Below are positions 1 to 54,549 of a stretch of 54,549 bases of DNA, one piece after another. Position numbers and translations under genes: made by a program. Source of the DNA: a virus. Location: positions 1 through 54,549 of IMG/VR virus record IMGVR_UViG_3300020193_000029, one strand, 5' to 3'. The notes beneath the pieces are model-generated. The model worked only from the letters and a program-made list of their open reading frames with translations. It was not told the origin of the DNA and did not search any database. Positions within the stretch are counted from its first letter, which is position 1; each line of letters starts with the position of its first letter.

Positions 1-947
1 CGCTGGATGCCTCCGGCAACCTCGGCATCGGGGTCACGCCAGCAGCCGGTGTAAGATTTGATGTTCGTAACAATTCCACGACCACGCTTGCTGATATGCG
101 TAATGCTAACGCAAGTGGATACGGTATTTATATTGCCGCCGGTAGTTCATCGTCTCAATATGTTCAGCGATGGGCAGATTACAACAACAACTCTTTAGCA
201 ACGCTTGATGCGTCGGGGAATTTGGGGGTGGGGACGAGCAGTCCGGGGACTAGACTTCACATAGAAAATGCGGGTTTAGATTGTAGATTAAGGGTGATTA
301 GCGGCACGGCGCATGATGCGGCAATACAATTTGGCGACACATCTTCGTCAACACAAGGCGCAATTATTTATGATAACGCCGCAGACGCACTTCGGTTTCA
401 AGCCAACGGCTCCGAACGCGCACGCATCCCGGCGGCGGGTGGCTTCCAATGTGTTAACAGCATCTCCGTCGGCAACGCAACCCCAACAACCTCTGGCGCA
501 GGCATCACCTTCCCCGCCACGCAGTCGGCCAGCAGCAACGCGAATACGTTAGACGATTACGAGGAGGGGACGTTTACGCCGAATATTAATTCCGGCATCA
601 CCTCAGTAAACATAGTTACACAAAACGGAACCTATGTAAAAATCGGAAACCTAGTAACGTACAGCCTGCGACTAACATTAAATGCAGGAACCGCTGCGGC
701 AACGATTATAAAAATTGGGGGCCTTCCGTTTACCACCGCAAGCTCTCCTCGCGGAATGGTTGCATCCTTTGCGTATGCAACGTCCTCAATTATAAACTCA
801 ACGTCCACTAATCTTCCGACGTTGGAAAACCAAGCCGGTGGCAGTACGATAGCATTTTATAAGACGGACGGAAATCAATTTCTTGGTACTGACTTAAACA
901 ATGCTGCAGCATTTGATTTAGATATTGGCGGTCAATACTTCGTTTAA
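1..947 (+). CDS. Tail fibre protein, C-terminal part (5' end lies at the other window edge)
   Basis: The frame is open from base 3, so the first ATG (96) is not the true start. The N-terminal part probably begins at 53703 and the codon split over the window ends (base 54549 plus 1-2) keeps the frame. The sequence carries fibre-type repeats such as LDASGNLGIG and LDASGNLGVGTSSPG, followed by a Gly/Ser/Thr-rich beta region ending near DLDIGGQYFV, as in fibre tips of many aquatic phages. Its likely role is receptor binding at the virion surface. No chaperone or protease domain was recognised at the C terminus. The fibre assignment is good; receptor specificity cannot be read. Confidence 0.75.
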   Translation, partial: LDASGNLGIGVTPAAGVRFDVRNNSTTTLADMRNANASGYGIYIAAGSSSSQYVQRWADYNNNSLATLDASGNLGVGTSSPGTRLHIENAGLDCRLRVISGTAHDAAIQFGDTSSSTQGAIIYDNAADALRFQANGSERARIPAAGGFQCVNSISVGNATPTTSGAGITFPATQSASSNANTLDDYEEGTFTPNINSGITSVNIVTQNGTYVKIGNLVTYSLRLTLNAGTAAATIIKIGGLPFTTASSPRGMVASFAYATSSIINSTSTNLPTLENQAGGSTIAFYKTDGNQFLGTDLNNAAAFDLDIGGQYFV

Positions 948-1001
948 TTATCTGCATCAGACGGTGCAGACGGACAGTCCACAGCCATAAGGAGATAAAT
1001 C

Positions 1002-1241
1002 ATGGCAAATTTTGAAGAACGAGTTTTTATCAGCGAATTTAACGTGCAGCCCTCGGGCAGCATCGGCGTTCGCAAGACGACCGAAATCTTGAAGGATGGC
1101 GAGGTCATCTCGCAGACGTATTGGCGCTGTGTGCTGGCGGTGAACGATCCGCAGGCGCAGGAAGTCTTGGGCGCGGAGCCGTGGTATCTCGGCATCGCCA
1201 ACAACGCATGGGCCACGCTCCCGCCGCCGGTGGAGGCGTAA
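1002..1241 (+). CDS. Small hypothetical protein downstream of tail fibre
   Basis: 79 aa, beginning MANFEERVFISEFNVQ, with a strong ribosome site (AAGGAGATAAATC before ATG). There is no signal peptide or membrane segment; it looks like a compact beta-rich protein with a Pro-rich end. It is the first of five tightly packed genes between fibre and holin, and its stop codon overlaps the next ATG (TAATG), so translation is probably coupled. The position suggests a fibre accessory or small virion protein, but I do not recognise the family and assign no function. Confidence 0.7.
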   Translation: MANFEERVFISEFNVQPSGSIGVRKTTEILKDGEVISQTYWRCVLAVNDPQAQEVLGAEPWYLGIANNAWATLPPPVEA

Positions 1242-1402
1242 TGGAACCCGTCAAACTTGAAGTGACCTTGGAAGAAGCCGTCGCCATCGTGAACTTGATC
1301 GGGTCACTCCCGACGAGCCAAGGCGCGTGGCCGCTGTTTGAAAAACTGAAGGCACAGGTGCAGCCGCACCTTCCTAAATCTGAAGAGGTATCTAAACAAT
1401 GA
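1241..1402 (+). CDS. Small hypothetical protein, 53 aa
   Basis: The ATG at 1241 overlaps the preceding TAA and gives MEPVKLEVTLEEAVAIVNLI, a short acidic helical protein. The frame is open further upstream (to 1121), but that extension lies inside the previous gene and is Ala/Gly/Arg-rich shadow sequence, so the overlapping start was chosen. The stop overlaps the next ATG (ATGA). Helical proteins of this size are common beside phage fibre genes; the function is unknown. Confidence 0.65.
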   Translation: MEPVKLEVTLEEAVAIVNLIGSLPTSQGAWPLFEKLKAQVQPHLPKSEEVSKQ

Positions 1403-1719
1403 GTACTGTAATCACTTGGTCTGTCACCGCGATGGACTGCTACCCCGAAGCCGACGATCATCAAGACGTTGTGTTCAACGTGCATTGGACTTGCGCTGGC
1501 GTGGACGACACCTACACGGGCAGCGTCTATAGCACTTGCGGTGTTCCCGCTCCGAGCGGTTCGTTCACCCCGTATGCTGACCTCACGCAGGATCAAGTCC
1601 TTGGCTGGATTTGGGCGAACGGCGTGGACAAGCAAAGCGCAGAGGCAGCGGTTGAGCAGCAGATCGCCAATGCCAAGAACCCGCCTGTGGTCACGCCGCC
1701 GTTGCCGTGGGTTGCGTAG
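1399..1719 (+). CDS. Conserved small phage protein, DUF7936-like (tentative)
   Basis: 106 aa, starting MSTVITWSVTAMDCYP and ending in a helical segment (LTQDQVLGWIWANG..). The pattern of a beta-rich N-terminal half with TGSVYSTCG, then a helix beginning FTPYADLTQDQ, is typical of a short conserved family found beside tail-fibre genes; I tentatively link it to DUF7936. The gene overlaps its upstream neighbour by 4 nt and ends in TAGTG, whose GTG starts the next gene. No enzymatic motif is visible. Confidence 0.65.
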   Translation: MSTVITWSVTAMDCYPEADDHQDVVFNVHWTCAGVDDTYTGSVYSTCGVPAPSGSFTPYADLTQDQVLGWIWANGVDKQSAEAAVEQQIANAKNPPVVTPPLPWVA

Positions 1720-1997
1720 TGACCGCCAACACCGTCTTCTTGCTGATCTTCGCAGTGCTTCAGGTGTTAGACATCTGGACGACGTTGACAGCACTCAAGA
1801 TGGGCCATCGGGAAATGAACCCGGTGCTGGCAAAAGCGTTTAACCACGCCGAGCCGCTGGTAGTCATGGTCGTCATCAAACTCGCCGGGGTCTTTGCCTT
1901 GTGGTGGGCAGAGATGTACTGGCTGACGGGCTTGATGTGTGCGATGTATTTGTGGGTGGTGAATAACAATTTGGATGTGATTCAGAGAAAGAAGTGA
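1719..1997 (+). CDS. Small multi-pass membrane protein (DUF5658-like)
   Basis: Translation most likely begins at the GTG (1719) that overlaps the previous stop, giving about 92 aa. Two to three hydrophobic segments are visible: TVFLLIFAVLQVLDIWTTL near the N terminus, and a long one around VVMVVIKLAGVFALWWAEMYWL. The pattern LDIWTTLTALKMGHREMNPV resembles DUF5658 membrane proteins. It lies directly before the lysis genes, so an auxiliary lysis or membrane role is possible but not shown. Confidence 0.65.
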   Translation: MTANTVFLLIFAVLQVLDIWTTLTALKMGHREMNPVLAKAFNHAEPLVVMVVIKLAGVFALWWAEMYWLTGLMCAMYLWVVNNNLDVIQRKK

Positions 1998-2239
1998 TGG
2001 AAGTTCAAGTGTTATTCAACATCATCGTAGGCGTAGCGGGGTTGTTTGGGGGGTGGATACTCAACAACATCTCCCGCTCGATTGAGCGATTAGACGATAA
2101 TGTGCGTGAAATGCCAATGGTGTATGTGATGCAAGACTCTTATAGCCGTGACCAAACGCGTTATGCGCGGGACATTGATGAAATTAAAGATATGCTCGGC
2201 AAAATCTTTGACAAGTTGGATAGCAAGGCTGACAAATAA
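1997..2239 (+). CDS. Small membrane-anchored coiled-coil protein
   Basis: The ATG at 1997 overlaps the preceding TGA; a GTG three bases earlier is the alternative. About 80 aa, with an N-terminal hydrophobic segment (FNIIVGVAGLFGGWIL) followed by a charged helical tail with heptad character (IDEIKDMLGKIFDKLDSK). This one-membrane-helix plus coiled-coil layout is common immediately upstream of phage holins. It may be an accessory lysis protein; no specific family is claimed. Confidence 0.6.
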   Translation: MEVQVLFNIIVGVAGLFGGWILNNISRSIERLDDNVREMPMVYVMQDSYSRDQTRYARDIDEIKDMLGKIFDKLDSKADK

Positions 2240-2289
2240 ACGACACAGCCGACATTGACCAAGAGCGACGATACGGTGAGGGCTAAAAA

Positions 2290-2775
2290 ATGATGACACT
2301 TATATCCACTTTTCTGTCGTTTCTGGCAGGGGGCTTGCCTAAGATCCTTTCGATTTTCCAAGATCGTCAGGACAAGAAGCACGAACTTGCGCTTGTCGCG
2401 GCACAAAAGGAACGTGAGTTAGCCCTTGCTGAACGCGGTTTCCTTGCTCAGGCCAAGGTGGAGGAGATCAAACTAGAGCAGATCCAGACCGAAACTGAGG
2501 GCGAGGAACGTCAAGCCCTCTACGCCCATGACGTTGAAATCGGCAAAGGCGCATCCCAGTGGATGATCAATCTCAGAGCCAGTGTGCGTCCGGTTGTCAC
2601 CTACATCTTTGTATTGGAACTGGTGGCGCTCAACATCGCTGGAGTCTGGTATGCGTACACCACCGGCATCCCCTTTGCGATAGCCATGGAAAACGTCTTC
2701 TCAGATGATGAGATGCTGATCCTGTCCTCAATCGTCGCTTTTTGGTTTGGAACACAGGCTTTTGGAAAGAAGTGA
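2290..2775 (+). CDS. Putative holin (GTA_holin_3TM-like)
   Basis: 161 aa with an N-terminal hydrophobic segment (LISTFLSFLAGGLPKILSIF), a long charged coiled coil rich in K/E/Q (about residues 25-75), and two C-terminal hydrophobic segments (VVTYIFVLELVALNIAGVWY and MLILSSIVAFWFGTQAF). This is the layout of the three-segment holin family first seen in gene transfer agents. It would make lesions in the inner membrane and release or activate the endolysin. Its 3' end overlaps the endolysin start, the usual lysis-cassette arrangement. Confidence comes from topology plus context. Confidence 0.75.
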   Translation: MMTLISTFLSFLAGGLPKILSIFQDRQDKKHELALVAAQKERELALAERGFLAQAKVEEIKLEQIQTETEGEERQALYAHDVEIGKGASQWMINLRASVRPVVTYIFVLELVALNIAGVWYAYTTGIPFAIAMENVFSDDEMLILSSIVAFWFGTQAFGKK

Positions 2776-3260
2776 ACGTTAGCCTCGCAGCCATCCAAAT
2801 GATCAAGCACCACGAAGGGGTGAGGACTAAGCCTTACCGCTGTCCGGCGCTGCTTTGGACGGTGGGCGTGGGCCATGTCATCGACCCCTCTCACATCGCG
2901 GTGAAGCATGATGAGCGTAAAAACCTACCGATACCCGCAGGCTGGGATCGCGTCCTCACCATGGGAGAGGTGGACGATCTTCTGGCTAAAGACCTTATGC
3001 GCTTTGAGCGCGGTGTTCTTAGAAACTGCCCTAGTGCTGTTGGTCGTCAAGGAGTCTTCGATGCTCTCGTCTCTTTTTCGTTCAATGTCGGGCTAGGCAA
3101 CCTACAACGCTCTACGCTGCGAATGAAGACCAACCGTGGAGAGTTTGAACAAGCCGCAGACCAGTTTCTGAAGTGGACTAAAGCAGGCGGTCGAGTACTT
3201 CCCGGTCTGGTTAAACGCCGCAAAGATGAACGGGCGCTGTATCTGTCAGGAGTGACGTAA
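2772..3260 (+). CDS. Endolysin, GH24 lysozyme (muramidase)
   Basis: The catalytic triad pattern E-8aa-(D/C)-5aa-T is exact: Glu in HHEGVR (about residue 15), Cys in YRCP (24) and Thr in WTVGVGH (30), numbered from the GTG at 2772. It would hydrolyse the MurNAc-GlcNAc bond of peptidoglycan. The usual C-terminal lysozyme helices are present (FDALVSFSFNVGLGNL, LVKRRKDERALYL). The GTG overlaps the holin stop (GTGA) with GGAAAGAA just upstream; an ATG at 2742 is the alternative start. No signal-anchor segment is seen, so export depends on the holin. Cys replaces the T4-type Asp, which is common in phage GH24 enzymes. Confidence 0.9.
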   Translation: MNVSLAAIQMIKHHEGVRTKPYRCPALLWTVGVGHVIDPSHIAVKHDERKNLPIPAGWDRVLTMGEVDDLLAKDLMRFERGVLRNCPSAVGRQGVFDALVSFSFNVGLGNLQRSTLRMKTNRGEFEQAADQFLKWTKAGGRVLPGLVKRRKDERALYLSGVT

Positions 3261-3328
3261 TGTTTACAGTGATAACATTTATTAATTTAAAGAATGAACA
3301 CACGTTGTATTTATTTAGGACTGCCTAA
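3260..3328 (+). CDS. Possible 22-codon mini-ORF after endolysin
   Basis: An ATG overlapping the endolysin stop (TAATG) opens a 22-aa frame starting MFTVITFINLK. The region is much more AT-rich than its neighbours. It may be a leader peptide, or only the AT-rich spacer before the stabilisation gene. Support is limited to the stop/start overlap. Confidence 0.2.
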   Translation: MFTVITFINLKNEHTLYLFRTA

Positions 3329-3367
3329 TCATAAGCAATTTTATAACACCAGTTTGACGGAGGATGG

Positions 3368-5197
3368 ATGGCGATAAGTAAGCCAAAATTTCAACCTGGT
3401 GTGAACAAAGAAGGCACCGAGTACACTGCTGATAGCGGGTGGTTTGATTCCGATAAAGTGCGTTTTCGGCAAGGTAGGCCAGAAAAGATCGGTGGCTGGC
3501 AGAAGTATCTATCTTCTAATTTTCTTGGAACATGTCGATCGATATTTGATTGGGCAACCAATGCATTTACTACTTACTTAAGTTTTGGCACAAACCTTAA
3601 GTTCTATGTCAACGAAGGAAATTCTATCTACGACATTACGCCTATTCGGAAGACTGTTAATCCGATGGCAAACAATCCGTTTACAAGTGGTTCTGCGGGA
3701 TCTGTAGAGGTAACCGTAACGGATACTGCCCACGGAGCAGTGGTCAACGACTTTGTAACCTTTAGCGGAGCCTCTGGTTTTGATGGCATACCAGCAGGCG
3801 ATCTCAATAAAGAACATCAGATTACTCAGATCATTAATGCCAACAGCTACAAGATTGTAGTAGCTACGCCGTGTACTGCGGGTGCGATCTCTGGTGGTGG
3901 CGCGGTAGTTATTGCGAATTACCAAATCAATGTAGGTTTGGATGTATATGTTCCAAGCACTGGGTGGGGAACTGGATCATGGGGTTCTGGCCCTTGGGGT
4001 TCTGCAACAGCGATTACATCCTCTAATCAGCTAAGGCTTTGGTCGCAAGATAACTATGGCAATGACCTGATCTTTAATGTTCGTGGTGGCGGAGTTTATT
4101 TCTGGGATCAAAGTTCTGGAACTTCTACAAGGGGTGTGGAATTGACAACGGTGAGCGGTGCTTCTGATGCGCCAGTGATTGCCACACAGATCATGGTAAG
4201 CGAAAACTCCGCACAAGTATTGGCCTTCGGCTGTAATGCAATAGGCTCATCGACAATTGATCCCCTGCTCGTTAGATGGTCTAAATCAGATAGCGCAGTA
4301 GACTGGACACCGACATCCACTAACGATGCAGGCGGTCAGATTCTAGGCTCTGGATCGTTCATCGTTACTGCCCAAAAGACCAAGCAGGAAGTGCTGATCT
4401 TTACCGATGCCGGCGTTTACAGCATGAGGTACGTAGGGTCTCCTTTTGTTTATTCATTTACCTTGGTTTCTGATTACCATGGCTGTATTTCCCCGAACTG
4501 CGTAGCTGATGCCAATGGACTTGTTTTCTTCATGGACGAAGGGAACTTCTATGTCTACAACGGCGCAGTTCAGACGCTAGATTGCACAGTCCTAAACTAT
4601 GTATTTTCAGACATTAACTTAGGGCAGGCATACAAAATCTTTGCCGCGACAAACTCAAAGTTCTCTGAGGTGACCTGGTATTACCCATCGCAGAACTCCC
4701 AAGAGATCGACCGATATGTATCCTACAACTACAAGGAAAACATCTGGTACATCGGCACGTTAGATCGAACGGCTTACTATGATTCAGCACTAAAGAACTT
4801 CCCAATTGCTGCTGGCGAAAGCAACGGATCTAACTACTTGTATCAACATGAAGTTGGATACGATGCTGATGGAAGTGCGTTATCTGCTTATATTGAATCA
4901 GGCAGTCTTGAGCTTGATCCTGGACAGAAGTTTATGTTCATGTCTAGGGTCATTCCTGACTTCAAGTTCCAAGGCACAACAAGCTCTAATATGATTAGCC
5001 TAGTTATTAAGGGCAAGGATTACCCGTTGCAAACCTTAAACGTGAAGTCAACCTCTACGGTAGGATCTTCCACAGACCAGGTGTTTGTTCGAAACCGGAT
5101 GCGTCAGGCAGCAGTGCGAGTCGAAAGTTCTGGTCTTGGATATGGATGGAGACTGGGTGATCTTCGCTTTGATCTTCGAACGGATGGGCAACGCTAA
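3368..5197 (+). CDS. Packaged-DNA stabilisation / tail hub protein, P22 gp10-like
   Basis: 609 aa. The N-terminal signature FQPGVNKEGTEY..SGWFDSDKVRFR..PEKIGGW is the hallmark of the Phage_stabilise (P22 gp10-type) family in podoviruses. The remainder is beta-rich, with propeller-like repeats of aromatic and Gly residues. In P22, gp10 lies between the portal/gp4 ring and the needle and stops packaged DNA leaking. The ribosome site is strong (GGAGG four bases before ATG). It begins a rightward run of overlapping genes ending in the large internal proteins. It lies about 17 kb (over the window ends) from the gp4-like adaptor gene, but in the same late transcription direction. Confidence 0.75.
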   Translation: MAISKPKFQPGVNKEGTEYTADSGWFDSDKVRFRQGRPEKIGGWQKYLSSNFLGTCRSIFDWATNAFTTYLSFGTNLKFYVNEGNSIYDITPIRKTVNPMANNPFTSGSAGSVEVTVTDTAHGAVVNDFVTFSGASGFDGIPAGDLNKEHQITQIINANSYKIVVATPCTAGAISGGGAVVIANYQINVGLDVYVPSTGWGTGSWGSGPWGSATAITSSNQLRLWSQDNYGNDLIFNVRGGGVYFWDQSSGTSTRGVELTTVSGASDAPVIATQIMVSENSAQVLAFGCNAIGSSTIDPLLVRWSKSDSAVDWTPTSTNDAGGQILGSGSFIVTAQKTKQEVLIFTDAGVYSMRYVGSPFVYSFTLVSDYHGCISPNCVADANGLVFFMDEGNFYVYNGAVQTLDCTVLNYVFSDINLGQAYKIFAATNSKFSEVTWYYPSQNSQEIDRYVSYNYKENIWYIGTLDRTAYYDSALKNFPIAAGESNGSNYLYQHEVGYDADGSALSAYIESGSLELDPGQKFMFMSRVIPDFKFQGTTSSNMISLVIKGKDYPLQTLNVKSTSTVGSSTDQVFVRNRMRQAAVRVESSGLGYGWRLGDLRFDLRTDGQR

Positions 5198-5400
5198 TGG
5201 CTGGAAGAATCCCTCTTACGCTGCCTGTTGCGGGTACGGAATATGATCGCTTCAATGAAGCGCTGACCCGTAGAACGCTAGAGCTTGAAATACAAGAATT
5301 GCGATCTGAAGTTCTTCGGGCAAAAACTCAGGCTGATAATATTGGCAGTCTTGCCATGAGACGCTTTCAGTTCCTTCTGATGGGAGCTAAAAATGTCTGA
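5197..5400 (+). CDS. Small coiled-coil virion-region protein
   Basis: 67 aa: a short N-terminal beta segment (GRIPLTLPVAGTEYDRFNEAL) followed by one long amphipathic helix (LELEIQELRSEVLRAKTQAD). Its ATG overlaps the last base of the stabilisation gene stop (TAATG), and its 3' end overlaps the next gene by 8 nt, so it is translationally coupled to structural neighbours. A similar small protein often follows gp10-like genes in environmental podoviruses. Function unknown. Confidence 0.65.
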   Translation: MAGRIPLTLPVAGTEYDRFNEALTRRTLELEIQELRSEVLRAKTQADNIGSLAMRRFQFLLMGAKNV

Positions 5401-5728
5401 CTCATTAAGGGTTCTTGGGCAGTTAAACCCTGCAGCCTCTACCTTGCTTGAACTATATGTAGTGCCAGATTTAACTCAGACCACTACCAGTAGTTTAATT
5501 ATATGTAATCGCCATTCTGGTAATGCAACCGCTAGAGTAAGTGTTGCGGTAAATGGCGCTGCTGATGATTTTAAACAATACATTTATTACGACCATCCAG
5601 TCGACGCTAAAGAATCTCATGTTGCCGTACTAGGGCTGACCCTAAATGAAGGAGATGTAGTTAGAGTATATGCCAGCTCTGAGTATTTAACATTTAGCTT
5701 ATTCGGCGTGGAAACTTTAAGAGAATAA
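5393..5728 (+). CDS. Conserved beta-sandwich-type virion protein, hypothetical
   Basis: 111 aa, almost entirely beta in appearance: LELYVVPDLTQTTTSSLIIC, ARVSVAVNGAADD, YYDHPVDAKES, then DVVRVYASSEYLTFSLFGVE. The closing phrase (baseline value, then V.VYAS....F.LFG.E) is typical of small decoration or fibre-associated proteins of marine and freshwater phages. It lies 3 nt upstream of the 1404-aa gene. No catalytic residues are evident, and a structural role is inferred from context only. Confidence 0.65.
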   Translation: MSDSLRVLGQLNPAASTLLELYVVPDLTQTTTSSLIICNRHSGNATARVSVAVNGAADDFKQYIYYDHPVDAKESHVAVLGLTLNEGDVVRVYASSEYLTFSLFGVETLRE

Positions 5729-5731
5729 TCA

Positions 5732-8700
5732 ATGCCAAATCAGACGATGCAAGGACTTGCCGGATTATTAGCTGAGCAGGGTCGCTATGGCGACACCATG
5801 CTGATGCATGTCTCGCCTGAAGAGGTTCAGTACTTAGATAATATTGGTGGAATCTCTAGAAACCCCATTACAGAATTACCAGAAGCTTTTAAGCTGAAAA
5901 ACTTGCTGCCGTTTGTGGGCAGTGCAGTATTAGGTCCCGCCTTCAAGTCCGTTGGATTTTCTCCAGGGGTTTCTAACTTCTTGGCTTCTACTGCCGCAAC
6001 TATGTTGGGCGGCGGAAGCCTCGAAAAGGGAATCATGTCTGGCTTGGTATCCTCTTCAATTGGTAGATTGGGTCAGAACCTTTCTGAAACCGCACCCGGG
6101 GCGAAAGTTGCACCGGCTGATACGGGGTATAAGTTCGGCATATTCAAGAAACCAGAAACCGGAACATTCGGCTCAAGGTATGCGGAGGCTTTTAGCTCAC
6201 CGCAGTTCAACCCTGTTGAACAAGTTAGACTTGCAACTGAAGGCGGCTTAGAGAATTTTCTAGAGCAGATCCAAAAGCCTAGTGTAATGATCCCGTTTAC
6301 TATAGGAGCGGGTGAACTAGGTCGTTTAAGCGCCGAAGAGCAGTACGCTAAAGACTTTGCTAACTTCCAAGAATCTCAGAAGCGACGCAGGGCTGAACTT
6401 CAGCGCAAGTACCCGCAAGTCCTCCCTGGGCCTAGGCAGTTCTTGCCGCCCCCTCCAACGGGTTTTACGGAAGGCGGAGCTATTCAGAGAAAGTTTGATG
6501 GCGGTGAGTTTAACTTTGGCGATTTTGCCAACCCAAGTGATTTTCAGTTCTATTACGAGCCTAACTTTATAGATCAATTTTTGCCTGCGAATGATGGCAG
6601 GGAAATGATCATGCCTGTTGATTCGGCTCCTGTGTTTGAGGCTGAAGCAGTTGACACTATTCAGCCTACCCCAGATCAAGAAATCATTAGGATTGAACAA
6701 GAACGTCTTGCTGAAATAGAAAGACAAGCTTTGCTGCAAAGGCAGTATGAAGAAGCTAGAGCTAGAGAGGCTCAGGCAGCTTATGAGCGAGAGCAGGCAA
6801 GAGTTGAAGGAGAGAGGCGCGCGGTAGCAGAGGCTGCTGAGCGTCAGAGAATTGCTCAAGAAGATCAGATCAGGATTGCTAGGGAATATGAATTAGCCCG
6901 TCAAGAGGCTTCAAGGCAAGAAGTAATCCGTCAGGCGGAAGTTCAGCGCGTTTCCCAGATTGAGGCTGAACGGCAAGCAGAGGCAGCGAGACAGGCAGAG
7001 GCTGTTCGACAAGAGGCTGCGCGTCGGGCTGCGGAAGAGGTGTCACTTGTTCCGCGTAGTGAGACTGTTGCCATTACGCCAGAGCCTCCGGCTGCTCCGG
7101 GTCCGGTTCAAGAATTTGTTGGCACGCCTTTCATGCCGAGCCTTCCGATAACTCCGGTCGCACCGCCTGTCGAAGCGCCTGTATTTGTGCCGCGTGAAGA
7201 GACTGTACCAATAGCGCCGGTTCAATCACCTGCCCCTAGTTATCGCGGTGACAACGTACCTATTAGCCCACTGGCCGCTGTGCAAGAAGCCGATTTTGTT
7301 CCGCGGGGCGGCGACAACGTACCGATTAGCCCGCTTCTAAGCCTTGCCTCTAGCGGCGAAGGTCTTATTGGTGGTGCAGAGCCGCCTGTATTTACGCCTC
7401 GCGGGGAAAGTGTTCCGGTTGCTCCGTTGGCTGCGGCTACATCAGGTTCGCGTGTTGTACCGCCTGAAGGTTATCCGACCGGAACCGTAGGAAGCCTGTA
7501 TGTACCGGGGGCGACGTTGCCTGAGGGCGTTGATCCGTTGGCTCCGATGGAATTGACTCCGGAACAAGTTAACAGCATTTCAAAAGCCATGGCCATGGCT
7601 GGACTGGTTGACCCGAATGCGTTTGGCAACATGTATGTGGGCGATGCTGCCTTTGGCGGCGGTCCTCCGCTTGATGTGGGTCGCTATCAAAGAAACGTCG
7701 CTGAAGGCGCTGTTGGCGGACAAGGTTCGTTGTATGAAGAAGGCGCATTAGAAGCGGCAAAGAAAGCGGCTAAAGATCCGTACTCAGGAATATTTGGTTC
7801 CGCCCTTAAGGAAGCCGTTGCCGAAGATCCGTCTCTTCAGGGCATGGTCGATGCCAAGGTTGCTCGTGACTTGGATCGGCTTTCTAAGGTTGAGAAAGAC
7901 TACGACGTAATGAAACCGCTGAGCGACTTGCTCAAAGCGAACAAGTTTCAAGAAGCGTTTGCGTATGCCAAAGAACAGGATTCAAAACCCGGATCTGAAA
8001 CTCAATTAACAGATCGCTTGCTCAAGGCCGATTGGTTGTCGCAGTTGCGTCAGCCGTTTACGCCGGAAGAGATGCAGCAGTTCTACAACGCTATCCCGCC
8101 AGATTACGCAGGCGGTAGCTTTAAGTTTGACCCGCAGGGTGCTGCTAAGCGTGCCATTACAAGCATAGGCGCTACGCCACAGTGGGCTGGATATCCTGAC
8201 CCGCAGGCTGTGTTTGTTCGCAAGGACGACAAGACTGTTGAGAACCTTACCAAGGCGGCTGTGGCTGCGATGCTTACGGCGGGTCTTGCGCCGGGGCTTC
8301 TTGGCGGAGCCGGTGGTACAGGCGGGGCTGCGGGAGCAGGCGGAGCTGCCGGAGCAGGCGGAGCCTCAGCCGGAGTGGGAGGAGGCTTTGTTGCCGCCCC
8401 CACTATTGGCGGTATCCAAACGATTGTTGTTCCAGCCGTCACGAGCAGCACTGGCGCACTAGTTGGCGCAGGCACTGGAATCTTGGCAGGCACTCAAGTT
8501 GTTGGCGGTGGGTCGACGGGAGCTGGAACAACTTCTGGCACTACCAGTGGAACGCCGGGAACGGGAACGACTACGTTGCCGCCTGACATTCCAACAATTA
8601 CTGTTACCGGAACAGCACCTGTTACAGGTTCACTTACGGTTCCTGCAGTGGTCGCAGGGGGTGCAGCAGGGGCAACGACAACGGGCGGTACGACCGGCGC

Positions 8701-9946
8701 GACAACGACTCCGGTTGAACCGCCGCCGCCAGAACCTACACCGCCAGAACCTACACCGCCAGAACCTACACCGCCAGAGCCTCTGCCCCCAGATCTTCCG
8801 ACAGTTACCGTTACCGGGACTGCTCCAGTTACAGGTTCGCTTACGGTTCCTGCGGTTGTTGCAGGAGGAGCTGCCGCATCAACAACGGCAGGCGGTGCGG
8901 CTGGCGCAACAACGCCAGTTGAACCGCCCATCGAGGAGTTCACGATCTCTACAGGCAATCCAGATTTACCCTACATCACGATCCCTGCAGGCAGTGTGGC
9001 AGAGAAAATCTTGAATCAAACGCAGACTGGCGACACGGGACGCACGGACAGTTTGGCTGATAAAGCTAAAGGAATCCTGACTGACTACGCTCAGTCTCAA
9101 GCGATTAGCGCGGCATTAGCGGCTCTTGCTGGAGGGGCTGCAGGAGCCGGTAGAGTGGGTGGCGCAGGCAAGCCTGGCTACCAAGGCACAGGCGGCTTGG
9201 GTTATCTCCCTGAAGGGCAGGAGCGACGCTACATTGCTGCGCCAGAGGATTACATGCATGGCTTTATGCCAGAGTTCTCTTTCTTCGAGAACCTTAATCC
9301 TCCTGCATTGATTGATACCGGAACTCCAGGTCCAACGCAGCCCGACGAAAGAGACCTTGATGATCGGCGCATCCTACCTGGACCATCGGTAGAAAGAGCA
9401 ACTGGCGGTATCTTGCCTCGTCGCAAGGTGTACTCAGAGCGTGGTTATCTTGATCTGATCCAAGGCTACCAAGAAGGCGGCGAAGTTGAAAAGGAAGAGT
9501 CCTATGAAGAGTTGCCGGGTCCGGTTACCGATGGCAACAAGCGCCTTGTTGAATTAACCAAGAAGGTTATCTTGGGTCAAGTCGTTGATCGGGCCGATGA
9601 GATCATCCAGAAGTTCATCGATATGTTTGGACTCGATGCCTTCCAAGACATGCGCGAGGATTTGCTCGAGGAAGCCATGCCTAACTCAACCAAGGAAGGC
9701 ATGATCCCAGGACACACTGGCGGCATGGATGACATGGTAGACGGGGTTATTGGTAACCAAGAGCGTGTCGCGGTATCCCCGGGTGAGTACATCATCCCTG
9801 CCGATGTTGTTTCGGCACTGGGTGATGGCAACTCCAAGAAGGGTGAAAAGGAACTTGATTCCTTCTTGGATCGAGTTCGCAAGTTTAAATACGGATCAAC
9901 TAAACAACCTCCGCCGATTAGTATCGGTAAGGTTATGCCTGTTTGA
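5732..9946 (+). CDS. Large low-complexity internal-virion-type protein, 1404 aa
   Basis: In order: a hydrophobic/Gly-rich N-terminal region (about 1-150); a long Arg/Glu/Gln-rich coiled coil (about 317-440); five imperfect repeats of the VPREETVPIAPV type (about 441-570); a mixed helical region; a Gly/Ala-rich stretch near 850-930; duplicated modules containing TVTGTAPVTGSLTVPAVVAG separated by a PPEPT repeat; and a conserved C-terminal segment with GGMDDMVDGVIGNQERVAVSPGEY and IIPADVVSALGDG. That C-terminal segment is frequent in giant structural proteins of environmental podoviruses. It probably sits inside the capsid or is ejected with DNA. No enzyme motif was recognised. Confidence 0.7.
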   Translation: MPNQTMQGLAGLLAEQGRYGDTMLMHVSPEEVQYLDNIGGISRNPITELPEAFKLKNLLPFVGSAVLGPAFKSVGFSPGVSNFLASTAATMLGGGSLEKGIMSGLVSSSIGRLGQNLSETAPGAKVAPADTGYKFGIFKKPETGTFGSRYAEAFSSPQFNPVEQVRLATEGGLENFLEQIQKPSVMIPFTIGAGELGRLSAEEQYAKDFANFQESQKRRRAELQRKYPQVLPGPRQFLPPPPTGFTEGGAIQRKFDGGEFNFGDFANPSDFQFYYEPNFIDQFLPANDGREMIMPVDSAPVFEAEAVDTIQPTPDQEIIRIEQERLAEIERQALLQRQYEEARAREAQAAYEREQARVEGERRAVAEAAERQRIAQEDQIRIAREYELARQEASRQEVIRQAEVQRVSQIEAERQAEAARQAEAVRQEAARRAAEEVSLVPRSETVAITPEPPAAPGPVQEFVGTPFMPSLPITPVAPPVEAPVFVPREETVPIAPVQSPAPSYRGDNVPISPLAAVQEADFVPRGGDNVPISPLLSLASSGEGLIGGAEPPVFTPRGESVPVAPLAAATSGSRVVPPEGYPTGTVGSLYVPGATLPEGVDPLAPMELTPEQVNSISKAMAMAGLVDPNAFGNMYVGDAAFGGGPPLDVGRYQRNVAEGAVGGQGSLYEEGALEAAKKAAKDPYSGIFGSALKEAVAEDPSLQGMVDAKVARDLDRLSKVEKDYDVMKPLSDLLKANKFQEAFAYAKEQDSKPGSETQLTDRLLKADWLSQLRQPFTPEEMQQFYNAIPPDYAGGSFKFDPQGAAKRAITSIGATPQWAGYPDPQAVFVRKDDKTVENLTKAAVAAMLTAGLAPGLLGGAGGTGGAAGAGGAAGAGGASAGVGGGFVAAPTIGGIQTIVVPAVTSSTGALVGAGTGILAGTQVVGGGSTGAGTTSGTTSGTPGTGTTTLPPDIPTITVTGTAPVTGSLTVPAVVAGGAAGATTTGGTTGATTTPVEPPPPEPTPPEPTPPEPTPPEPLPPDLPTVTVTGTAPVTGSLTVPAVVAGGAAASTTAGGAAGATTPVEPPIEEFTISTGNPDLPYITIPAGSVAEKILNQTQTGDTGRTDSLADKAKGILTDYAQSQAISAALAALAGGAAGAGRVGGAGKPGYQGTGGLGYLPEGQERRYIAAPEDYMHGFMPEFSFFENLNPPALIDTGTPGPTQPDERDLDDRRILPGPSVERATGGILPRRKVYSERGYLDLIQGYQEGGEVEKEESYEELPGPVTDGNKRLVELTKKVILGQVVDRADEIIQKFIDMFGLDAFQDMREDLLEEAMPNSTKEGMIPGHTGGMDDMVDGVIGNQERVAVSPGEYIIPADVVSALGDGNSKKGEKELDSFLDRVRKFKYGSTKQPPPISIGKVMPV
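8726..8785 (+). repeat. Tandem 15-bp repeat encoding PPEPT
   Basis: Three exact copies of CCGCCAGAACCTACA (8726, 8741, 8756) are followed by one degenerate copy. They encode a Pro-Glu-Pro linker between two near-identical Gly/Val/Thr-rich modules of the 1404-aa protein. Copy number is probably variable between isolates through slippage. Confidence 0.85.
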
Positions 9947-9960
9947 TAGAGGACAGATAA

Positions 9961-11373
9961 ATGGCTGAAACTACTCCGACCAGTACAACGGTTTATCAAC
10001 AGGCACTGCCTGAATACGCCGCTCCATATTTCGAGCGTCTGCTACAAAGGGCAGAAACCGAAAGTCTTCAGCCTTATGCGCCGTATGGTGGGGCAAGGCT
10101 TGCTGGCTTTACAGGCATGGAGCAACAAGCGCAGGCTGGTTACGGTGCTTTAGGTCAGCCTACCGCGCTAACGGCAGCGATGGGAACCGCCGCTCAAGTG
10201 GCAGGCGCTGCAGCCCCCGATGCGTTTCAGTATGCCAGGGGATATCAGCCTGGAGCATTTGGCGCAGCCTATACCCCAACCGGTATCACTTCGGGATACC
10301 AAGCGGGGCAGTTTCAGGCCGGTTACGCACCGACTTCGGTAACCCAGCAATACGCTGCCGGGGAAGGCCCGGCAACTTATATGGCTGGAGCCGCCCCAGC
10401 GGCAATGGCATTTACCCCAGGTATCGCTAGCCTCTATATCAGTCCTTATCAGGAACAGGTCACTAGCGCAGCAATTCGGGAGCTTGAAAAGGGAGGCGAA
10501 CGAGCAAGAACGGGCATCTCCCAAGCCTCTGCTCAAGCCGGTGGTCGAGGAGGCTATCGAGAGGCTCTAGAGCGATCCGAGCTACAACGCAACATTCTTC
10601 AGCAGATTGGCGACGTCACCTCCAAGGGTCGGGCTGCGGCTTATGAATCTGCCCAACAGCAGTTTGAGCGTGACCGCCAGGCGGCGATGCAGACTTACCA
10701 GATGCAAGAAGCGGCTCGTCAAGCTCAGGCCCAAAGCAGTCTTGCAGGATTCCAAGCTAGAGAGGCCGCTAGACAGGCTCAGGCTCAGTTTGGGCTGACC
10801 GCACAAGAACTCGGGGGTAGGCAAGCCCTCTCCTCTGCAGAGCTTGCAGCGCGTCAGGAGGCCGCTAGGGAGGCAGCGCGTCAGTCGCAGGCTCAGATGG
10901 AAATGCAAGCCCAGCAAGTCACTGGCGCGCAGCAGCTTTCGGCAGCGGAACTGGCGGCTCGTCAAGAGGCTGCTCGGGAGGCTGCTCGGCAGCAGGCGAC
11001 CCAGTTCGGGTTGGCAGGGATTAGTCAGAACGTGGCGCAGCAGCAGCAGCGCCTTGCGGCAGCACAAGCACTTGCCGGTATGGGCGGACAGGAGCAAGCC
11101 TTGGGGCTTGAAAGACTGGCCGCACAGGAGTCAGCAGGGCAGCGGCAAAGAGCGTTGCGGCAGGCTTCGCTTGATCTTGGGTACGAGGACTTCCTGCGTC
11201 AGTTGGGGTACACCCAGGGTCAGCTTGGGTTTTATTCCAATATCCTTCGCGGAGTTCCGGTTCAGCCCCAGCAAACCGTATCAACATTCCAACAACAGCC
11301 GAGTTTGTTTCAATCGGTTCTCGGGGCGGGAATCGGTGGACTCGGGCTTTACAACGCTTTAAGGGGTGGTTAA
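9961..11373 (+). CDS. Ala/Gln-rich coiled-coil virion protein, 470 aa
   Basis: The N-terminal third is Tyr/Gly/Ala-rich with repeats of the type GYQPGAFGAAYTPTGITSGY. A short conserved core reads YISPYQEQVTSAAIRELEKG, followed by RGGYREALERSE. The middle is a very long helix with duplicated AELAARQEAAREAARQ units (about residues 295-345). The C terminus ends in LFQSVLGAGIGGLGLYNAL. The gene sits between two large internal proteins and has a ribosome site (GAGGACAGATAA before ATG). It is probably an internal or ejection protein; identification is by context and composition. Confidence 0.7.
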   Translation: MAETTPTSTTVYQQALPEYAAPYFERLLQRAETESLQPYAPYGGARLAGFTGMEQQAQAGYGALGQPTALTAAMGTAAQVAGAAAPDAFQYARGYQPGAFGAAYTPTGITSGYQAGQFQAGYAPTSVTQQYAAGEGPATYMAGAAPAAMAFTPGIASLYISPYQEQVTSAAIRELEKGGERARTGISQASAQAGGRGGYREALERSELQRNILQQIGDVTSKGRAAAYESAQQQFERDRQAAMQTYQMQEAARQAQAQSSLAGFQAREAARQAQAQFGLTAQELGGRQALSSAELAARQEAAREAARQSQAQMEMQAQQVTGAQQLSAAELAARQEAAREAARQQATQFGLAGISQNVAQQQQRLAAAQALAGMGGQEQALGLERLAAQESAGQRQRALRQASLDLGYEDFLRQLGYTQGQLGFYSNILRGVPVQPQQTVSTFQQQPSLFQSVLGAGIGGLGLYNALRGG

Positions 11374-11376
11374 TCC

Positions 11377-12882
11377 ATGAATCTCATTCAGCAAGAAAAG
11401 GATCTGCAGTCCTTCTCTGATCAGGCCCTGCTCCAGGAAGCAACACAGCCGAGGCGAGGGTATGCCCCTTACATGGTGCAAACCGAGATCGCGCGACGCA
11501 CCAAGGAGCGTGAGGATTACCAGAAGCAGATGATGGCTCAGCAGGCGCAGGGGGCAGTGCCAATTGCCCAGCAAAATGTTGATCGCTTTGTCGCGCAGAA
11601 CATGCCCTCGATGCAGGCAGCTTCGATGCCCACTCAACAAGGAATGCCTGCCCCGGGTATTGCCTCGGTTGCCCCTCAGATGGCTCCCGAACAGATGGGA
11701 GCCGCCGCCGTTGATCAAGCATTCATGGACGCTCAAGCGCAGGGCATTGGCCCTTTGATGGCGCAGGGTGGGATGCCTGTTCAAGGTATGTCAGAAGGCG
11801 GGTCAGTGCGTCGTATGCAAACCGGAAGAACGACCACTGATCCTGAGGTTGCCAGGATTTTGGCAAAGAGTCCTGTATTCAGAACACCAGAAGAGAATCA
11901 AGTTCTGGCAAATGCTGGATATGAGTTGACTCGAAGAACTACAGGACTCCCAGGAAGAATACCTGGATCTGATTTAATTAAACGGATCATTGATCCAGCC
12001 GGAATTACTGGGTTTACAGGAAACTTTGATCTTCTTACGGAAGAAGAAAGAAAACGCGCAACTGAAAATCCAACTTCGGTTCCAACTCGGCAGGTTACCC
12101 CTGCTGTTTCTGACACTGGTATCACCAGTGTGGCTCCTACAGACCTAAGAGATATGCGTAGCTTTATCTTGGGCGGTGACGTTGCCTCTGGCAACCAGTT
12201 GCGCGGTATCCCTGTTATTCCGCAAGTTCAACAAAGACGAGTGATTCAAGGGCAACCTCCTGCAGCCCCTGTTGCGACGGTTGAAGAAGCGGTTGATGCT
12301 GCGGGTCCTGCCACTGATACGTACTACGCAGATCTCATCAGACAAATGGAAGGATTTAAGCCTAGCAGGGAAGAGTATGAGCGGAATCGTCAAGCGATGG
12401 TCCTAGCTAATCTTGGTAGGCTAGTAGGTACAGCAACCCGAAGAGGGGATATTGCTGCAGGCATTGGACAAATTGTGAATGAGGCCCTTGCTGGAAACAA
12501 GGAGTTCAAGAAAGAAGAGCGTGAGGCTCTTCGAGATATTCTTGCTGTTCGCGGTCAAGAGCGATCTGAAATAAGAGAAGAACGGCGCTATCAAGAAAAC
12601 CTTAAACTTGAATTGGACAAGATTGACTTGCAGCGCAAGCAATTGCAGGCAGAAACTCAGTATCGACTCCGAGCTGCAGCCAATGATGAAGAGAGAAATG
12701 AAATTGCTAGACAAGCGGCTGAAATTGACAGTCAGCTTATTGAAAGTAGAAAACAACTTGCTGCATCTCAAGCTAGGTACTATGCAGCACAGGCTAAGTA
12801 TTATGAATCTGGAAAGGGAGATACTTTTGCCAATCGTGTCGGGGCATCTTCTGCAGCAGATCTTGAAGCCGCTGGCATTTAA
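11377..12882 (+). CDS. Helical internal-virion-type protein, 501 aa
   Basis: The Met/Gln/Ala-rich N-terminal part contains IASVAPQMAPEQMG and MSEGGSVRRMQTG. A middle region follows with FILGGDVASGNQLRGIP. The C-terminal third is a long charged coiled coil (KEEREALRDILAVRGQERSE through RYYAAQAKYY). It starts 3 nt after the upstream stop and ends 18 nt before the 2172-aa gene, within the same rightward unit. The phrase AQGGMPVQGMSEGGSV recalls linkers in ejection proteins of environmental podoviruses. No enzymatic motif is visible; function inferred from neighbours. Confidence 0.65.
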   Translation: MNLIQQEKDLQSFSDQALLQEATQPRRGYAPYMVQTEIARRTKEREDYQKQMMAQQAQGAVPIAQQNVDRFVAQNMPSMQAASMPTQQGMPAPGIASVAPQMAPEQMGAAAVDQAFMDAQAQGIGPLMAQGGMPVQGMSEGGSVRRMQTGRTTTDPEVARILAKSPVFRTPEENQVLANAGYELTRRTTGLPGRIPGSDLIKRIIDPAGITGFTGNFDLLTEEERKRATENPTSVPTRQVTPAVSDTGITSVAPTDLRDMRSFILGGDVASGNQLRGIPVIPQVQQRRVIQGQPPAAPVATVEEAVDAAGPATDTYYADLIRQMEGFKPSREEYERNRQAMVLANLGRLVGTATRRGDIAAGIGQIVNEALAGNKEFKKEEREALRDILAVRGQERSEIREERRYQENLKLELDKIDLQRKQLQAETQYRLRAAANDEERNEIARQAAEIDSQLIESRKQLAASQARYYAAQAKYYESGKGDTFANRVGASSAADLEAAGI

Positions 12883-12900
12883 CTTATCAAGGAATAACTA

Positions 12901-15900
12901 ATGGCAGTAGGAAATGTGCCTACGGGTCGCAAGACACTTCGTCTCCCAGACGGATCTGTCTTTGAGGTTCCAGAGAATCTTACCGATCAAGATCGGTATC
13001 AGATTCGGCTTGACCTTGCTAACCGATTCCCAGATGAGTATGGATCGTTGCTCGATCCTTACCAGACCTTTGCTGGCGGTACGTCAGAATTCTTCAAGGG
13101 TATTCCAAGAGGTGCAGCCAGTTCATTAGTCAGTGCGGCACAAGGCATCACAGGTCTCTTAACCCCAGGAGTTGAAACTGAGGTTGAAAAGAACCTCTCT
13201 TCTTTCCAAAGTTATCTCGAGAAAGAAAGTCCTCTTGCGCCAGATGAAGCCTATCAAGACTTCTTTGCCTCTAAGCTTGGCGCGGGACTTGGTTCATTCG
13301 CAACTTACGCTCTCCCAGGTGGTGCAGCCAAACTTCTTGGCGCATCAGCTACAGGCACTGCCGCAAGATCTGCAGGCATGGCTTTGGCTGGAGCAGGCGG
13401 TGCGGGAACTCAAGCGCAGCGTATTGAAGAGCAGCGCAAGATTGGCGAAGAGGTCACTCTCGGTGAAGAACTTGGAGCCTTAGCGATTGGCACGGGTATT
13501 GGGTTTACAGAGCTGTTTCCAGTCGAAAGACTTTTCCGAAAGGTTACGCCAGATACGGGATCGGCTCTGCTTAATATCTTCTCAAGGGTGGACAAACGAA
13601 GCCCCCTTGCTGGAACCACTGCCGATAACATTACGCGATTGGTTAAAGGTGCGGCGAGTCAAGGTCTTGCCGAAGGTTTGCAAGAAGGTCTTTCTGGCAT
13701 CGGTCAGGATCTAGCCTCCAAGATAACCTACGATGAGGACATTGAGGTAGGCGGCAGTTTTCTTGATGATCTGATGGTTGGCGGTGGTGTTGGTGCAATT
13801 GCTGATGTTATTGTCGATGCGATGGGTGGCCGCAGGTCAGTCTCCAATAAGCTCCTTGAAGACAAGGAACGCAAGTTACGTGAAAATCGCATCAATCGAC
13901 TCAACCAAAAACAGGCAGAACTTGCGGCAGAGCGTAACGCAGAGGCGGCAGCAAAACTCCTAGCTTCTCAGCCGGCTCCCCTCGCACTGCCTTCGCCAGG
14001 GCAGGTCACAGGTGGAACGTATCTTCCCACGATGGATACCGCAGAGGGTGTGTATAGCGTCTCTCTAAAGAACAACCCTGATCGATTTACCCAGGTCGTT
14101 GTTTTTAACACTCCAGACCCTTCTGGTACTCGCTTTACAACCCTAGCGTTTAACCCAGAATCAAACCAGTACTATGACATTACCGAGGACTTGTCTTCGG
14201 GTCGAAGCGTTAATGATGCGCTAACGATTAGCATTTCAGGAGATCTTGGAGTTATTTCCAAGGATATTGACCCAAGGCAGACTGCCCTTGGGTTCAGTGC
14301 GCTGACCAACCAAATCGGAGTTAGCAAAAACGCTAACATCCCGACCATCTCGCAGGAGTCTTTGGTTACAGACATCAATAACGGTCGCGTGGTTCCTGTT
14401 TCCGAAGACGGATTCTTCAAGATTAATCCGCTTCCCAATAACGAGTTCACCATTGTTGATATGACTCGCGGTTTACCGGTTGCAGATTTCAACCGAGACG
14501 AGCCACCTATTGTTCGCTTCGAGAGCATTAACGATGCCTATGCAGAGCTTAAAGCTCTTAATGACACCAAGTCTGCTCTTGCATCAAACAACACGCTGAC
14601 CTTCACTGGACTTATCCGAAACAATCCGGCATTCCGTTTAGCAAGAATGCTTCGCTCTCCAGAGAACCGGATGATTCAGAAGTCCGTAGTATCTGCCTTC
14701 ATCGAAAACAAGGAAGATCGAGCAGGGCTTAAGAGTTTTTATTCCCCAGAGGAAACCAAGAAGATCATTGGGCCTCGCAAGTTCGATGACATGATGCAGC
14801 AATACGGTCAGATTATTGATCGTAGTAACGTCATCCAGAACTATATACCCAATGCAGCGGAGATTGATCCTACCAAGCGCAGCATCTCTCCTCAGAAGTT
14901 AAAACAGTTGGGTCAAGATAAGAACCTTGATATCGATATCAACAACAATAACTTTAAGACCTTTGCTAAGTACTGGACAGGTACTTCCAACTGGGCGGAT
15001 ATGTCCAACGGTCAGCGACTCTATGTTATGTCGCGTATCGCTGAAACCGAGGCGATGCCGCAGAGAGTCAAGTTCCCAAATTTATTCCAGAGGCAGTACA
15101 ACAAGTCTCAGTTTGATACGGTCATCGCAGAGATGGCTCGTGGAGAAAACGGCGTTACGCCTAAGGTGAATGTTGCAGACATCCAGAGGATTGCTGGAGT
15201 TGACAAGAACGCTGCCAAACAGATCTATGATGACCTGATATACAGCGGTCGCGCTAAGCCACTGCCTCCTGGGAAGATTCAGCTTATTAAGAGCGAACAA
15301 GATTACCTCAACGAGCAGAGGTTGAAGGCAACGCAGATTGATGTCCCGCTCGATGAAAGGACTCGCGACACTGAAACGGCGCAACAAGCAGCTAACCGTA
15401 TGCGCGAGGCAGGATTCTCAGAGGAATCTGTAGCCAGAGTCGAGCAATCCATTAAGCAGAAGCCGACAGTCCCTGTGAAGCCTAATGAAGCCACTGCCGC
15501 TATTGTTGGCGAAGCAGTCACTCGAGGCGAGCAAGCTGTTGCGGAAGGTGCTAATCCGCAAGATGAAAAGGTTGCGGTGGATTTCTCTGCGAAGATGGCA
15601 GATATGCTTAACAGGCTTGGCGTTGCCAAATTGATTAAGCACAGGGTAGAAATCAGTAAACCAAAGGTTCTTGGCAAGACCAAAGAAGGTCTTAAGGTGA
15701 CTGCACTAGGTGGATTCGATGCCATCAACCGAGAGATCTCGGTCAATATTCGCAAACAACTTGATAATAAGAACCTTACTGAGCAGCAGATCGTAGATTA
15801 CATCAACGAGATTGTTAATCACGAAATCATCCATGCGATGCGCGAGGCGGATCTCATTACGGAAGTTGAGTGGAATATCCTTTCTAACTTTGTCCGCAAT

Positions 15901-18900
15901 GCCAATATCGACACTACAGTAATTAAAGAGGGCGACCCGGCATACGCATCCATGAAAGCAGGCGGAAAGACACTGATGGAGAACATCAGAATCCGTTATG
16001 CCAAAACTGGATTAAACGAAGTTCAATTAACTGAAGAAGCTATTGCCGAGGCGTATCGCCTATGGGCTAAACATGGCAACAAGTTTGTTGCTGGTAAGCC
16101 TGCCAGTCTCTTCAAGAGAATTCTGAATTACATCAAGTCGTTTGCCAGTGCGTTTAAGACATCTGGCGCGACTAACGTGGATCAGATCTTCTCGGCTATC
16201 CGAAGTGGAGAGATTGGTGCGCGTACCCCGGGCTTTTCTATCTTTAACCCAAGCGCAGAAGCTGCCATCAGATCTTTAAAGATCACTGATGAAAAGCAAT
16301 CGATAAAGATGATTACCGAAAGAGGCGGTCGTAACCGTGGGGTGCAGAAGTTTAAGAGTTCTGAGGATCTTGATGAGCCTGGTGAAATATCAAGAATGTC
16401 AGAAGCAGACGTTAAGCGCGTCAATGACTTCATGGAGTCTCATGTTGGCAACACGCCAAAGGGAGCTATACCGCGCTTCAACCCGAATGCGTCCAAGGAA
16501 GCCATCAATGCCGCATTGAATTTTGAGATTGACGGCAATGAGCCTGAGCTTCCTGACTTCGCCAAGAAGTACATGATCTCCACGATCCAAGAAGAAGAGA
16601 TCCCAAACAATGTCATCGGAAAGGAAGCTGCCCGTCATGGTCGAATCAAGACTGAGCCGGTCACACTTTCTGAGAAGTCTATCGATCTCATTGAGAGCTG
16701 GAAGTTAGGCGGCTTTAGCGAAGACTTCGATAATTTCTCGCGTGTATTCCGTAAGGCAGTGGTCGATCGATACAACGAGTTCCGCAGACAAGAGACCGAA
16801 ATGGTTGGAACTGAGAACGAAGGACTGCTCCAGGCAGAGACTTCAGCCAGTTCCGCTCTTGGTATGCTTGATCGGGCCAGAGGCGTTGTGGCGCAGATGC
16901 TCAACAGGGGCGGCATCCGCTGGGTCACTGGTGACCAAATGGTGACTAATGATCCTACCCAGTTCAAGGATGATGAACTCGCTGGTTACTACGAGATCGA
17001 TCCGAGTGTACCTGGGCTACTCGATAGTCTGAGTAAGGTCATGGATGGCTCTGTCCCGAAGGGGCTTAGCGTCTTTAAGACCTACTCTACCTTCAAGCGT
17101 ATCCAAGGCTTTAGATCGCGCGCTAGAGAGGCGGCGATTCGTCTAGCCAATATGGATCAGGCAGCAAACCCTGTTGAAGCTGCGGCACTTAAGACAATTA
17201 TCGAGGCTGAAAAGAAAGCCAGACTAATTGATAACCCAAGCGATGCCAGGATTAGTGAGTTCATCGCTGAAGTTGAAACGGACTATCCACAGGTTAAAGA
17301 AGCCTACGATAACTATCAGAAGTGGAACTCAACGCTGATTGATTTCGGTAAGGCTACGGGCATCCTGACTGAGGAACTCGCTCAGGAATGGAAAGAATGG
17401 GGTGATTACTTCCCGTTCTACGAGGAAATGGAAGAGTCAATCGTTGGGGGAATGGGTTACAAGCGAGGCTCTTCGCTTACCCGATCTGACTTTTTCTTCA
17501 AGGAACTAGAGAATCGCGCCAAGGATCTCGACCAAGCTGATCCGTTTGAGATGATTACCAAGAATGCTTATGGCATCTTGGTGTCAGGCCTTAAGAACGT
17601 CGCGGCTCGTCGCATCATGCGTAACTCCGAGGCCGTGGGCGAGGCAAGAAAGGTGCCTGACGCAAAGGCAGCGCGCGCACTTCGCAAGCGAGGCAGCTTT
17701 ACGCAGTCTGTCTTGGTCAACGGAATCGAGCAGCACTATGAGCTAGCAGATCCGCTGCTCTATGAGTCAATGATGAATTACGGTGAATCTGCTCTAGGCA
17801 TGATTACCAAGGTTGCATCGGCTCCCGCAAATCTCTTGAGAGAAATGGTTACTCGAGAACCAGGGTTTATCCTGCTGAACATGCTTCGCGATACGGTATC
17901 CACTTACGTGACAAGCGGCGTGGATTACATCCCATTCATTGATTCCTTCAAGGAGTTTAACTCCGAGGAGATGCAACGACTTCTCGATCAAGGTATTGTC
18001 GGTGGCTACGACCTATCAGCTGATCCGTCGGATCTGAAGCGATACGTGAAAAATGAATACCGCAAGCGCGGTATCGATGTGAAGAGTCATTCCCAGACAA
18101 GTAGCAACATGGTTCGTCAGTTGTGGGATGCACTGGGCGGGTACAGCCAGAAGTCTGACGCTGCGGTTCGTACTGCGGTGTACAAAAAAGTACTGGCTGA
18201 AACAGGCAGTGAGGCCACGGCGCGTCTTGCTGCCATCGACGTCATCAACTTTAGTCGTCGTGGTTCAAATCCCCTTTGGAGATCCATCACCGCCACGATT
18301 CCATTCTTGAATGCTCGTATCCAAGGTCTGGATAAGATCTATACCACGCTTGCTGGTAAATACAGTCCGTATGATGGGCTTGATCCTCGAGTCCTGACTC
18401 AAAAGAGGGCGTTGCTGAGAGGCGGGGCTATTGCGGCAATGACCGGAATTTACTACCTGCTGATGAGTGACAACGAGGAATACAAGAAAGCGCGTCGAGA
18501 GGTTCGCGATGACAACTGGCTAGTCCCGATACCTGGAGTTAAAGGCGTTACCCTCAAGTTGCCGATCCCGTTTGAAATCGGAGCAATCTTTAAAACTGTT
18601 CCTGAGATTTTCTTAAATTTTATATTTGGTGATCTCGACGCTAGAGGGGTAAGAGATAGCCTTGTCAGGCAGATCAACAACTCCACGAACATTGACTTGC
18701 TTGGCTTCCAAGCTATCAAACCAATCGTGGATCTTATGCGTAACAAAGATAGCTTTACGGGTAAAGAGATTGTCCCATACTGGGTCAATAAGAGTACCGA
18801 AGCAGCTAAGCAGTATGATGACCGTACCACTGAGATCTCTAAGTTGATTGGTGGACTGTTGAATTTCAGCCCAATGAAAATTGATTACCTTATCGGTGGA

Positions 18901-19419
18901 TATGGTGGCTCGCTTGGAACCTCGCTACTGCTAAGTGCCAACGCAGCCTGGGAGCAGGCAAGTGGCAGCAAGACAGCGGGTACTCGAGCAGACTGGACAG
19001 ATATCAATAACGTCCCGGTGATTCGCCGCTTCCTGATGGATACCCGCCTGGGCGGAGTTGGGACTAGGGTGCAGCAGGATTACTACGAGCTTCGCGATGA
19101 AGTCATAAAGGTTGTCGCGACGCTTAATAAGTTCAAGAAAGATGAGGATGTAGACGGTTACTACGCCTACCAAAACTCTAAGATTGGACTACTCAGCGTC
19201 CGTCAAGAAGTTCTGGCAATTGATAAATACCTCAAGCGATACAGAGATACGAGAGATGCGCTTCGCAAGAGCGATCTGCCGCCAGAAACAATACGTAAAC
19301 TCCTGCGTGAGATTGAAGCAGAAAAGAACCTGCGTCTGACGGTCGTGCCAGTCCTCAGAGAGGAGGCAGAAATACCGCCCCGTATCGGGTCGGCTATCTT
19401 TGATGCCTTTATTGGTTAG
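12901..19419 (+). CDS. Giant internal/ejection protein, 2172 aa, polyvalent (LPD38-like), with HEIIH motif
   Basis: The largest gene of the window. Visible parts: an N-terminal region with TLRLPDGSVFEVPENLTDQD (a motif common at the start of phage ejection proteins); a Gly/Ala-rich hydrophobic stretch (about 130-200); a zinc-protease-like H974-E-I-I-H978 followed by a helical acidic stretch; and a C-terminal region (about 1640-1990) with NMLRD..., FSRRGSNPLWRSITATIPFL and NARIQGLDKIY. The last pattern matches the large-polyvalent-protein-associated domain LPD38. By analogy with T7 gp16 and other ejected proteins it probably enters the cell with DNA. Ribosome site AAGGAATAACTA. The protease activity is inference from the motif only. 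Confidence 0.75.
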   Translation: MAVGNVPTGRKTLRLPDGSVFEVPENLTDQDRYQIRLDLANRFPDEYGSLLDPYQTFAGGTSEFFKGIPRGAASSLVSAAQGITGLLTPGVETEVEKNLSSFQSYLEKESPLAPDEAYQDFFASKLGAGLGSFATYALPGGAAKLLGASATGTAARSAGMALAGAGGAGTQAQRIEEQRKIGEEVTLGEELGALAIGTGIGFTELFPVERLFRKVTPDTGSALLNIFSRVDKRSPLAGTTADNITRLVKGAASQGLAEGLQEGLSGIGQDLASKITYDEDIEVGGSFLDDLMVGGGVGAIADVIVDAMGGRRSVSNKLLEDKERKLRENRINRLNQKQAELAAERNAEAAAKLLASQPAPLALPSPGQVTGGTYLPTMDTAEGVYSVSLKNNPDRFTQVVVFNTPDPSGTRFTTLAFNPESNQYYDITEDLSSGRSVNDALTISISGDLGVISKDIDPRQTALGFSALTNQIGVSKNANIPTISQESLVTDINNGRVVPVSEDGFFKINPLPNNEFTIVDMTRGLPVADFNRDEPPIVRFESINDAYAELKALNDTKSALASNNTLTFTGLIRNNPAFRLARMLRSPENRMIQKSVVSAFIENKEDRAGLKSFYSPEETKKIIGPRKFDDMMQQYGQIIDRSNVIQNYIPNAAEIDPTKRSISPQKLKQLGQDKNLDIDINNNNFKTFAKYWTGTSNWADMSNGQRLYVMSRIAETEAMPQRVKFPNLFQRQYNKSQFDTVIAEMARGENGVTPKVNVADIQRIAGVDKNAAKQIYDDLIYSGRAKPLPPGKIQLIKSEQDYLNEQRLKATQIDVPLDERTRDTETAQQAANRMREAGFSEESVARVEQSIKQKPTVPVKPNEATAAIVGEAVTRGEQAVAEGANPQDEKVAVDFSAKMADMLNRLGVAKLIKHRVEISKPKVLGKTKEGLKVTALGGFDAINREISVNIRKQLDNKNLTEQQIVDYINEIVNHEIIHAMREADLITEVEWNILSNFVRNANIDTTVIKEGDPAYASMKAGGKTLMENIRIRYAKTGLNEVQLTEEAIAEAYRLWAKHGNKFVAGKPASLFKRILNYIKSFASAFKTSGATNVDQIFSAIRSGEIGARTPGFSIFNPSAEAAIRSLKITDEKQSIKMITERGGRNRGVQKFKSSEDLDEPGEISRMSEADVKRVNDFMESHVGNTPKGAIPRFNPNASKEAINAALNFEIDGNEPELPDFAKKYMISTIQEEEIPNNVIGKEAARHGRIKTEPVTLSEKSIDLIESWKLGGFSEDFDNFSRVFRKAVVDRYNEFRRQETEMVGTENEGLLQAETSASSALGMLDRARGVVAQMLNRGGIRWVTGDQMVTNDPTQFKDDELAGYYEIDPSVPGLLDSLSKVMDGSVPKGLSVFKTYSTFKRIQGFRSRAREAAIRLANMDQAANPVEAAALKTIIEAEKKARLIDNPSDARISEFIAEVETDYPQVKEAYDNYQKWNSTLIDFGKATGILTEELAQEWKEWGDYFPFYEEMEESIVGGMGYKRGSSLTRSDFFFKELENRAKDLDQADPFEMITKNAYGILVSGLKNVAARRIMRNSEAVGEARKVPDAKAARALRKRGSFTQSVLVNGIEQHYELADPLLYESMMNYGESALGMITKVASAPANLLREMVTREPGFILLNMLRDTVSTYVTSGVDYIPFIDSFKEFNSEEMQRLLDQGIVGGYDLSADPSDLKRYVKNEYRKRGIDVKSHSQTSSNMVRQLWDALGGYSQKSDAAVRTAVYKKVLAETGSEATARLAAIDVINFSRRGSNPLWRSITATIPFLNARIQGLDKIYTTLAGKYSPYDGLDPRVLTQKRALLRGGAIAAMTGIYYLLMSDNEEYKKARREVRDDNWLVPIPGVKGVTLKLPIPFEIGAIFKTVPEIFLNFIFGDLDARGVRDSLVRQINNSTNIDLLGFQAIKPIVDLMRNKDSFTGKEIVPYWVNKSTEAAKQYDDRTTEISKLIGGLLNFSPMKIDYLIGGYGGSLGTSLLLSANAAWEQASGSKTAGTRADWTDINNVPVIRRFLMDTRLGGVGTRVQQDYYELRDEVIKVVATLNKFKKDEDVDGYYAYQNSKIGLLSVRQEVLAIDKYLKRYRDTRDALRKSDLPPETIRKLLREIEAEKNLRLTVVPVLREEAEIPPRIGSAIFDAFIG

Positions 19420-19664
19420 TCGTCAAACTCCCCAGTCATCAAGGAGTGGCGGAACTGTTCGATCATAAAGAGCAGTTCTGCCTTGGAAGAGGTGTTGGCC
19501 CCAGATCTTAGGGTGCCATCCTTGTCTACGCTAATTACCAGCACATGTAGCGGGTTTGAACCAATGAACTTCTTTAGCACAGTATCGGCACTGGCGTATA
19601 GTTCAACGATATCCTCTTCGGAATCTACGACAAAAAGTTTGTACTTAGGATCTTTATCTTTCAT
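19416..19664 (-). CDS. Small hypothetical protein, convergent with giant virion gene
   Basis: 82 aa from the ATG at 19664 (AGGT eight bases upstream); a TTG two codons further out is an alternative. The sequence reads MKDKDPKYKLFVVDSEEDIV and continues as an alternating alpha/beta protein with VLVISVDKDGTLRSGANTSS. Its stop overlaps the stop region of the 2172-aa gene by 4 nt on the other strand, leaving no room for a terminator between them. Family not recognised. Confidence 0.6.
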   Translation of the reverse strand: MKDKDPKYKLFVVDSEEDIVELYASADTVLKKFIGSNPLHVLVISVDKDGTLRSGANTSSKAELLFMIEQFRHSLMTGEFDD

Positions 19665-19727
19665 TTGCAATTACCTGTCACTACTGATAAAAACTTCTTC
19701 CACTTCAACTAGCCTTTAGGCAGGAAG

Positions 19728-20783
19728 ATGGAACGTAAAGTATCTGATGAAGATTTTATCCGCTTGTGGAACAAAGCGGGTGGCTCTCCAACGATTGCAT
19801 CTCAACTTACTGGCCTCAGTCAGTCTAGGGTATATAACAGGAGAAAGCAGTTAGCAAATAAAGGTATTGTCCTAAAGACAAAGGCCATCAATCGAAACAG
19901 CAGTGATCTGTACGGTTGGGGTGACTCAAAGCAACCTTACCCCCTGCAGATTTCGGTCTCCCTTCAGAATGGAAGAATCCTCTGCATCTCAGATGCTCAC
20001 TACTGGCCTGGAATCATTACTACCGCCCACCTTGCTGCGGTTGAATGGGCAAAACAAGAACAGCCTGAAATGATTGCCGTTATGGGAGATATGTTTGATG
20101 GGGCTACGGTCTCAAGACATCTTCCGCTGGGTTGGGAGAAACTACCTAAGGTCATTGAGGAACTCGATGCCTGTCGGGAGCGAATCTCTGAGTTTGAACA
20201 AGCAGCCCCTGATGCCATCAGGATCTGGCATATTGGTAATCACGATGTCAGGTTTGATCGATGCTTGGTCGGAAATGTCCCTCAATACGAGGGACTATCA
20301 GGATTCAGCATCTCTGACTACTTCAAACAATGGAAGTTCACTTACCTCAGCCTGGTAAACAACCAGCTAGGGCTAAGACACAGGCCAGTCAATGGCGGCA
20401 TCCACTCTGCCTATAACTCTGCCCTCAAATTTGGCATGTCCTATGCCCATGGCCACCTTCACCAGCTTAAGGTTACCCCCGTAGATAACGCCATAGGGCG
20501 TTTATGGGGCATTGACTGTGGTCACCTAGCCGACCCCAAGGGTCCGCAATTTGCGTATCGTGAGGGGCTTTCTATTGGCGTTTGTTCTGGCTTTGCGGTC
20601 ATCACCCTATACAAAGGGATGGTGGTCGATGCAGAGATCTGCACCGTTAATCCTCATGGAGCTTTCTTTCGGGGGGAACAACTGGTTTCTTATCAAAGCG
20701 TTTCTGAAGACGAAGTTGTCGTTGCCGGCAAGTCGCGCAAATCCCATACCGGGAGTTTCCGCCGATCTCGACTGAGCAAATAA
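19728..20783 (+). CDS. HTH-metallophosphoesterase fusion
   Basis: 351 aa. The first about 50 residues form an HTH-like unit (DEDFIRLWNKAGGSPTIASQ, LTGLSQSRVYNRRKQLANKG). A calcineurin-like metallophosphoesterase domain follows, with its metal-binding motifs in order: D89-x-H91 (ISDAHYW), GD120-121 (VMGDMFDG), GNHD 170-173 and GHLH 242-245. Such enzymes bind two metals and cleave phosphodiesters. An attached HTH suggests action on DNA, like SbcD-type nucleases, in replication or host DNA degradation. It lies alone between the virion block and the recombination genes. Its 3' 137 nt overlap an antisense candidate zinc-ribbon gene. Confidence 0.8.
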   Translation: MERKVSDEDFIRLWNKAGGSPTIASQLTGLSQSRVYNRRKQLANKGIVLKTKAINRNSSDLYGWGDSKQPYPLQISVSLQNGRILCISDAHYWPGIITTAHLAAVEWAKQEQPEMIAVMGDMFDGATVSRHLPLGWEKLPKVIEELDACRERISEFEQAAPDAIRIWHIGNHDVRFDRCLVGNVPQYEGLSGFSISDYFKQWKFTYLSLVNNQLGLRHRPVNGGIHSAYNSALKFGMSYAHGHLHQLKVTPVDNAIGRLWGIDCGHLADPKGPQFAYREGLSIGVCSGFAVITLYKGMVVDAEICTVNPHGAFFRGEQLVSYQSVSEDEVVVAGKSRKSHTGSFRRSRLSK

Positions 20784-20793
20784 TACATTCCAT
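20647..20793 (-). CDS. Candidate 48-aa zinc-ribbon protein, antisense to the phosphoesterase 3' end
   Basis: The ATG at 20793 opens MECIICSVEIGGNSRYGICA, giving a clean C-x2-C-x12-C-x2-C zinc-binding pattern followed by a basic tail (RQRQLRLQKRFDKK). AAGGAG lies three bases before the ATG; this spacing is short. The frame is open further upstream to 20931, but that stretch is Lys/Arg/Pro-rich and overlaps a better small gene in another frame. Both strands look coding over 137 nt, which is unusual. The start and reality of the gene need a homolog to confirm. Confidence 0.45.
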   Translation of the reverse strand: MECIICSVEIGGNSRYGICATCRQRQLRLQKRFDKKPVVPPERKLHED

Positions 20794-20848
20794 CCGCTCC
20801 TTTTTTGGCAGGCAGTATGCTTCCCTGAAAGGCAGTGGAGGTTCGTCG

Positions 20849-20986
20849 CTAGGGTCTAATGGGGAAGGCTTCTCGTAGTAACGAGTTAAGACGAACAATC
20901 TCTTTTTCCTTTTCCTTTTCTTTATTGGCATTTATCAATGCATCAATCTTATCTGCTGCTTGATGAGCAATATCCCCAATCGGCAC
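20849..20986 (-). CDS. Small helical protein, 45 aa, possibly 5'-disrupted
   Basis: From the GTG at 20986 (AGGG upstream) the frame reads MPIGDIAHQAADKIDALINA, then a Lys/Glu coiled coil and LNSLLREAFPIRP before TAG. The coding-like frame continues upstream with VTLSDEQGF but has no start codon there. If one A is removed from the run of five (T5 on + at 21023-21027), an ATG at 21035 joins it and gives an intact 61-aa protein beginning MEIKQRDVTLSDEQG. Either this is a frameshifted gene, an assembly indel, or the GTG is the true start. Function unknown. Confidence 0.45.
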   Translation of the reverse strand: MPIGDIAHQAADKIDALINANKEKEKEKEIVRLNSLLREAFPIRP

Positions 20987-21046
20987 AAAACCCTGTTCAT
21001 CACTGAGAGTAACATCCCGTTGTTTTTATTTCCATGTCTATTTTAT

Positions 21047-21076
21047 AAAAAACCCCCACCCCTTTCGGGGTGAGGG
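21047..21076 (-). terminator. Rho-independent terminator for the leftward SSB/annealing operon
   Basis: On the minus strand the hairpin CCCTCACCCC-GAAA-GGGGTGGGGG is followed at once by six T. It has a stable GC stem with one mismatch-like position and a GNRA-type tetraloop, and lies 47 nt after the SSB-like gene. Confidence 0.9.
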
Positions 21077-21083
21077 ATATTCC

Positions 21084-21115
21084 GTCTGCTATCAGTAGGG
21101 GAGAATATAGCAGAC
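21084..21115. repeat. 8-bp inverted repeat between terminator and SSB-like gene
   Basis: GTCTGCTA (21084-21091) and TAGCAGAC (21108-21115) form perfect arms separated by 16 nt. It directly precedes the terminator hairpin in the leftward transcript, so it may stabilise the mRNA 3' end or be a protein site. Confidence 0.6.
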
Positions 21116-21122
21116 CAGAATC

Positions 21123-21476
21123 CTAGAATGGCAACACCTCGTCATCTTGTAACTCTTCTTCCTTAACGGAAGCCGGTGTAGCTTTAGGCTTGGCGGTCGC
21201 CTTCTGGTAACCGTTACCACCGTTGTATGGCTCTCTCGGCTTCGGCACGACCGGCTCGAATGAAATGTACTTAAACGGGTTACCCGCCTTACTTTCGCGA
21301 TCCCATACCGCAAGACGAAGACCCGCCTCCTTGCCCTCCTTCACTTGGGTCACCAATTGCTTAAGGATCTCTTTGGTAATCACCAACTCGCCGGTATAAT
21401 CCGGCTTGTTTGGCGCGTCCTTGTAACGATTGGGGAAGATGTTCCCGTTGCCCTTAATGTAATTTACTTGACTCAT
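21123..21476 (-). CDS. SSB-like single-stranded DNA-binding protein
   Basis: 117 aa, beginning MSQVNYIKGNGNIFPNRYKD. The N-terminal beta region (GELVITKEILKQLVTQVKEG, LRLAVWDRES) and the disordered Pro/Lys-rich linker are followed by the acidic tip DDEVLPF, closely resembling the DDDIPF tip by which bacterial SSBs recruit partner proteins. It is last in the leftward recombination operon, downstream of the annealing protein and nuclease. It probably coats ssDNA during replication or annealing. The OB fold is inferred from context and tail rather than from a clear motif. Confidence 0.65.
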   Translation of the reverse strand: MSQVNYIKGNGNIFPNRYKDAPNKPDYTGELVITKEILKQLVTQVKEGKEAGLRLAVWDRESKAGNPFKYISFEPVVPKPREPYNGGNGYQKATAKPKATPASVKEEELQDDEVLPF

Positions 21477-21486
21477 CTATCTCTCC

Positions 21487-22131
21487 TTACTTCAACGAAG
21501 CGGTAAAGCGTTTGAATAAAGCCACGATAGCGTCGTACCCCGTGGAACCGCCCTCGTCCTTTATCTCACGCAGATCTGAAAACACAGGCTCAAGTTGTTT
21601 AAATAGCGCGTTGAACTCCTGCCTTGTCTTCAACTTTTGGGAATATTCATCAAGCATCTCGACAAGCTTGGTAAAATCATCCGGTGTCTTGACTCTGCCT
21701 TTCCACTCAAACTTGTCCTCTTGAGGCAAGTCAGATCCTGCAAAAATGTAAAGTCCAAGTCCGAATAACGCGAAACACTTGACCAGGCATCTCATTTTGG
21801 TATCCGAGATTGCCCGAGAATCGGGATTCGCCACGGCATTGTTACGGTTATCCATGACAGGGAGCCACATTTCCTTGCGAACACTGCCAATAAATACCGC
21901 GCAATGAACAGATGCAGTACGGTCTGGGTAAAAGAGGACATCCCTGTCCATACCGTCTACATCCCTGAATGTGTACCAGACAATTTGCATATCCGGGTAG
22001 TGGTCCATCATCGTCTGATAAGCCCACGCCCAAGAAAGGTAAGTTAGATTGGCTTTCTTTTCAGTGAATTCATTGACGTTCAGCTTACTCAATGTCTGCC
22101 ATATTTTCTTTGCTTCACTCTCTTCACTCAT
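21487..22131 (-). CDS. Single-strand annealing / recombination protein, DUF1071 (Sak3)-like
   Basis: 214 aa from the ATG at 22131 (AAGGAG eight bases upstream, ATG overlapping the upstream stop). The start KIWQTLSKLNVNEFTEKKAN, then LTYLSWAWAYQTM and the conserved AISDTKMRCLVKCFALFGLG, are characteristic of DUF1071 proteins, grouped with phage single-strand annealing proteins. It would anneal complementary ssDNA during recombination or concatemer formation. Its immediate neighbours, a Cas4/RecB-like nuclease upstream and an SSB-like protein downstream, match a complete exonuclease-annealase-SSB module. Confidence 0.8.
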   Translation of the reverse strand: MSEESEAKKIWQTLSKLNVNEFTEKKANLTYLSWAWAYQTMMDHYPDMQIVWYTFRDVDGMDRDVLFYPDRTASVHCAVFIGSVRKEMWLPVMDNRNNAVANPDSRAISDTKMRCLVKCFALFGLGLYIFAGSDLPQEDKFEWKGRVKTPDDFTKLVEMLDEYSQKLKTRQEFNALFKQLEPVFSDLREIKDEGGSTGYDAIVALFKRFTASLK

Positions 22132-22871
22132 TTTCTTTTCTCCTTGATAACTTGCCACTGTGAGCAAAACTGCGAAACCTGACACCAGTTACCTTCACAC
22201 CGGATGTTCTTGTTGCCTCGAAGCCATCGATCTTCATCGCTACACTCGGGCAGTTCTCCATTAATTGTGTCTTGATGCAGTTTGACTCGACTTTCTACAA
22301 ACTCTGTCTGCTTGATAAATCCCCAAAGCGGAATATCGATGCTCACCACAGGGGCTTGTGGATAATCAAACTTCTTGTCTGCCTCGCTACGTCTCCAGTC
22401 GCGCAGAATAGCCATGATCCGAAGACTCTCGATCTCATAGCCGTGCTTACGCCAAAGCCATGCGTAGAGGTTTAGTTGATGCTCCCACTCAGGCTTGTCT
22501 GAAGTAATTGCGTACACGCTAGTGCATTTGTAGTCTGTCAGCATCTTTTCACTTAGAGACATGGTGTCAGTCTGACCACTGACCTTCCAGCCGTTGATAT
22601 CTGCGTACAGGCGACGCTCTGGGATCAGGTTCTTGTCGTCTGTGTTGGCAGTCTCAAGAACACTATGAACGCCCTTGCCAAGCAACTTGAAAACCTCATC
22701 TCGATAGTCAACCTTAATCTCATCGTCATGCTTCCTCTGAAGCGCAACGATACGAGGCGACTTGATGAGTTGCGTTACAGACAACACGACCCCATCGCCC
22801 TTCGTGTACGGATCATTCTGGACTGCCCTAATGACCTCAACAGGTACATTGTGTTTGTTGGTGTATTTCAT
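22128..22871 (-). CDS. PD-(D/E)XK nuclease, Cas4/RecB-like, with C-terminal cysteine cluster
   Basis: 247 aa. Nuclease-fold motifs in order: G-x-x-H (KGVH, 66-69), Glu in VLETAN (73), Asp in GQTDTMS (102), DYK (113-115) and the trailing Gln in HQLNLYAW (132). Four cysteines at the C terminus (210, 225, 230, 236) fit a Cas4/AddB-type Fe-S cluster. It probably resects dsDNA ends to provide 3' ssDNA for the annealing protein encoded next, with which it overlaps by 4 nt. No Cas1/Cas2 or CRISPR array is nearby, so a recombination role is favoured over adaptation. Confidence 0.85.
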   Translation of the reverse strand: MKYTNKHNVPVEVIRAVQNDPYTKGDGVVLSVTQLIKSPRIVALQRKHDDEIKVDYRDEVFKLLGKGVHSVLETANTDDKNLIPERRLYADINGWKVSGQTDTMSLSEKMLTDYKCTSVYAITSDKPEWEHQLNLYAWLWRKHGYEIESLRIMAILRDWRRSEADKKFDYPQAPVVSIDIPLWGFIKQTEFVESRVKLHQDTINGELPECSDEDRWLRGNKNIRCEGNWCQVSQFCSQWQVIKEKRK

Positions 22872-23116
22872 TTTAGTCTGTAAACAAGAAATGATCTTAC
22901 TAACCAGATGATCCTGTACTTCTCACCTTTACGACTTGCAAGTTCCTTCCTGATTGCACGATAGGTAGCAAACATTTCCTTCTTGCCACCGCCAGATGAA
23001 TCAACAATTACTCCGTTGTTTGCATCAATTTCTGGTAAAGAAACTTTGATACTAGATTGCTTCTGAGTCTTTACGCTCACTGCCGCTTTCCTGAACTTCG
23101 GCTTTCTGATCGTCAT
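22868..23116 (-). CDS. Small basic hypothetical protein in recombination operon
   Basis: 82 aa, starting MTIRKPKFRKAAVSVKTQKQ, with a strong ribosome site (GAGGAGAAGTTGA before ATG). The N-terminal half is Lys/Arg-rich and disordered; the rest is helical with EMFATYRAIRKELASRKGEK. Its stop overlaps the nuclease start (4 nt) and its start overlaps the upstream gene by 65 nt, so it is firmly within the operon. It may be a nucleic-acid-binding accessory; family unknown. Confidence 0.65.
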   Translation of the reverse strand: MTIRKPKFRKAAVSVKTQKQSSIKVSLPEIDANNGVIVDSSGGGKKEMFATYRAIRKELASRKGEKYRIIWLVRSFLVYRLK

Positions 23117-23369
23117 TCAACTTCTCCTCGATATTCAATGCATAGGCCATCATCAAATCAACCCCGCCTTCCCTTGCAACGAAGTACGGAATGTTCGTTA
23201 CTGCGAAACCACTTAGGTGAGACAGGGTGAAGACTTCCTTGTCCTGGTCAAACGAAAAAGCATATCCATGTCTGTTCTCCCGAAAGAGTTTATGGATCGT
23301 CGCAATCACAATTTCTTGGAGGTCAGACGGAATGGATGTGCGAAATCCTTCTGGATTTCCTTGTGGCAC
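23052..23369 (-). CDS. Hypothetical protein, first gene of the leftward recombination operon
   Basis: The GTG at 23369 was chosen because GGAG lies seven bases upstream and because a consensus promoter ends about 35 nt before it. The frame is open further, but that part is the shadow of the divergent resolvase gene. The 105-aa product starts MPQGNPEGFRTSIPSDLQEI, contains SFDQDKEVFTLSHLSGFAVTN and YFVAREGGVDLMMAYALNIE, and ends in an acidic tail. Family not recognised; it may be a recombination accessory. Confidence 0.6.
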   Translation of the reverse strand: MPQGNPEGFRTSIPSDLQEIVIATIHKLFRENRHGYAFSFDQDKEVFTLSHLSGFAVTNIPYFVAREGGVDLMMAYALNIEEKLNDDQKAEVQESGSERKDSEAI

Positions 23370-23389
23370 TGTGTTACTCCGCGTATGAT
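23361..23389 (+). promoter_or_regulatory. Possible rightward promoter for resolvase/primase genes
   Basis: TTGTGG, a 17-nt spacer, then TATGAT. The -10 is good and the -35 weak. It lies 24 nt before the resolvase GTG and inside the 5' end of the leftward gene, making the 45-bp divergent region a compact two-way control point. Confidence 0.35.
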
Positions 23390-23406
23390 CTTTCTGTGGA
23401 GGAGCA

Positions 23407-23435
23407 ATTCTAGTGAAAAATTCTAACTCAGTCAA
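23407..23435 (-). promoter_or_regulatory. Sigma70-type leftward promoter for recombination operon
   Basis: On the minus strand TTGACT (23435-23430), a 17-nt spacer, then TAGAAT (23412-23407): five of six consensus bases in each box with ideal spacing. It lies inside the start of the divergent resolvase gene and would begin transcription near 23400, about 30 nt upstream of the first leftward start codon. Confidence 0.7.
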
Positions 23436-23847
23436 GAATAATTTTTGGAGCGGCACTGTCCTAGGGGAGCCTGCCAGTAAAGCCAACTCCAGAAGACTTG
23501 TCAGTTTTAAAGGCAGGCCAAGATTTATCAAGTCACACAAGGCTTTATCCTATTCCGAAGCCTTTAAATTGCAGGTTCCAGAACTGCCTGAAAAACTTGA
23601 AGGGGACTTGTTTTTTAGTGTGAAGATTTATTACGCTTCACGTAGACCGGATCTCGATGAGTCGCTGATCTTGGATCTCCTTCAGGAACGTATATACGAG
23701 AATGACAGGCAAGTGAAATGTCGGTTTGTGATACATGGGATTGACAAGAAAAACCCAAGAGCAGAAATCTTTATCTGCACCTTCGATGAATTCAAGGAAC
23801 AGTTTAAGGACAAGCTCGGTGTTTTTTGGAACGATGAATATTGCTAA
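23413..23847 (+). CDS. rusA: RusA-family Holliday junction resolvase
   Basis: 144 aa. GEPASKANSRRLV (about 18-30) is the RusA N-terminal signature, and the metal-binding acidic residues are visible in RRPDLDESLILDLL (D80, D82) and YENDRQVK (D98). RusA dimers cut four-way junctions, resolving recombination or packaging substrates. The start is a GTG with TGGAGGAG upstream. Its 3' end overlaps the next small gene by 14 nt. It stands divergent from the annealing/nuclease operon with which it should act. Confidence 0.85.
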   Translation: MKNSNSVKNNFWSGTVLGEPASKANSRRLVSFKGRPRFIKSHKALSYSEAFKLQVPELPEKLEGDLFFSVKIYYASRRPDLDESLILDLLQERIYENDRQVKCRFVIHGIDKKNPRAEIFICTFDEFKEQFKDKLGVFWNDEYC

Positions 23848-24061
23848 GAGAGTGGTGTTTCGAGCTATCGAGGACTCAGTGTCCGAGGATGTTGACATCC
23901 GAAACGATGCACTTAGATGGATACGAGGAGCGGGGTTCGATGCGGCTTGCGAGGAAGCGAAATTGGATCCAATTCAGATGCGTAAGTTCTTGTCTGAAAT
24001 CATGCAACTGCCTATAGGCATACGTAGAAAACAGGTAGAGAACTTACTAGGTCCTAAGTAG
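23834..24061 (+). CDS. Small helical protein between resolvase and primase-helicase
   Basis: 75 aa from the ATG at 23834, overlapping the resolvase 3' end. The sequence MNIAKRVVFRAIEDSVSEDV, then DALRWIRGAGFDAACEEAKL and MRKFLSEIMQL, is all-helical and resembles a compact HTH-like fold, though no specific family is identified. The frame is open further upstream only as a shadow of the resolvase. A 95-nt AT-rich gap separates it from the primase gene. Possible replication accessory. Confidence 0.6.
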   Translation: MNIAKRVVFRAIEDSVSEDVDIRNDALRWIRGAGFDAACEEAKLDPIQMRKFLSEIMQLPIGIRRKQVENLLGPK

Positions 24062-24156
24062 ATATATATATCTAAATAGTTAGAGAGGTAATTATAGGTA
24101 GGTAAGTATACAAGAACACGTAGATCCTTAGGCAATAAAATTTTTGGAGTAGACGC

Positions 24157-25929
24157 ATGTTTCCAGTTACAAATGACCATGAGTTGATCATCGAGGCAGT
24201 TCGTTCTCTCGACAATGGACAACACAAGGTTTCCTGTCCATACTGTCAGCACACTCGTCAGAAACATCGCCATGACCGTCCTTTATCGGTCGAGGTGACT
24301 AGTCAGTCCGTTCGTTGGAAATGTTGGCATTGTGGGGTAGAAGGCGGTATGGATAGATTTCATAACAATGTTATGCCATTTCGTCAGACGAGGGCAGTCA
24401 AACAACCGAAGCCAGAGATTGTCCTGGCAGATCTCGATGAACAAATCAAGGCAGATGGCTTGGCATATCTCAACTCGCGTGGCATCCCGTCAGACATCGC
24501 TGCCGATAAGTGTGTCTTTGGCAGTTGGGGTTTTGCAGCGACAGGCTCTCGTCCTGCGATTGGTTTTCCATACAAGGAAAACGGCAAGATCTTTGCGGTC
24601 AAGTGGCGAAGTGCAGATAGCGAAAAGCATTTTAGCCAACAAGCGGTCTGCTCAAGCTTCTGGAACATCGAGAACGCAGATCCTTCTAAGCCGCTACTCA
24701 TCTGCGAAGGTGAGATTGATGCGCTGACCTGGATGACTGTTGGAGTAGATGCCAATATTGTCAGTGTACCGAATGGCGCACCGCAGCGAGTTAAGGACGG
24801 GGCAATTGATCCGGTTGAAGATCGTCGATTTGCCTATGTATGGGAATCCGAAGAATTTCTGAGCAAGACTCAGCGCATCATGTTCTCGCCTGATCTTGAT
24901 GCAGCAGGCGAGGCGCTGATCGAGGAACTTTCAAGACGCATTGGTAAAGCTAAGTGCTGGCGCATCGAGCTGCCATGCAAGGACGCTAACGAAACCTTTC
25001 TGGCTGGGGGCAGGGATGTCCTGAAAGCAGCATTCGATTCGGCAAGACCCATCCCGCTTGCCGGTCTTTACGATGCGGAGCATTACTCGCAGCGATTCGA
25101 GAACCTTTATAACGAGGGACATCACAAAGGTATCGACACAGGCATTGCTAGTCTCGATGAGATTATGAGTATTTCTGAATCCATGTTGACTGTGGTTACG
25201 GGATTCCCTGGGCATGGCAAGTCAGATCTCATCGATCAGATCTGTATCAATGCTGCTGAAAACCATGGATGGAAGACGGTTTTTTGTAGTTTTGAGAAGC
25301 CTCCGCATATGCACATGGCGCAACTCGCTTCGAAGGTTATGGGTAAGCCCTTCTTTGAGGGTAAGACGCCACGTATGACTCCAGAGGAGCGGGATCAGGC
25401 AAAACGATGGATTAACGATAACTTCGTGTTCATGGACTACATGGCGGGTGCGCCAGCCGACATCCAAGGCATCCTCGATTTTGCTCGAGCGGCAGTTATG
25501 CGAATGGGTGTTCGGATTCTGGTTATCGATCCGTATAATTTTATCGAGATTAATTACAAGGATCGTCTTGAGACAGACGCGATTAACGAAATGCTGACTA
25601 AGGTTCAGCAGTTCGCGAAGTCATCGGGTGTCCATGTGTTCTTCATTGCTCACCCTGCCAAGCCAGCTGACCGAAGTCAAAAAGTGGTGACGGGTCTTGA
25701 TGTTGCAAAGTCAATGGCATGGTTTGCCAAGGCAGATATCGGATTGACGGTTGTTAGAACAGAGGATGGCCCTGAAGCACACATTTGGAAAGCACGATGG
25801 CAATGGCTTGGTAAAAACGGCATGGCTCATCTATTGTTTGACCTTCCAAGTTCAAGATGGTCTGATAGGAGGAATGATTCCGAAAAGATAGAGCATGACA
25901 ATTTTGACTGGAGCCTCGGAGAAAACTAG
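24157..25929 (+). CDS. Primase-helicase, T7 gp4 / Twinkle-like
   Basis: 590 aa with both halves of a fused primase-helicase. A zinc-binding domain (C27-x2-C30 ... C56-x2-C59, CPYC and CWHC) is followed by TOPRIM motifs EGEIDAL (about 185) and SPDLDAAG (about 244-251). The RecA-like DnaB-type helicase core follows, with Walker A GFPGHGKS (349-356), CSFEKPP, and Walker B ILVIDPYNF with HPAKP downstream. It would synthesise primers and unwind DNA at the fork. GGAG precedes the ATG. No DNA polymerase gene was found in the window, so a host polymerase is the likely partner. Confidence 0.92.
   Translation: MFPVTNDHELIIEAVRSLDNGQHKVSCPYCQHTRQKHRHDRPLSVEVTSQSVRWKCWHCGVEGGMDRFHNNVMPFRQTRAVKQPKPEIVLADLDEQIKADGLAYLNSRGIPSDIAADKCVFGSWGFAATGSRPAIGFPYKENGKIFAVKWRSADSEKHFSQQAVCSSFWNIENADPSKPLLICEGEIDALTWMTVGVDANIVSVPNGAPQRVKDGAIDPVEDRRFAYVWESEEFLSKTQRIMFSPDLDAAGEALIEELSRRIGKAKCWRIELPCKDANETFLAGGRDVLKAAFDSARPIPLAGLYDAEHYSQRFENLYNEGHHKGIDTGIASLDEIMSISESMLTVVTGFPGHGKSDLIDQICINAAENHGWKTVFCSFEKPPHMHMAQLASKVMGKPFFEGKTPRMTPEERDQAKRWINDNFVFMDYMAGAPADIQGILDFARAAVMRMGVRILVIDPYNFIEINYKDRLETDAINEMLTKVQQFAKSSGVHVFFIAHPAKPADRSQKVVTGLDVAKSMAWFAKADIGLTVVRTEDGPEAHIWKARWQWLGKNGMAHLLFDLPSSRWSDRRNDSEKIEHDNFDWSLGEN
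24361..24375. promoter_or_regulatory. 15-bp palindrome, copy 1 (A-centred), inside primase gene
   Basis: CATAACAATGTTATG: the same 7-bp arms (CATAACA/TGTTATG) as the intergenic copies at 34-39 kb, but with an A centre. It encodes HNNVM within the primase zinc-domain region. An exact match of 14 fixed bases is not expected by chance in a window this size. Confidence 0.65.
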
Positions 25930-26458
25930 GTCGCTGATCTCAAACGAACTCGGCTCTAGCGAACTGCATCGTAGACATACAGTTCGACTAGAGTCCGAGG
26001 ATGGACTCTTTTTGCGTTCACGGGTCACCGACCAGAGGCTTATCGACCGTCTCTTCAACAACAAGCGCATCGACACAGATCAGTACGATGCAGCCTGCGC
26101 CTTCCACGCTCTTGCTCATCGGGCAGGCATGTGGCCCTCATCGGTCAAACTAGAACGGGTACAGATGTCGGTGGTGGATCGTGCGCCAAGGGCATTGGCA
26201 ATCTTATCGGTGGATCGTTACTTGCAACGCAACGCAAGTCCGAGGGCATATCAGGCTGTGTGGTTGACAGTCGTGAGAGAGATTAACAGCCCGATCATGC
26301 ACCTTCGGATGGGTCTTGATACCCTTAAAACCTACTTCAATCCGACCCTGACTCCGGGTTCTCGTCGGTCTGAGAACTCTGTTCGAGCCACCATTGAACG
26401 CGCTGAGAAGGCTTTAGAGGCAGCGGAGGGGGGGGCATTACCTCTACAGGGGCTTTAA
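25895..26458 (+). CDS. Hypothetical helical protein downstream of primase-helicase
   Basis: 187 aa beginning MTILTGASEKTRSLISNELG, overlapping the helicase 3' end by 35 nt. The middle (VTDQRLIDRLFNNKRIDTDQ, then YDAACAFHALAHRAGMWPS, and later AYQAVWLTVVREINSP) reads as a helical protein reminiscent of small phage DNA-binding or terminase-like helical domains. No recognised catalytic motif. The last 122 nt overlap a leftward ribbon-helix-helix gene, so one of the two 3' ends may be less conserved. Confidence 0.6.
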   Translation: MTILTGASEKTRSLISNELGSSELHRRHTVRLESEDGLFLRSRVTDQRLIDRLFNNKRIDTDQYDAACAFHALAHRAGMWPSSVKLERVQMSVVDRAPRALAILSVDRYLQRNASPRAYQAVWLTVVREINSPIMHLRMGLDTLKTYFNPTLTPGSRRSENSVRATIERAEKALEAAEGGALPLQGL

Positions 26459-26687
26459 GTCTGGTCGTCTCCTTGACGATATCCGTCGGTTTAGCACGAG
26501 GGTTCACATCTAGAACGGCCTTTGCCATCTTTGCGTATTTAGGTTTAATTGGGTGTGAATCGATCATGTGACGAATCTGCGCTGATACTGAGCGTCCTTC
26601 AATGGCAGCAATAGTCTTAATTCTAAAGATGGTATCAGCGTGACATCGAAAAATTAGCATTTTGTCTTCGTTCTTTTTTTTTGGCAT
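26337..26687 (-). CDS. Ribbon-helix-helix-type DNA-binding protein (candidate regulator)
   Basis: 116 aa. After a Lys-rich start, MLIFRCHADTIFRIKTIAAI followed by EGRSVSAQIRHMIDSH has the beta-strand/helix/helix pattern of Arc/MetJ-type RHH proteins (about residues 10-45). The C-terminal half is Pro-rich and disordered and overlaps the convergent gene. It is the last gene of the long leftward accessory run. RHH proteins bind short palindromes as dimers of dimers, so it is one candidate binder of the repeated palindrome. That link is inference. Confidence 0.6.
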   Translation of the reverse strand: MPKKKNEDKMLIFRCHADTIFRIKTIAAIEGRSVSAQIRHMIDSHPIKPKYAKMAKAVLDVNPRAKPTDIVKETTRLKAPVEVMPPPPLPLKPSQRVQWWLEQSSQTDENPESGSD

Positions 26688-26691
26688 TGTC

Positions 26692-27081
26692 TTACCTACG
26701 ATACGATTTTACCTTCTTGGCAATAGCCTTCGGCTGCTTGACAAACTGTTTGCCCTGGGCTTTGCCCTTGCGTTTAGCAGCGGTCGTCGCGGCATACTCG
26801 CTTGAGCTAAGCGCCTTGATTGCTTTCTTTGGCAAATACCTTTCGCCAGTCTTGCTTGAAGGTTTGCCAGATTTTGTGGTCCAGTCTTGCTTCGTCCATT
26901 TGGATAGTCCTTGTTGCGCCTTGGTCTTGCTGCCCGAGTAGCCTCCGCCAGCTTCTTTGTAACGCTTGCCAAGAAGCTGTGCTTTGCGCGCAGACCACTG
27001 CCCAGCTCTCGTGCCGGCAACGGCTTCTCCCATAATTTTGTTTTTCAGTCGTTCACGCAGGGTGGGTTTTGTATAGGCCAT
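26692..27081 (-). CDS. Small basic DUF5872-like protein
   Basis: 129 aa, strongly Lys/Arg/Ser-rich. It contains the run TLRERLKNKIMGEAVAGTRA, then GQWSARKAQLLGKRYKEAGG, and further on SKAQQGLSKW-type and TGERYLPKKAIKAL phrases. This order (RERLK..., GQWSARKAQLL, GGGY, SKWT, TKSGKPS, ERYLPKKA) is that of DUF5872 proteins found in phages and large DNA viruses. A nucleic-acid-binding role is plausible from its charge. It starts 11 nt from the end of the upstream cysteine-rich gene, which it overlaps by 29 nt. Confidence 0.7.
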   Translation of the reverse strand: MAYTKPTLRERLKNKIMGEAVAGTRAGQWSARKAQLLGKRYKEAGGGYSGSKTKAQQGLSKWTKQDWTTKSGKPSSKTGERYLPKKAIKALSSSEYAATTAAKRKGKAQGKQFVKQPKAIAKKVKSYRR

Positions 27082-27271
27082 TTTTAACTCCTAGTTCTTG
27101 CACATCTGTCCCAGGTTCATAAAAAAACCCTGGGCATCCAGTATATACCTCTCCCTCCCATAATTTGCAATAGAGTCTATAACTCGTCCATTTTCCGTCT
27201 TTTAGCTTATGGCGCACACCAATTGAGTGGTGACAGGCATAGCAATCATAAGAGCTGGATTGGGATGCCAT
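27053..27271 (-). CDS. Small cysteine-rich protein, putative zinc-binding
   Basis: 72 aa from the ATG at 27271, just inside the 3' end of the upstream gene. DCYACHHSIGVRHKL, then YCKLWEGEVYTGCPGFF gives a C-x2-C ... C-x9-C arrangement consistent with one zinc site. Start choice is by length and the overlap; the Shine-Dalgarno site is weak. The longer frame (to 27310) adds only a Ser-rich shadow segment. Function unknown. Confidence 0.55.
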   Translation of the reverse strand: MASQSSSYDCYACHHSIGVRHKLKDGKWTSYRLYCKLWEGEVYTGCPGFFYEPGTDVQELGVKNGLYKTHPA

Positions 27272-27641
27272 TGAGTTGCTCGGTCTCGAGTGAGTTAATG
27301 GGCTGAACAATCTTGATCTGAAAACCTTTCATAAGTTCCTCGTAAGAAGTGGTCAAGGCAATGATCAGCATACGGAAATGATCCAGATCGAAAGCCTCGT
27401 TTTCCTTAAAGGAAATATGCAGAGTCTTGTTGCTTTCGCTAACAAAACTTAACATATCCATACTTAGTTGAGCATCCTTGTTTGCTTGGATCATGGCAAG
27501 GCAAGCCTGTGACAGCACCTCCATGATCTTCTCTGCTTTAGCAGAACCTTCAGTGTCAGCACTGTTGATTAAAACTCGCGGCATGGCGATCTGAAGATTG
27601 ACTTTGATTTGTTCTATCTTTGGTTTACCTTTGTTTTTCAC
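27246..27641 (-). CDS. Hypothetical helical protein, 131 aa
   Basis: It starts with GTG (27641), TGGAA upstream, giving MKNKGKPKIEQIKVNLQIAM. An alpha/beta pattern follows, with EKIMEVLSQACLAMIQANKD and FRMLIIALTTSYEELMKGFQ. There is no membrane segment or metal motif. It is the first gene after the 27.66-kb terminator in the leftward direction, so its own promoter or readthrough is required. Family not recognised. Confidence 0.6.
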   Translation of the reverse strand: MKNKGKPKIEQIKVNLQIAMPRVLINSADTEGSAKAEKIMEVLSQACLAMIQANKDAQLSMDMLSFVSESNKTLHISFKENEAFDLDHFRMLIIALTTSYEELMKGFQIKIVQPINSLETEQLNGIPIQLL

Positions 27642-27663
27642 AGTTATTCCATTGTGTCAGGGT

Positions 27664-27697
27664 AAAAAAAAGGCCCGTCAGGGTTACCCGACGGGCC
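27664..27697 (-). terminator. Rho-independent terminator inside the leftward accessory region
   Basis: On the minus strand GGCCCGTC, a 10-nt loop, GACGGGCC, then eight T. It lies about 60 nt after the gene ending at 27760 and splits the leftward region into two transcription units. Confidence 0.9.
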
Positions 27698-27759
27698 AAG
27701 AATCATCACGACCATGGAGTAAAGACGCAAAAGAAATGGCGTGATGCGCCATCATTCTA

Positions 27760-28272
27760 TCACCCCTTTTGTGTTTTCTCCACTGATTCGGCAGCTAAAG
27801 CCATGTAAGCGGCCCCATCTACCCAGTTATCAAAATCTTGGCCTGTCTTTTCTCGGCAAAGTTTCAGCACCACCATGAATATCCACCCTTCGGTCTCGGT
27901 CATATGATGGTCTGTCAGGGCGTGAAACACCCTGACGATCCTCTGCATCGATCTTTCGCTGCCTTGGTCACGTTTCTGACCTCGGTTTTTAATCGTCGCG
28001 GAAGCCTCCTCGAGTATCCACTGCGCGGTGACAGGCGGGAGATGCTTGGCAATCTCTATGCCGTTCTCTCTTGGTGTCGAGTCAATCCAGAAATGAAGAT
28101 CTGTCAAATCTTTATTGGTCTTTTTCAAGTCCTTGTTAGCCTTGATAAGTTCATCGATGATGTTCGCTGCATCGACAAGGCAGTCAAAGATCGGAGTACT
28201 TTGACTATTAATAGCCCATCCTCGAAGTTCCTTGGCAGATTCTTCAGCGTCAATAAGCAATGCTTTGTTCAT
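27760..28272 (-). CDS. DUF6378-like phage protein
   Basis: 170 aa. The N-terminal half is helical with a coiled coil (ELIKANKDLKKTNKDLTDLH). The C-terminal half carries ILEEASATIKNRGQKRDQGS, then FMVVLKLCREKTGQDFDNWV and DGAAYMALAAES. The order of NRG..RDQG, a helical core and KLxRE...DNWVDGAAYMAL matches the DUF6378 family, common in phage early regions. The first part of the family resembles nucleotide-handling helical proteins, but activity is unknown. It overlaps the upstream stop by 4 nt. Confidence 0.7.
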   Translation of the reverse strand: MNKALLIDAEESAKELRGWAINSQSTPIFDCLVDAANIIDELIKANKDLKKTNKDLTDLHFWIDSTPRENGIEIAKHLPPVTAQWILEEASATIKNRGQKRDQGSERSMQRIVRVFHALTDHHMTETEGWIFMVVLKLCREKTGQDFDNWVDGAAYMALAAESVEKTQKG

Positions 28273-28460
28273 GTGTTTGTATGTTGGTTAGGCTTAAGCA
28301 AAAGGAAATGAGGAACATCGTAGTCAGTGAACCGTATAGGTTGAGGCAGTTCCAGTTCAATCCGATAAGCCTCATCCTCAAGTGATTTGATCTTTTGGTT
28401 CAAGCGTTTTATTTCAAAGAAGATCTGCTTAATTCGATCTTTATCTGCTTGCGTTTTCAT
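28269..28460 (-). CDS. Small coiled-coil protein, 63 aa
   Basis: MKTQADKDRIKQIFFEIKRL followed by NQKIKSLEDEAYRIELEL is one amphipathic helix with heptads, then a short Pro-containing tail. It overlaps its upstream neighbour by 20 nt and its downstream neighbour by 4 nt, as expected for a compact early operon. Function unknown; it may dimerise with the also-helical neighbours. Confidence 0.6.
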   Translation of the reverse strand: MKTQADKDRIKQIFFEIKRLNQKIKSLEDEAYRIELELPQPIRFTDYDVPHFLLLKPNQHTNT

Positions 28461-28680
28461 ATCGCTCGATAGTCTCTCTTAGGTTGGAAATCTCTGCCCT
28501 CAATGCAGTTATTTCTTGGGCAAGAAAGTTAGCCTCTGCCCATAATCCTCTGAATCTAATCTGGGCGAGACAAGAGTTGATATCTTGAATTTTGGAATCC
28601 CCATATCGCCAGGGCATCCTGTCCATCTCCTCTTTCCATGATCCAGACTGGGACTCGTTATCGACATCGATTGTAGACAT
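28441..28680 (-). CDS. Small helical protein, 79 aa
   Basis: It has a strong ribosome site (AAGGAGTGAGCC before ATG). The sequence MSTIDVDNESQSGSWKEEMD leads into a C-terminal coiled coil (EANFLAQEITALRAEISNLR). It lies between a nuclease-fold gene and another coiled-coil protein. Family not recognised. Confidence 0.6.
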   Translation of the reverse strand: MSTIDVDNESQSGSWKEEMDRMPWRYGDSKIQDINSCLAQIRFRGLWAEANFLAQEITALRAEISNLRETIERYENASR

Positions 28681-28696
28681 GGCTCACTCCTTCCGG

Positions 28697-29173
28697 TTAA
28701 AAGATTAAATCTTCTGGCGGTATCAACTGATTCTGATCTGCGGCATAAGTCGGCCCGTGACCAAGGTCTCTTACCATCTCTGGTTTGAGAAGATCTTCTG
28801 CTCTCATGAATCCGGAAAGCCTGTAATTTGGAAACTTGCCAACCATCAGTGCATAGAAATCCACCTTGTCGAGTTTTTTCCATTTCACTGCAAGCAATCT
28901 GCCACTCTCGTAAGTGGTCGACTTAACGTCGATGGCGTAGCCATTGTGGGTATAACAATCTTCAGCCTCTGTTCTAGGAACAGTCAGATCTGGATAGACA
29001 TTTGCGATTTTGCAGAACGCAAGCTCTGCGCCAGTGCCTTCCAGGTCTGTTAGTTCATTGGACTGATCGCCAACTTTCATGTTGGGTACGCCACGCTCAC
29101 GCGCTAATGAGTAGCGCATCTTGGCGACATACGTGGCAAGTCGCTGCTCGATTTCATTGAGAGTAACGATCAT
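28697..29173 (-). CDS. Putative PD-(D/E)XK-like protein (restriction-endonuclease fold)
   Basis: 158 aa. The segment EGTGAELAFCKIANVYPDL, then YAIDVKSTTYESGRLLAVKW and KVDFYALMVGKF, shows Glu before the first strand and the D-x-K core (IDVKST, about 83-88) expected of the restriction-endonuclease fold. Similar small proteins are frequent in phage early regions and are often annotated only as hypothetical. It could nick or cut host or phage DNA, or be inactive. Metal ligands are plausible (E..., D, K), but activity is inference. Confidence 0.6.
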   Translation of the reverse strand: MIVTLNEIEQRLATYVAKMRYSLARERGVPNMKVGDQSNELTDLEGTGAELAFCKIANVYPDLTVPRTEAEDCYTHNGYAIDVKSTTYESGRLLAVKWKKLDKVDFYALMVGKFPNYRLSGFMRAEDLLKPEMVRDLGHGPTYAADQNQLIPPEDLIF

Positions 29174-29176
29174 GAT

Positions 29177-29404
29177 TTATCTTGAAACCCCGTAGTATCT
29201 GAGGATGACCCTGAATGCGGCGACATGCTTTCGCATCTCAGAAATGTCCTTGGTTTTGTCTTTGTGGAAGACTGCGTAGTTACCTTTCTTGCTTTTCCTG
29301 CGTTCGATATCGAGCAACAGGGAATCTCTCACAGAAACTAATTCACTGACGATGATCTGATCTAAAGCATCACCGTCGACTTTCACGTTAATTAACCTAG
29401 CCAT
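29177..29404 (-). CDS. Small hypothetical protein, 75 aa
   Basis: Good ribosome site (AAGGAGATTAAAT before ATG). MARLINVKVDGDALDQIIVS is followed by a long helix (ELVSVRDSLLLDIERRKSKK) and ends in RVILRYYGVSR. This beta-helix pattern resembles small phage proteins that lie upstream of nuclease-like genes. Family not recognised. Confidence 0.6.
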   Translation of the reverse strand: MARLINVKVDGDALDQIIVSELVSVRDSLLLDIERRKSKKGNYAVFHKDKTKDISEMRKHVAAFRVILRYYGVSR

Positions 29405-29421
29405 ATTTAATCTCCTTGGCG

Positions 29422-29628
29422 TTAGTCAATATGAACTTCATAACCGCCGCCGCATACATCACGTATGCCCTCGCGCGGATCGCCAACTCGCTTCCATGTG
29501 AACTTGCTTTTGGCGGCTAAGTCCATCCATTCCTTGCCTGTCATAATGATAGTTTCGTTTCCCTTGTAGAAAAATCCTGCTAACTTTTTCCTTGCAGGCA
29601 GTTTGATTTTAGTCTTGCGGTCTGCCAT
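29422..29628 (-). CDS. Small basic hypothetical protein, 68 aa
   Basis: TAGGAGATCGAT precedes the ATG. The product begins MADRKTKIKLPARKKLAGFF and ends DVCGGGYEVHID. It has a Lys-rich N terminus and a Gly-rich C terminus with no recognised domain. Its start lies within the 3' end of a 57-codon gene, consistent with coupled translation. Confidence 0.6.
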   Translation of the reverse strand: MADRKTKIKLPARKKLAGFFYKGNETIIMTGKEWMDLAAKSKFTWKRVGDPREGIRDVCGGGYEVHID

Positions 29629-29782
29629 ATCGATCTCCTAAAGCATCTTCCCATTCCCAACCGAGCAGCCAACGCATCATCCAGATATGGAACCAGTGCG
29701 GCTTTTTGTAGCAGCAAAACCTAGCCCATCGTTCTTCGGTCTGCCCAGGTGGTAACCAATATCCATAGATCACTGGTCTCAT
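29609..29782 (-). CDS. Trp-rich mini-protein, 57 aa
   Basis: The frame MRPVIYGYWLPPGQTEERWA, then RFCCYKKPHWFHIWMMRWLL and GWEWEDALGDRYG carries eight Trp in 57 residues, far above chance. The ATG overlaps the preceding stop (ATGA) and the 3' end overlaps the next gene by 20 nt. The density of aromatic residues and adjacent Cys suggests a small folded or membrane-peripheral protein. There is no Shine-Dalgarno site, so expression probably relies on coupling from the upstream mini-gene. Confidence 0.6.
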   Translation of the reverse strand: MRPVIYGYWLPPGQTEERWARFCCYKKPHWFHIWMMRWLLGWEWEDALGDRYGRPQD

Positions 29783-29856
29783 GACAGAAGGTATGTAGTC
29801 ATAACGCCCGTCAATATGCCAACAAAGAATAGTGTGACCTCAGCGATGTAGACCAT
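29779..29856 (-). CDS. 25-aa single-span membrane mini-protein
   Basis: MVYIAEVTLFFVGILTGVMT followed by TYLLS is one hydrophobic helix after a Glu. Its TGA overlaps the ATG of the Trp-rich gene (ATGA), and GAGAAAGAA lies upstream. The length, hydrophobicity and stop/start overlap support a real membrane peptide. Confidence 0.45.
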   Translation of the reverse strand: MVYIAEVTLFFVGILTGVMTTYLLS

Positions 29857-29869
29857 GTGAAGTTCTTTC

Positions 29870-29953
29870 TCATGGGGCTTTCTCGAGTTCATTGATTCTT
29901 TCTTTAAGGGATGCGATCTCTTTGTTCTTTCTATCTATTAGATACTCACTCAT
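29870..29953 (-). CDS. 27-aa coiled-coil mini-protein
   Basis: The ATG lies one base after the upstream gene's TGA, with AGGAAG seven bases before it. MSEYLIDRKNKEIASLKERI followed by NELEKAP is one charged amphipathic helix. Support comes from the ribosome site and tight packing; function unknown. Confidence 0.45.
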   Translation of the reverse strand: MSEYLIDRKNKEIASLKERINELEKAP

Positions 29954-29954
29954 C

Positions 29955-30395
29955 TCAGTTCTTCCTATTGATCGAACTGTTAATGGCTTTGAATCTTGTC
30001 CACGGGTAAACCACTTTGTAGATATCTTCAGAAAGCATCCCATCGAAGCGATTCGATAAGAGCATCCCGACAGGTAGTTTCATCCCGAATGCAACAAGAT
30101 CGTTATTCACATCGAAGTCACAGGCGATGTTCCAAATAACAAGATCGTTGTTGGTCACGTAGATGTGACCCTTGAGGACGTGGAGAATCTCGTGCATGAC
30201 AACCGCATCGAGTTCATCATCGTCCAAGGTCTTGATGTAATCGGAAGCATAGAAAAGATACTGCCCGTTAGTCGATATCGTTTGAGTCATAACAATGTTA
30301 TGAGCGATACGAAGAACGGGCAGCATTTCTTTTATCCCTGTGAACCTTGAGAATAGCCTGTCAAGTGATTGGCGTATTCTCTTTTTGGACATCAT
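29955..30395 (-). CDS. Putative metallopeptidase-like protein (DUF2201 N-terminal-like)
   Basis: About 146 aa from the ATG at 30395 (GGGGAACTG upstream); an ATG at 30326 with AGGGA is an alternative. The zinc-binding motif H-E-I-L-H-x4-H (HEILHVLKGH) is followed by WNIACDFDVNNDLVAFGMKL and LLSNRFDGMLSEDIYKVV. This matches the N-terminal domain of VWA-associated DUF2201 proteins, but no VWA domain is present here or next door. It may be an active metalloprotease or a degenerate one. A palindrome copy lies within the gene. Confidence 0.7.
   Translation of the reverse strand: MMSKKRIRQSLDRLFSRFTGIKEMLPVLRIAHNIVMTQTISTNGQYLFYASDYIKTLDDDELDAVVMHEILHVLKGHIYVTNNDLVIWNIACDFDVNNDLVAFGMKLPVGMLLSNRFDGMLSEDIYKVVYPWTRFKAINSSINRKN
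30288..30302. promoter_or_regulatory. 15-bp palindrome, copy 2 (A/T-centred), inside metallopeptidase-like gene
   Basis: CATAACAATGTTATG, identical to copy 1. On the coding strand it encodes HNIVM. It lies about 100 nt inside the gene, near the alternative start at 30326, so it could act on an internal translation start. Confidence 0.65.
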
Positions 30396-30603
30396 CAGTT
30401 CCCCAGTCGAGAGGCTTGCCCTCACAGAGCAAGTTGTAATCAAACTCAAGGCTGCTCACCATGCGTTTGTGATAGGCGATCTTGGCTCTGATCTCGTAGC
30501 TGAGAAGTAGAGCCTGTCTCATCGCATCAGGAAGTTCAGCAAACTCTTTAGCGAGTCTTTGTTCCTGCTCTTCTTGCTGCTTGTTGAATTCATCGGCGCG
30601 CAT
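30361..30603 (-). CDS. Small charged helical protein, 80 aa
   Basis: GGAGTGAAGAAAA precedes the ATG. MRADEFNKQQEEQEQRLAKE opens a long coiled coil; the rest is RQALLLSYEIRAKIAYHKRM and an acidic tail. It overlaps its upstream gene by 14 nt and the metallopeptidase start by 35 nt. Family not recognised. Confidence 0.6.
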   Translation of the reverse strand: MRADEFNKQQEEQEQRLAKEFAELPDAMRQALLLSYEIRAKIAYHKRMVSSLEFDYNLLCEGKPLDWGTDDVQKENTPIT

Positions 30604-30877
30604 TTTTCTTCACTCCTTTCTTTTTGGATTTGCTTATTTCTTCTTCACTGATATCGACAACGAGATGCAGGAACTTATCCATGTTGTGGGCTGTATCCAA
30701 GAAGATTTCGCCATAATGGAAAGCAATTCTCTGAAATGTCTCGTCAAGTGCTTTGCCCATTGCCTTGCTGAACTCCAGCCACATTTTCGATGACTTCTCG
30801 TCAACAACGGCTAGTGCCAGCATCAACCCGATGATCTTCAGCTTATCGTTAATGGGATATTCTTTGTCTTTACTCAC
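30590..30877 (-). CDS. Small helical protein with basic tail, 95 aa
   Basis: It starts with GTG overlapping the upstream TGA (GTGA), AGGAATGACCA upstream. MSKDKEYPINDKLKIIGLML contains a short hydrophobic stretch (IIGLMLALAVV), then helices, then the acidic/basic end ISEEEISKSKKKGVKKNARR. It may be peripheral to the membrane. Function unknown. Confidence 0.6.
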   Translation of the reverse strand: MSKDKEYPINDKLKIIGLMLALAVVDEKSSKMWLEFSKAMGKALDETFQRIAFHYGEIFLDTAHNMDKFLHLVVDISEEEISKSKKKGVKKNARR

Positions 30878-31077
30878 TGGTCATTCCTCTCTTTTTCGTG
30901 GATACGCTCTAGCCGATATGCGTCTTCGGCTTCCTTGACTGCCATATCTTTGGTTTCTCCATACCCAAGCGGCCCTATCTGGTCGCGGTTTTCGTTGACT
31001 CGATAGGCTGCCCAAGTCTGGGATGGCTTGATAAAGAATGCGTCATACATAGGTCTGGAATATTCTATCAGGGTCAT
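30874..31077 (-). CDS. Small hypothetical protein, 67 aa
   Basis: The ATG at 31077 overlaps the last base of the preceding TGA (TGATG); a TTG one codon earlier is less likely. MTLIEYSRPMYDAFFIKPSQ is followed by TWAAYRVNENRDQIGPLGYG and a charged helix. It resembles short phage proteins with a beta-hairpin before one helix. Family not recognised. Confidence 0.6.
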   Translation of the reverse strand: MTLIEYSRPMYDAFFIKPSQTWAAYRVNENRDQIGPLGYGETKDMAVKEAEDAYRLERIHEKERNDQ

Positions 31078-31424
31078 CAAATTTTTCCACCATGCTTTGC
31101 TATGACCATCAGCACGGTATCTACGGGGACATACCCGTAGACCGTCTCGGTCGGTTTACTCTGGTCTTCGGCGTACCGCATGAGTAGTTCCTCCTCTTGG
31201 CTCGGGAACCCCACCTCGAAGGCAGTGTAGGTTTCAAGAGAAGGCCAGGTCATTACTGCCCGTGGGCGGCAGTAATGGTGGGCAGAAGCCTGTACCGAGA
31301 AAGAGAACCCGTCACGGCACTCGATCCTCGGGGCAGGCGCGCGGTACAAGTAGTCATTGTCAGAGTCTGGGCTTAACTTCACTCGCCCAGACATGACGTG
31401 CTTTTGCAGTTCATCGTTATTCAT
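31077..31424 (-). CDS. Hypothetical protein, 115 aa
   Basis: The ATG at 31424 has GAGG eight bases upstream and starts MNNDELQKHVMSGRVKLSPD. The body is beta-rich and Tyr/Pro-rich (DYLYRAPAPRIECRDGFSFS, ETYTAFEVGFPSQEEELLMR) and ends VPVDTVLMVIAKHGGKI. Many phages carry a like-sized protein with FEVGFPS..EELLM..YAED phrases in the early region; function is unknown. Confidence 0.65.
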   Translation of the reverse strand: MNNDELQKHVMSGRVKLSPDSDNDYLYRAPAPRIECRDGFSFSVQASAHHYCRPRAVMTWPSLETYTAFEVGFPSQEEELLMRYAEDQSKPTETVYGYVPVDTVLMVIAKHGGKI

Positions 31425-31435
31425 TGATAGATCCT

Positions 31436-31837
31436 CTACCAACTCGCCAAGTACCAGACGCTTCGATACTCACCGACCTTGTTGTCTTTCAGCCAATCCG
31501 TAGCCTTGGTGAATATTTCTGTGTCGTATTGCTTTTGCTCTTCGGTCAGGTCGCTGACCCCGAAGAAAAACCCCGTGGTTGGCGGGAGTTTTTCTTCTTT
31601 GATGGCGGTCAGAATCTTCTCGATGTCTTCGGTGTTGAGAGGGATAGGCTGGCAGTCATCCAAGCCCTTGTTGAACTCATTCACGATGAATCCATGTAGG
31701 TTTGGGTGCTTGCGCCAGTAGCCCATGTCAAGCCGCAAGGAATTGAGCCTGAACCCGTCGACTGTCATGTTATTTTCTGGGTTATCGAAGTCTCTGCGAG
31801 GGCTTTTACTTCCCTCAAGATGCATATCTAATCCCAT
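31436..31837 (-). CDS. Conserved MGLDM-type phage protein
   Basis: 133 aa. The start MGLDMHLEGS, then MGYWRKHPNLHGFIVNEFN, DDCQPIPLNTEDIEKIL and LPPTTGFFFGVSDLTEEQKQ, and the closing W-Y-L-A-S-W, are signatures of a widespread phage/bacterial family of unknown function recognised by GLDMxL, YWRKxxxLH, DDC and GFFFG. GAGGG precedes the ATG. The recurring Asp, Trp and Cys residues hint at a conserved site, but no reaction is known. Recognition of the family is good. Confidence 0.75.
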   Translation of the reverse strand: MGLDMHLEGSKSPRRDFDNPENNMTVDGFRLNSLRLDMGYWRKHPNLHGFIVNEFNKGLDDCQPIPLNTEDIEKILTAIKEEKLPPTTGFFFGVSDLTEEQKQYDTEIFTKATDWLKDNKVGEYRSVWYLASW

Positions 31838-31839
31838 GA

Positions 31840-32175
31840 TTAAGCCCTCATAATTTCGACAACCTTGCGCTTGTCGTTGCGGCTGGTCATCACACTGCCC
31901 TTACCGTAGAGATACCTGGCGTAGGAACTCACGCACCGTTGCAGAGTCTCACCATTGAACTTGGAGTAAGGGATCTCGATCAACTGCCCATGTCGGATGG
32001 ATCTGATGTAAGGCAGGTAGTGTCTTGACAACAATCCGCGAGCCAACTTGCGTCGACGTCGAGTCTTGATGGTTGAGATGTTGGTGTAGGTATTCCCATT
32101 GGGCAGTGTGATTCGATATTCAGCCTTGACTGCCTTGAGAATGTTGATCGACTTCTTTAAGAACTTAGCACTCAT
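31840..32175 (-). CDS. Basic hypothetical protein, 111 aa
   Basis: TAGGAGAGTAAAG precedes the ATG. MSAKFLKKSINILKAVKAEY is followed by ITLPNGNTYTNISTIKTRRR and a Lys/Arg-rich helical region. High positive charge (RRRRKLARGLLSRHYLPY) suggests nucleic-acid binding. It overlaps nothing and lies 2-3 nt from both neighbours. Family not recognised. Confidence 0.6.
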   Translation of the reverse strand: MSAKFLKKSINILKAVKAEYRITLPNGNTYTNISTIKTRRRRKLARGLLSRHYLPYIRSIRHGQLIEIPYSKFNGETLQRCVSSYARYLYGKGSVMTSRNDKRKVVEIMRA

Positions 32176-32177
32176 CT

Positions 32178-32444
32178 TTACTCTCCTAACGATTGATTGA
32201 TTACCGGAATGACAGGTGTCTTCTGGCTTGTTGTGAACAACGCCCCGCCATTGTTTCCCTCGTCATCTGCCGAGGAATACAACAACGTGCCGTCATCCAA
32301 TCCGATGATGAGCGGTCTTGAATACCAGCCCATCTTTTTGCACTCTTGCTTGCTCATATATCTCACGCCAGTGATGGTTCGACCTGTCAGGATATTGCTA
32401 GCAGCGTCTTTCCATCTCTTTTCTGTAGAGATTTTATTAACCAT
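32178..32444 (-). CDS. Conserved phage early protein, 88 aa
   Basis: MVNKISTEKRWKDAASNILT leads into GRTITGVRYMSKQECKKMGW, then RPLIIGLDDGTLLYSSADDE, with GALFT and a Pro-containing end. The phrase GRTITGVRYMS..E....GW..RPL.I.LDDGT...S.DDEGN.GGALFT recurs in many phages as a short uncharacterised beta-barrel-like protein. Its ATG overlaps the stop of a probably broken mini-gene. Function unknown. Confidence 0.7.
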   Translation of the reverse strand: MVNKISTEKRWKDAASNILTGRTITGVRYMSKQECKKMGWYSRPLIIGLDDGTLLYSSADDEGNNGGALFTTSQKTPVIPVINQSLGE

Positions 32445-32524
32445 TTTTTGATGCCTCTCTGACTTCTTTAATAAGGTTTATTATCTTGCTCTCGAGTTTT
32501 TCTCTTTGCTTCTGTCCTCCTCAT
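32437..32524 (-). pseudogene. 28-aa coiled-coil mini-gene broken by a +1 A
   Basis: The ATG at 32524 (two bases after the previous stop) reads MRRTEAKRK and then leaves frame. Removing one A from the run of five (T5 on + at 32497-32501) gives MRRTEAKRKLESKIINLIKE plus VREASKNG, whose stop overlaps the next ATG (ATGGTTAA). The repaired frame has the coiled coil and tight overlap typical of its neighbours. As read, the frame ends after 18 codons. It could be an assembly indel. Confidence 0.4.
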
Positions 32525-32525
32525 C

Positions 32526-32642
32526 TTAAAACTGCTTTAGTGCTTCTTCCGCACGTTCACGTACCCAAGTAATTACGTCCAATGCCTCGTCGCGTGGCAA
32601 CCCCATGATATCTTCGGTTGTTTCGACCTTTATCTCTCGCAA
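32526..32642 (-). CDS. 38-aa helical mini-protein overlapping the upstream gene
   Basis: A TTG at 32642 with GAGGG five bases upstream reads MREIKVETTEDIMGLPRDEA followed by LDVITWVRERAEEALKQF. It is acidic and helical, and far more protein-like than the overlapping 3' tail of the 78-aa ORF in the other frame. A GTG at 32669 would extend it by nine residues. It may be a free-standing gene or the real C terminus of the upstream gene after a frameshift. Confidence 0.45.
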   Translation of the reverse strand: MREIKVETTEDIMGLPRDEALDVITWVRERAEEALKQF

Positions 32643-32793
32643 CGATTCCCTCAAATTTAGGGATGCCACGATCGTAACCACGGCGGTAATAGAAGCGACG
32701 TTTGCCTAGGTAGACGTTGTTATCGCACCCGTTGACGCGACCATCGTAGTAGCCGCGAATCATTGCCATAAAGAAACCTAACAGGTCACGCAT
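32557..32793 (-). CDS. Small protein with GYYDGR...RRGYDRG motif, 78 aa
   Basis: AAGGAGAGGGAGAGAGTGT precedes the ATG. The first 45 residues (MRDLLGFFMAMIRGYYDGRV, then GKRRFYYRRGYDRGI) match a small phage protein type with paired GYxxGR and GYDxG helices. The last 30 residues are Arg/Gly-rich and overlap an alternative, more protein-like frame, so the natural C terminus is uncertain. Function unknown. Confidence 0.55.
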   Translation of the reverse strand: MRDLLGFFMAMIRGYYDGRVNGCDNNVYLGKRRFYYRRGYDRGIPKFEGIVARDKGRNNRRYHGVATRRGIGRNYLGT

Positions 32794-32983
32794 ACACTCT
32801 CTCCCTCTCCTTTACCTCAATTTTTTGCATCATCGCCAGCATGGCGATTCGCATGGTTTCTTCTGGCGACTTGTTCGCCAGAATCTTTAGCCACGCCTCC
32901 TCATATGAGTTCGCATCGACCATCTCAATGCGAACGCTTTTCTCATGCTTGTATGTGACGTAAAACTTTTTAACGCTGATCAT
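32786..32983 (-). CDS. Small alpha/beta protein, 65 aa
   Basis: The ATG at 32983 gives MISVKKFYVTYKHEKSVRIE, then MVDANSYEEAWLKILANKSP and a helical end. The pattern of two strands and a helix (FYVTY..EKSVRIEMVDANSYEEAW) resembles small DUF-type phage adaptors. In-frame ATGs at 32992 and 33019 are alternatives. It overlaps the upstream gene by 14 nt. Confidence 0.6.
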   Translation of the reverse strand: MISVKKFYVTYKHEKSVRIEMVDANSYEEAWLKILANKSPEETMRIAMLAMMQKIEVKERERVYA

Positions 32984-33338
32984 AAATTCCATCCCGTGCA
33001 TTACGCACCACGGTGGCAACGTCGAGCCACTCTATATCGCTTTGCAGCGCACGAAGTGGCACAGATACATCGCATGAGTCGCCCTCAGAGGTTGTCCCAA
33101 GGACAAGCCCTCGACCGCTTAACGGGGTGAGTATCCAACTAGGCTTGAAAAATGGCGCGAGTTCGCCTTTTATTAGCCCTTCGTCATCGATGAAGATCGA
33201 GTGCCGCCCACCGGGGAATCCGACCACATCGAAATTTGTGCAGTCATTTCCAATGATCTTAGAAATGCTACGCCAGTCACCGTCGTAATCAACTTCGTTG
33301 ATCGACTTCGTAAACGGATCTATCAAGTACGCTTTCAT
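32970..33338 (-). CDS. DUF3846-like phage protein
   Basis: 122 aa. MKAYLIDPFTKSINEVDYDG, then ISKIIGNDCTNFDVVGFPGG and HSIFIDDEGLIKGELAPFF, with PLSGRGLVLGTTSEGD, matches the order (K-A-Y-L-I-D-P, FDVV, DDEGL.K, L.GRGLVLG) of DUF3846-type proteins found in phages and plasmids. The fold is probably alpha/beta; function unknown. It is the nearest downstream neighbour of the glutamine-amidotransferase-like gene, with 50 nt between. Confidence 0.7.
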   Translation of the reverse strand: MKAYLIDPFTKSINEVDYDGDWRSISKIIGNDCTNFDVVGFPGGRHSIFIDDEGLIKGELAPFFKPSWILTPLSGRGLVLGTTSEGDSCDVSVPLRALQSDIEWLDVATVVRNARDGIYDQR

Positions 33339-33388
33339 TGTGTTTCAACTCCATCGCGCAACAGGTCATTAACAACGAGCCATTCAAT

Positions 33389-34327
33389 TTAAACGGAAGG
33401 AATGTTGAACGGCGAGAGTCCCTCCTTGTCGAAGAGATCATCGATCCATTGAGTGGCAGTGACCGGATTATCAGCAACGATCTCGGCTACTGCTTCTTCA
33501 TCCTCGTAGCAATAGGCAAGCAGAGCCGATGCTTTCCACGGCGCGTCGATTACCCACTGCTCGAGATTGTTGTTGAGCCAAGAGTTGTAGGCGGCTTTCA
33601 CAATCGGTCTTATCGATTGCTTGTTGTCCACCTTGATCGTCGCGCCTGTCGACTTTGCTCCCTGAAGATAACTCCTGTCGTAACTGTAGCCCGTGTCCCA
33701 GTCGTAGGAGTCGTATTCGGTGTACCAGCGATTGCCGTAGTAGCCGCCAGCGGCAGCGGTCTTGACACCGAAGCGATGCGGCGACCATGCGTAGGTGTTA
33801 GACAGCCATGCGTGGTTGTACTCGATACCGCTCTGGCGATTGATGATGACAGCATCACCGTTGCCGGTCATGAAACCGAACTTGTTGCCGTTGCCGATGA
33901 GACTGCCCAAGAACGCCTGATAGGACGGGTCGAGGATACGGTCAGGCTCGTAAGCAAGTACGGGTTGGATGATGTGCCGAATGAAGTGCCAGGTATCGGA
34001 CTTGGTTTTGTCGCTGTCGTTGCCCGATGAGAGGATGCCGTTGTGAGACATCCAAATACGGCTTGTTACGAAGTAGGGGTGGCAGTTCTCAAGATCGATG
34101 TCGCCGTGGGTCTGCATACGGGCGTGCCAGATGCAGTCACGACCGTCGGCGTATTGGAGATAGAACTCGATGAAGTCTGCGGCACTGACGGGCAGCAGTT
34201 TCTTGACGATCACATGACCGGCTTCGGCATACATGATGCCAAGACCGTCTTTGTTCTTGCTGTAAACGTCAGTCAAGAACTCGTCAGAGAAGTTGGTTTC
34301 TGAGGTTTGTTGTACTAACAGACACAT
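33389..34327 (-). CDS. Class-II glutamine-amidotransferase-like (Ntn hydrolase) protein
   Basis: 312 aa. Class-II amidotransferase landmarks appear in order: nucleophile Cys at position 2 (MCLLV), DGLG (27-30), W-H-A-R (67-70) with T73, NCHPYFV (81-87), SHNG (94-97) and SDT (110-112). Processing of Met1 would expose Cys2 as the N-terminal nucleophile that releases ammonia from glutamine or hydrolyses a related amide. The C-terminal half (about 190-312) is Tyr/Trp-rich and unrecognised. AAGGAGTAAAGACC precedes the ATG, with a palindrome copy just upstream. The next gene encodes an amidoligase, a known pairing for this family. Confidence 0.82.
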   Translation of the reverse strand: MCLLVQQTSETNFSDEFLTDVYSKNKDGLGIMYAEAGHVIVKKLLPVSAADFIEFYLQYADGRDCIWHARMQTHGDIDLENCHPYFVTSRIWMSHNGILSSGNDSDKTKSDTWHFIRHIIQPVLAYEPDRILDPSYQAFLGSLIGNGNKFGFMTGNGDAVIINRQSGIEYNHAWLSNTYAWSPHRFGVKTAAAGGYYGNRWYTEYDSYDWDTGYSYDRSYLQGAKSTGATIKVDNKQSIRPIVKAAYNSWLNNNLEQWVIDAPWKASALLAYCYEDEEAVAEIVADNPVTATQWIDDLFDKEGLSPFNIPSV

Positions 34328-34345
34328 GGTCTTTACTCCTTGGTT

Positions 34346-34360
34346 GATAACAGTGTTATG
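34346..34360. promoter_or_regulatory. 15-bp palindrome, copy 3 (one mismatch), upstream of amidotransferase-like gene
   Basis: GATAACAGTGTTATG, differing from the consensus only at its first base. On the minus strand it lies 19-33 nt before the ATG of the amidotransferase-like gene and just after the amidoligase stop codon, immediately upstream of the AAGGAGTAAAGACC ribosome site. Confidence 0.7.
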
Positions 34361-34365
34361 AAATA

Positions 34366-35766
34366 TCAGGCGGCATCGGACATATCGATGCGACCTGACA
34401 TCCGGCTATTGAAGTACTTTCGGAATATCTTTGTCTCCTCTGGTAGATTGCTTTGACAGAATGATAGGAATTGTGGCGATGTGAGGTCGCGCAGACTTGC
34501 GACAGAAGGTCGCGTGTACTCGATGATGGCGTTACAGAACTCGACGGCAGCGATGACTGCTTCGTACTTGAGACTGCCTCTGAACATTCTGAACTCGATG
34601 GTTTTTCGGTTGGTGAGATTGACTGCCTCGTATCGATCACCACTGCGGCAGTCCTTGACCTTCTTGGATTTGATCTGACAGAAGCCAGAGGCGTAGCGTC
34701 TTGCGACGCTGCGGATAAACATCTCGTTTCTGGGATCGTTGATGAAGGAGACGATCTTGCCGATCTGTAGGTCAGTCATGTTGGATCGACTGACATGGAC
34801 ATGGAGTCCGCAGGAGGTGGTGTTGTGGGATTTGAGGTTGCGGGTAAGGCTCTTATCTTCGAGGAACTTGAAGAGTTCACGTTGGGCAGGCAAGGACATG
34901 GGCTGCGTGATCATCTCGAAGCCATGACTTAGCGACCCGTCATTCTCGAAGAACATCCTATCGAGAAGTTTGGGGTCATTGACGCGATCGCTGATAGCCT
35001 TGGCGTTCGCCTGCCTGTCGCCGTCTATGTTCTCGACCTCGAGTTCTACGCCGAAGAATCGGTTGTGCTTAATCGTCCAATCGTCTCTGATGAAACTGAA
35101 CTTGTCTTTGGATGAGTGGTAATTGCGGATGACGCGATCCCGGCGTCTGTAGTCTTGGTGATAGAAGATACCTTCTTCTTCATCTTCCTCAAAGTCGCCG
35201 TTCTCGTAACTGACAACGACCTCGTTGCCGAAATTGTCTATCGCATTGACGGCGTAGTCTCTGTGAATGTAAGTGTCTTCGTATTCCGACCAGCGGTAAT
35301 GCCTCTCACGACAACTCTCGCAGATGGCGTTGTCGTAGGAATAGGACATATCGTCTGATGGGAATGACTCATCGCATGAAGAACATTGTATGATGTTGTA
35401 GTGATCGTTGATGAAGTCCATTGTCTCGTCGAAGTCGTCTGCGTTCGAGTTAACGTGCATCACGCAACTGTCATAGTTGCTTCTGCGGCATAGCGCGTGA
35501 AAGAGTGCGGTGAAGTAGGTGGAGTTGTTCTCCTCGCACTGCTCTGCGATGACTCGCAGGATAGTACTCGATTGAGAGTAAGTGAGTATCTTGTCAGACG
35601 TTGCGTACCGTGCAGTGTTCACCCTTGTCGCACAATGGTCAAAGAAGTTTCGAGCGAGGGCAGGACGTCTTAGCGAGTAATCGTAGAAGCGTTTGCCGAA
35701 TGCTAGTAGTAACAGATGGTCGTTTGCCAATCGACGTGCGATAGGCAGTTCAAAGAAATGAGCCAT
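34366..35766 (-). CDS. Putative amidoligase (GS-fold, Amidoligase_2-like) with N-terminal zinc-binding region
   Basis: 466 aa. A treble-clef-like C128-x2-C131 ... C149-x2-C152 lies in the middle of the N-terminal half, followed by an acidic region. The C-terminal half carries the amidoligase signatures: FGVELEVE (238-245), NDGS (275-278) with GFEMITQP, CGLHVHVS (319-326), and TIEFRMFRGS (389-398). These enzymes share the glutamine-synthetase fold and are predicted to ligate an amine or amino acid to a carboxylate using ATP. In the family description they occur next to glutamine-amidotransferase-like thiol peptidases, exactly as here. The target (a peptide, cell-wall precursor or protein tail) is unknown. 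Confidence 0.82.
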   Translation of the reverse strand: MAHFFELPIARRLANDHLLLLAFGKRFYDYSLRRPALARNFFDHCATRVNTARYATSDKILTYSQSSTILRVIAEQCEENNSTYFTALFHALCRRSNYDSCVMHVNSNADDFDETMDFINDHYNIIQCSSCDESFPSDDMSYSYDNAICESCRERHYRWSEYEDTYIHRDYAVNAIDNFGNEVVVSYENGDFEEDEEEGIFYHQDYRRRDRVIRNYHSSKDKFSFIRDDWTIKHNRFFGVELEVENIDGDRQANAKAISDRVNDPKLLDRMFFENDGSLSHGFEMITQPMSLPAQRELFKFLEDKSLTRNLKSHNTTSCGLHVHVSRSNMTDLQIGKIVSFINDPRNEMFIRSVARRYASGFCQIKSKKVKDCRSGDRYEAVNLTNRKTIEFRMFRGSLKYEAVIAAVEFCNAIIEYTRPSVASLRDLTSPQFLSFCQSNLPEETKIFRKYFNSRMSGRIDMSDAA

Positions 35767-35780
35767 TGTCTTTACCTCTT

Positions 35781-35795
35781 CATAACAGTGTTATG
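35781..35795. promoter_or_regulatory. 15-bp palindrome, copy 4, upstream of amidoligase gene
   Basis: CATAACAGTGTTATG, perfect arms. On the minus strand it is followed by AAGAGGTAAAGACA and the amidoligase ATG at 35766, the same leader layout as copies 3 and 5. Confidence 0.8.
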
Positions 35796-35801
35796 TGGCG
35801 A

Positions 35802-36053
35802 TCAGAAAAGAGTCTGCTGCTCCGCCACTTCGACAGCAGAAATACGGTAGTTATCACGGGACTCTGGACTCTTTAGAATTCCTGTCTGGAAGTAATACAT
35901 CGATTCTGCGAGGTATTCGCTGAGTTCTTCTTTTGCTTGTTCTCGAGTGTCAAACAGGGTGGGAGAGGGGTTGCCGTACTGGTCGTAGGACGTCCAGCAG
36001 TTGATCCATCCTTGGCAAATTGTGCGGTGTTCAACCTGGTATCTAACTGGCAT
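35802..36053 (-). CDS. Small hypothetical protein, 83 aa
   Basis: The ATG at 36053 has AAAGGAG seven bases upstream and gives MPVRYQVEHRTICQGWINCW, then TREQAKEELSEYLAESMYYF and an acidic/polar end. The YQVEHRT...GW.NCW..YD..G.P..F.T..EA...L.E phrase is typical of a short phage protein, often near DARLIAAAP-type proteins as it is here. Function unknown. Confidence 0.65.
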   Translation of the reverse strand: MPVRYQVEHRTICQGWINCWTSYDQYGNPSPTLFDTREQAKEELSEYLAESMYYFQTGILKSPESRDNYRISAVEVAEQQTLF

Positions 36054-36369
36054 CGGAAGTCTCCTTTCCTGTTGCTTGATTGATGACGTAAATGACGTAG
36101 GCAAGTGTGCCGTTCTCAAGCCATATCAGACGATCAGACTCATCTAACCCTTGTATGTCTGAAATGACGTCTTGCAGGGCAGCAAGCATTTGTGGGGCGG
36201 CTGCCATCAGTCTGGCGTCTGCCGTAGCCTCCTCATCACTGCGGTGACATTGGGCTATTAAGTTCCCCCATTTTCTGTTTCTAACTGTTTTGTTGTGCGC
36301 TACCCACAGACTTGGCGAGTAATGCTCGTCTGGATTGTCGCGTGTATCTTCTGCGTGTCTTTGCAGCAT
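36043..36369 (-). CDS. DARLMAAAP-type conserved phage protein, 108 aa
   Basis: It has a strong ribosome site (AAGGAGGGTTAAGTC before ATG). The N-terminal half reads MLQRHAEDTRDNPDEHYSPS and LIAQCHRSDEEATADARLMA, followed by AAPQMLAALQDVISDIQGLD. The phrase ADARLMAAAPQMLAAL marks a very common phage early-region family of unknown function. The start and 11-nt overlap with the next gene fit the operon. Confidence 0.75.
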   Translation of the reverse strand: MLQRHAEDTRDNPDEHYSPSLWVAHNKTVRNRKWGNLIAQCHRSDEEATADARLMAAAPQMLAALQDVISDIQGLDESDRLIWLENGTLAYVIYVINQATGKETSDAS

Positions 36370-36372
36370 GAC

Positions 36373-36600
36373 TTAACCCTCCTTCCTTTTATGTTCAGTG
36401 CAGCCAAAGTCAGGGCGGGTAAACAAAGCGGCAAACCATTCCTCATTGTCTTTCACATAGAACTTGCTGGGTATCTCCACCACGTTTCCGTTTTCATTTG
36501 TCTCCCAAAACCTGACAACCTTGCGGCAGGTGCCTAGGTCTGAGTTGACCGTCCATCTCCCCCAATATTTGCAGGTGCTGCAAGTGATATTGCCAACCAT
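36373..36600 (-). CDS. Small zinc-binding-type protein, 75 aa
   Basis: Cysteines in MVGNITCSTCKYWGRWT, GTCRK and FGCTEH give a C-x2-C ... C ... C site typical of small phage proteins that start CxxCKYW. AAGGAGTAAAGACT precedes the ATG, with a palindrome copy upstream, as for the amidoligase and amidotransferase-like genes. It may be a nucleic-acid-binding or host-interaction protein. Confidence 0.65.
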   Translation of the reverse strand: MVGNITCSTCKYWGRWTVNSDLGTCRKVVRFWETNENGNVVEIPSKFYVKDNEEWFAALFTRPDFGCTEHKRKEG

Positions 36601-36614
36601 AGTCTTTACTCCTT

Positions 36615-36629
36615 CATAACAGTGTTATG
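36615..36629. promoter_or_regulatory. 15-bp palindrome, copy 5, upstream of zinc-binding-type gene
   Basis: CATAACAGTGTTATG. The minus-strand leader runs palindrome, AAGGAGTAAAGACT, ATG, closely matching the leaders of the amidoligase and amidotransferase-like genes. The first bases of the upstream gene's stop lie 2 nt away. Confidence 0.8.
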
Positions 36630-36630
36630 A

Positions 36631-36867
36631 CTAATCGAACTTGGATCGGTCACGGGTCTGACCGTTGTTGAGCAAGGTGGGAGATGCACCGAGGTTGAGT
36701 GCCTGATCGTAGAGTTTGACTGCCTCGATGCGATCCCCAACGACAATGACCTGTCCGCTCACGCGGATAGACCAGTGGGAACGTCCATTCAACTTCGCTC
36801 TCGTCAAGACCTTGTTGGTCGTGGAGGGATTGCGGAGTCGATGGAGAGTCTGAATGTCGAGATTCAT
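36631..36867 (-). CDS. Small hypothetical protein, first gene after the long leader
   Basis: 78 aa from the ATG at 36867 (CGGAGTAATCGCC upstream, a variant of the shared GGAGTAAAGAC site). MNLDIQTLHRLRNPSTTNKV is followed by LTRAKLNGRSHWSIRVSGQV and AVKLYDQALNLGA. It has a compact alpha/beta look. It is the first recognisable gene downstream of the 37.5-kb leftward promoter, about 640 nt away. Family not recognised. Confidence 0.6.
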   Translation of the reverse strand: MNLDIQTLHRLRNPSTTNKVLTRAKLNGRSHWSIRVSGQVIVVGDRIEAVKLYDQALNLGASPTLLNNGQTRDRSKFD

Positions 36868-36910
36868 GGCGATTACTCCGTAGGTGAAAAGGTATCGAGC
36901 AGATACCCAC

Positions 36911-36941
36911 GGTCGCCCTACGCTCACGACGTAAGGCGACC
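36911..36941. repeat. Long hairpin 44 nt upstream of a start codon
   Basis: Arms GGTCGCC-C-TACG (36911-36922) and CGTA-A-GGCGACC (36930-36941) pair over 11 bp with one mismatch around a 7-nt loop. No T-run follows on either strand, so it is not an intrinsic terminator. It may be an attenuator, RNA-protein site or processing signal in the leader. Confidence 0.75.
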
Positions 36942-37462
36942 TAGGCTATCCACTAGGGTTGCTAGCAGGGGTAGCGATGTATGCGAATACTCGGTCTGCC
37001 CGTCGATCGCGCGCAGAAATACCTAGGCATCAGTCAAGTGCTAGGGATGCGCGCAGGGTATGACCTACCGTCGCAGGACGTATGTTGCCCGTCCGTACCG
37101 GCTCTTGGAATGAAAGACCTAGACGCAGGCTTGCAGAGGCTTAGCATGGAACGACTGGCTAACCCAGTGTAGTGCCAGCGAGTGCCATAGCTAGCCTCTC
37201 GCCGCGAGTGATCCATCTGTCCGTTATCGGATGCCTAACACCTTTTTGTTGTCTGCAATACCGTTGCCGACTTGTCGTCTTTCACTCACCACGCGACATT
37301 GGGTTCGCGTCACCCGCCCGTACTTTGCGTATCTAGGCTAGGTCGATTGTCGGTCGACCCCGTGGCTATACCACCACGACTTTCTAGGTCAGAGCGTCAC
37401 GCTGCGATAACTCACTACACGCGCTACAAAGACCTATCCGTATGGGCAGTGCGTTGTCGGTT

Positions 37463-37477
37463 CATAACAGTGTTATG
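37463..37477. promoter_or_regulatory. 15-bp palindrome, copy 6, in the leader just after the 37.5-kb promoter
   Basis: CATAACAGTGTTATG, extended by TT and AA into a 19-bp near-palindrome (TTCATAACA-G-TGTTATGAA). It lies about 35-50 nt downstream of the promoter -10 box on the transcribed side. Confidence 0.8.
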
Positions 37478-37509
37478 AACAGAATTTCAATCGACACTAC
37501 CGCGCTAAC

Positions 37510-37538
37510 ATTATCTCATATGTATATACATATGTCAA
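37510..37538 (-). promoter_or_regulatory. Consensus leftward sigma70 promoter with 18-bp palindromic operator in the spacer
   Basis: On the minus strand TTGACA (37538-37533, perfect), exactly 17 nt, then GATAAT (37515-37510, five of six). The 18-bp perfect palindrome CATATGTATATACATATG (37517-37534) begins in the -35 box and fills the spacer. Copies 6 and 7 of the 15-bp palindrome flank it. It would drive the long leftward accessory region and is probably a strong, repressible early promoter. Confidence 0.8.
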
Positions 37539-37558
37539 GTACCTGTGACATTTATTTT

Positions 37559-37573
37559 CATAACAGTGTTATG
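37559..37573. promoter_or_regulatory. 15-bp palindrome, copy 7, upstream of the 37.5-kb promoter
   Basis: CATAACAGTGTTATG, flanked by TT and AG. It lies 20 nt upstream of the -35 box of the leftward promoter and about 85 nt before the rightward small-terminase start, so it could serve either direction. Confidence 0.8.
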
Positions 37574-37659
37574 AGGAAAAATGCCAGGAGTAGATGGGTA
37601 GTGGTGTAGTGGTGTATAACGTCAGTGACTAGCAAAATGCCTACATCGAGGAAAGAATC

Positions 37660-38244
37660 GTGCCAACTAATAATCCGATTGGACAAGGGCTGCAACCACT
37701 GACCCCAAAATCCCTTAAATTCTGCGAGCTTGTGGCGAAAGGACATCGACCTAGCGAGGCGTACATCGAGGCGTATCGCATACAGGGGACTGCTAAGAAA
37801 AGGTCTATACAGGCAGCGGCGGCGCGGCTAACGGGCGATGCTAGGGTGCAGAGGCAAGTGGCGAAGTTGAAGGAGAAGGACGCAACGGCGGCTTTTCAAC
37901 AGGCGATTGGGCTGCGGCAGTGGACGCTCGACAGGCTGAAGGAGGAGGCGAGTAACCGGAAAAGCCCACCGGCTGCGAGGGTGTCAGCACTTGGGGTGCT
38001 GGCGAGAGCGTCCCGTCTGATCGATGGCAGTAACCAGCAGAACGTCAGCGTGAATGTGGCGACTGTCAGCAGATCGTTAGCGGATATCGAGAGCGAATTG
38101 CTCGAGCGTCTGTCGAGGGTGAGCGAAGCGTCTGTCGAGCCGAGCGTCTGTCAGGAGAATATCGAGGAGGGGGAAATCCTGGGCGAGGATGAGCCGCAGG
38201 ACGATGAGGAAATCAAGGGCGAAAAAAAACCCCGAGAGCCGTAG
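37660..38244 (+). CDS. terS: Terminase small subunit
   Basis: 194 aa from a GTG with GAGGAAAG upstream. The N-terminal LTPKSLKFCELVAKGHRPSE, then AYIEAYRI and a second helix pair (AAAARLTGDARVQRQVAKLK) form the HTH-like DNA-binding domain typical of small terminases. A helical core and an acidic disordered tail (EEGEILGEDEPQDDEEIKGE) follow. It recognises packaging sites and recruits the large subunit. Unusually, it is separated from the large subunit by an antisense gene and the 640-nt origin-like region. Confidence 0.8.
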   Translation: MPTNNPIGQGLQPLTPKSLKFCELVAKGHRPSEAYIEAYRIQGTAKKRSIQAAAARLTGDARVQRQVAKLKEKDATAAFQQAIGLRQWTLDRLKEEASNRKSPPAARVSALGVLARASRLIDGSNQQNVSVNVATVSRSLADIESELLERLSRVSEASVEPSVCQENIEEGEILGEDEPQDDEEIKGEKKPREP

Positions 38245-38257
38245 CCTCTCGGGGTTT
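38222..38257. terminator. Bidirectional rho-independent terminator
   Basis: The stem CCCCGAGAG (38230-38238) pairs with CTCTCGGGG (38246-38254). On the minus strand it is followed by eight T, a strong terminator for the leftward gene ending at 38262; on the plus strand only TTT follows. The hairpin overlaps the last codons and stop of the small terminase. Confidence 0.9.
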
Positions 38258-38261
38258 CCGC

Positions 38262-38759
38262 TTATTTAGCGGTTTTTAGTGCCAGCGTAAAGATGGCGTT
38301 CACCTTCGATTGTATCGAAACAATGTCTGACTTTTTCATACCGCTGACCATGGCGCGCAATCGTGCTTCGATATCGGATAACGTGTTGACGCTTTGAAGT
38401 GTCGCGACGTTTGCCGCTTTCGCTATGGTTGCAGAAGGTGATCCCTTCGCTACCGTCGCGACCGTTGCCGCCTTTGGCGTTGCCGCTGCGACCACCTTAG
38501 CTTTAGCACGGCGACCACCCCGCTGCGCTTTCGTTGCGATCTTGTTCACCTTCAGCCAGCGGTTCATGCGGGTGTTGAATATCGCGAGGATGCTGGCAGC
38601 ATTCCGACATGAGTCGAGGTGCTTGCGGTATGCCGCTCGCACCTTGTCCGCATCGGCGTAGGTTTTCACCTTCGCGGTTTCCATCATCTCGTTCACTACC
38701 TTCTGACCACTGGTCACATTGGCAGTGTGCTTGTCGAACAGGGCTATTAACTTGTCCAT
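38262..38759 (-). CDS. Ala/Lys/Val-rich protein with histone-H1-like linker
   Basis: 165 aa. The N-terminal part is helical (MDKLIALFDKHTANVTSGQK, RAAYRKHLDSCRNAASILAI). The centre (about 80-115) is a low-complexity Ala/Lys/Thr/Val linker with repeated ATVATVAKG/ATIAKAANVAT units. The C-terminal helix is LSDIEARLRAMVSGMKKSDI. The charge and linker suggest DNA binding. It has its own promoter and palindrome copy at 38.88-38.92 kb and a GGAGTAAAAAGACA ribosome site that matches the other palindrome-linked leaders. It is antisense between the two terminase genes. Confidence 0.65.
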   Translation of the reverse strand: MDKLIALFDKHTANVTSGQKVVNEMMETAKVKTYADADKVRAAYRKHLDSCRNAASILAIFNTRMNRWLKVNKIATKAQRGGRRAKAKVVAAATPKAATVATVAKGSPSATIAKAANVATLQSVNTLSDIEARLRAMVSGMKKSDIVSIQSKVNAIFTLALKTAK

Positions 38760-38874
38760 TGTCTTTTTACTCCTGAAAAAAAAAACGTCAGTAACCCGCC
38801 GGAATTATTCCGGAAAGTTTGACGCACAACTTGTTAAAAAATGGGTGCTATCGCCACGGGATACCCCACTTACA

Positions 38875-38902
38875 AGTATATACATATTATCGCTTATGTC
38901 CA
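38875..38902 (-). promoter_or_regulatory. Leftward sigma70-type promoter for the Ala/Lys-rich gene
   Basis: On the minus strand TGGACA (38902-38897), a 16-nt spacer, then TATACT (38880-38875): five of six bases match in each box. Palindrome copy 8 ends up one base upstream of the -35 box. Confidence 0.65.
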
Positions 38903-38903
38903 T

Positions 38904-38918
38904 CATAACAGTGTTATG
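38904..38918. promoter_or_regulatory. 15-bp palindrome, copy 8, abutting the 38.9-kb promoter
   Basis: CATAACAGTGTTATG directly upstream of the leftward -35 box, in the position of an activator or repressor site. Confidence 0.8.
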
Positions 38919-39195
38919 ACCACCTAGTGGACAAGGCAACTCTGGTGCAGAGTCGCCCAGGTGCTACCCCTACCCGTCAAAGAAATCACCGCAGCGCGTC
39001 GCGCCTACCCCCGCCACCCCCCCTGTGCGCGCACGGTACCCGCGCGCGACACATACACTGTTCCCCTCATCCGATTTCCTATTTTCGACCCCACCCCCGT
39101 CTCTTTTTTACCACACCGTTTTTCTCGCCAAGTTCTCCCCTTATTTTTTTTCTAGGAGTCCCTAGGGAACCCCTGGCTCCGTGGGCAGTACTACC

Positions 39196-39215
39196 TGTGG
39201 ATAAACTGTGGATAA
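39196..39215 (+). promoter_or_regulatory. Two tandem consensus DnaA boxes
   Basis: TGTGGATAA at 39196-39204 and 39207-39215, each the exact complement of TTATCCACA, in direct orientation 11 bp apart. They lie beside an AT-rich stretch, as in replication origins that recruit host DnaA. Confidence 0.65.
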
Positions 39216-39261
39216 CTTAGATTTGTCAATACACTGCCCGTCTATACATCGACCTCGATTT

Positions 39262-39281
39262 TGTTACAGCGCGTTGTAACA
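39262..39281. repeat. Imperfect 20-bp palindrome in origin-like region
   Basis: TGTTACAGCGCGTTGTAACA matches its reverse complement at 18 of 20 positions. It is a possible protein-binding site, distinct from the CATAACA palindrome. Confidence 0.6.
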
Positions 39282-39358
39282 TTTAAAAATAACTTTGTTT
39301 TCTCATAACTATATGTAAATCCTAGTTTTTTACACCCCCAAAATACCCCTTGTTTTTC

Positions 39359-39386
39359 TTGTCAAGTAGGGGTACATTGTTAAAAT
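39359..39386 (+). promoter_or_regulatory. Candidate rightward late promoter before the large terminase
   Basis: TTGTCA (39359-39364), a 16-nt spacer, then TAAAAT (39381-39386): five of six bases match in each box. It lies about 170 nt upstream of the terminase start and could drive the whole structural block. Confidence 0.55.
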
Positions 39387-39449
39387 CGGGGGTAACTCCC
39401 TTTAAGTACTTACCTAGATAGGATTATTTTAGGCTTAGGTACTCCCCTC

Positions 39450-39471
39450 GGGCTTTTTTTTGGAAAAGCCC
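39450..39471. repeat. Inverted repeat upstream of the large terminase
   Basis: GGGCTTTT (39450-39457) and AAAAGCCC (39464-39471) around a 6-nt loop, inside a longer CCCTCGGG-flanked segment. It may terminate or attenuate transcripts entering the late block; the T-run lies inside the stem rather than after it. Confidence 0.55.
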
Positions 39472-39556
39472 TCGGGACCTAGTGTTACGTAGGTCCTTGC
39501 TAGTTCTTACTACCCTATGTTTTACGTAGAACGCGCGCGGCTTACTAGAGAACAGA

Positions 39557-41065
39557 TTGATTAAGTTTTCCCCTGAATCCTTGAAGTCCATGCTGGGGGG
39601 TTTCTCTGCTCAAGAGAAAGCCGAGTTATTAACCCTTCTGGAAGAATGGGAAAAAGCCAAGGAACGAGAATCCTCTCAGAGGCAGTTCATTCCGTTCGTG
39701 AAGACCTTGTGGCCGGCTTTCATCGAAGGTGAGCATCACCTGATCATGGCCAAGGCTTTCGAGAAAGTGGCTCGGGGTGAGTGCAAGCGCATGATCATCA
39801 ACATTGCGCCTCGTCACACCAAGTCTGAGTTTGCCTCCTACATGCTTCCAGCGTGGTTCCTAGGGAACTACCCGAACAAGAAGGTCATTCAGTGTAGCCA
39901 TACCGCAGAGTTGGCAGTGGGGTTTGGACGCAAGGTGCGTAACCTCGTCGCCTCTGAGGACTACCGCAAGATCTTTCCAGATGTCGCCTTGCAGCAAGAT
40001 TCCAAAGCTGCAGGACGGTGGAGTACTAACCAGAATGGGGAGTATTTCGCCATCGGTGTAGGCGGTGCGGTAACTGGTAAAGGTGCGGATCTGCTCATCA
40101 TCGATGATCCGCATTCCGAACAGGAAGCCGCCCTGGGTGATCCTTCGGTCTACAACAAGACCTATGAATGGTACACCTCCGGTCCTCGGCAGCGTTTGCA
40201 GCCAGGAGGGGCAATCATCGTTGTAATGACCCGCTGGCATCAGCGAGATCTGACCGGCAGGGTTTTAAAGTCCTCGATTGAGCGAGGCGGCACTGATGAA
40301 TGGGAGGTCATTGAACTTCCCGCCATCTTGCCTTCAGGCAATCCTCTGTGGCCTGAGTTCTGGTCGCAAAAAGAGCTTGAAGCGATTAGAGCTGAACTGC
40401 CCGTTGCCAAGTGGTCAGCGCAGTACCAGCAAAATCCAACTGCCGAAGAAGGGGCGTTGGTTAAGCGTGAGTGGTGGCGAATCTGGGACAAAGAATCCCC
40501 GCCTGTGTGTGATTTTATTATTCAGTCCTGGGACACTGCCTTCACCAAGAAGCAAACCTCGGACTACTCCGCCTGTACCACCTGGGGTGTCTTTAAGCAC
40601 CCCACGCCAGAAACAGGGGTGCTAGGAACGCATATCATTCTGCTCGATGCATACAAAGAGCGAATGGAGTTCCCAGAGCTTAAGCGCAAGGCTTACGAGA
40701 TGTATGAGCAGTACCGACCCGATGCGTTTATCGTTGAAGCTAAAGCCGCTGGCGCGCCTCTGATTTATGAACTTCGCGCAATGGGGATTCCTGTAGCCGA
40801 GTACACCCCCTCAAGGGGGAATGACAAGGTGGCAAGAGTCAATGCGGTCAGTGATCTTTTCTCTAGCGGGAATGTCTGGTGTCCACCGACCCGTTGGGCA
40901 GAGGAAGTGGTTGAAGAGTTTGCAGCGTTCCCTAACGCCGAGCATGATGACTTGGTGGACTCGAGTACCCAAGCCCTACTGAGATTTAGGCAGGGCGGGT
41001 TTATTTCTATTGAAACCGATGAGCCGGTGTCCAGGTTACCTAGGCGTCGCTCAAACTATTATTGA
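39557..41065 (+). CDS. terL: Terminase large subunit
   Basis: 502 aa with ATPase and nuclease halves. Walker A-like APRHTKS (84-90), Walker B LLIIDDP (179-185) and the coupling segment TRWH (225-228) power DNA translocation. Nuclease-domain acids are D326 (SWDTAF), E394 (VEAKAAG) and the HDDLVD cluster (463-468). It docks on the portal and cuts concatemers. The start is a TTG at 39557 with GAGAAC upstream; an ATG at 39590 is an alternative. Its length and motifs are normal for the family. Confidence 0.92.
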   Translation: MIKFSPESLKSMLGGFSAQEKAELLTLLEEWEKAKERESSQRQFIPFVKTLWPAFIEGEHHLIMAKAFEKVARGECKRMIINIAPRHTKSEFASYMLPAWFLGNYPNKKVIQCSHTAELAVGFGRKVRNLVASEDYRKIFPDVALQQDSKAAGRWSTNQNGEYFAIGVGGAVTGKGADLLIIDDPHSEQEAALGDPSVYNKTYEWYTSGPRQRLQPGGAIIVVMTRWHQRDLTGRVLKSSIERGGTDEWEVIELPAILPSGNPLWPEFWSQKELEAIRAELPVAKWSAQYQQNPTAEEGALVKREWWRIWDKESPPVCDFIIQSWDTAFTKKQTSDYSACTTWGVFKHPTPETGVLGTHIILLDAYKERMEFPELKRKAYEMYEQYRPDAFIVEAKAAGAPLIYELRAMGIPVAEYTPSRGNDKVARVNAVSDLFSSGNVWCPPTRWAEEVVEEFAAFPNAEHDDLVDSSTQALLRFRQGGFISIETDEPVSRLPRRRSNYY

Positions 41066-41075
41066 GGGTTGTAAC

Positions 41076-41381
41076 ATGCCTGCTAGCGATAAAAACCAAG
41101 GACAAAACAAAGCTGTCCCGTCGCGAAAGACTAGCGTAGAAATTATCGAAGATGCTTTATCAAAAGGTTTGAGGCCAGGAAGCTTTGCGTTTAGAGATTT
41201 TGTAGAGAATCGTGTGCCTGCCATGAAAGAACCTCCTGCTAAACCGCGTGATAAAGAGGTGCAGGCTGCGCGTTTTCCACCTATAAACCTATATCGCAAA
41301 GGCGGTTCTGTTAAGTCCTCTGCCTCGAAACGCGCTGACGGAATTGCTAAGAAAGGCAAAACTCGAGGTACGTGTAAATAA
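41076..41381 (+). CDS. Small basic protein A with conserved C-terminal tail
   Basis: 101 aa from the ATG at 41076, preceded by ATTGAGGGTTGTAAC. The first 70 residues (MPASDKNQGQNKAVPSRKTS, EIIEDALSKGLRPGSFAFRD) are unrelated to the next gene. The last 29 residues begin YRKGGSVKSSASKRADGIAK and are basic. A nearly identical tail ends the next protein. Such YRKGGSV...RADGIAKKGKTRG tails occur in small genes near terminase/portal in environmental podoviruses. Possibly DNA- or capsid-binding. Confidence 0.7.
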   Translation: MPASDKNQGQNKAVPSRKTSVEIIEDALSKGLRPGSFAFRDFVENRVPAMKEPPAKPRDKEVQAARFPPINLYRKGGSVKSSASKRADGIAKKGKTRGTCK

Positions 41382-41398
41382 TAGATAGGAAGCTAATT
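41292..41398 (+). repeat. Direct repeat copy 1 (tail-coding, about 107 bp)
   Basis: It covers the YRKGGSVK...GTCK tail codons, the TAATAGATAGG stop/leader and GAAGCTAATT. It is highly similar to 41850-41956, including the noncoding bases after the stop, which indicates a recent duplication or recombination rather than protein convergence. Confidence 0.85.
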
Positions 41399-41414
41399 CA
41401 TTGAGAGTTGTAAC

Positions 41415-41939
41415 ATGAAAGCCAATAGAGTTAGAAAATTCAATGAAGGTAAAAGTACAAGAGGCGGCGGTATAAGTAGACCTGCGGCGCTTGAACGAAG
41501 ACGGCAGCAAGAGTATTTGGAGCGTAATCCGCAGTATCGTGAACGCGAAGAAGGCTTGGAAAGCGTTTCTCCAGAAAGATTTTTAATTCCCGGCGGGGCT
41601 GCTAGAACGGGGGCAGCGGGTATGTTAGGTATGGCTGGGCGTTCTACTATTGCTAAAAAAATAAAAAGAAAATATGAACGCAATAAAGATGCTCTTGGCG
41701 AAGCAGCAGGAATGGGCGTTCTTGTCGGAGGAGGAGCCTTAGCACAGGCCGTGATCAATAGACTTCAAACTGAACAATTAGCAGAAAGGCGTGCGCGTGC
41801 TGAACGGGAACGCGCCGAAAAAGCCAAGGAAGAAAAAGATAAGTCTTCTTACCGTAAAGGTGGCTCTGTTAAGTTATCTGCCTCAAGACGCGCTGACGGA
41901 ATTGCCAAGAAAGGCAAGACCCGGGGTACGTGTAAATAA
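41415..41939 (+). CDS. Small basic protein B, sharing its C-terminal tail with protein A
   Basis: 174 aa, preceded by ATTGAGAGTTGTAAC as in protein A. MKANRVRKFNEGKSTRGGGI opens a basic segment. A Gly/Ala-rich hydrophobic stretch (GVLVGGGALAQAVINRLQTE) and a charged helix (RARAERERAEKAKEEKDKSS) follow, then the same tail beginning YRKGGSVKLSASRRADGIAK. The hydrophobic patch may be a membrane-active or virion-internal segment. Function unknown. Confidence 0.7.
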   Translation: MKANRVRKFNEGKSTRGGGISRPAALERRRQQEYLERNPQYREREEGLESVSPERFLIPGGAARTGAAGMLGMAGRSTIAKKIKRKYERNKDALGEAAGMGVLVGGGALAQAVINRLQTEQLAERRARAERERAEKAKEEKDKSSYRKGGSVKLSASRRADGIAKKGKTRGTCK

Positions 41940-41956
41940 TAGATAGGAAGCTAATT
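41850..41956 (+). repeat. Direct repeat copy 2 (tail-coding, about 107 bp)
   Basis: The second copy of the duplicated tail plus the noncoding leader TAATAGATAGGAAGCTAATT. In copy 2 the leader provides the AGGAAG ribosome site of the next gene (41959); in copy 1 it precedes protein B. The duplicated unit is thus a tail plus a translation signal. Confidence 0.85.
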
Positions 41957-41958
41957 TA

Positions 41959-42396
41959 ATGGCATCAGCAAAGCGCGAGATCATTGCCAATGAGATCCGC
42001 AAGTCTTACAAGAAAGGCATCAAAGCCTGCCCTGTAGCGACGCAAGATGTCAATGTCAACCTCAAGAACAGAAACCATGCCATTGAGGAATATGGCTATG
42101 GGCCACTCAATCCGAATGAACCAAGCCGCAAGTTCTGGCAGGCTAAAGCAGATATGTGGGCAGTGTCCCCTGCAGAGGCCAAGAAATCACGATGCGGAAA
42201 TTGCGCAGCTTTTATTCAGACTCCGCAGATGCTTCAATGCATTGAGAAGGGTATGGAGGCGGGTGACGAACCGCATGAAAGCAACGCCAAAGATGTGATC
42301 GAAGCATCCAATCTTGGTTACTGCGAGTTCTTTCATTTTAAGTGCGCTGGCAATAGAACATGCGATGCATGGATTGTCGGCGGACCAATCAAATAA
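41959..42396 (+). CDS. Cysteine-rich protein between terminase and portal
   Basis: 145 aa. The first half (MASAKREIIANEIRKSYKKG, ACPVATQDVNVNLKNRNHAI) is basic. The second half carries SRCGNCAAFIQTPQMLQCIE, then NLGYCEFFHFKCAGNRTCDA, with six Cys plus His, suggesting a metal or Fe-S site. The phrase CGNCAAF...CxxxG...LGYCEFFHFKCAGxRTCDAWI is widespread in phage head regions. AGGAAGCTAATTTA precedes the ATG. Possibly a head-completion or internal protein; function unproven. Confidence 0.7.
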   Translation: MASAKREIIANEIRKSYKKGIKACPVATQDVNVNLKNRNHAIEEYGYGPLNPNEPSRKFWQAKADMWAVSPAEAKKSRCGNCAAFIQTPQMLQCIEKGMEAGDEPHESNAKDVIEASNLGYCEFFHFKCAGNRTCDAWIVGGPIK

Positions 42397-42404
42397 GGTA
42401 ATTC

Positions 42405-44879
42405 ATGGCCATCGACAAGGCACTGGTTCCACTCATTCCAGATGACCCTGATGCTCAAGCCGCAGAGCTTGAGATCGAGGTAATTGCCATGGGCGATGAA
42501 GCCCCGGCAATGACCATCAACGAAGATGGCAGTGTTGAGATTGATATGGGCGGTGGTGAGTCGGATGCCGACTCGGGGGATCACTATGCAAACCTTGCCG
42601 AAGTCATCGATGAGTCAGAACTTGAAAGCCTTGCCAATGAACTCGTTGGATACTACGAAGCCGACAAGAACTCCAGAAAAGACTGGGAGCAAACCTACAT
42701 CAAAGGGCTTGATCTCCTGGGACTTAAAATTGAAGATCGAACTGAACCCTGGCCGGGGGCCTGCGGAGTATTCCACCCTCTCTTAACCGAAGCCGTGGTG
42801 CGCTTCCAAGCGCAAGCCATCACTGAAATGTTTCCCGCACAGGGACCAGTTCGAGTTGTGGTGGTGGGCAAGCAGACCCAGGATAAAGATCGACAGGCTC
42901 TGCGTGTGCAGGATTACATGAATTATCTTCTTACCGAGAAGATGACTGAGTATCGATCTGAAACCGAAAAGATGTTGTTCTCACTGGCTTTGGCAGGCAG
43001 TGCTTTCCGCAAAGTCTATTACGACCCGCAGCTTAAGCGTCCGGTTTCAATGTTTGTCCCGGCTGAAGATCTCGTAGTCTCATACGGTGTTAGCGATCTT
43101 GAAACCGCAGAGCGTGTCTCGCATGTGATGCGTAAAGCGAAAAACGATATCCGAAAGCTTCAAGTAGGCGGGTTCTATCGCGATGTATATCTTGGTGATC
43201 CGCAAGATGACATCAGCCAGATCAGAGAAAAGGAAGATAAGCTCTCTGGAGTCTCGGCAAGTTATGAAAGCGACAACCGTTACACCCTTATCGAAATGAT
43301 GGTTGACCTCGACCTGCCCGGGTTCGAGGACATGAAAGATGGTGAGCCAACGGGTATCGCGTTGCCCTATGTCGTGACTGTCGATAAAGGGTCGCGCAAG
43401 GTTCTCGCTATTCGCAAGAACTGGAATGAAGAAGATCCAGAGAAAAAGAAGCGAGATCATTTTGTTCATTACCGCTACCTCCCGGGAATGGGCTTCTATG
43501 CTTTCGGCTTGATCCATCTGATTGGTGGACTAGCAAAAAGTGCAACGAGTATTCTTCGGCAGTTGGTCGATGCGGGAACCCTATCAAATCTCCCGGGCGG
43601 CTTGAAAGCCAGAGGTCTTCGCATTAAAGGCGACGACACGCCAATTGCTCCAGGTGAGTTCCGCGATGTCGATGTCCCGGGAGGCAGCATCCGCGACAAC
43701 ATTACGTTCCTGCCTTACAAGGAACCCTCGGCAGTGCTTTATACGCTGCTGAATAACATCGTCGAGGAAGGTCGTCGCTTTGCTTCCTTGGCCGATATGA
43801 AGGTAGCGGATATGAACGCCGAAGCCCCAGTCGGCACGACGCTTGCCATTTTGGAACGCACCATGAAAGTGATGAGTGCCATCCAAGCAAGACTTCATGC
43901 CTCGCTTCGGCAAGAACTCAAGTTGCTCTCGGGTGTGATCCGCGACTACGACGAACCGGTATACCCCTATGAGACCCCGGGTGGGGAAGATGTCAAATCG
44001 CAAGATTTTGATGATCGAGTAGATGTCATCCCGGTCAGTGACCCTAATGCTAATAGCATGGCTCAACGCATTATGCAGAGCCAAGCAGCGCTGCAGTTAT
44101 CGATATCTGCCCCGCAGATCTATGACATGAAGGTTCTCCACCGCCAGATGCTTGAGAGCATGGGCGTTAAGAACGTCGATGAGATTATTAAACCTGATGA
44201 TGGTGAAACTCCGGCTGATCCAGTTCAGGAAAACATGAACGCCATTAACCTTAAACCGATTAAGGCGTTTAGCTACCAAGATCATGACGCGCACATTACT
44301 GCGCATATGACCTTTATGCAAAGTCCTGCATTTATGGGGCTTGAGAAAACCCCGATGTTCCCTGCCATTTCTTCTGCGATGGATGCGCATATTCGCGAAC
44401 ACATCGCCTTTCAGTACAGGCAGAGGGTTGAGCAAGAGATGGGTATTCCGCTTCCGCCCGATGAGGAGATCCTGCCAAAGGATATCGAGAAGCGCATTAG
44501 CGGCTTGATTGCTGCCGCATCGACTCAAGTCCTCAACAAGGAAACGGCAGAAATGCAGGCTCAGAAAAACATGGCTGCGATGCAAGATCCCATCGTTCAA
44601 CAGAAAGAGAAGGAATTGCAGATCCGCGCTATGCAAGCGCAAAACAAGATGCAAGTGGATATGGCAAAACTTCAGCTGGACGCTCAGAAGTCCAGGGCAA
44701 AGGATGCCATCGAGATCGAGCGAATCAATGCCCAAGAGAGAATGGCTCAGCAAGCGGTCCAGCAACGTATTCTGGATACCGCCATTGATGCCCAGATTGA
44801 GCAGGCAAAGATCGACTCGCAAGAACTTCAGAAGGGGGTCGACATTGGCTTTCAGGCGGCTAGAAACCGCAGGGAGTAA
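42405..44879 (+). CDS. Portal protein, P22-like
   Basis: 824 aa. A short acidic N-terminal part is followed by YYEADKNSRKDWEQTYIKGL and the strongly conserved EPWPGACGVFHPLLTEAVVR, then AITEMFPAQGPVRVVVVGKQ, the core of P22-type portals. The last 150 residues form a long coiled coil (IVQQKEKELQIRAMQAQNKM), equivalent to the barrel helix. It forms a 12-mer ring at one vertex, for DNA entry, exit and tail attachment. AAGGTAATTC precedes the ATG. Length is in the P22 portal range. Confidence 0.88.
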   Translation: MAIDKALVPLIPDDPDAQAAELEIEVIAMGDEAPAMTINEDGSVEIDMGGGESDADSGDHYANLAEVIDESELESLANELVGYYEADKNSRKDWEQTYIKGLDLLGLKIEDRTEPWPGACGVFHPLLTEAVVRFQAQAITEMFPAQGPVRVVVVGKQTQDKDRQALRVQDYMNYLLTEKMTEYRSETEKMLFSLALAGSAFRKVYYDPQLKRPVSMFVPAEDLVVSYGVSDLETAERVSHVMRKAKNDIRKLQVGGFYRDVYLGDPQDDISQIREKEDKLSGVSASYESDNRYTLIEMMVDLDLPGFEDMKDGEPTGIALPYVVTVDKGSRKVLAIRKNWNEEDPEKKKRDHFVHYRYLPGMGFYAFGLIHLIGGLAKSATSILRQLVDAGTLSNLPGGLKARGLRIKGDDTPIAPGEFRDVDVPGGSIRDNITFLPYKEPSAVLYTLLNNIVEEGRRFASLADMKVADMNAEAPVGTTLAILERTMKVMSAIQARLHASLRQELKLLSGVIRDYDEPVYPYETPGGEDVKSQDFDDRVDVIPVSDPNANSMAQRIMQSQAALQLSISAPQIYDMKVLHRQMLESMGVKNVDEIIKPDDGETPADPVQENMNAINLKPIKAFSYQDHDAHITAHMTFMQSPAFMGLEKTPMFPAISSAMDAHIREHIAFQYRQRVEQEMGIPLPPDEEILPKDIEKRISGLIAAASTQVLNKETAEMQAQKNMAAMQDPIVQQKEKELQIRAMQAQNKMQVDMAKLQLDAQKSRAKDAIEIERINAQERMAQQAVQQRILDTAIDAQIEQAKIDSQELQKGVDIGFQAARNRRE

Positions 44880-44882
44880 CCC

Positions 44883-45083
44883 TTGGCTCTGATGCATGAA
44901 GACCAGGCTTTAGCCTATTTAAGAGAGAACATCCGACGGGTCATGAATGAGTACGCCGATAACGTCGCCACAGGCTCCTGTAGCGACTTTGCCGAGTACA
45001 AGCGACTCTGTGGGGTCATCGAAGGATTGGCCCTCGCTGAGCGTGAATTGCTTGACCTGAAAGAAAAACTTGAAAATAGGTAA
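44883..45083 (+). CDS. Small helical protein after portal
   Basis: 66 aa, best start TTG at 44883 (GGGAG TAACCC upstream): MALMHEDQALAYLRENIRRV, then CSDFAEYKRLCGVIEGLALA and a charged helix. Small helical proteins of this type follow portal genes in many environmental podoviruses. An ATG three codons in is an alternative start. Function unknown. Confidence 0.65.
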   Translation: MALMHEDQALAYLRENIRRVMNEYADNVATGSCSDFAEYKRLCGVIEGLALAERELLDLKEKLENR

Positions 45084-45097
45084 ATACCTGTACTAAT

Positions 45098-45154
45098 CTG
45101 TGGATATCTTGTAGATATCTTGTAGATATCTACAAGCACTCGCGGAAATCCGCG
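45098..45154. repeat. Stacked direct and inverted repeats before the co-chaperonin gene
   Basis: A near-DnaA-box (CTGTGGATAT) is followed by two direct TATCTTGTAGA units, a perfect 18-bp palindrome CTTGTAGATATCTACAAG (45119-45136) and the hairpin CGCGGA-AA-TCCGCG (45141-45154). No T-run follows. The block fills the only sizeable gap in the head gene cluster and could be an operator or RNA structure controlling the co-chaperonin gene. Confidence 0.75.
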
Positions 45155-45171
45155 CACACAATGAGGTCTAA

Positions 45172-45567
45172 ATGACAACCATTGCACTAGTGAACCCGCT
45201 GCCTGCAGCGGAAACGGAAAAGGCTGCTAAAAAGCCTTCTCAACTACCTAAGCCAAAGGGGTTCAAGCTCCTTATTGCGCTACCGGAAGTGGATGAGAAG
45301 ACCGAAGGTGGCATTCTTAAAGCCTCTGAAACAATCCGAAACGAATCCGTCGCGACCGTTGTGGGATTTGTCCTCAAACTAGGACCCGATGCCTACAAAG
45401 ACGAAAAGAGATTCCCGAACGGCCCATATTGCCAAGAGGGAGATTGGGTTATCTTTCGGGCATATAGCGGAACTCGAGTGAAAATTTACGAAAAAGAGTT
45501 TCGGCTGATCAATGATGACACCGTAGAAGCGGTAATTGATGATCCAAGAGGCGTTGAACGAGTATGA
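45172..45567 (+). CDS. Co-chaperonin, GroES (Cpn10)-like
   Basis: 131 aa. After a 28-residue Ala/Lys/Pro N terminus, PKGFKLLIALPEVDEKTEGG, then ILKASETIRNESVATVVGFV and DWVIFRAYSGTRVKIYEKEF follow the Cpn10 order (strand, mobile-loop-like EKTEGGI segment, beta barrel, GD-x-V). The EKTEGGILKAS segment corresponds to the mobile loop that contacts GroEL. It probably replaces or supplements host GroES for capsid folding, as T4 gp31 does. It lies between portal and scaffold, fitting a head-assembly role. GAGGTCTAA precedes the ATG. Confidence 0.82.
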   Translation: MTTIALVNPLPAAETEKAAKKPSQLPKPKGFKLLIALPEVDEKTEGGILKASETIRNESVATVVGFVLKLGPDAYKDEKRFPNGPYCQEGDWVIFRAYSGTRVKIYEKEFRLINDDTVEAVIDDPRGVERV

Positions 45568-46664
45568 GCGAACAAGAAAATGAGATTGAGAACTCAGTGG
45601 CAGACTCCGATGCCAGCGAAGCCAGCTTCGGAACCTCTGAAGAAACAAAATTCTTCGGGATTAAAACCCAAATCCTCCCAAAAGCAGGAGAACAATCTGC
45701 AGAAGGTGAGGAATTCAGCATTGAGGTCATTGATCCTCAAAAATCAAAAGACCGTAAACCGAAGAAATCAGAGTCGGTAAACACCAAAGAAGAATCCGAT
45801 GGTGATTCCGAAGTTGAAAACTATAGTGCGCGGGTTAAAAAACGAATTGATAAGTTAAAGTATGAGTTTCATGAGGAACGACGGCATCGAGAAGAAGCGG
45901 CAAAGCTTCGTGATGAGGCAGTCACTTACGCTCAGCGTATTCAGGAAGAAAACAAGCGTCTGACCGGCCTGCTTTCTGAAAACCAAAAACTTATTCAGCA
46001 ACAAGTGACAGAAAGAGCCAAGGCTGTTTCTCAGATTGCCGAGAATGAATTTCGGCGCGCGCATGAATCTGGTGATACCGATGCGATCGTCAAGGCTCAG
46101 CAGAAACTGACCCAAGCGCAACTAGCTGAAGCATCCGCTCCTGCCTACGCCAACCAAATGGCAAGGCAGTTACAGGCGGCTAAAGCGGAAGCGGCTGCTC
46201 AAGTTCCTCAACAGGATTACCTTAAGCAGGCTGCTCAAGTGGCTCCGAAGCCTGATGCAAAGGCAGCTAAATGGCAAGCAGAGAATCCTTGGTTTGGTAA
46301 AGATCCCGAGATGACTAGCCTTGCTTATGGCATTCATCAGCGGTTAATTGGCGAAAAAGGAAATGATTTTGCCTCGTCAGATGAATACTACGAGACAATC
46401 AACAAGCGAATACGTCAGGTATTTCCTGACCGCTTTGCGGAGGATGATGCACTGGATGAAGTGGATACCGAAGAGGTTGAAGCTAAGCCAGTGCGCACTG
46501 CGACTCCGCGAAGAGTACCCGTCGTGGCTCCAGCCAAAAGAATGGCTGGGTCAGCCCCGCGCAAAGTGCAGTTGACGGCCACTCAAGTTGCCCTCGCCAA
46601 GCGACTTGGATTAACTCCCCAACAGTATGCCTCACAATTAATGAAGGAGATGGGCAATGGCTAA
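45564..46664 (+). CDS. Putative scaffolding protein
   Basis: 366 aa, overlapping the co-chaperonin stop by 4 nt. The N-terminal 90 residues are acidic and disordered. A coiled coil follows (RVKKRIDKLKYEFHEERRHR, REEAAKLRDEAVTYAQRIQE), then a conserved KWQAENPWFGKDPEMTSLAY segment and a basic C-terminal helix (ATQVALAKRLGLTPQQYASQ). An acidic helical body with a basic C-terminal hook is the scaffold pattern, and its place is between portal and capsid. Function inferred from composition and order. Confidence 0.75.
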   Translation: MSEQENEIENSVADSDASEASFGTSEETKFFGIKTQILPKAGEQSAEGEEFSIEVIDPQKSKDRKPKKSESVNTKEESDGDSEVENYSARVKKRIDKLKYEFHEERRHREEAAKLRDEAVTYAQRIQEENKRLTGLLSENQKLIQQQVTERAKAVSQIAENEFRRAHESGDTDAIVKAQQKLTQAQLAEASAPAYANQMARQLQAAKAEAAAQVPQQDYLKQAAQVAPKPDAKAAKWQAENPWFGKDPEMTSLAYGIHQRLIGEKGNDFASSDEYYETINKRIRQVFPDRFAEDDALDEVDTEEVEAKPVRTATPRRVPVVAPAKRMAGSAPRKVQLTATQVALAKRLGLTPQQYASQLMKEMGNG

Positions 46665-47115
46665 TGTGCGCAAACCTCGCGAAATAGACACTCGTGTCAA
46701 TGAAACTAGGACTCAAAGTTGGAAACCGCCTTCGGTTCTTCCCGATCCTCTTCCCCAGGATGGCTGGGTCTTTAGATGGATTCGGACTTCCTCACTTGGT
46801 AACGCAGATAACAAGAATGCGTCCATGCGTCTTAGAGAAGGGTGGGAGCCGGTAAGAGCGGAGGATCACCCAGAGTTAATGATTATGTCAGATCATAATT
46901 CTGAGTGGGCCAAGCGTGGTGGTATTGAAGTCGGCGGACTCTTGCTTTGCAAGATGCCGGTAGAAAAGTCCCAAGCTCGCCAAAAGTTTTATGAACAGAA
47001 GGCAGAGCAACAGGTCAACTCTATTGACAACAATTACCTTCGCGAAAGCGATCCACGTATGCCAATGCTGAAGCCAGATCGTAAGACGAGAGTTACGTTT
47101 GGTAGCGGAAGTTAA
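46657..47115 (+). CDS. Hypothetical head-region protein, 152 aa
   Basis: AAGGAGATGGGCA precedes the ATG. RETRTQSWKPPS-like polar N terminus, then LPQDGWVFRWIRTSSLGNAD and MRLREGWEPVRAEDHPELMI lead into a Lys/Glu-rich tail. The segment G.V.RWIR....G..D..N...R.REGWEPV...D.PE is common in small proteins encoded between scaffold and capsid in aquatic phages. It overlaps the scaffold gene by 8 nt. Possible head-assembly factor. Confidence 0.65.
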   Translation: MANVRKPREIDTRVNETRTQSWKPPSVLPDPLPQDGWVFRWIRTSSLGNADNKNASMRLREGWEPVRAEDHPELMIMSDHNSEWAKRGGIEVGGLLLCKMPVEKSQARQKFYEQKAEQQVNSIDNNYLRESDPRMPMLKPDRKTRVTFGSGS

Positions 47116-47160
47116 GGATTTCCCTTGACGACCGCCTTTTAACTTATAGGAGTATCAAGT

Positions 47161-47733
47161 ATGTCAAGCACTGCAACCCCTTATGGGATGCGGCCTGTCG
47201 GCGTTCTTGGTGGTCGTCCAGATAACAACGCTTTCAACAGCTACAAGATTGCTAGCGGCTATGCTTCTAACATCTTCTATGGTGACGTTGTAAAGATTGT
47301 TTCTACCGGTGTAGTGGAAAAAGATACCGGAACGTCCACTTTAACCCCGATTGGTGTTTTTGTGGGTTGCCGTTACACGAACCCGACAACGAAGGAACTC
47401 AATTTTGCTCAATACTGGCCGACCGGTACTGTGGCTTCTGATGCGTTGGCCTACGTTGTTGATGATCCGTGGGCGGTATTTCAAATCCAGTCTGACGAGA
47501 CTCTCGCTCAGACGGCCCTTGGTAACAATGCGGCCATCGTTCAAACGTCTGGCTCTACCGCTATCGGTAACAGCAAGAACGCTTTGGACGGTTCAACCAT
47601 TAACACGACTAGTACGCTTCCATTGCGTATTGTTGCGTTTGTGGATGGTCCCAGCAGCGCGGTTGGCGATGCGTTTACTGATGTAATTGTTAAGTTTAAC
47701 AATCACCAGTTTACCACCGCGACTGGCGTTTAA
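47161..47733 (+). CDS. Putative head decoration protein
   Basis: 190 aa. SSTATPYGMRPVGVLGGRPD opens a beta-rich protein with FNSYKIASGYASNIFYGDVV and AVFQIQSDETLAQTALGNNA. Such PYGMRPV....G..NN... proteins directly precede major capsid genes and are often found in virions. TAGGAGTATCAAGT precedes the ATG. A trimeric or surface decoration role is inferred from order and beta content. Confidence 0.7.
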   Translation: MSSTATPYGMRPVGVLGGRPDNNAFNSYKIASGYASNIFYGDVVKIVSTGVVEKDTGTSTLTPIGVFVGCRYTNPTTKELNFAQYWPTGTVASDALAYVVDDPWAVFQIQSDETLAQTALGNNAAIVQTSGSTAIGNSKNALDGSTINTTSTLPLRIVAFVDGPSSAVGDAFTDVIVKFNNHQFTTATGV

Positions 47734-47748
47734 TAGGAGTAACTAGCA

Positions 47749-48657
47749 ATGGCAATTTCACGCGCACAGTTGCTCAAGGAACTCCTTCCGGGCCTTAATG
47801 CCCTGTTCGGCCTTGAGTACAAGAAGTATGAAGACGAACATGCGGAGATCTACGAGACGGAGAACTCCGAGCGTTCGTTTGAAGAGGAAGTAAAACTTTC
47901 GGGATTCGGCGCTGCGCCGGTCAAGAACGAAGGTTCTGCGATCTCTTACGATAATGCTCAGGAGTCGTTCACGGCTCGTTATAACCACGAAACGATTGGA
48001 ATGGGTTTTGCGATTACGGAAGAAGCCATGGAGGATAATCTCTATGACTCGCTTTCCTCGCGTTACACCAAGGCTCTCGCTCGTGCAATGGCTTACACCA
48101 AACAAGTTAAGGCTGCAAATCCGCTTAATTCGGGTTTCAGTACTTATGAGTCTGGTGACGGCGTTTCACTGTTCAACACCTCACATCCTCTGGTGTCGGG
48201 TGGAGTCAACTCTAACCGTCCGACGGTTGGTGTTGATCTGAACGAAACTTCGCTTGAAGCGGCGGTTATTCAGATTGCGGATTGGACTGACGAGCGTGGG
48301 CTGCTAATCGCTGCCCGTCCTCGTAAGCTTATTGTTCCGCCTGATCTGATGTTTGTGGCTCAGCGCATCCTTGCGACGGAACTCCGTCCGGCGACCGCTG
48401 ACAACGACATCAACGCCGTGAAGTCGATGGGTGTCATTCCTGAAGGGTTCTCTGTGAACCACTACTTGACTGACACGAATGCTTGGTTCTTGATGACTGA
48501 CATTCCAAATGGTATGAAACACTTTGTTCGCGCACCTCTTGAGACGAGCATGGACGGAGATTTCGATACCGGGAATGTGCGGTATAAGGCTCGTGAGCGT
48601 TATTCGTTCGGCGTGTCTGATCCGCTTGGCATCTTTGGATCGCCCGGCGCTTCGTAA
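47749..48657 (+). CDS. Major capsid protein, Mu gpT-like (HK97 fold)
   Basis: 302 aa. The sequence ETENSERSFEEEVKLSGFGA, ESFTARYNHETIGMGFAITE and PRKLIVPPDLMFVAQRILAT, then MKHFVRAPLETSMDGDFDTG, follow the order of Mu gpT-type major head proteins. It is the last gene before a strong rightward terminator. TAGGAGTAACTAGCA precedes the ATG. No separate protease gene was recognised; maturation, if any, may use a host or an unrecognised protease. Confidence 0.88.
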   Translation: MAISRAQLLKELLPGLNALFGLEYKKYEDEHAEIYETENSERSFEEEVKLSGFGAAPVKNEGSAISYDNAQESFTARYNHETIGMGFAITEEAMEDNLYDSLSSRYTKALARAMAYTKQVKAANPLNSGFSTYESGDGVSLFNTSHPLVSGGVNSNRPTVGVDLNETSLEAAVIQIADWTDERGLLIAARPRKLIVPPDLMFVAQRILATELRPATADNDINAVKSMGVIPEGFSVNHYLTDTNAWFLMTDIPNGMKHFVRAPLETSMDGDFDTGNVRYKARERYSFGVSDPLGIFGSPGAS

Positions 48658-48668
48658 GAAGCAAACAG

Positions 48669-48698
48669 GAGGGGGTCAAAAGACCCCCTCTTCTTTTT
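48669..48698 (+). terminator. Rho-independent terminator after the major capsid gene
   Basis: GAGGGGGTC-AAAA-GACCCCCTC is followed by TTCTTTTT. A GC-rich perfect 9-bp stem 11 nt after the capsid stop, well placed to set high capsid expression apart from downstream tail genes. Confidence 0.92.
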
Positions 48699-48787
48699 AT
48701 TTATCCTAGGTTTATTTCCCATATCAGACAGACTAGGCTGACGACATGCAGACGGGTATGGGTATCTCGCATGTGAGGTAATTTAAA

Positions 48788-48979
48788 ATGGCTCAGACTA
48801 CATTCACTGGCCCAGTTAATCTGGGTGTTTTCACGGTTGCTACGGCCCCTACAAGTAATGTCTCTACAGGTTCCGTTGCCTATTTCTCAAATGGTGCTGC
48901 AGGTAGCCCAGTTCTTGCGTTTTACAACGGAACCAACTGGTTGCGAGTAGACACTTTGGCTGCTATTTCTGCTAGCTAA
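48788..48979 (+). CDS. Small fibre-like virion protein, 63 aa
   Basis: MAQTTFTGPVNLGVFTVATA, then AYFSNGAAGSPVLAFYNGTN and WLRVDTLAAISAS. The N-terminal F.GPV...GV.TV and the closing FYNGTNWLRVDT are phrases found in fibre/decoration-type proteins. GAGG lies well upstream, so initiation is weakly supported. It is the only gene between the capsid terminator and the AT-rich palindrome. A virion surface role is inferred. Confidence 0.6.
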   Translation: MAQTTFTGPVNLGVFTVATAPTSNVSTGSVAYFSNGAAGSPVLAFYNGTNWLRVDTLAAISAS

Positions 48980-49035
48980 TATATTATAAATCTATGTAAT
49001 GAAGTATTTAATGCATAAATTGAATATACCAGTTT

Positions 49036-49063
49036 CCGAGGATTTAAAATTTTAAATCCTCGG
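49036..49063. repeat. 28-bp perfect palindrome in AT-rich gap
   Basis: Arms CCGAGGATTTAAAA and TTTTAAATCCTCGG meet without a loop. The transcript would form a long hairpin, but no T-run follows directly. It lies in a 139-bp AT-rich gap and may terminate by itself, protect mRNA ends or bind protein. Confidence 0.85.
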
Positions 49064-49118
49064 ATTTCTGAATAAAATTTTATTTAATGCGTTGAACAAA
49101 GATTAACTGGAGATAAAC

Positions 49119-49520
49119 ATGGCAGATGCAGTTACAAGCCAAACTCTGATCGATAGTGATCGCGTTGCTATCATGAAATTTACAAACATCAGTGACAGCA
49201 CTGGTGAAACTGGCGTGGTTAAAGTTGATGTGTCTGCCCTGTCTGCTCCTGCAGGCAAAGTATGCAGCACAGTATCTATTGACCGCATTTATGCTTCGAC
49301 GGTAGGCATGGGTGTTGACATCCTATGGGATGCCACGGCAGATGTGGTAACAATGACGTTAGGCCCAGATCAGTTTTATGAATATAAGTTTAATGACATC
49401 GGTGGACTGTGGAATAACGCGGGAGCAGGCAAAACTGGAGATGTGTTATTCACTACCGTTGGTGCATCCGCAGGCGATCGTTATACGATCATTCTTTACC
49501 TGAGCAAGAAGTACACCTAA
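49119..49520 (+). CDS. Putative virion structural protein, 133 aa
   Basis: GGAGATAAAC precedes the ATG. MADAVTSQTLIDSDRVAIMK, then FTNISDSTGETGVVKVDVSA and ILWDATADVVTMTLGPDQFY, and GDVLFTTVGASAGDRYTIIL, is all-beta. The order (D..K..V.FTN.SD.TGE..V.K.D.S.L...., VR.L.WDAT, FT......DSYTI.L.) is typical of small virion proteins of aquatic phages. The TAATG overlap couples it to the next gene. Confidence 0.65.
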   Translation: MADAVTSQTLIDSDRVAIMKFTNISDSTGETGVVKVDVSALSAPAGKVCSTVSIDRIYASTVGMGVDILWDATADVVTMTLGPDQFYEYKFNDIGGLWNNAGAGKTGDVLFTTVGASAGDRYTIILYLSKKYT

Positions 49521-49879
49521 TGGTCAAAGGCGTTAAGAGACTTCCTTCTGGCGGTATTGAGTATCGCGGTGAGAAGTTTTCAGGATTTAATAAACCTAAA
49601 GATGCGCCTTCTGGTGACACCCATAAAAAGGTTGTACTGGCTAAAAAGGGCGATAAAGTAAAACTTGTTCGGTTTGGGAGGAGAGGATATGGCCATAACT
49701 ACTCGCCGGAAGCGCGAAAAAACTACCTTGCGCGTAGCGCGGGAATCAAAGGCAAGGGTGGGCGCAGCACCGCCAGTGACCCTTTCTCCCCAAATTATTG
49801 GGCAAGGAAAGTTCTTTGGGCGGGTCCTGGCGGCAGCAAAGCAGCGCCTCCAGGTGGCTCTAGATTCCGTAAAAAGTAA
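49520..49879 (+). CDS. Basic protein with RGYGHNYSPEARKNYLARSAG motif
   Basis: 119 aa; its ATG overlaps the upstream stop (TAATG). The N-terminal half is VKGVKRLPSGGIEYRGEKFS and GDKVKLVRFGRRGYGHNYSP. EARKNYLARSAGIKGKGGRS, SPNYWARKVLW and a Gly/Lys-rich tail follow. The motif FG.RGYGHNYS..AR..YLARS.GI..S...S.NYWARKVLW is characteristic of a small basic phage protein family of unknown role. High positive charge suggests DNA contact. Confidence 0.7.
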   Translation: MVKGVKRLPSGGIEYRGEKFSGFNKPKDAPSGDTHKKVVLAKKGDKVKLVRFGRRGYGHNYSPEARKNYLARSAGIKGKGGRSTASDPFSPNYWARKVLWAGPGGSKAAPPGGSRFRKK

Positions 49880-49885
49880 GTTCTC

Positions 49886-50305
49886 ATGAACAGAGCTAAT
49901 ATGAAACAAGAAGTCATGAAAGCCCCCGCTTCGCCCAAAGCGAAGAGCAAGGTTAAAAAGGTTATGGGTGAGTTCAAACGTGGCAAGCTCAAGTCTGGTT
50001 CTGGCCAAAAGGTCAAGAGCCGTGATCAAGCCATTGCCATTGCCCTATCAGAAGCCCGTGGTGCCATGCAGAGAAAGTATGGCGGCAAGGGAGTTACGAT
50101 GTACGACGATTCGGTAGAGCGTCGTTTTGGTAGTGGAATGGAAGATCCGCGCAAGACGGGAGCCTTTATGCGTAATGCGCGCCGAGATATTGAAAGCGCG
50201 CCAAAGTACACCGAGAAAGAGCGGCAAGCGATGCTTGAAGTAGAGCAAGCCGAGATGGATCGAAAAATGCGAGAAGCCCGTAGAAAGTTCTACGGTCGCC
50301 CTTAA
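49886..50305 (+). CDS. DUF6496-like small basic protein
   Basis: 139 aa. The conserved core KVKKVMGEFKRGKLKSGSGQ followed by KVKSRDQAIAIALSEARGAM (about residues 22-60) is the DUF6496 signature. The rest is a charged helix (KYTEKERQAMLEVEQAEMDR). It lies among small basic proteins in the head-tail region. Probably nucleic-acid-associated; function unknown. Confidence 0.72.
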   Translation: MNRANMKQEVMKAPASPKAKSKVKKVMGEFKRGKLKSGSGQKVKSRDQAIAIALSEARGAMQRKYGGKGVTMYDDSVERRFGSGMEDPRKTGAFMRNARRDIESAPKYTEKERQAMLEVEQAEMDRKMREARRKFYGRP

Positions 50306-50319
50306 TAGGAGATAACTAA

Positions 50320-50469
50320 ATGCTTGACTGTCGTGGTATGGGAGCGGTAACCAAGAAAGGCCGCAAGGGACCTGTGGAAGTTGTCAATCGTAAGATGGGC
50401 GGCAAGATGGTTACCGGGTATAAGTACGGAAAGTCCGTTAAGCGCAAGATGAAAGGTAAGAGTTGCTAA
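50320..50469 (+). CDS. 49-aa basic protein ending in Cys
   Basis: TAGGAGATAACTAA precedes the ATG. MLDCRGMGAVTKKGRKGPVE is followed by VVNRKMGGKMVTGYKYGKSV and KRKMKGKSC. Very basic, Gly-rich and too small for routine ORF cut-offs. It ends 3 nt before the next gene. It resembles the Lys/Gly-rich tails of the proteins encoded near 41 kb, suggesting a common DNA-binding or packaging-related theme. Confidence 0.7.
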   Translation: MLDCRGMGAVTKKGRKGPVEVVNRKMGGKMVTGYKYGKSVKRKMKGKSC

Positions 50470-50472
50470 AAC

Positions 50473-51189
50473 GTGGCTACTACCGCAACGGCAACATTTA
50501 ACCTAGACCTTAACGCTATTGTCGAAGAAGCCTTCGAGCGTTGTGGGGCGGAACTTAGATCAGGCTACGACCTTCGCACGGCGCGACGTAGCTTGAATCT
50601 TTTGTTTGCTGAATGGGCAAATCGCGGTATCAACCTTTGGACCGTAGAGCAGGGAACTCAAGTTCTTACTCCAGGTACGGCGACTTACAATATTCCAGTA
50701 GATACTGTTGATTTGATTGAGCATGTAATCCGTACTGGAACGGGCAGTAATCAAACTGATATTGATATTAGTCGCATCTCGGTCAGCACTTACGCCTCTA
50801 TTCCAAACAAGACGGCGCAGGGAAGACCTATCCAGGTTTACATTGATCGTAAGTCTGGCGCAACGAGTGCAGCCAGCGTGGTTCAATACCCAACCTTTAC
50901 AGTGTGGCCTGTTCCAGATAGCAGCCAAACGTATACTTTGGTGTATTGGCGTTTACGCCGTATGTTAGATGCAGGCAATGGTGTTAATACGCAAGACATT
51001 CCATTTAGGTTCCTGCCTTGCTTAGTTGCAGGGCTAGCCTACTATATGTCATTAAAGCTGCCCGGGGCTGAGACGCGTATCCCGATGCTCAAGGCAATGT
51101 ATGACGAGGCATGGGGATTGGCTTCGGAAGAAGATCGAGATCGATCTGCAGTTAGGTTTGTCCCCAGACAATCATTCCTGACGAGTTAA
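50473..51189 (+). CDS. Head-tail adaptor, P22 gp4-like
   Basis: 238 aa from a GTG (50473). LDLNAIVEEAFERCGAELRS, then GYDLRTARRSLNLLFAEWAN and RGINLWTVEQGTQVLTPGTA are the hallmark N-terminal helices of gp4-type adaptor/tail-accessory proteins, followed by TYNIPVDTVDLIEHVIRTGT and a beta region. In P22, gp4 rings attach under the portal before gp10. The gp10-like protein is present at 3368-5197, supporting a P22-style neck. Family recognised by eye; no structure comparison run. Confidence 0.78.
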   Translation: MATTATATFNLDLNAIVEEAFERCGAELRSGYDLRTARRSLNLLFAEWANRGINLWTVEQGTQVLTPGTATYNIPVDTVDLIEHVIRTGTGSNQTDIDISRISVSTYASIPNKTAQGRPIQVYIDRKSGATSAASVVQYPTFTVWPVPDSSQTYTLVYWRLRRMLDAGNGVNTQDIPFRFLPCLVAGLAYYMSLKLPGAETRIPMLKAMYDEAWGLASEEDRDRSAVRFVPRQSFLTS

Positions 51190-51193
51190 CCTT

Positions 51194-51571
51194 ATGCCGG
51201 TACCTTTCGCTTCCGGTAGACATGCAATTGCGATGTGTGATCGCTGCGGGTTTGAATACAAACTCAGCGAACTTAAAGAAGAAGTCATCAAGACCAAGAA
51301 TGTCAATTTATTGGTTTGCGAGGAATGTTGGGACCCAGACCAGCCTCAATTGCAACTCGGGATGTACCCGGTAGAAGATCCTCAGGCTATTCGCAACCCT
51401 CGCCCAGATAACACCTACTACTTTGTAGGAGCCAATGGGGCAGGCGGTAGTCGCGACATCCAGTGGGGATGGAATCCGGTAGGGGGAGCCAGAGCTTGGG
51501 ATAATGGACTAACGCCTAATGATTTGCTGGCGACTGGCTACGTAGGCTCTGTGACAGTTTCTACAACTTGA
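51194..51571 (+). CDS. Small zinc-binding-type virion-region protein
   Basis: 125 aa. FASGRHAIAMCDRCGFEYKL, then NLLVCEECWDPDQPQLQLGM gives C-x2-C ... C-x2-C, a zinc ribbon like those of small neck or head-closure proteins in podoviruses. The second half (DNTYYFVGANGAGGSRDIQW) is polar and beta-rich. It lies between two adaptor genes. Probably structural; function unproven. Confidence 0.7.
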   Translation: MPVPFASGRHAIAMCDRCGFEYKLSELKEEVIKTKNVNLLVCEECWDPDQPQLQLGMYPVEDPQAIRNPRPDNTYYFVGANGAGGSRDIQWGWNPVGGARAWDNGLTPNDLLATGYVGSVTVSTT

Positions 51572-51578
51572 GAATGAA

Positions 51579-52235
51579 ATGAACTATTCCCAGTTAAGTC
51601 TAGCCATACAGGAATACTGCCAATCGACGGAAACGTCGTTTGTTGCCAATATTCCTACGTTCATTAAGCAGGCTGAGCAACGGATCTATAATATGATCCA
51701 GTTCCCATCACTGCGTAAGAATGTCACTGGCACGACCACCTCTGGAAATAAGTACCTGGCTTGTCCAGATGACTTCCTTTCGGTGTATTCGCTAGCCCTT
51801 ATCAAGGGTGATGGCAGCTATGAATACCTTCTAAACAAGGATGTCAATTTTATTCGAGAGTCCTATCCGTCGCCTACTGACACGGGGCTTCCCGCCTACT
51901 ATGCATTGTTTGGCCCAAGATCAGATCAGGCGACGGAACTTACTTTTATCCTAGGTCCAACCCCTAATTCGAATTACTCGGTAGAGTTGCATTACTTCTT
52001 CTACCCTGCTTCGATTGTTGATAATGGAACGAGTTGGCTTGGGGATAACTTCGATAGCGTTCTTTTGTACGGCTCACTGGTTGAAGCCTATACCTATCTT
52101 AAGGGTGATCCAGATCTGATGACCCAATATGAGAACAAGTACAAAGAAGCCATCTTGCTTGCCAAGAGACTGGGCGATGGCCTTGAGCGTCAAGATGCTT
52201 ATCGTAGTGGTCAAGTAAGGATACCTGTCGGATGA
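51579..52235 (+). CDS. Head-tail adaptor-like protein (SU10-adaptor type)
   Basis: 218 aa. MNYSQLSLAIQEYCQSTETS, then FVANIPTFIKQAEQRIYNMI and QFPSLRKNVTGTTTSGNKYL form the conserved N-terminal helices and first strands of phage adaptor proteins. LPAYYALFGPRSDQATELTF and SVELHYFFYPASIVDNGTSW follow, with helices at the end (LVEAYTYLKGDPDLMTQYEN). Its place beside the gp4-like gene supports a neck or tail role. Confidence 0.72.
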   Translation: MNYSQLSLAIQEYCQSTETSFVANIPTFIKQAEQRIYNMIQFPSLRKNVTGTTTSGNKYLACPDDFLSVYSLALIKGDGSYEYLLNKDVNFIRESYPSPTDTGLPAYYALFGPRSDQATELTFILGPTPNSNYSVELHYFFYPASIVDNGTSWLGDNFDSVLLYGSLVEAYTYLKGDPDLMTQYENKYKEAILLAKRLGDGLERQDAYRSGQVRIPVG

Positions 52236-52522
52236 GTGGATTTAGTGGCGGTATAAGTATTGGTCCAGTAAATGTATTCACGACCCAGAACCGAGGCTTT
52301 ACTCCAGAAGAGATTGCTGAGAGAGCCTTGAATAAGATTATTTCTGTTGGAGAGGAAAGCCATCCTGACATTATCAAGCAGGCAAAAGTCTACAAAGACA
52401 ATATCAGGATGGTCTTGATTAAGTACTTGCGTGAGGCCCAAAGATCCGAGCGAACCACGATCTGTGCAAAGCTCACCATGCAAGGGCATAGTGATTTAGC
52501 AAAGATCATAGGAGAACTTTAA
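52232..52522 (+). CDS. Conserved small helical structural protein
   Basis: 96 aa, overlapping the adaptor stop by 4 nt. Its core is NRGFTPEEIAERALNKIISV, then YKDNIRMVLIKYLREAQRSE and RTTICAKLTMQGHSDLAKII. The order GFTPE..AERA..KIISV......I..QA....D....VL..Y...A..S.RTT....L...GH.DLA marks a small phage family present in neck regions. Function unknown, probably virion-associated. Confidence 0.7.
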   Translation: MSGFSGGISIGPVNVFTTQNRGFTPEEIAERALNKIISVGEESHPDIIKQAKVYKDNIRMVLIKYLREAQRSERTTICAKLTMQGHSDLAKIIGEL

Positions 52523-52971
52523 TGGCAATTTCTCAAGCAATGGCGACCAGTTTTAAGGTCGAGATTCTCAACGGCATTCATGCATTCGGAACTTCGGTTA
52601 CCCGAGGTTCAACAACTGCTGACACATTCAAGATTGCACTGTATACCTCATCCGCATCTCTAGGTGCATCAACGACGGCGTACTCTTCAACGAATGAAGT
52701 TTCTGGGACGGGATATTCTGCAGGCGGTAATACGCTGAGTGTATCTCAGGTTCCAACTTCTACTGGCACTACGGCATTTCTAGACTTTGCCGATACGACC
52801 TGGAGTACTGCCACGATTACTGCCAATGGCGCGTTAATCTATAACAGTACTCAAAGCAATAAGGCGGTGGCGGTGTTGGCGTTTGGAGGAGATAAGACTT
52901 CTACCGCTGGAGACTTCACAATTCAGTTCCCGGCTGCGACGTCTTCCGACGCGATTATTCGAATCGCTTAA
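52522..52971 (+). CDS. Putative virion/tail protein, beta-rich, 149 aa
   Basis: AMATSFKVEILNGIHAFGTS, then TFKIALYTSSASLGASTTAY and VSGTGYSAGGNTLSVSQVPT, with ALIYNSTQSNKAVAVLAFGG. The pattern FK.ALYTS.A.L...TT.Y....EVSGTGY.AGG is typical of small beta-sandwich tail or decoration proteins common in phages. Its ATG overlaps the upstream stop (TAATG). Structural role inferred. Confidence 0.72.
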   Translation: MAISQAMATSFKVEILNGIHAFGTSVTRGSTTADTFKIALYTSSASLGASTTAYSSTNEVSGTGYSAGGNTLSVSQVPTSTGTTAFLDFADTTWSTATITANGALIYNSTQSNKAVAVLAFGGDKTSTAGDFTIQFPAATSSDAIIRIA

Positions 52972-52984
52972 TTGAGTAGCGTCC

Positions 52985-53692
52985 GTGGCCGACGCTAATG
53001 TTGGATTTACAGGCTGGAGTGCCTCTGGCGTAGGCTGGGGCGACCAGGGTTGGGGCGTTGGAAGCGGCTCCAATATTCAGGCTACAGGCGGTGTTGGAAC
53101 TGTCGGAGTTAATGCGACCGCCGTTACAGGCGTTACAGGCGAGACAGTTCTTGCTTCGGTAGGAGAGGAGTTTGTCATTGGCAATGCCAATGTATACCCA
53201 ACTGGGGTATTCGCGACCGGGGAAACTGGAACTGTTGTCATTAATGCGGCAGCTAATGTTTCGCTTACCGGGGTTGAGGCCACTGGGTTTATTGGAACAG
53301 TTATTGTCGATGCTAAAGCAGTTGTTCTTGTTTCAGGCGTTAGCGCAACGGGTCAAACCGGAACAGTCGCGGTAAATGCTTCGGCAATTTCCCCTGTTAC
53401 ATCCGTTACAGGAACTGTTTCCCTCGGAACAATCAGTGTTATTACTAGTAATATTTTCTCTGTTACTGGGGTTCTTGGAACCACTTCCCTGGGTGATGCA
53501 ACCGTTATCGCCAAGGCGGTGGTATCTGTAACAGGAGTTCAAGCTCAAGGGTTCGTGGGGCCATATCTCATATGGGGATTGGTTGATACCACGCAGAATC
53601 CAAATTGGCAAAATATCGGCACTTCACAGACGGCGGCTTGGGGTAATATCTCAACTGCCCAGTCACCTAATTGGACGCAAATTGCTGCGTAG
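52985..53692 (+). CDS. Repeat-rich beta virion protein, possibly fibre/spike-associated
   Basis: 235 aa from a GTG (52985). About seven imperfect repeats of roughly 20-24 residues with the core TGVxATGxxGTVxVxA (for example GVFATGETGTVVINAAANVS) fill residues 30-185. The start (GWGDQGWG) and end (WGLVDTTQNPNWQNIGTSQT) are Trp-rich. Alternating Val/Thr/Gly suggests stacked beta structure. It lies just before the fibre gene. It is probably exposed on the virion; no enzymatic motif is seen. Confidence 0.7.
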   Translation: MADANVGFTGWSASGVGWGDQGWGVGSGSNIQATGGVGTVGVNATAVTGVTGETVLASVGEEFVIGNANVYPTGVFATGETGTVVINAAANVSLTGVEATGFIGTVIVDAKAVVLVSGVSATGQTGTVAVNASAISPVTSVTGTVSLGTISVITSNIFSVTGVLGTTSLGDATVIAKAVVSVTGVQAQGFVGPYLIWGLVDTTQNPNWQNIGTSQTAAWGNISTAQSPNWTQIAA

Positions 53693-53702
53693 GGGTAATT
53701 GA

Positions 53703-54549
53703 ATGGCAACTTATAGCAATATCGGCATTAAACTGATTACGACTGGTGACGAAAGCGGCACCTGGGGTACCAGCACGAACACCAACTTTTCGGATGTTTT
53801 GGACGAAGCCATTGCCGGTGCGGTCACGTATAACATTTCAAGCGACGCAGATTTCACTTTAACGGTATCCGATGGCACATCAAGCGATGCCCGTCATGCG
53901 GTTATTAAGTTTACCTCAACGACCCTTACGACTACCCGCGTTGTCACATTTGCACCTAATACTCTTCAGAAGACCTGGGTGGTCATTAACGCTACGACTG
54001 GTGGGCAGTCTCTTACCTTCAAGCAGGGTAGCGCAGGTGGCACCGTAACGGTTCCTAATGGGGAAAGCGCAATCATTTACTCCGATGGTGCTGGTGGAAC
54101 TAACGGTGCAGTTGTTCGAGTCCTCGATAGCTTTACCAATACCAAAATTACAACCGGTACACTAAATGCGACCACGCTTGATCTGACCAACCTTGAAGTT
54201 ACCAACATCAAGGCGAAAGACGGCACTGCCGCCCTGACGATTGCCGATTCGACGGGCAAAGTCACGGTCAGTACAGAACTTGCCGTAGATAACATCAACG
54301 TCTCTGGCAACGCGATCACCTCGACCAACGCAAACGGTAACATCGACCTCACGCCAAACGGTACAGGCGAAGTCAACATTACAAAGGTGGATGTTGACTC
54401 TGGCACGATCGACGGCACGACCATCGGCGGCTCTACGGCAGCGGCAGGATCGTTCACGACCTTGACCTCCTCAAGCACCGTCACAATGAACGGCGGCACC
54501 GCCAACGGCGTCCTGTACCTGAACGGCAGCAAGGTGGCGACGAGTGGGA
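53703..54549 (+). CDS. Tail fibre protein, N-terminal part (runs off the window end)
   Basis: MATYSNIGIKLITTGDESGT, then WGTSTNTNFSDVLDEAIAGA is the characteristic fibre N terminus of many aquatic podoviruses. Repetitive beta segments follow, with TGEVNITKVDVDSGTIDGTT and SFTTLTSSSTVTMNGGTANG. The frame is open at 54549 and continues in frame at base 3 of the window. The N-terminal part probably docks on the tail; the distal part (1-947) carries the tip. Confidence 0.8.
   Translation, partial: MATYSNIGIKLITTGDESGTWGTSTNTNFSDVLDEAIAGAVTYNISSDADFTLTVSDGTSSDARHAVIKFTSTTLTTTRVVTFAPNTLQKTWVVINATTGGQSLTFKQGSAGGTVTVPNGESAIIYSDGAGGTNGAVVRVLDSFTNTKITTGTLNATTLDLTNLEVTNIKAKDGTAALTIADSTGKVTVSTELAVDNINVSGNAITSTNANGNIDLTPNGTGEVNITKVDVDSGTIDGTTIGGSTAAAGSFTTLTSSSTVTMNGGTANGVLYLNGSKVATSG

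Follow-up and report, generated by a model that had tools for sequence, protein, structure and literature searches.

An amidoligase and a class-II amidotransferase-like protein form a recurrent two-gene pair in phages and bacterial genomes

The window analysed here is the whole stretch of 54,549 bases of an IMG/VR virus record. It comes from a tailed freshwater phage, whose terminase, portal and head genes lie on the right. The terminase is ~55% identical to those of Pelagibacter phages, e.g. HTVC027P, yet the window has a GC content of 49%. We focus on two genes open on the minus strand and separated by 38 nt. The upstream one (34366-35766, minus strand) encodes an amidoligase of the glutamine-synthetase superfamily (AL, 466 aa), with a catalytic core at about residues 236-460. 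The downstream one (33389-34327, minus strand) encodes a protein of 312 aa that starts with Met1-Cys2 and has a predicted class-II glutamine amidotransferase fold (GAT). The adjacent, leftward pair is as the initial annotation had described it. To the left of the pair lie genes for a Sak-type annealing protein, an exonuclease and a primase/helicase. The next gene after GAT (32970-33338, minus strand) encodes a DUF3846 protein of 122 aa (PF12957, E=1.1e-6, 29.2 bits against a cut-off of 27.5). The same leftward gene block includes, at 29955-30449 (minus strand), a putative metallopeptidase (DUF2201_N / M48-like). A role in defence was checked against the PADLOC models, which gave zero matches for AL, GAT or the DUF3846 protein.

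The similarity of the two leaders, also pointed out earlier, is in fact identity over a 14-mer (CATAACACTGTTAT) placed 15-19 nt ahead of each start codon. Directly upstream of the ribosome-binding site one finds the palindrome ATAACACTGTTAT, both for AL (35782-35794) and for GAT (34347-34359). This perfect 13-bp palindrome, ATAACA-N-TGTTAT, has 8 copies in the window, starting at positions 24362, 30289, 34347, 35782, 36616, 37464, 37560 and 38905. Allowing at most two mismatches, the 14-mer has 16 matches (a site counts once per strand), whereas shuffled sequence would give 0.2. Three palindromes stand 15-19 nt before an ATG, those of GAT, of AL and of an ORF at 36373-36600 (minus strand), and a strong sigma70-like promoter at 37538-37510 (minus strand) lies between two others. 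Close relatives have 7-10 copies, more distant AL-GAT phages have none, and a reversed-pattern control gave zero in all of them. We take the palindrome for the likely operator of a phage regulon specific to the lineage.

The motifs that had suggested a glutamine-synthetase-fold amidoligase (FGVELEVE, NDGS, CGLHVHVS and TIEFRMFRGS) are all present in AL, and the protein matches PF12224 (Amidoligase_2) with E=1.2e-9 and 38.8 bits, above the curated Pfam cut-off of 22. Its AF2 model (pLDDT 83.8, pTM 0.56) retrieves YbdK, glutamine synthetase and Dop/PafA (the Pup ligase/depupylase) from the PDB with Foldseek probability 1.0. Whole-chain TM-scores of these matches are low (~0.3), for which the extra N-terminal half of AL is probably responsible. 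The active site is intact: E241, E243, E284, H322, H324, R357, N383, E391 and R393 are unchanged in 104/104 non-redundant homologues, and the predicted metal- and ATP-binding Glu, His and Arg residues are conserved, as expected of Amidoligase_2. AL is an Amidoligase_2 protein with a predicted glutamine-synthetase fold, for which ATP-dependent amide-bond formation is the putative activity. A sequence search found no solved structure for its amidoligase family, and we found no substrate for the family in the literature searched.

A profile search had been proposed for both proteins, and only AL passes it. GAT scores E=0.001 with GATase_4 and E=0.038 with GATase_6, both under the cut-off (18.5 bits against 23 in the GATase_4/6 profile test); the GATase_4 score is slightly the higher of the two, and several relatives score best with GATase_6. 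The GAT of a Clostridia relative, L148, passes the cut-off (53.4 against 27). Since the GAT of the window falls below the Pfam cut-off, we call it class-II GATase-like by fold and residues. The structural comparison suggested at the outset was more telling: just as AL leads to glutamine synthetase, the AF2 model of GAT (pLDDT 76.5) leads to EgtC (4zfl) and GlmS (3ooj/1xff) with Foldseek probability 1.0, EgtC being as close as GlmS. Top matches, in the range 0.9-1.0, include PurF and EgtC with its natural substrate. The MC, HAR, NCHP, HNG and SDT motifs of the initial annotation are there, with the fold deciding the class, and the central ones align with H-x-R-x-x-THG and HNG of GlmS. GAT keeps the glutamine-pocket signature of ammonia donors. 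M1, C2, G30, H68, R70, T73, H83, P84, H95 and N96 are unchanged in 104/104 pairs and G97 in 103/104, so that the N-terminal Cys nucleophile and the Arg/Asn-Gly glutamine pocket are both found; D111 is kept in only 68/104, at a place where the alignment slips between subfamilies. GAT is a protein of predicted class-II GATase (Ntn-hydrolase) fold, with putative glutamine hydrolysis and ammonia transfer. It shares fold and catalytic layout with EgtC and the glutaminase domain of GlmS; unlike GlmS it has no isomerase domain and has an extra helical tail (about residues 236-300, 33428-33622, minus strand), delimited by AF2 confidence and secondary structure and preceded by a disordered linker (~192-234). 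The tail is conserved among phage relatives, but W258 is gapped in 46/104 pairs.

AL and GAT are nearly inseparable. A profile scan of IMG/VR gave at least 557 AL relatives, and among the best 80, inspected for neighbours, 79 have GAT directly downstream on the same strand, mostly less than 50 nt away in phages. The contig of the remaining one ends before the GAT position. GTDB genomes contain 524 AL relatives, and 74 of the best 80 have GAT directly or almost directly downstream, again on the same strand. Among the other six, three have no room on the contig, two lack GAT, and one (L148) has a single frame. This is the co-occurrence that the initial annotation had wished to see surveyed. The two proteins also diverge together, since their distance matrices correlate at r=0.81 over the 104 non-redundant pairs that we used for conservation and distances (0.80 in viruses, 0.94 in genomes). 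At the 16 loci with a terminase, the AL-GAT correlation (0.88) exceeds AL-TerL (0.81) and GAT-TerL (0.77), a modest difference. Values of dN/dS, mostly 0.1-0.3 for AL and for GAT, indicate purifying selection on both. One might argue from the existence of ALs without GAT that these are unrelated metabolic genes brought together by chance. We find this hardly credible: such constant adjacency across divergent phages and bacteria, together with correlated divergence, contradicts it. A match to an amidoligase profile, compatible active sites and co-occurrence are all observed, the reverse of the three outcomes first named as refuting the pair.

The single frame of L148 (positions 1674-3845 of a Clostridia MAG contig) joins AL and GAT over 723 aa. 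We did not rely on it as a fusion. The Met-Cys start of GAT and a GGAGG ribosome-binding site persist within the frame, which makes independent initiation equally likely; the single frame may be read-through.

A third gene travelling with the pair was also sought, and there is no general one. No third gene is obligatory, and none is found beyond a minority of the non-redundant viral loci: terminase, as phage backbone, is counted in 19/54, and DUF932, DUF6876 and DUF3846 occur in minorities. DUF960 and resolvase are each found at about half of the Clostridia-dominated genomic loci. Within the flanks examined, DUF3846 is near the pair in 16/107 viral and 6/80 cellular relatives, and is an accessory neighbour rather than an obligatory one. 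It also directly follows the pair in L009, L022, L023 and some Clostridia, and is otherwise scattered. Most of the GTDB loci come from Clostridia, Ruminococcus among them; the others include Polynucleobacter, Bacteroidetes and Bdellovibrio records. Clostridia copies adjoin DUF960 and resolvase genes and, at some loci, integrase, relaxase or TraG-like genes. With recombination and conjugation genes alongside, these copies have the appearance of cargo of mobile elements. In Ruminococcus flavefaciens (contigs L126, L134, L136, L153, L163, L178, L189 and others) a genome holds several copies of AL, and GAT follows most of them; DUF960 and resolvase genes are adjacent, and integrase, relaxase or TraG-like genes are present at some loci. 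The pair is apparently multi-copy mobile cargo in this species.

The association of AL with GAT is already published. PMC10580990 reports such pairs for Marvin and for OM43 phages, places them at the core of the phiEco32 module, and cites Iyer et al. 2009 for the amidoligase-amidotransferase module of phiEco32 (gp77-gp86) and LUZ24 (gp16-gp22). In the literature we searched, which did not extend to the original 2009/2012 papers, we did not find the two-gene scale, the recombination and conjugation setting in Clostridia or the zinc-module pattern described below, and we claim no priority for them. Like the window, phiEco32 and LUZ24 have AL beside a class-II GAT, with both folds. Unlike it, they add a COOH-NH2 ligase, an ATP-grasp ligase and a gamma-glutamyl cyclotransferase (GGCT), and carry a C-x2-C module on the GAT tail. 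GGCT (PF06094) and COOH-NH2 ligase (PF14395) are absent from the window and from 27 related or comparable phages, and are present in the controls phiEco32 and LUZ24; a general, not family-specific, scan of the window ORFs found no ATP-grasp ligase. Hence the window holds a stripped-down form of the known arrangement and should not be classed as a phiEco32-type module. Among public phages, the AL+GAT arrangement is found in the window, MW202733, MEP401/402, Tesla, Laroye and Ottawa, and the larger sets with COOH-NH2 ligase and ATP-grasp in phiEco32, LUZ24 and PA11. Marvin-cluster mycobacteriophages and the OM43 phages MEP401/402 resemble the window in having a two-gene unit in the same order with the C-x2-C module on AL; they differ in belonging to other phage lineages, with roughly 22-28% identity in full-length alignments. 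AL occurs without detected GAT in C. difficile phages, a Microcoleus phage, and Porphyromonas and Heliusvirales phages. It occurs with GGCT in Geobacillus phage GR1, Bacillus phage 035JT001 and Clostridium clostridioforme prophages (PMC11318856 for the latter). These systems share a PF12224-type ligase with the window and, unlike it, are devoid of the C-x2-C module, GR1 and 035JT001 having no GAT found near AL.

The known hosts of such phages differ widely, yet they have peptidoglycan. The pair might modify the cell envelope and block superinfection, as a phiEco32-like system reduced to its two core enzymes. PMC10580990 and PMC11318856 cite such a proposal for AL+GAT phages, and PMC11945000 speaks of a 'peptidoglycan modification module'. 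But this is an older proposal, made for the larger phiEco32 gene set. The absence of GGCT and COOH-NH2 ligase speaks against extending it to the window and its 27 companions, and the pair has no accompanying envelope-directed gene. We consider it unlikely in this form. It is a claim about the target, compatible with either of the mechanisms discussed below, and both peptidoglycan and protein are plausible targets.

The C-x2-C region had been taken for an insert in the amidoligase. It actually lies N-terminal to the catalytic core, the two pairs (C128-x2-C131 and C149-x2-C152; 35311-35385, minus strand) being ~85 residues ahead of the start of the core near residue 236. They make up a zinc-type, LIM- or treble-clef-like module, which the cysteines suggest would bind zinc. 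Three of the four cysteines were tabulated over the non-redundant homologues: C128 is kept in 101/104, C149 in 100/104 and C152 in 102/104. The Clostridia relative L148 has a Pfam LIM match just under the cut-off. The module changes place among lineages. It is on AL in the window, MW202733, MEP402, a Bifidobacterium phage, Clostridia and Polynucleobacter, and on the GAT tail in phiEco32, LUZ24, PA11, MW202697 and a Rhizobium phage; in Tesla, of the Marvin cluster, each partner has zinc-type motifs. Five GAT-bearing lineages (Laroye, Ottawa, Vibrio 1.293, L018 and C75C1) are without it, as are 8/8 of the GAT-less ALs examined. The module, on AL or on the GAT tail, is thus found in 10/15 GAT-bearing and 0/8 GAT-less lineages (Fisher p=0.003, for hand-picked and phylogenetically confounded lineages). 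Since the lineages are not independent and zinc binding is read from cysteines, this pattern is a lead rather than a proof that the module couples the enzymes or brings them to a common substrate. It offers a specific and cheap hypothesis on how AL and GAT are coupled.

What does the pair do? Amidation of some component of the host cell is, in our view, its probable role. Bipartite amidation is the simplest mechanism that fits both active sites and the strict pairing. GAT would hydrolyse glutamine at its N-terminal Cys2 and release ammonia, while the glutamine-synthetase-type active site of AL would activate a carboxylate as an acyl phosphate and join it with this ammonia to give a carboxamide. 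The ammonia would pass from one subunit to the other, and the zinc-type module, on AL here and on the GAT tail elsewhere, would hold the enzymes together or hold both on a shared large substrate. The substrate would most plausibly be a carboxylate of a host peptide or protein, and we infer that the pair is made early in infection. Taken as a whole, one such ATP- and glutamine-dependent enzyme is our tentative preference, to which we grant somewhat less than an even chance. Near-constant adjacency, correlated divergence, invariant active sites and purifying selection on both genes speak for it, as do the glutamine-pocket signature of GAT, the relatives that score best with GATase_6 and the distribution of the zinc-type module. 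The closest folds of AL, the carboxylate-amine ligases YbdK, glutamine synthetase and PafA/Dop, also count for amide formation, and there is a precedent in PMC12783734, where ammonia drawn from glutamine was proposed for phage ligases that contain a glutamine-hydrolysing domain. Against the bipartite enzyme, GAT matches EgtC, a gamma-glutamyl hydrolase, equally well as GlmS; ALs also occur with GGCT replacing GAT or with no detected GAT; and the zinc correlation is confounded by phylogeny, comes from hand-picked lineages and fails in five of them. Furthermore, we know of no glutamine-synthetase-fold enzyme that takes ammonia from a partner glutaminase. In the initial annotation, one partner was proposed to make the amide link and the other to provide ammonia or take off the added group. 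Its observation is confirmed; its interpretation is partly supported, namely in both family assignments, the functional pairing and this division of labour.

The main rival is a gamma-glutamyl ligase/hydrolase pair. AL may load an amine with a gamma-glutamyl (or similar) group that the EgtC-like GAT may later cleave off, with GGCT substituting in systems that lack GAT. Such a cycle would be comparable to the protect-and-deprotect steps of PuuA-PuuD or BtrJ-BtrG. The rival draws on EgtC with its natural substrate among the top matches of GAT, on the slightly higher GATase_4 score in the window and on the glutamate ligases, such as YbdK, among the closest folds of AL. It also draws on the ALs whose partner is GGCT rather than GAT (GR1, Bacillus 035JT001, Clostridium prophages PMC11318856) and on phage C75C1, where GAT and a GGCT-like domain share a polypeptide close to AL. 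Yet the window and the 27 related or comparable phages are without GGCT, the relatives score best with GATase_6 rather than GATase_4, and the neighbourhood of the pair shows no pathway for a product or an acceptor. Moreover, GAT and GGCT are not simply interchangeable, since they occur together in phiEco32 and in LUZ24. We regard this rival as rather unlikely, though a serious competitor. Both amidation and a ligase/hydrolase cycle need the same gamma-glutamyl pocket, and sequence alone cannot separate them.

The zinc-type module could also bind DNA, and phage amide ligases, some with a glutamine-hydrolysing domain, act on 5-carboxymethylcytosine (PMC12783734). One could imagine that the pair amidates a carboxylated base. 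The analogy with CmoX-CmoY extends to a phage ATP-dependent amide ligase; it breaks down in that this ligase is of the asparagine-synthetase type, CmoY being an asparagine-synthetase homologue of a different fold, and in that the system needs a DNA carboxymethyltransferase. PF00145, the C5-methyltransferase-type family to which such an enzyme would belong, is absent from the window, and among the families searched we found no C5 or N6/N4 DNA methyltransferase in the window or in 24 IMG/VR relatives. With no maker of a carboxyl handle found in these families, a DNA target is disfavoured, and we hold hypermodification to be very improbable.

Bipartite amidation may have a wider reach. AL and GAT could be a two-subunit glutamine-dependent enzyme amidating proteins or peptides, kept together or recruited by a mobile zinc module on either partner. 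Phages as well as integrative or conjugative elements would use it, in several bacterial phyla, as a general host-manipulation device. This extension is speculative and we think it improbable as it stands. AL has more than 500 relatives in each of two collections (IMG/VR and GTDB), and the two-gene layout is minimal and portable. A minimal pair, free of the extra enzymes of the phiEco32 module, allows a clean test of the joint action of AL and GAT.

Two minor observations concern GAT homologues. In phage C75C1 (OQ984151; L222, 6699-7595) a protein annotated as 'gamma-glutamyl cyclotransferase' has a class-II GAT domain at its N-terminus (MCLII..., profile E=6e-20), after which comes a GGCT-like domain (VAVYGTLKWGYGNH...). 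It is a GAT-GGCT fusion ~0.9 kb downstream of the amidoligase gene, and its reading as GGCT only is wrong. In two related contigs (L087, 4960-6618; L089, 5293-7041), GAT homologues have long low-complexity C-terminal repeats of the QEQPAQEQ / AEQEAAEQ kind.
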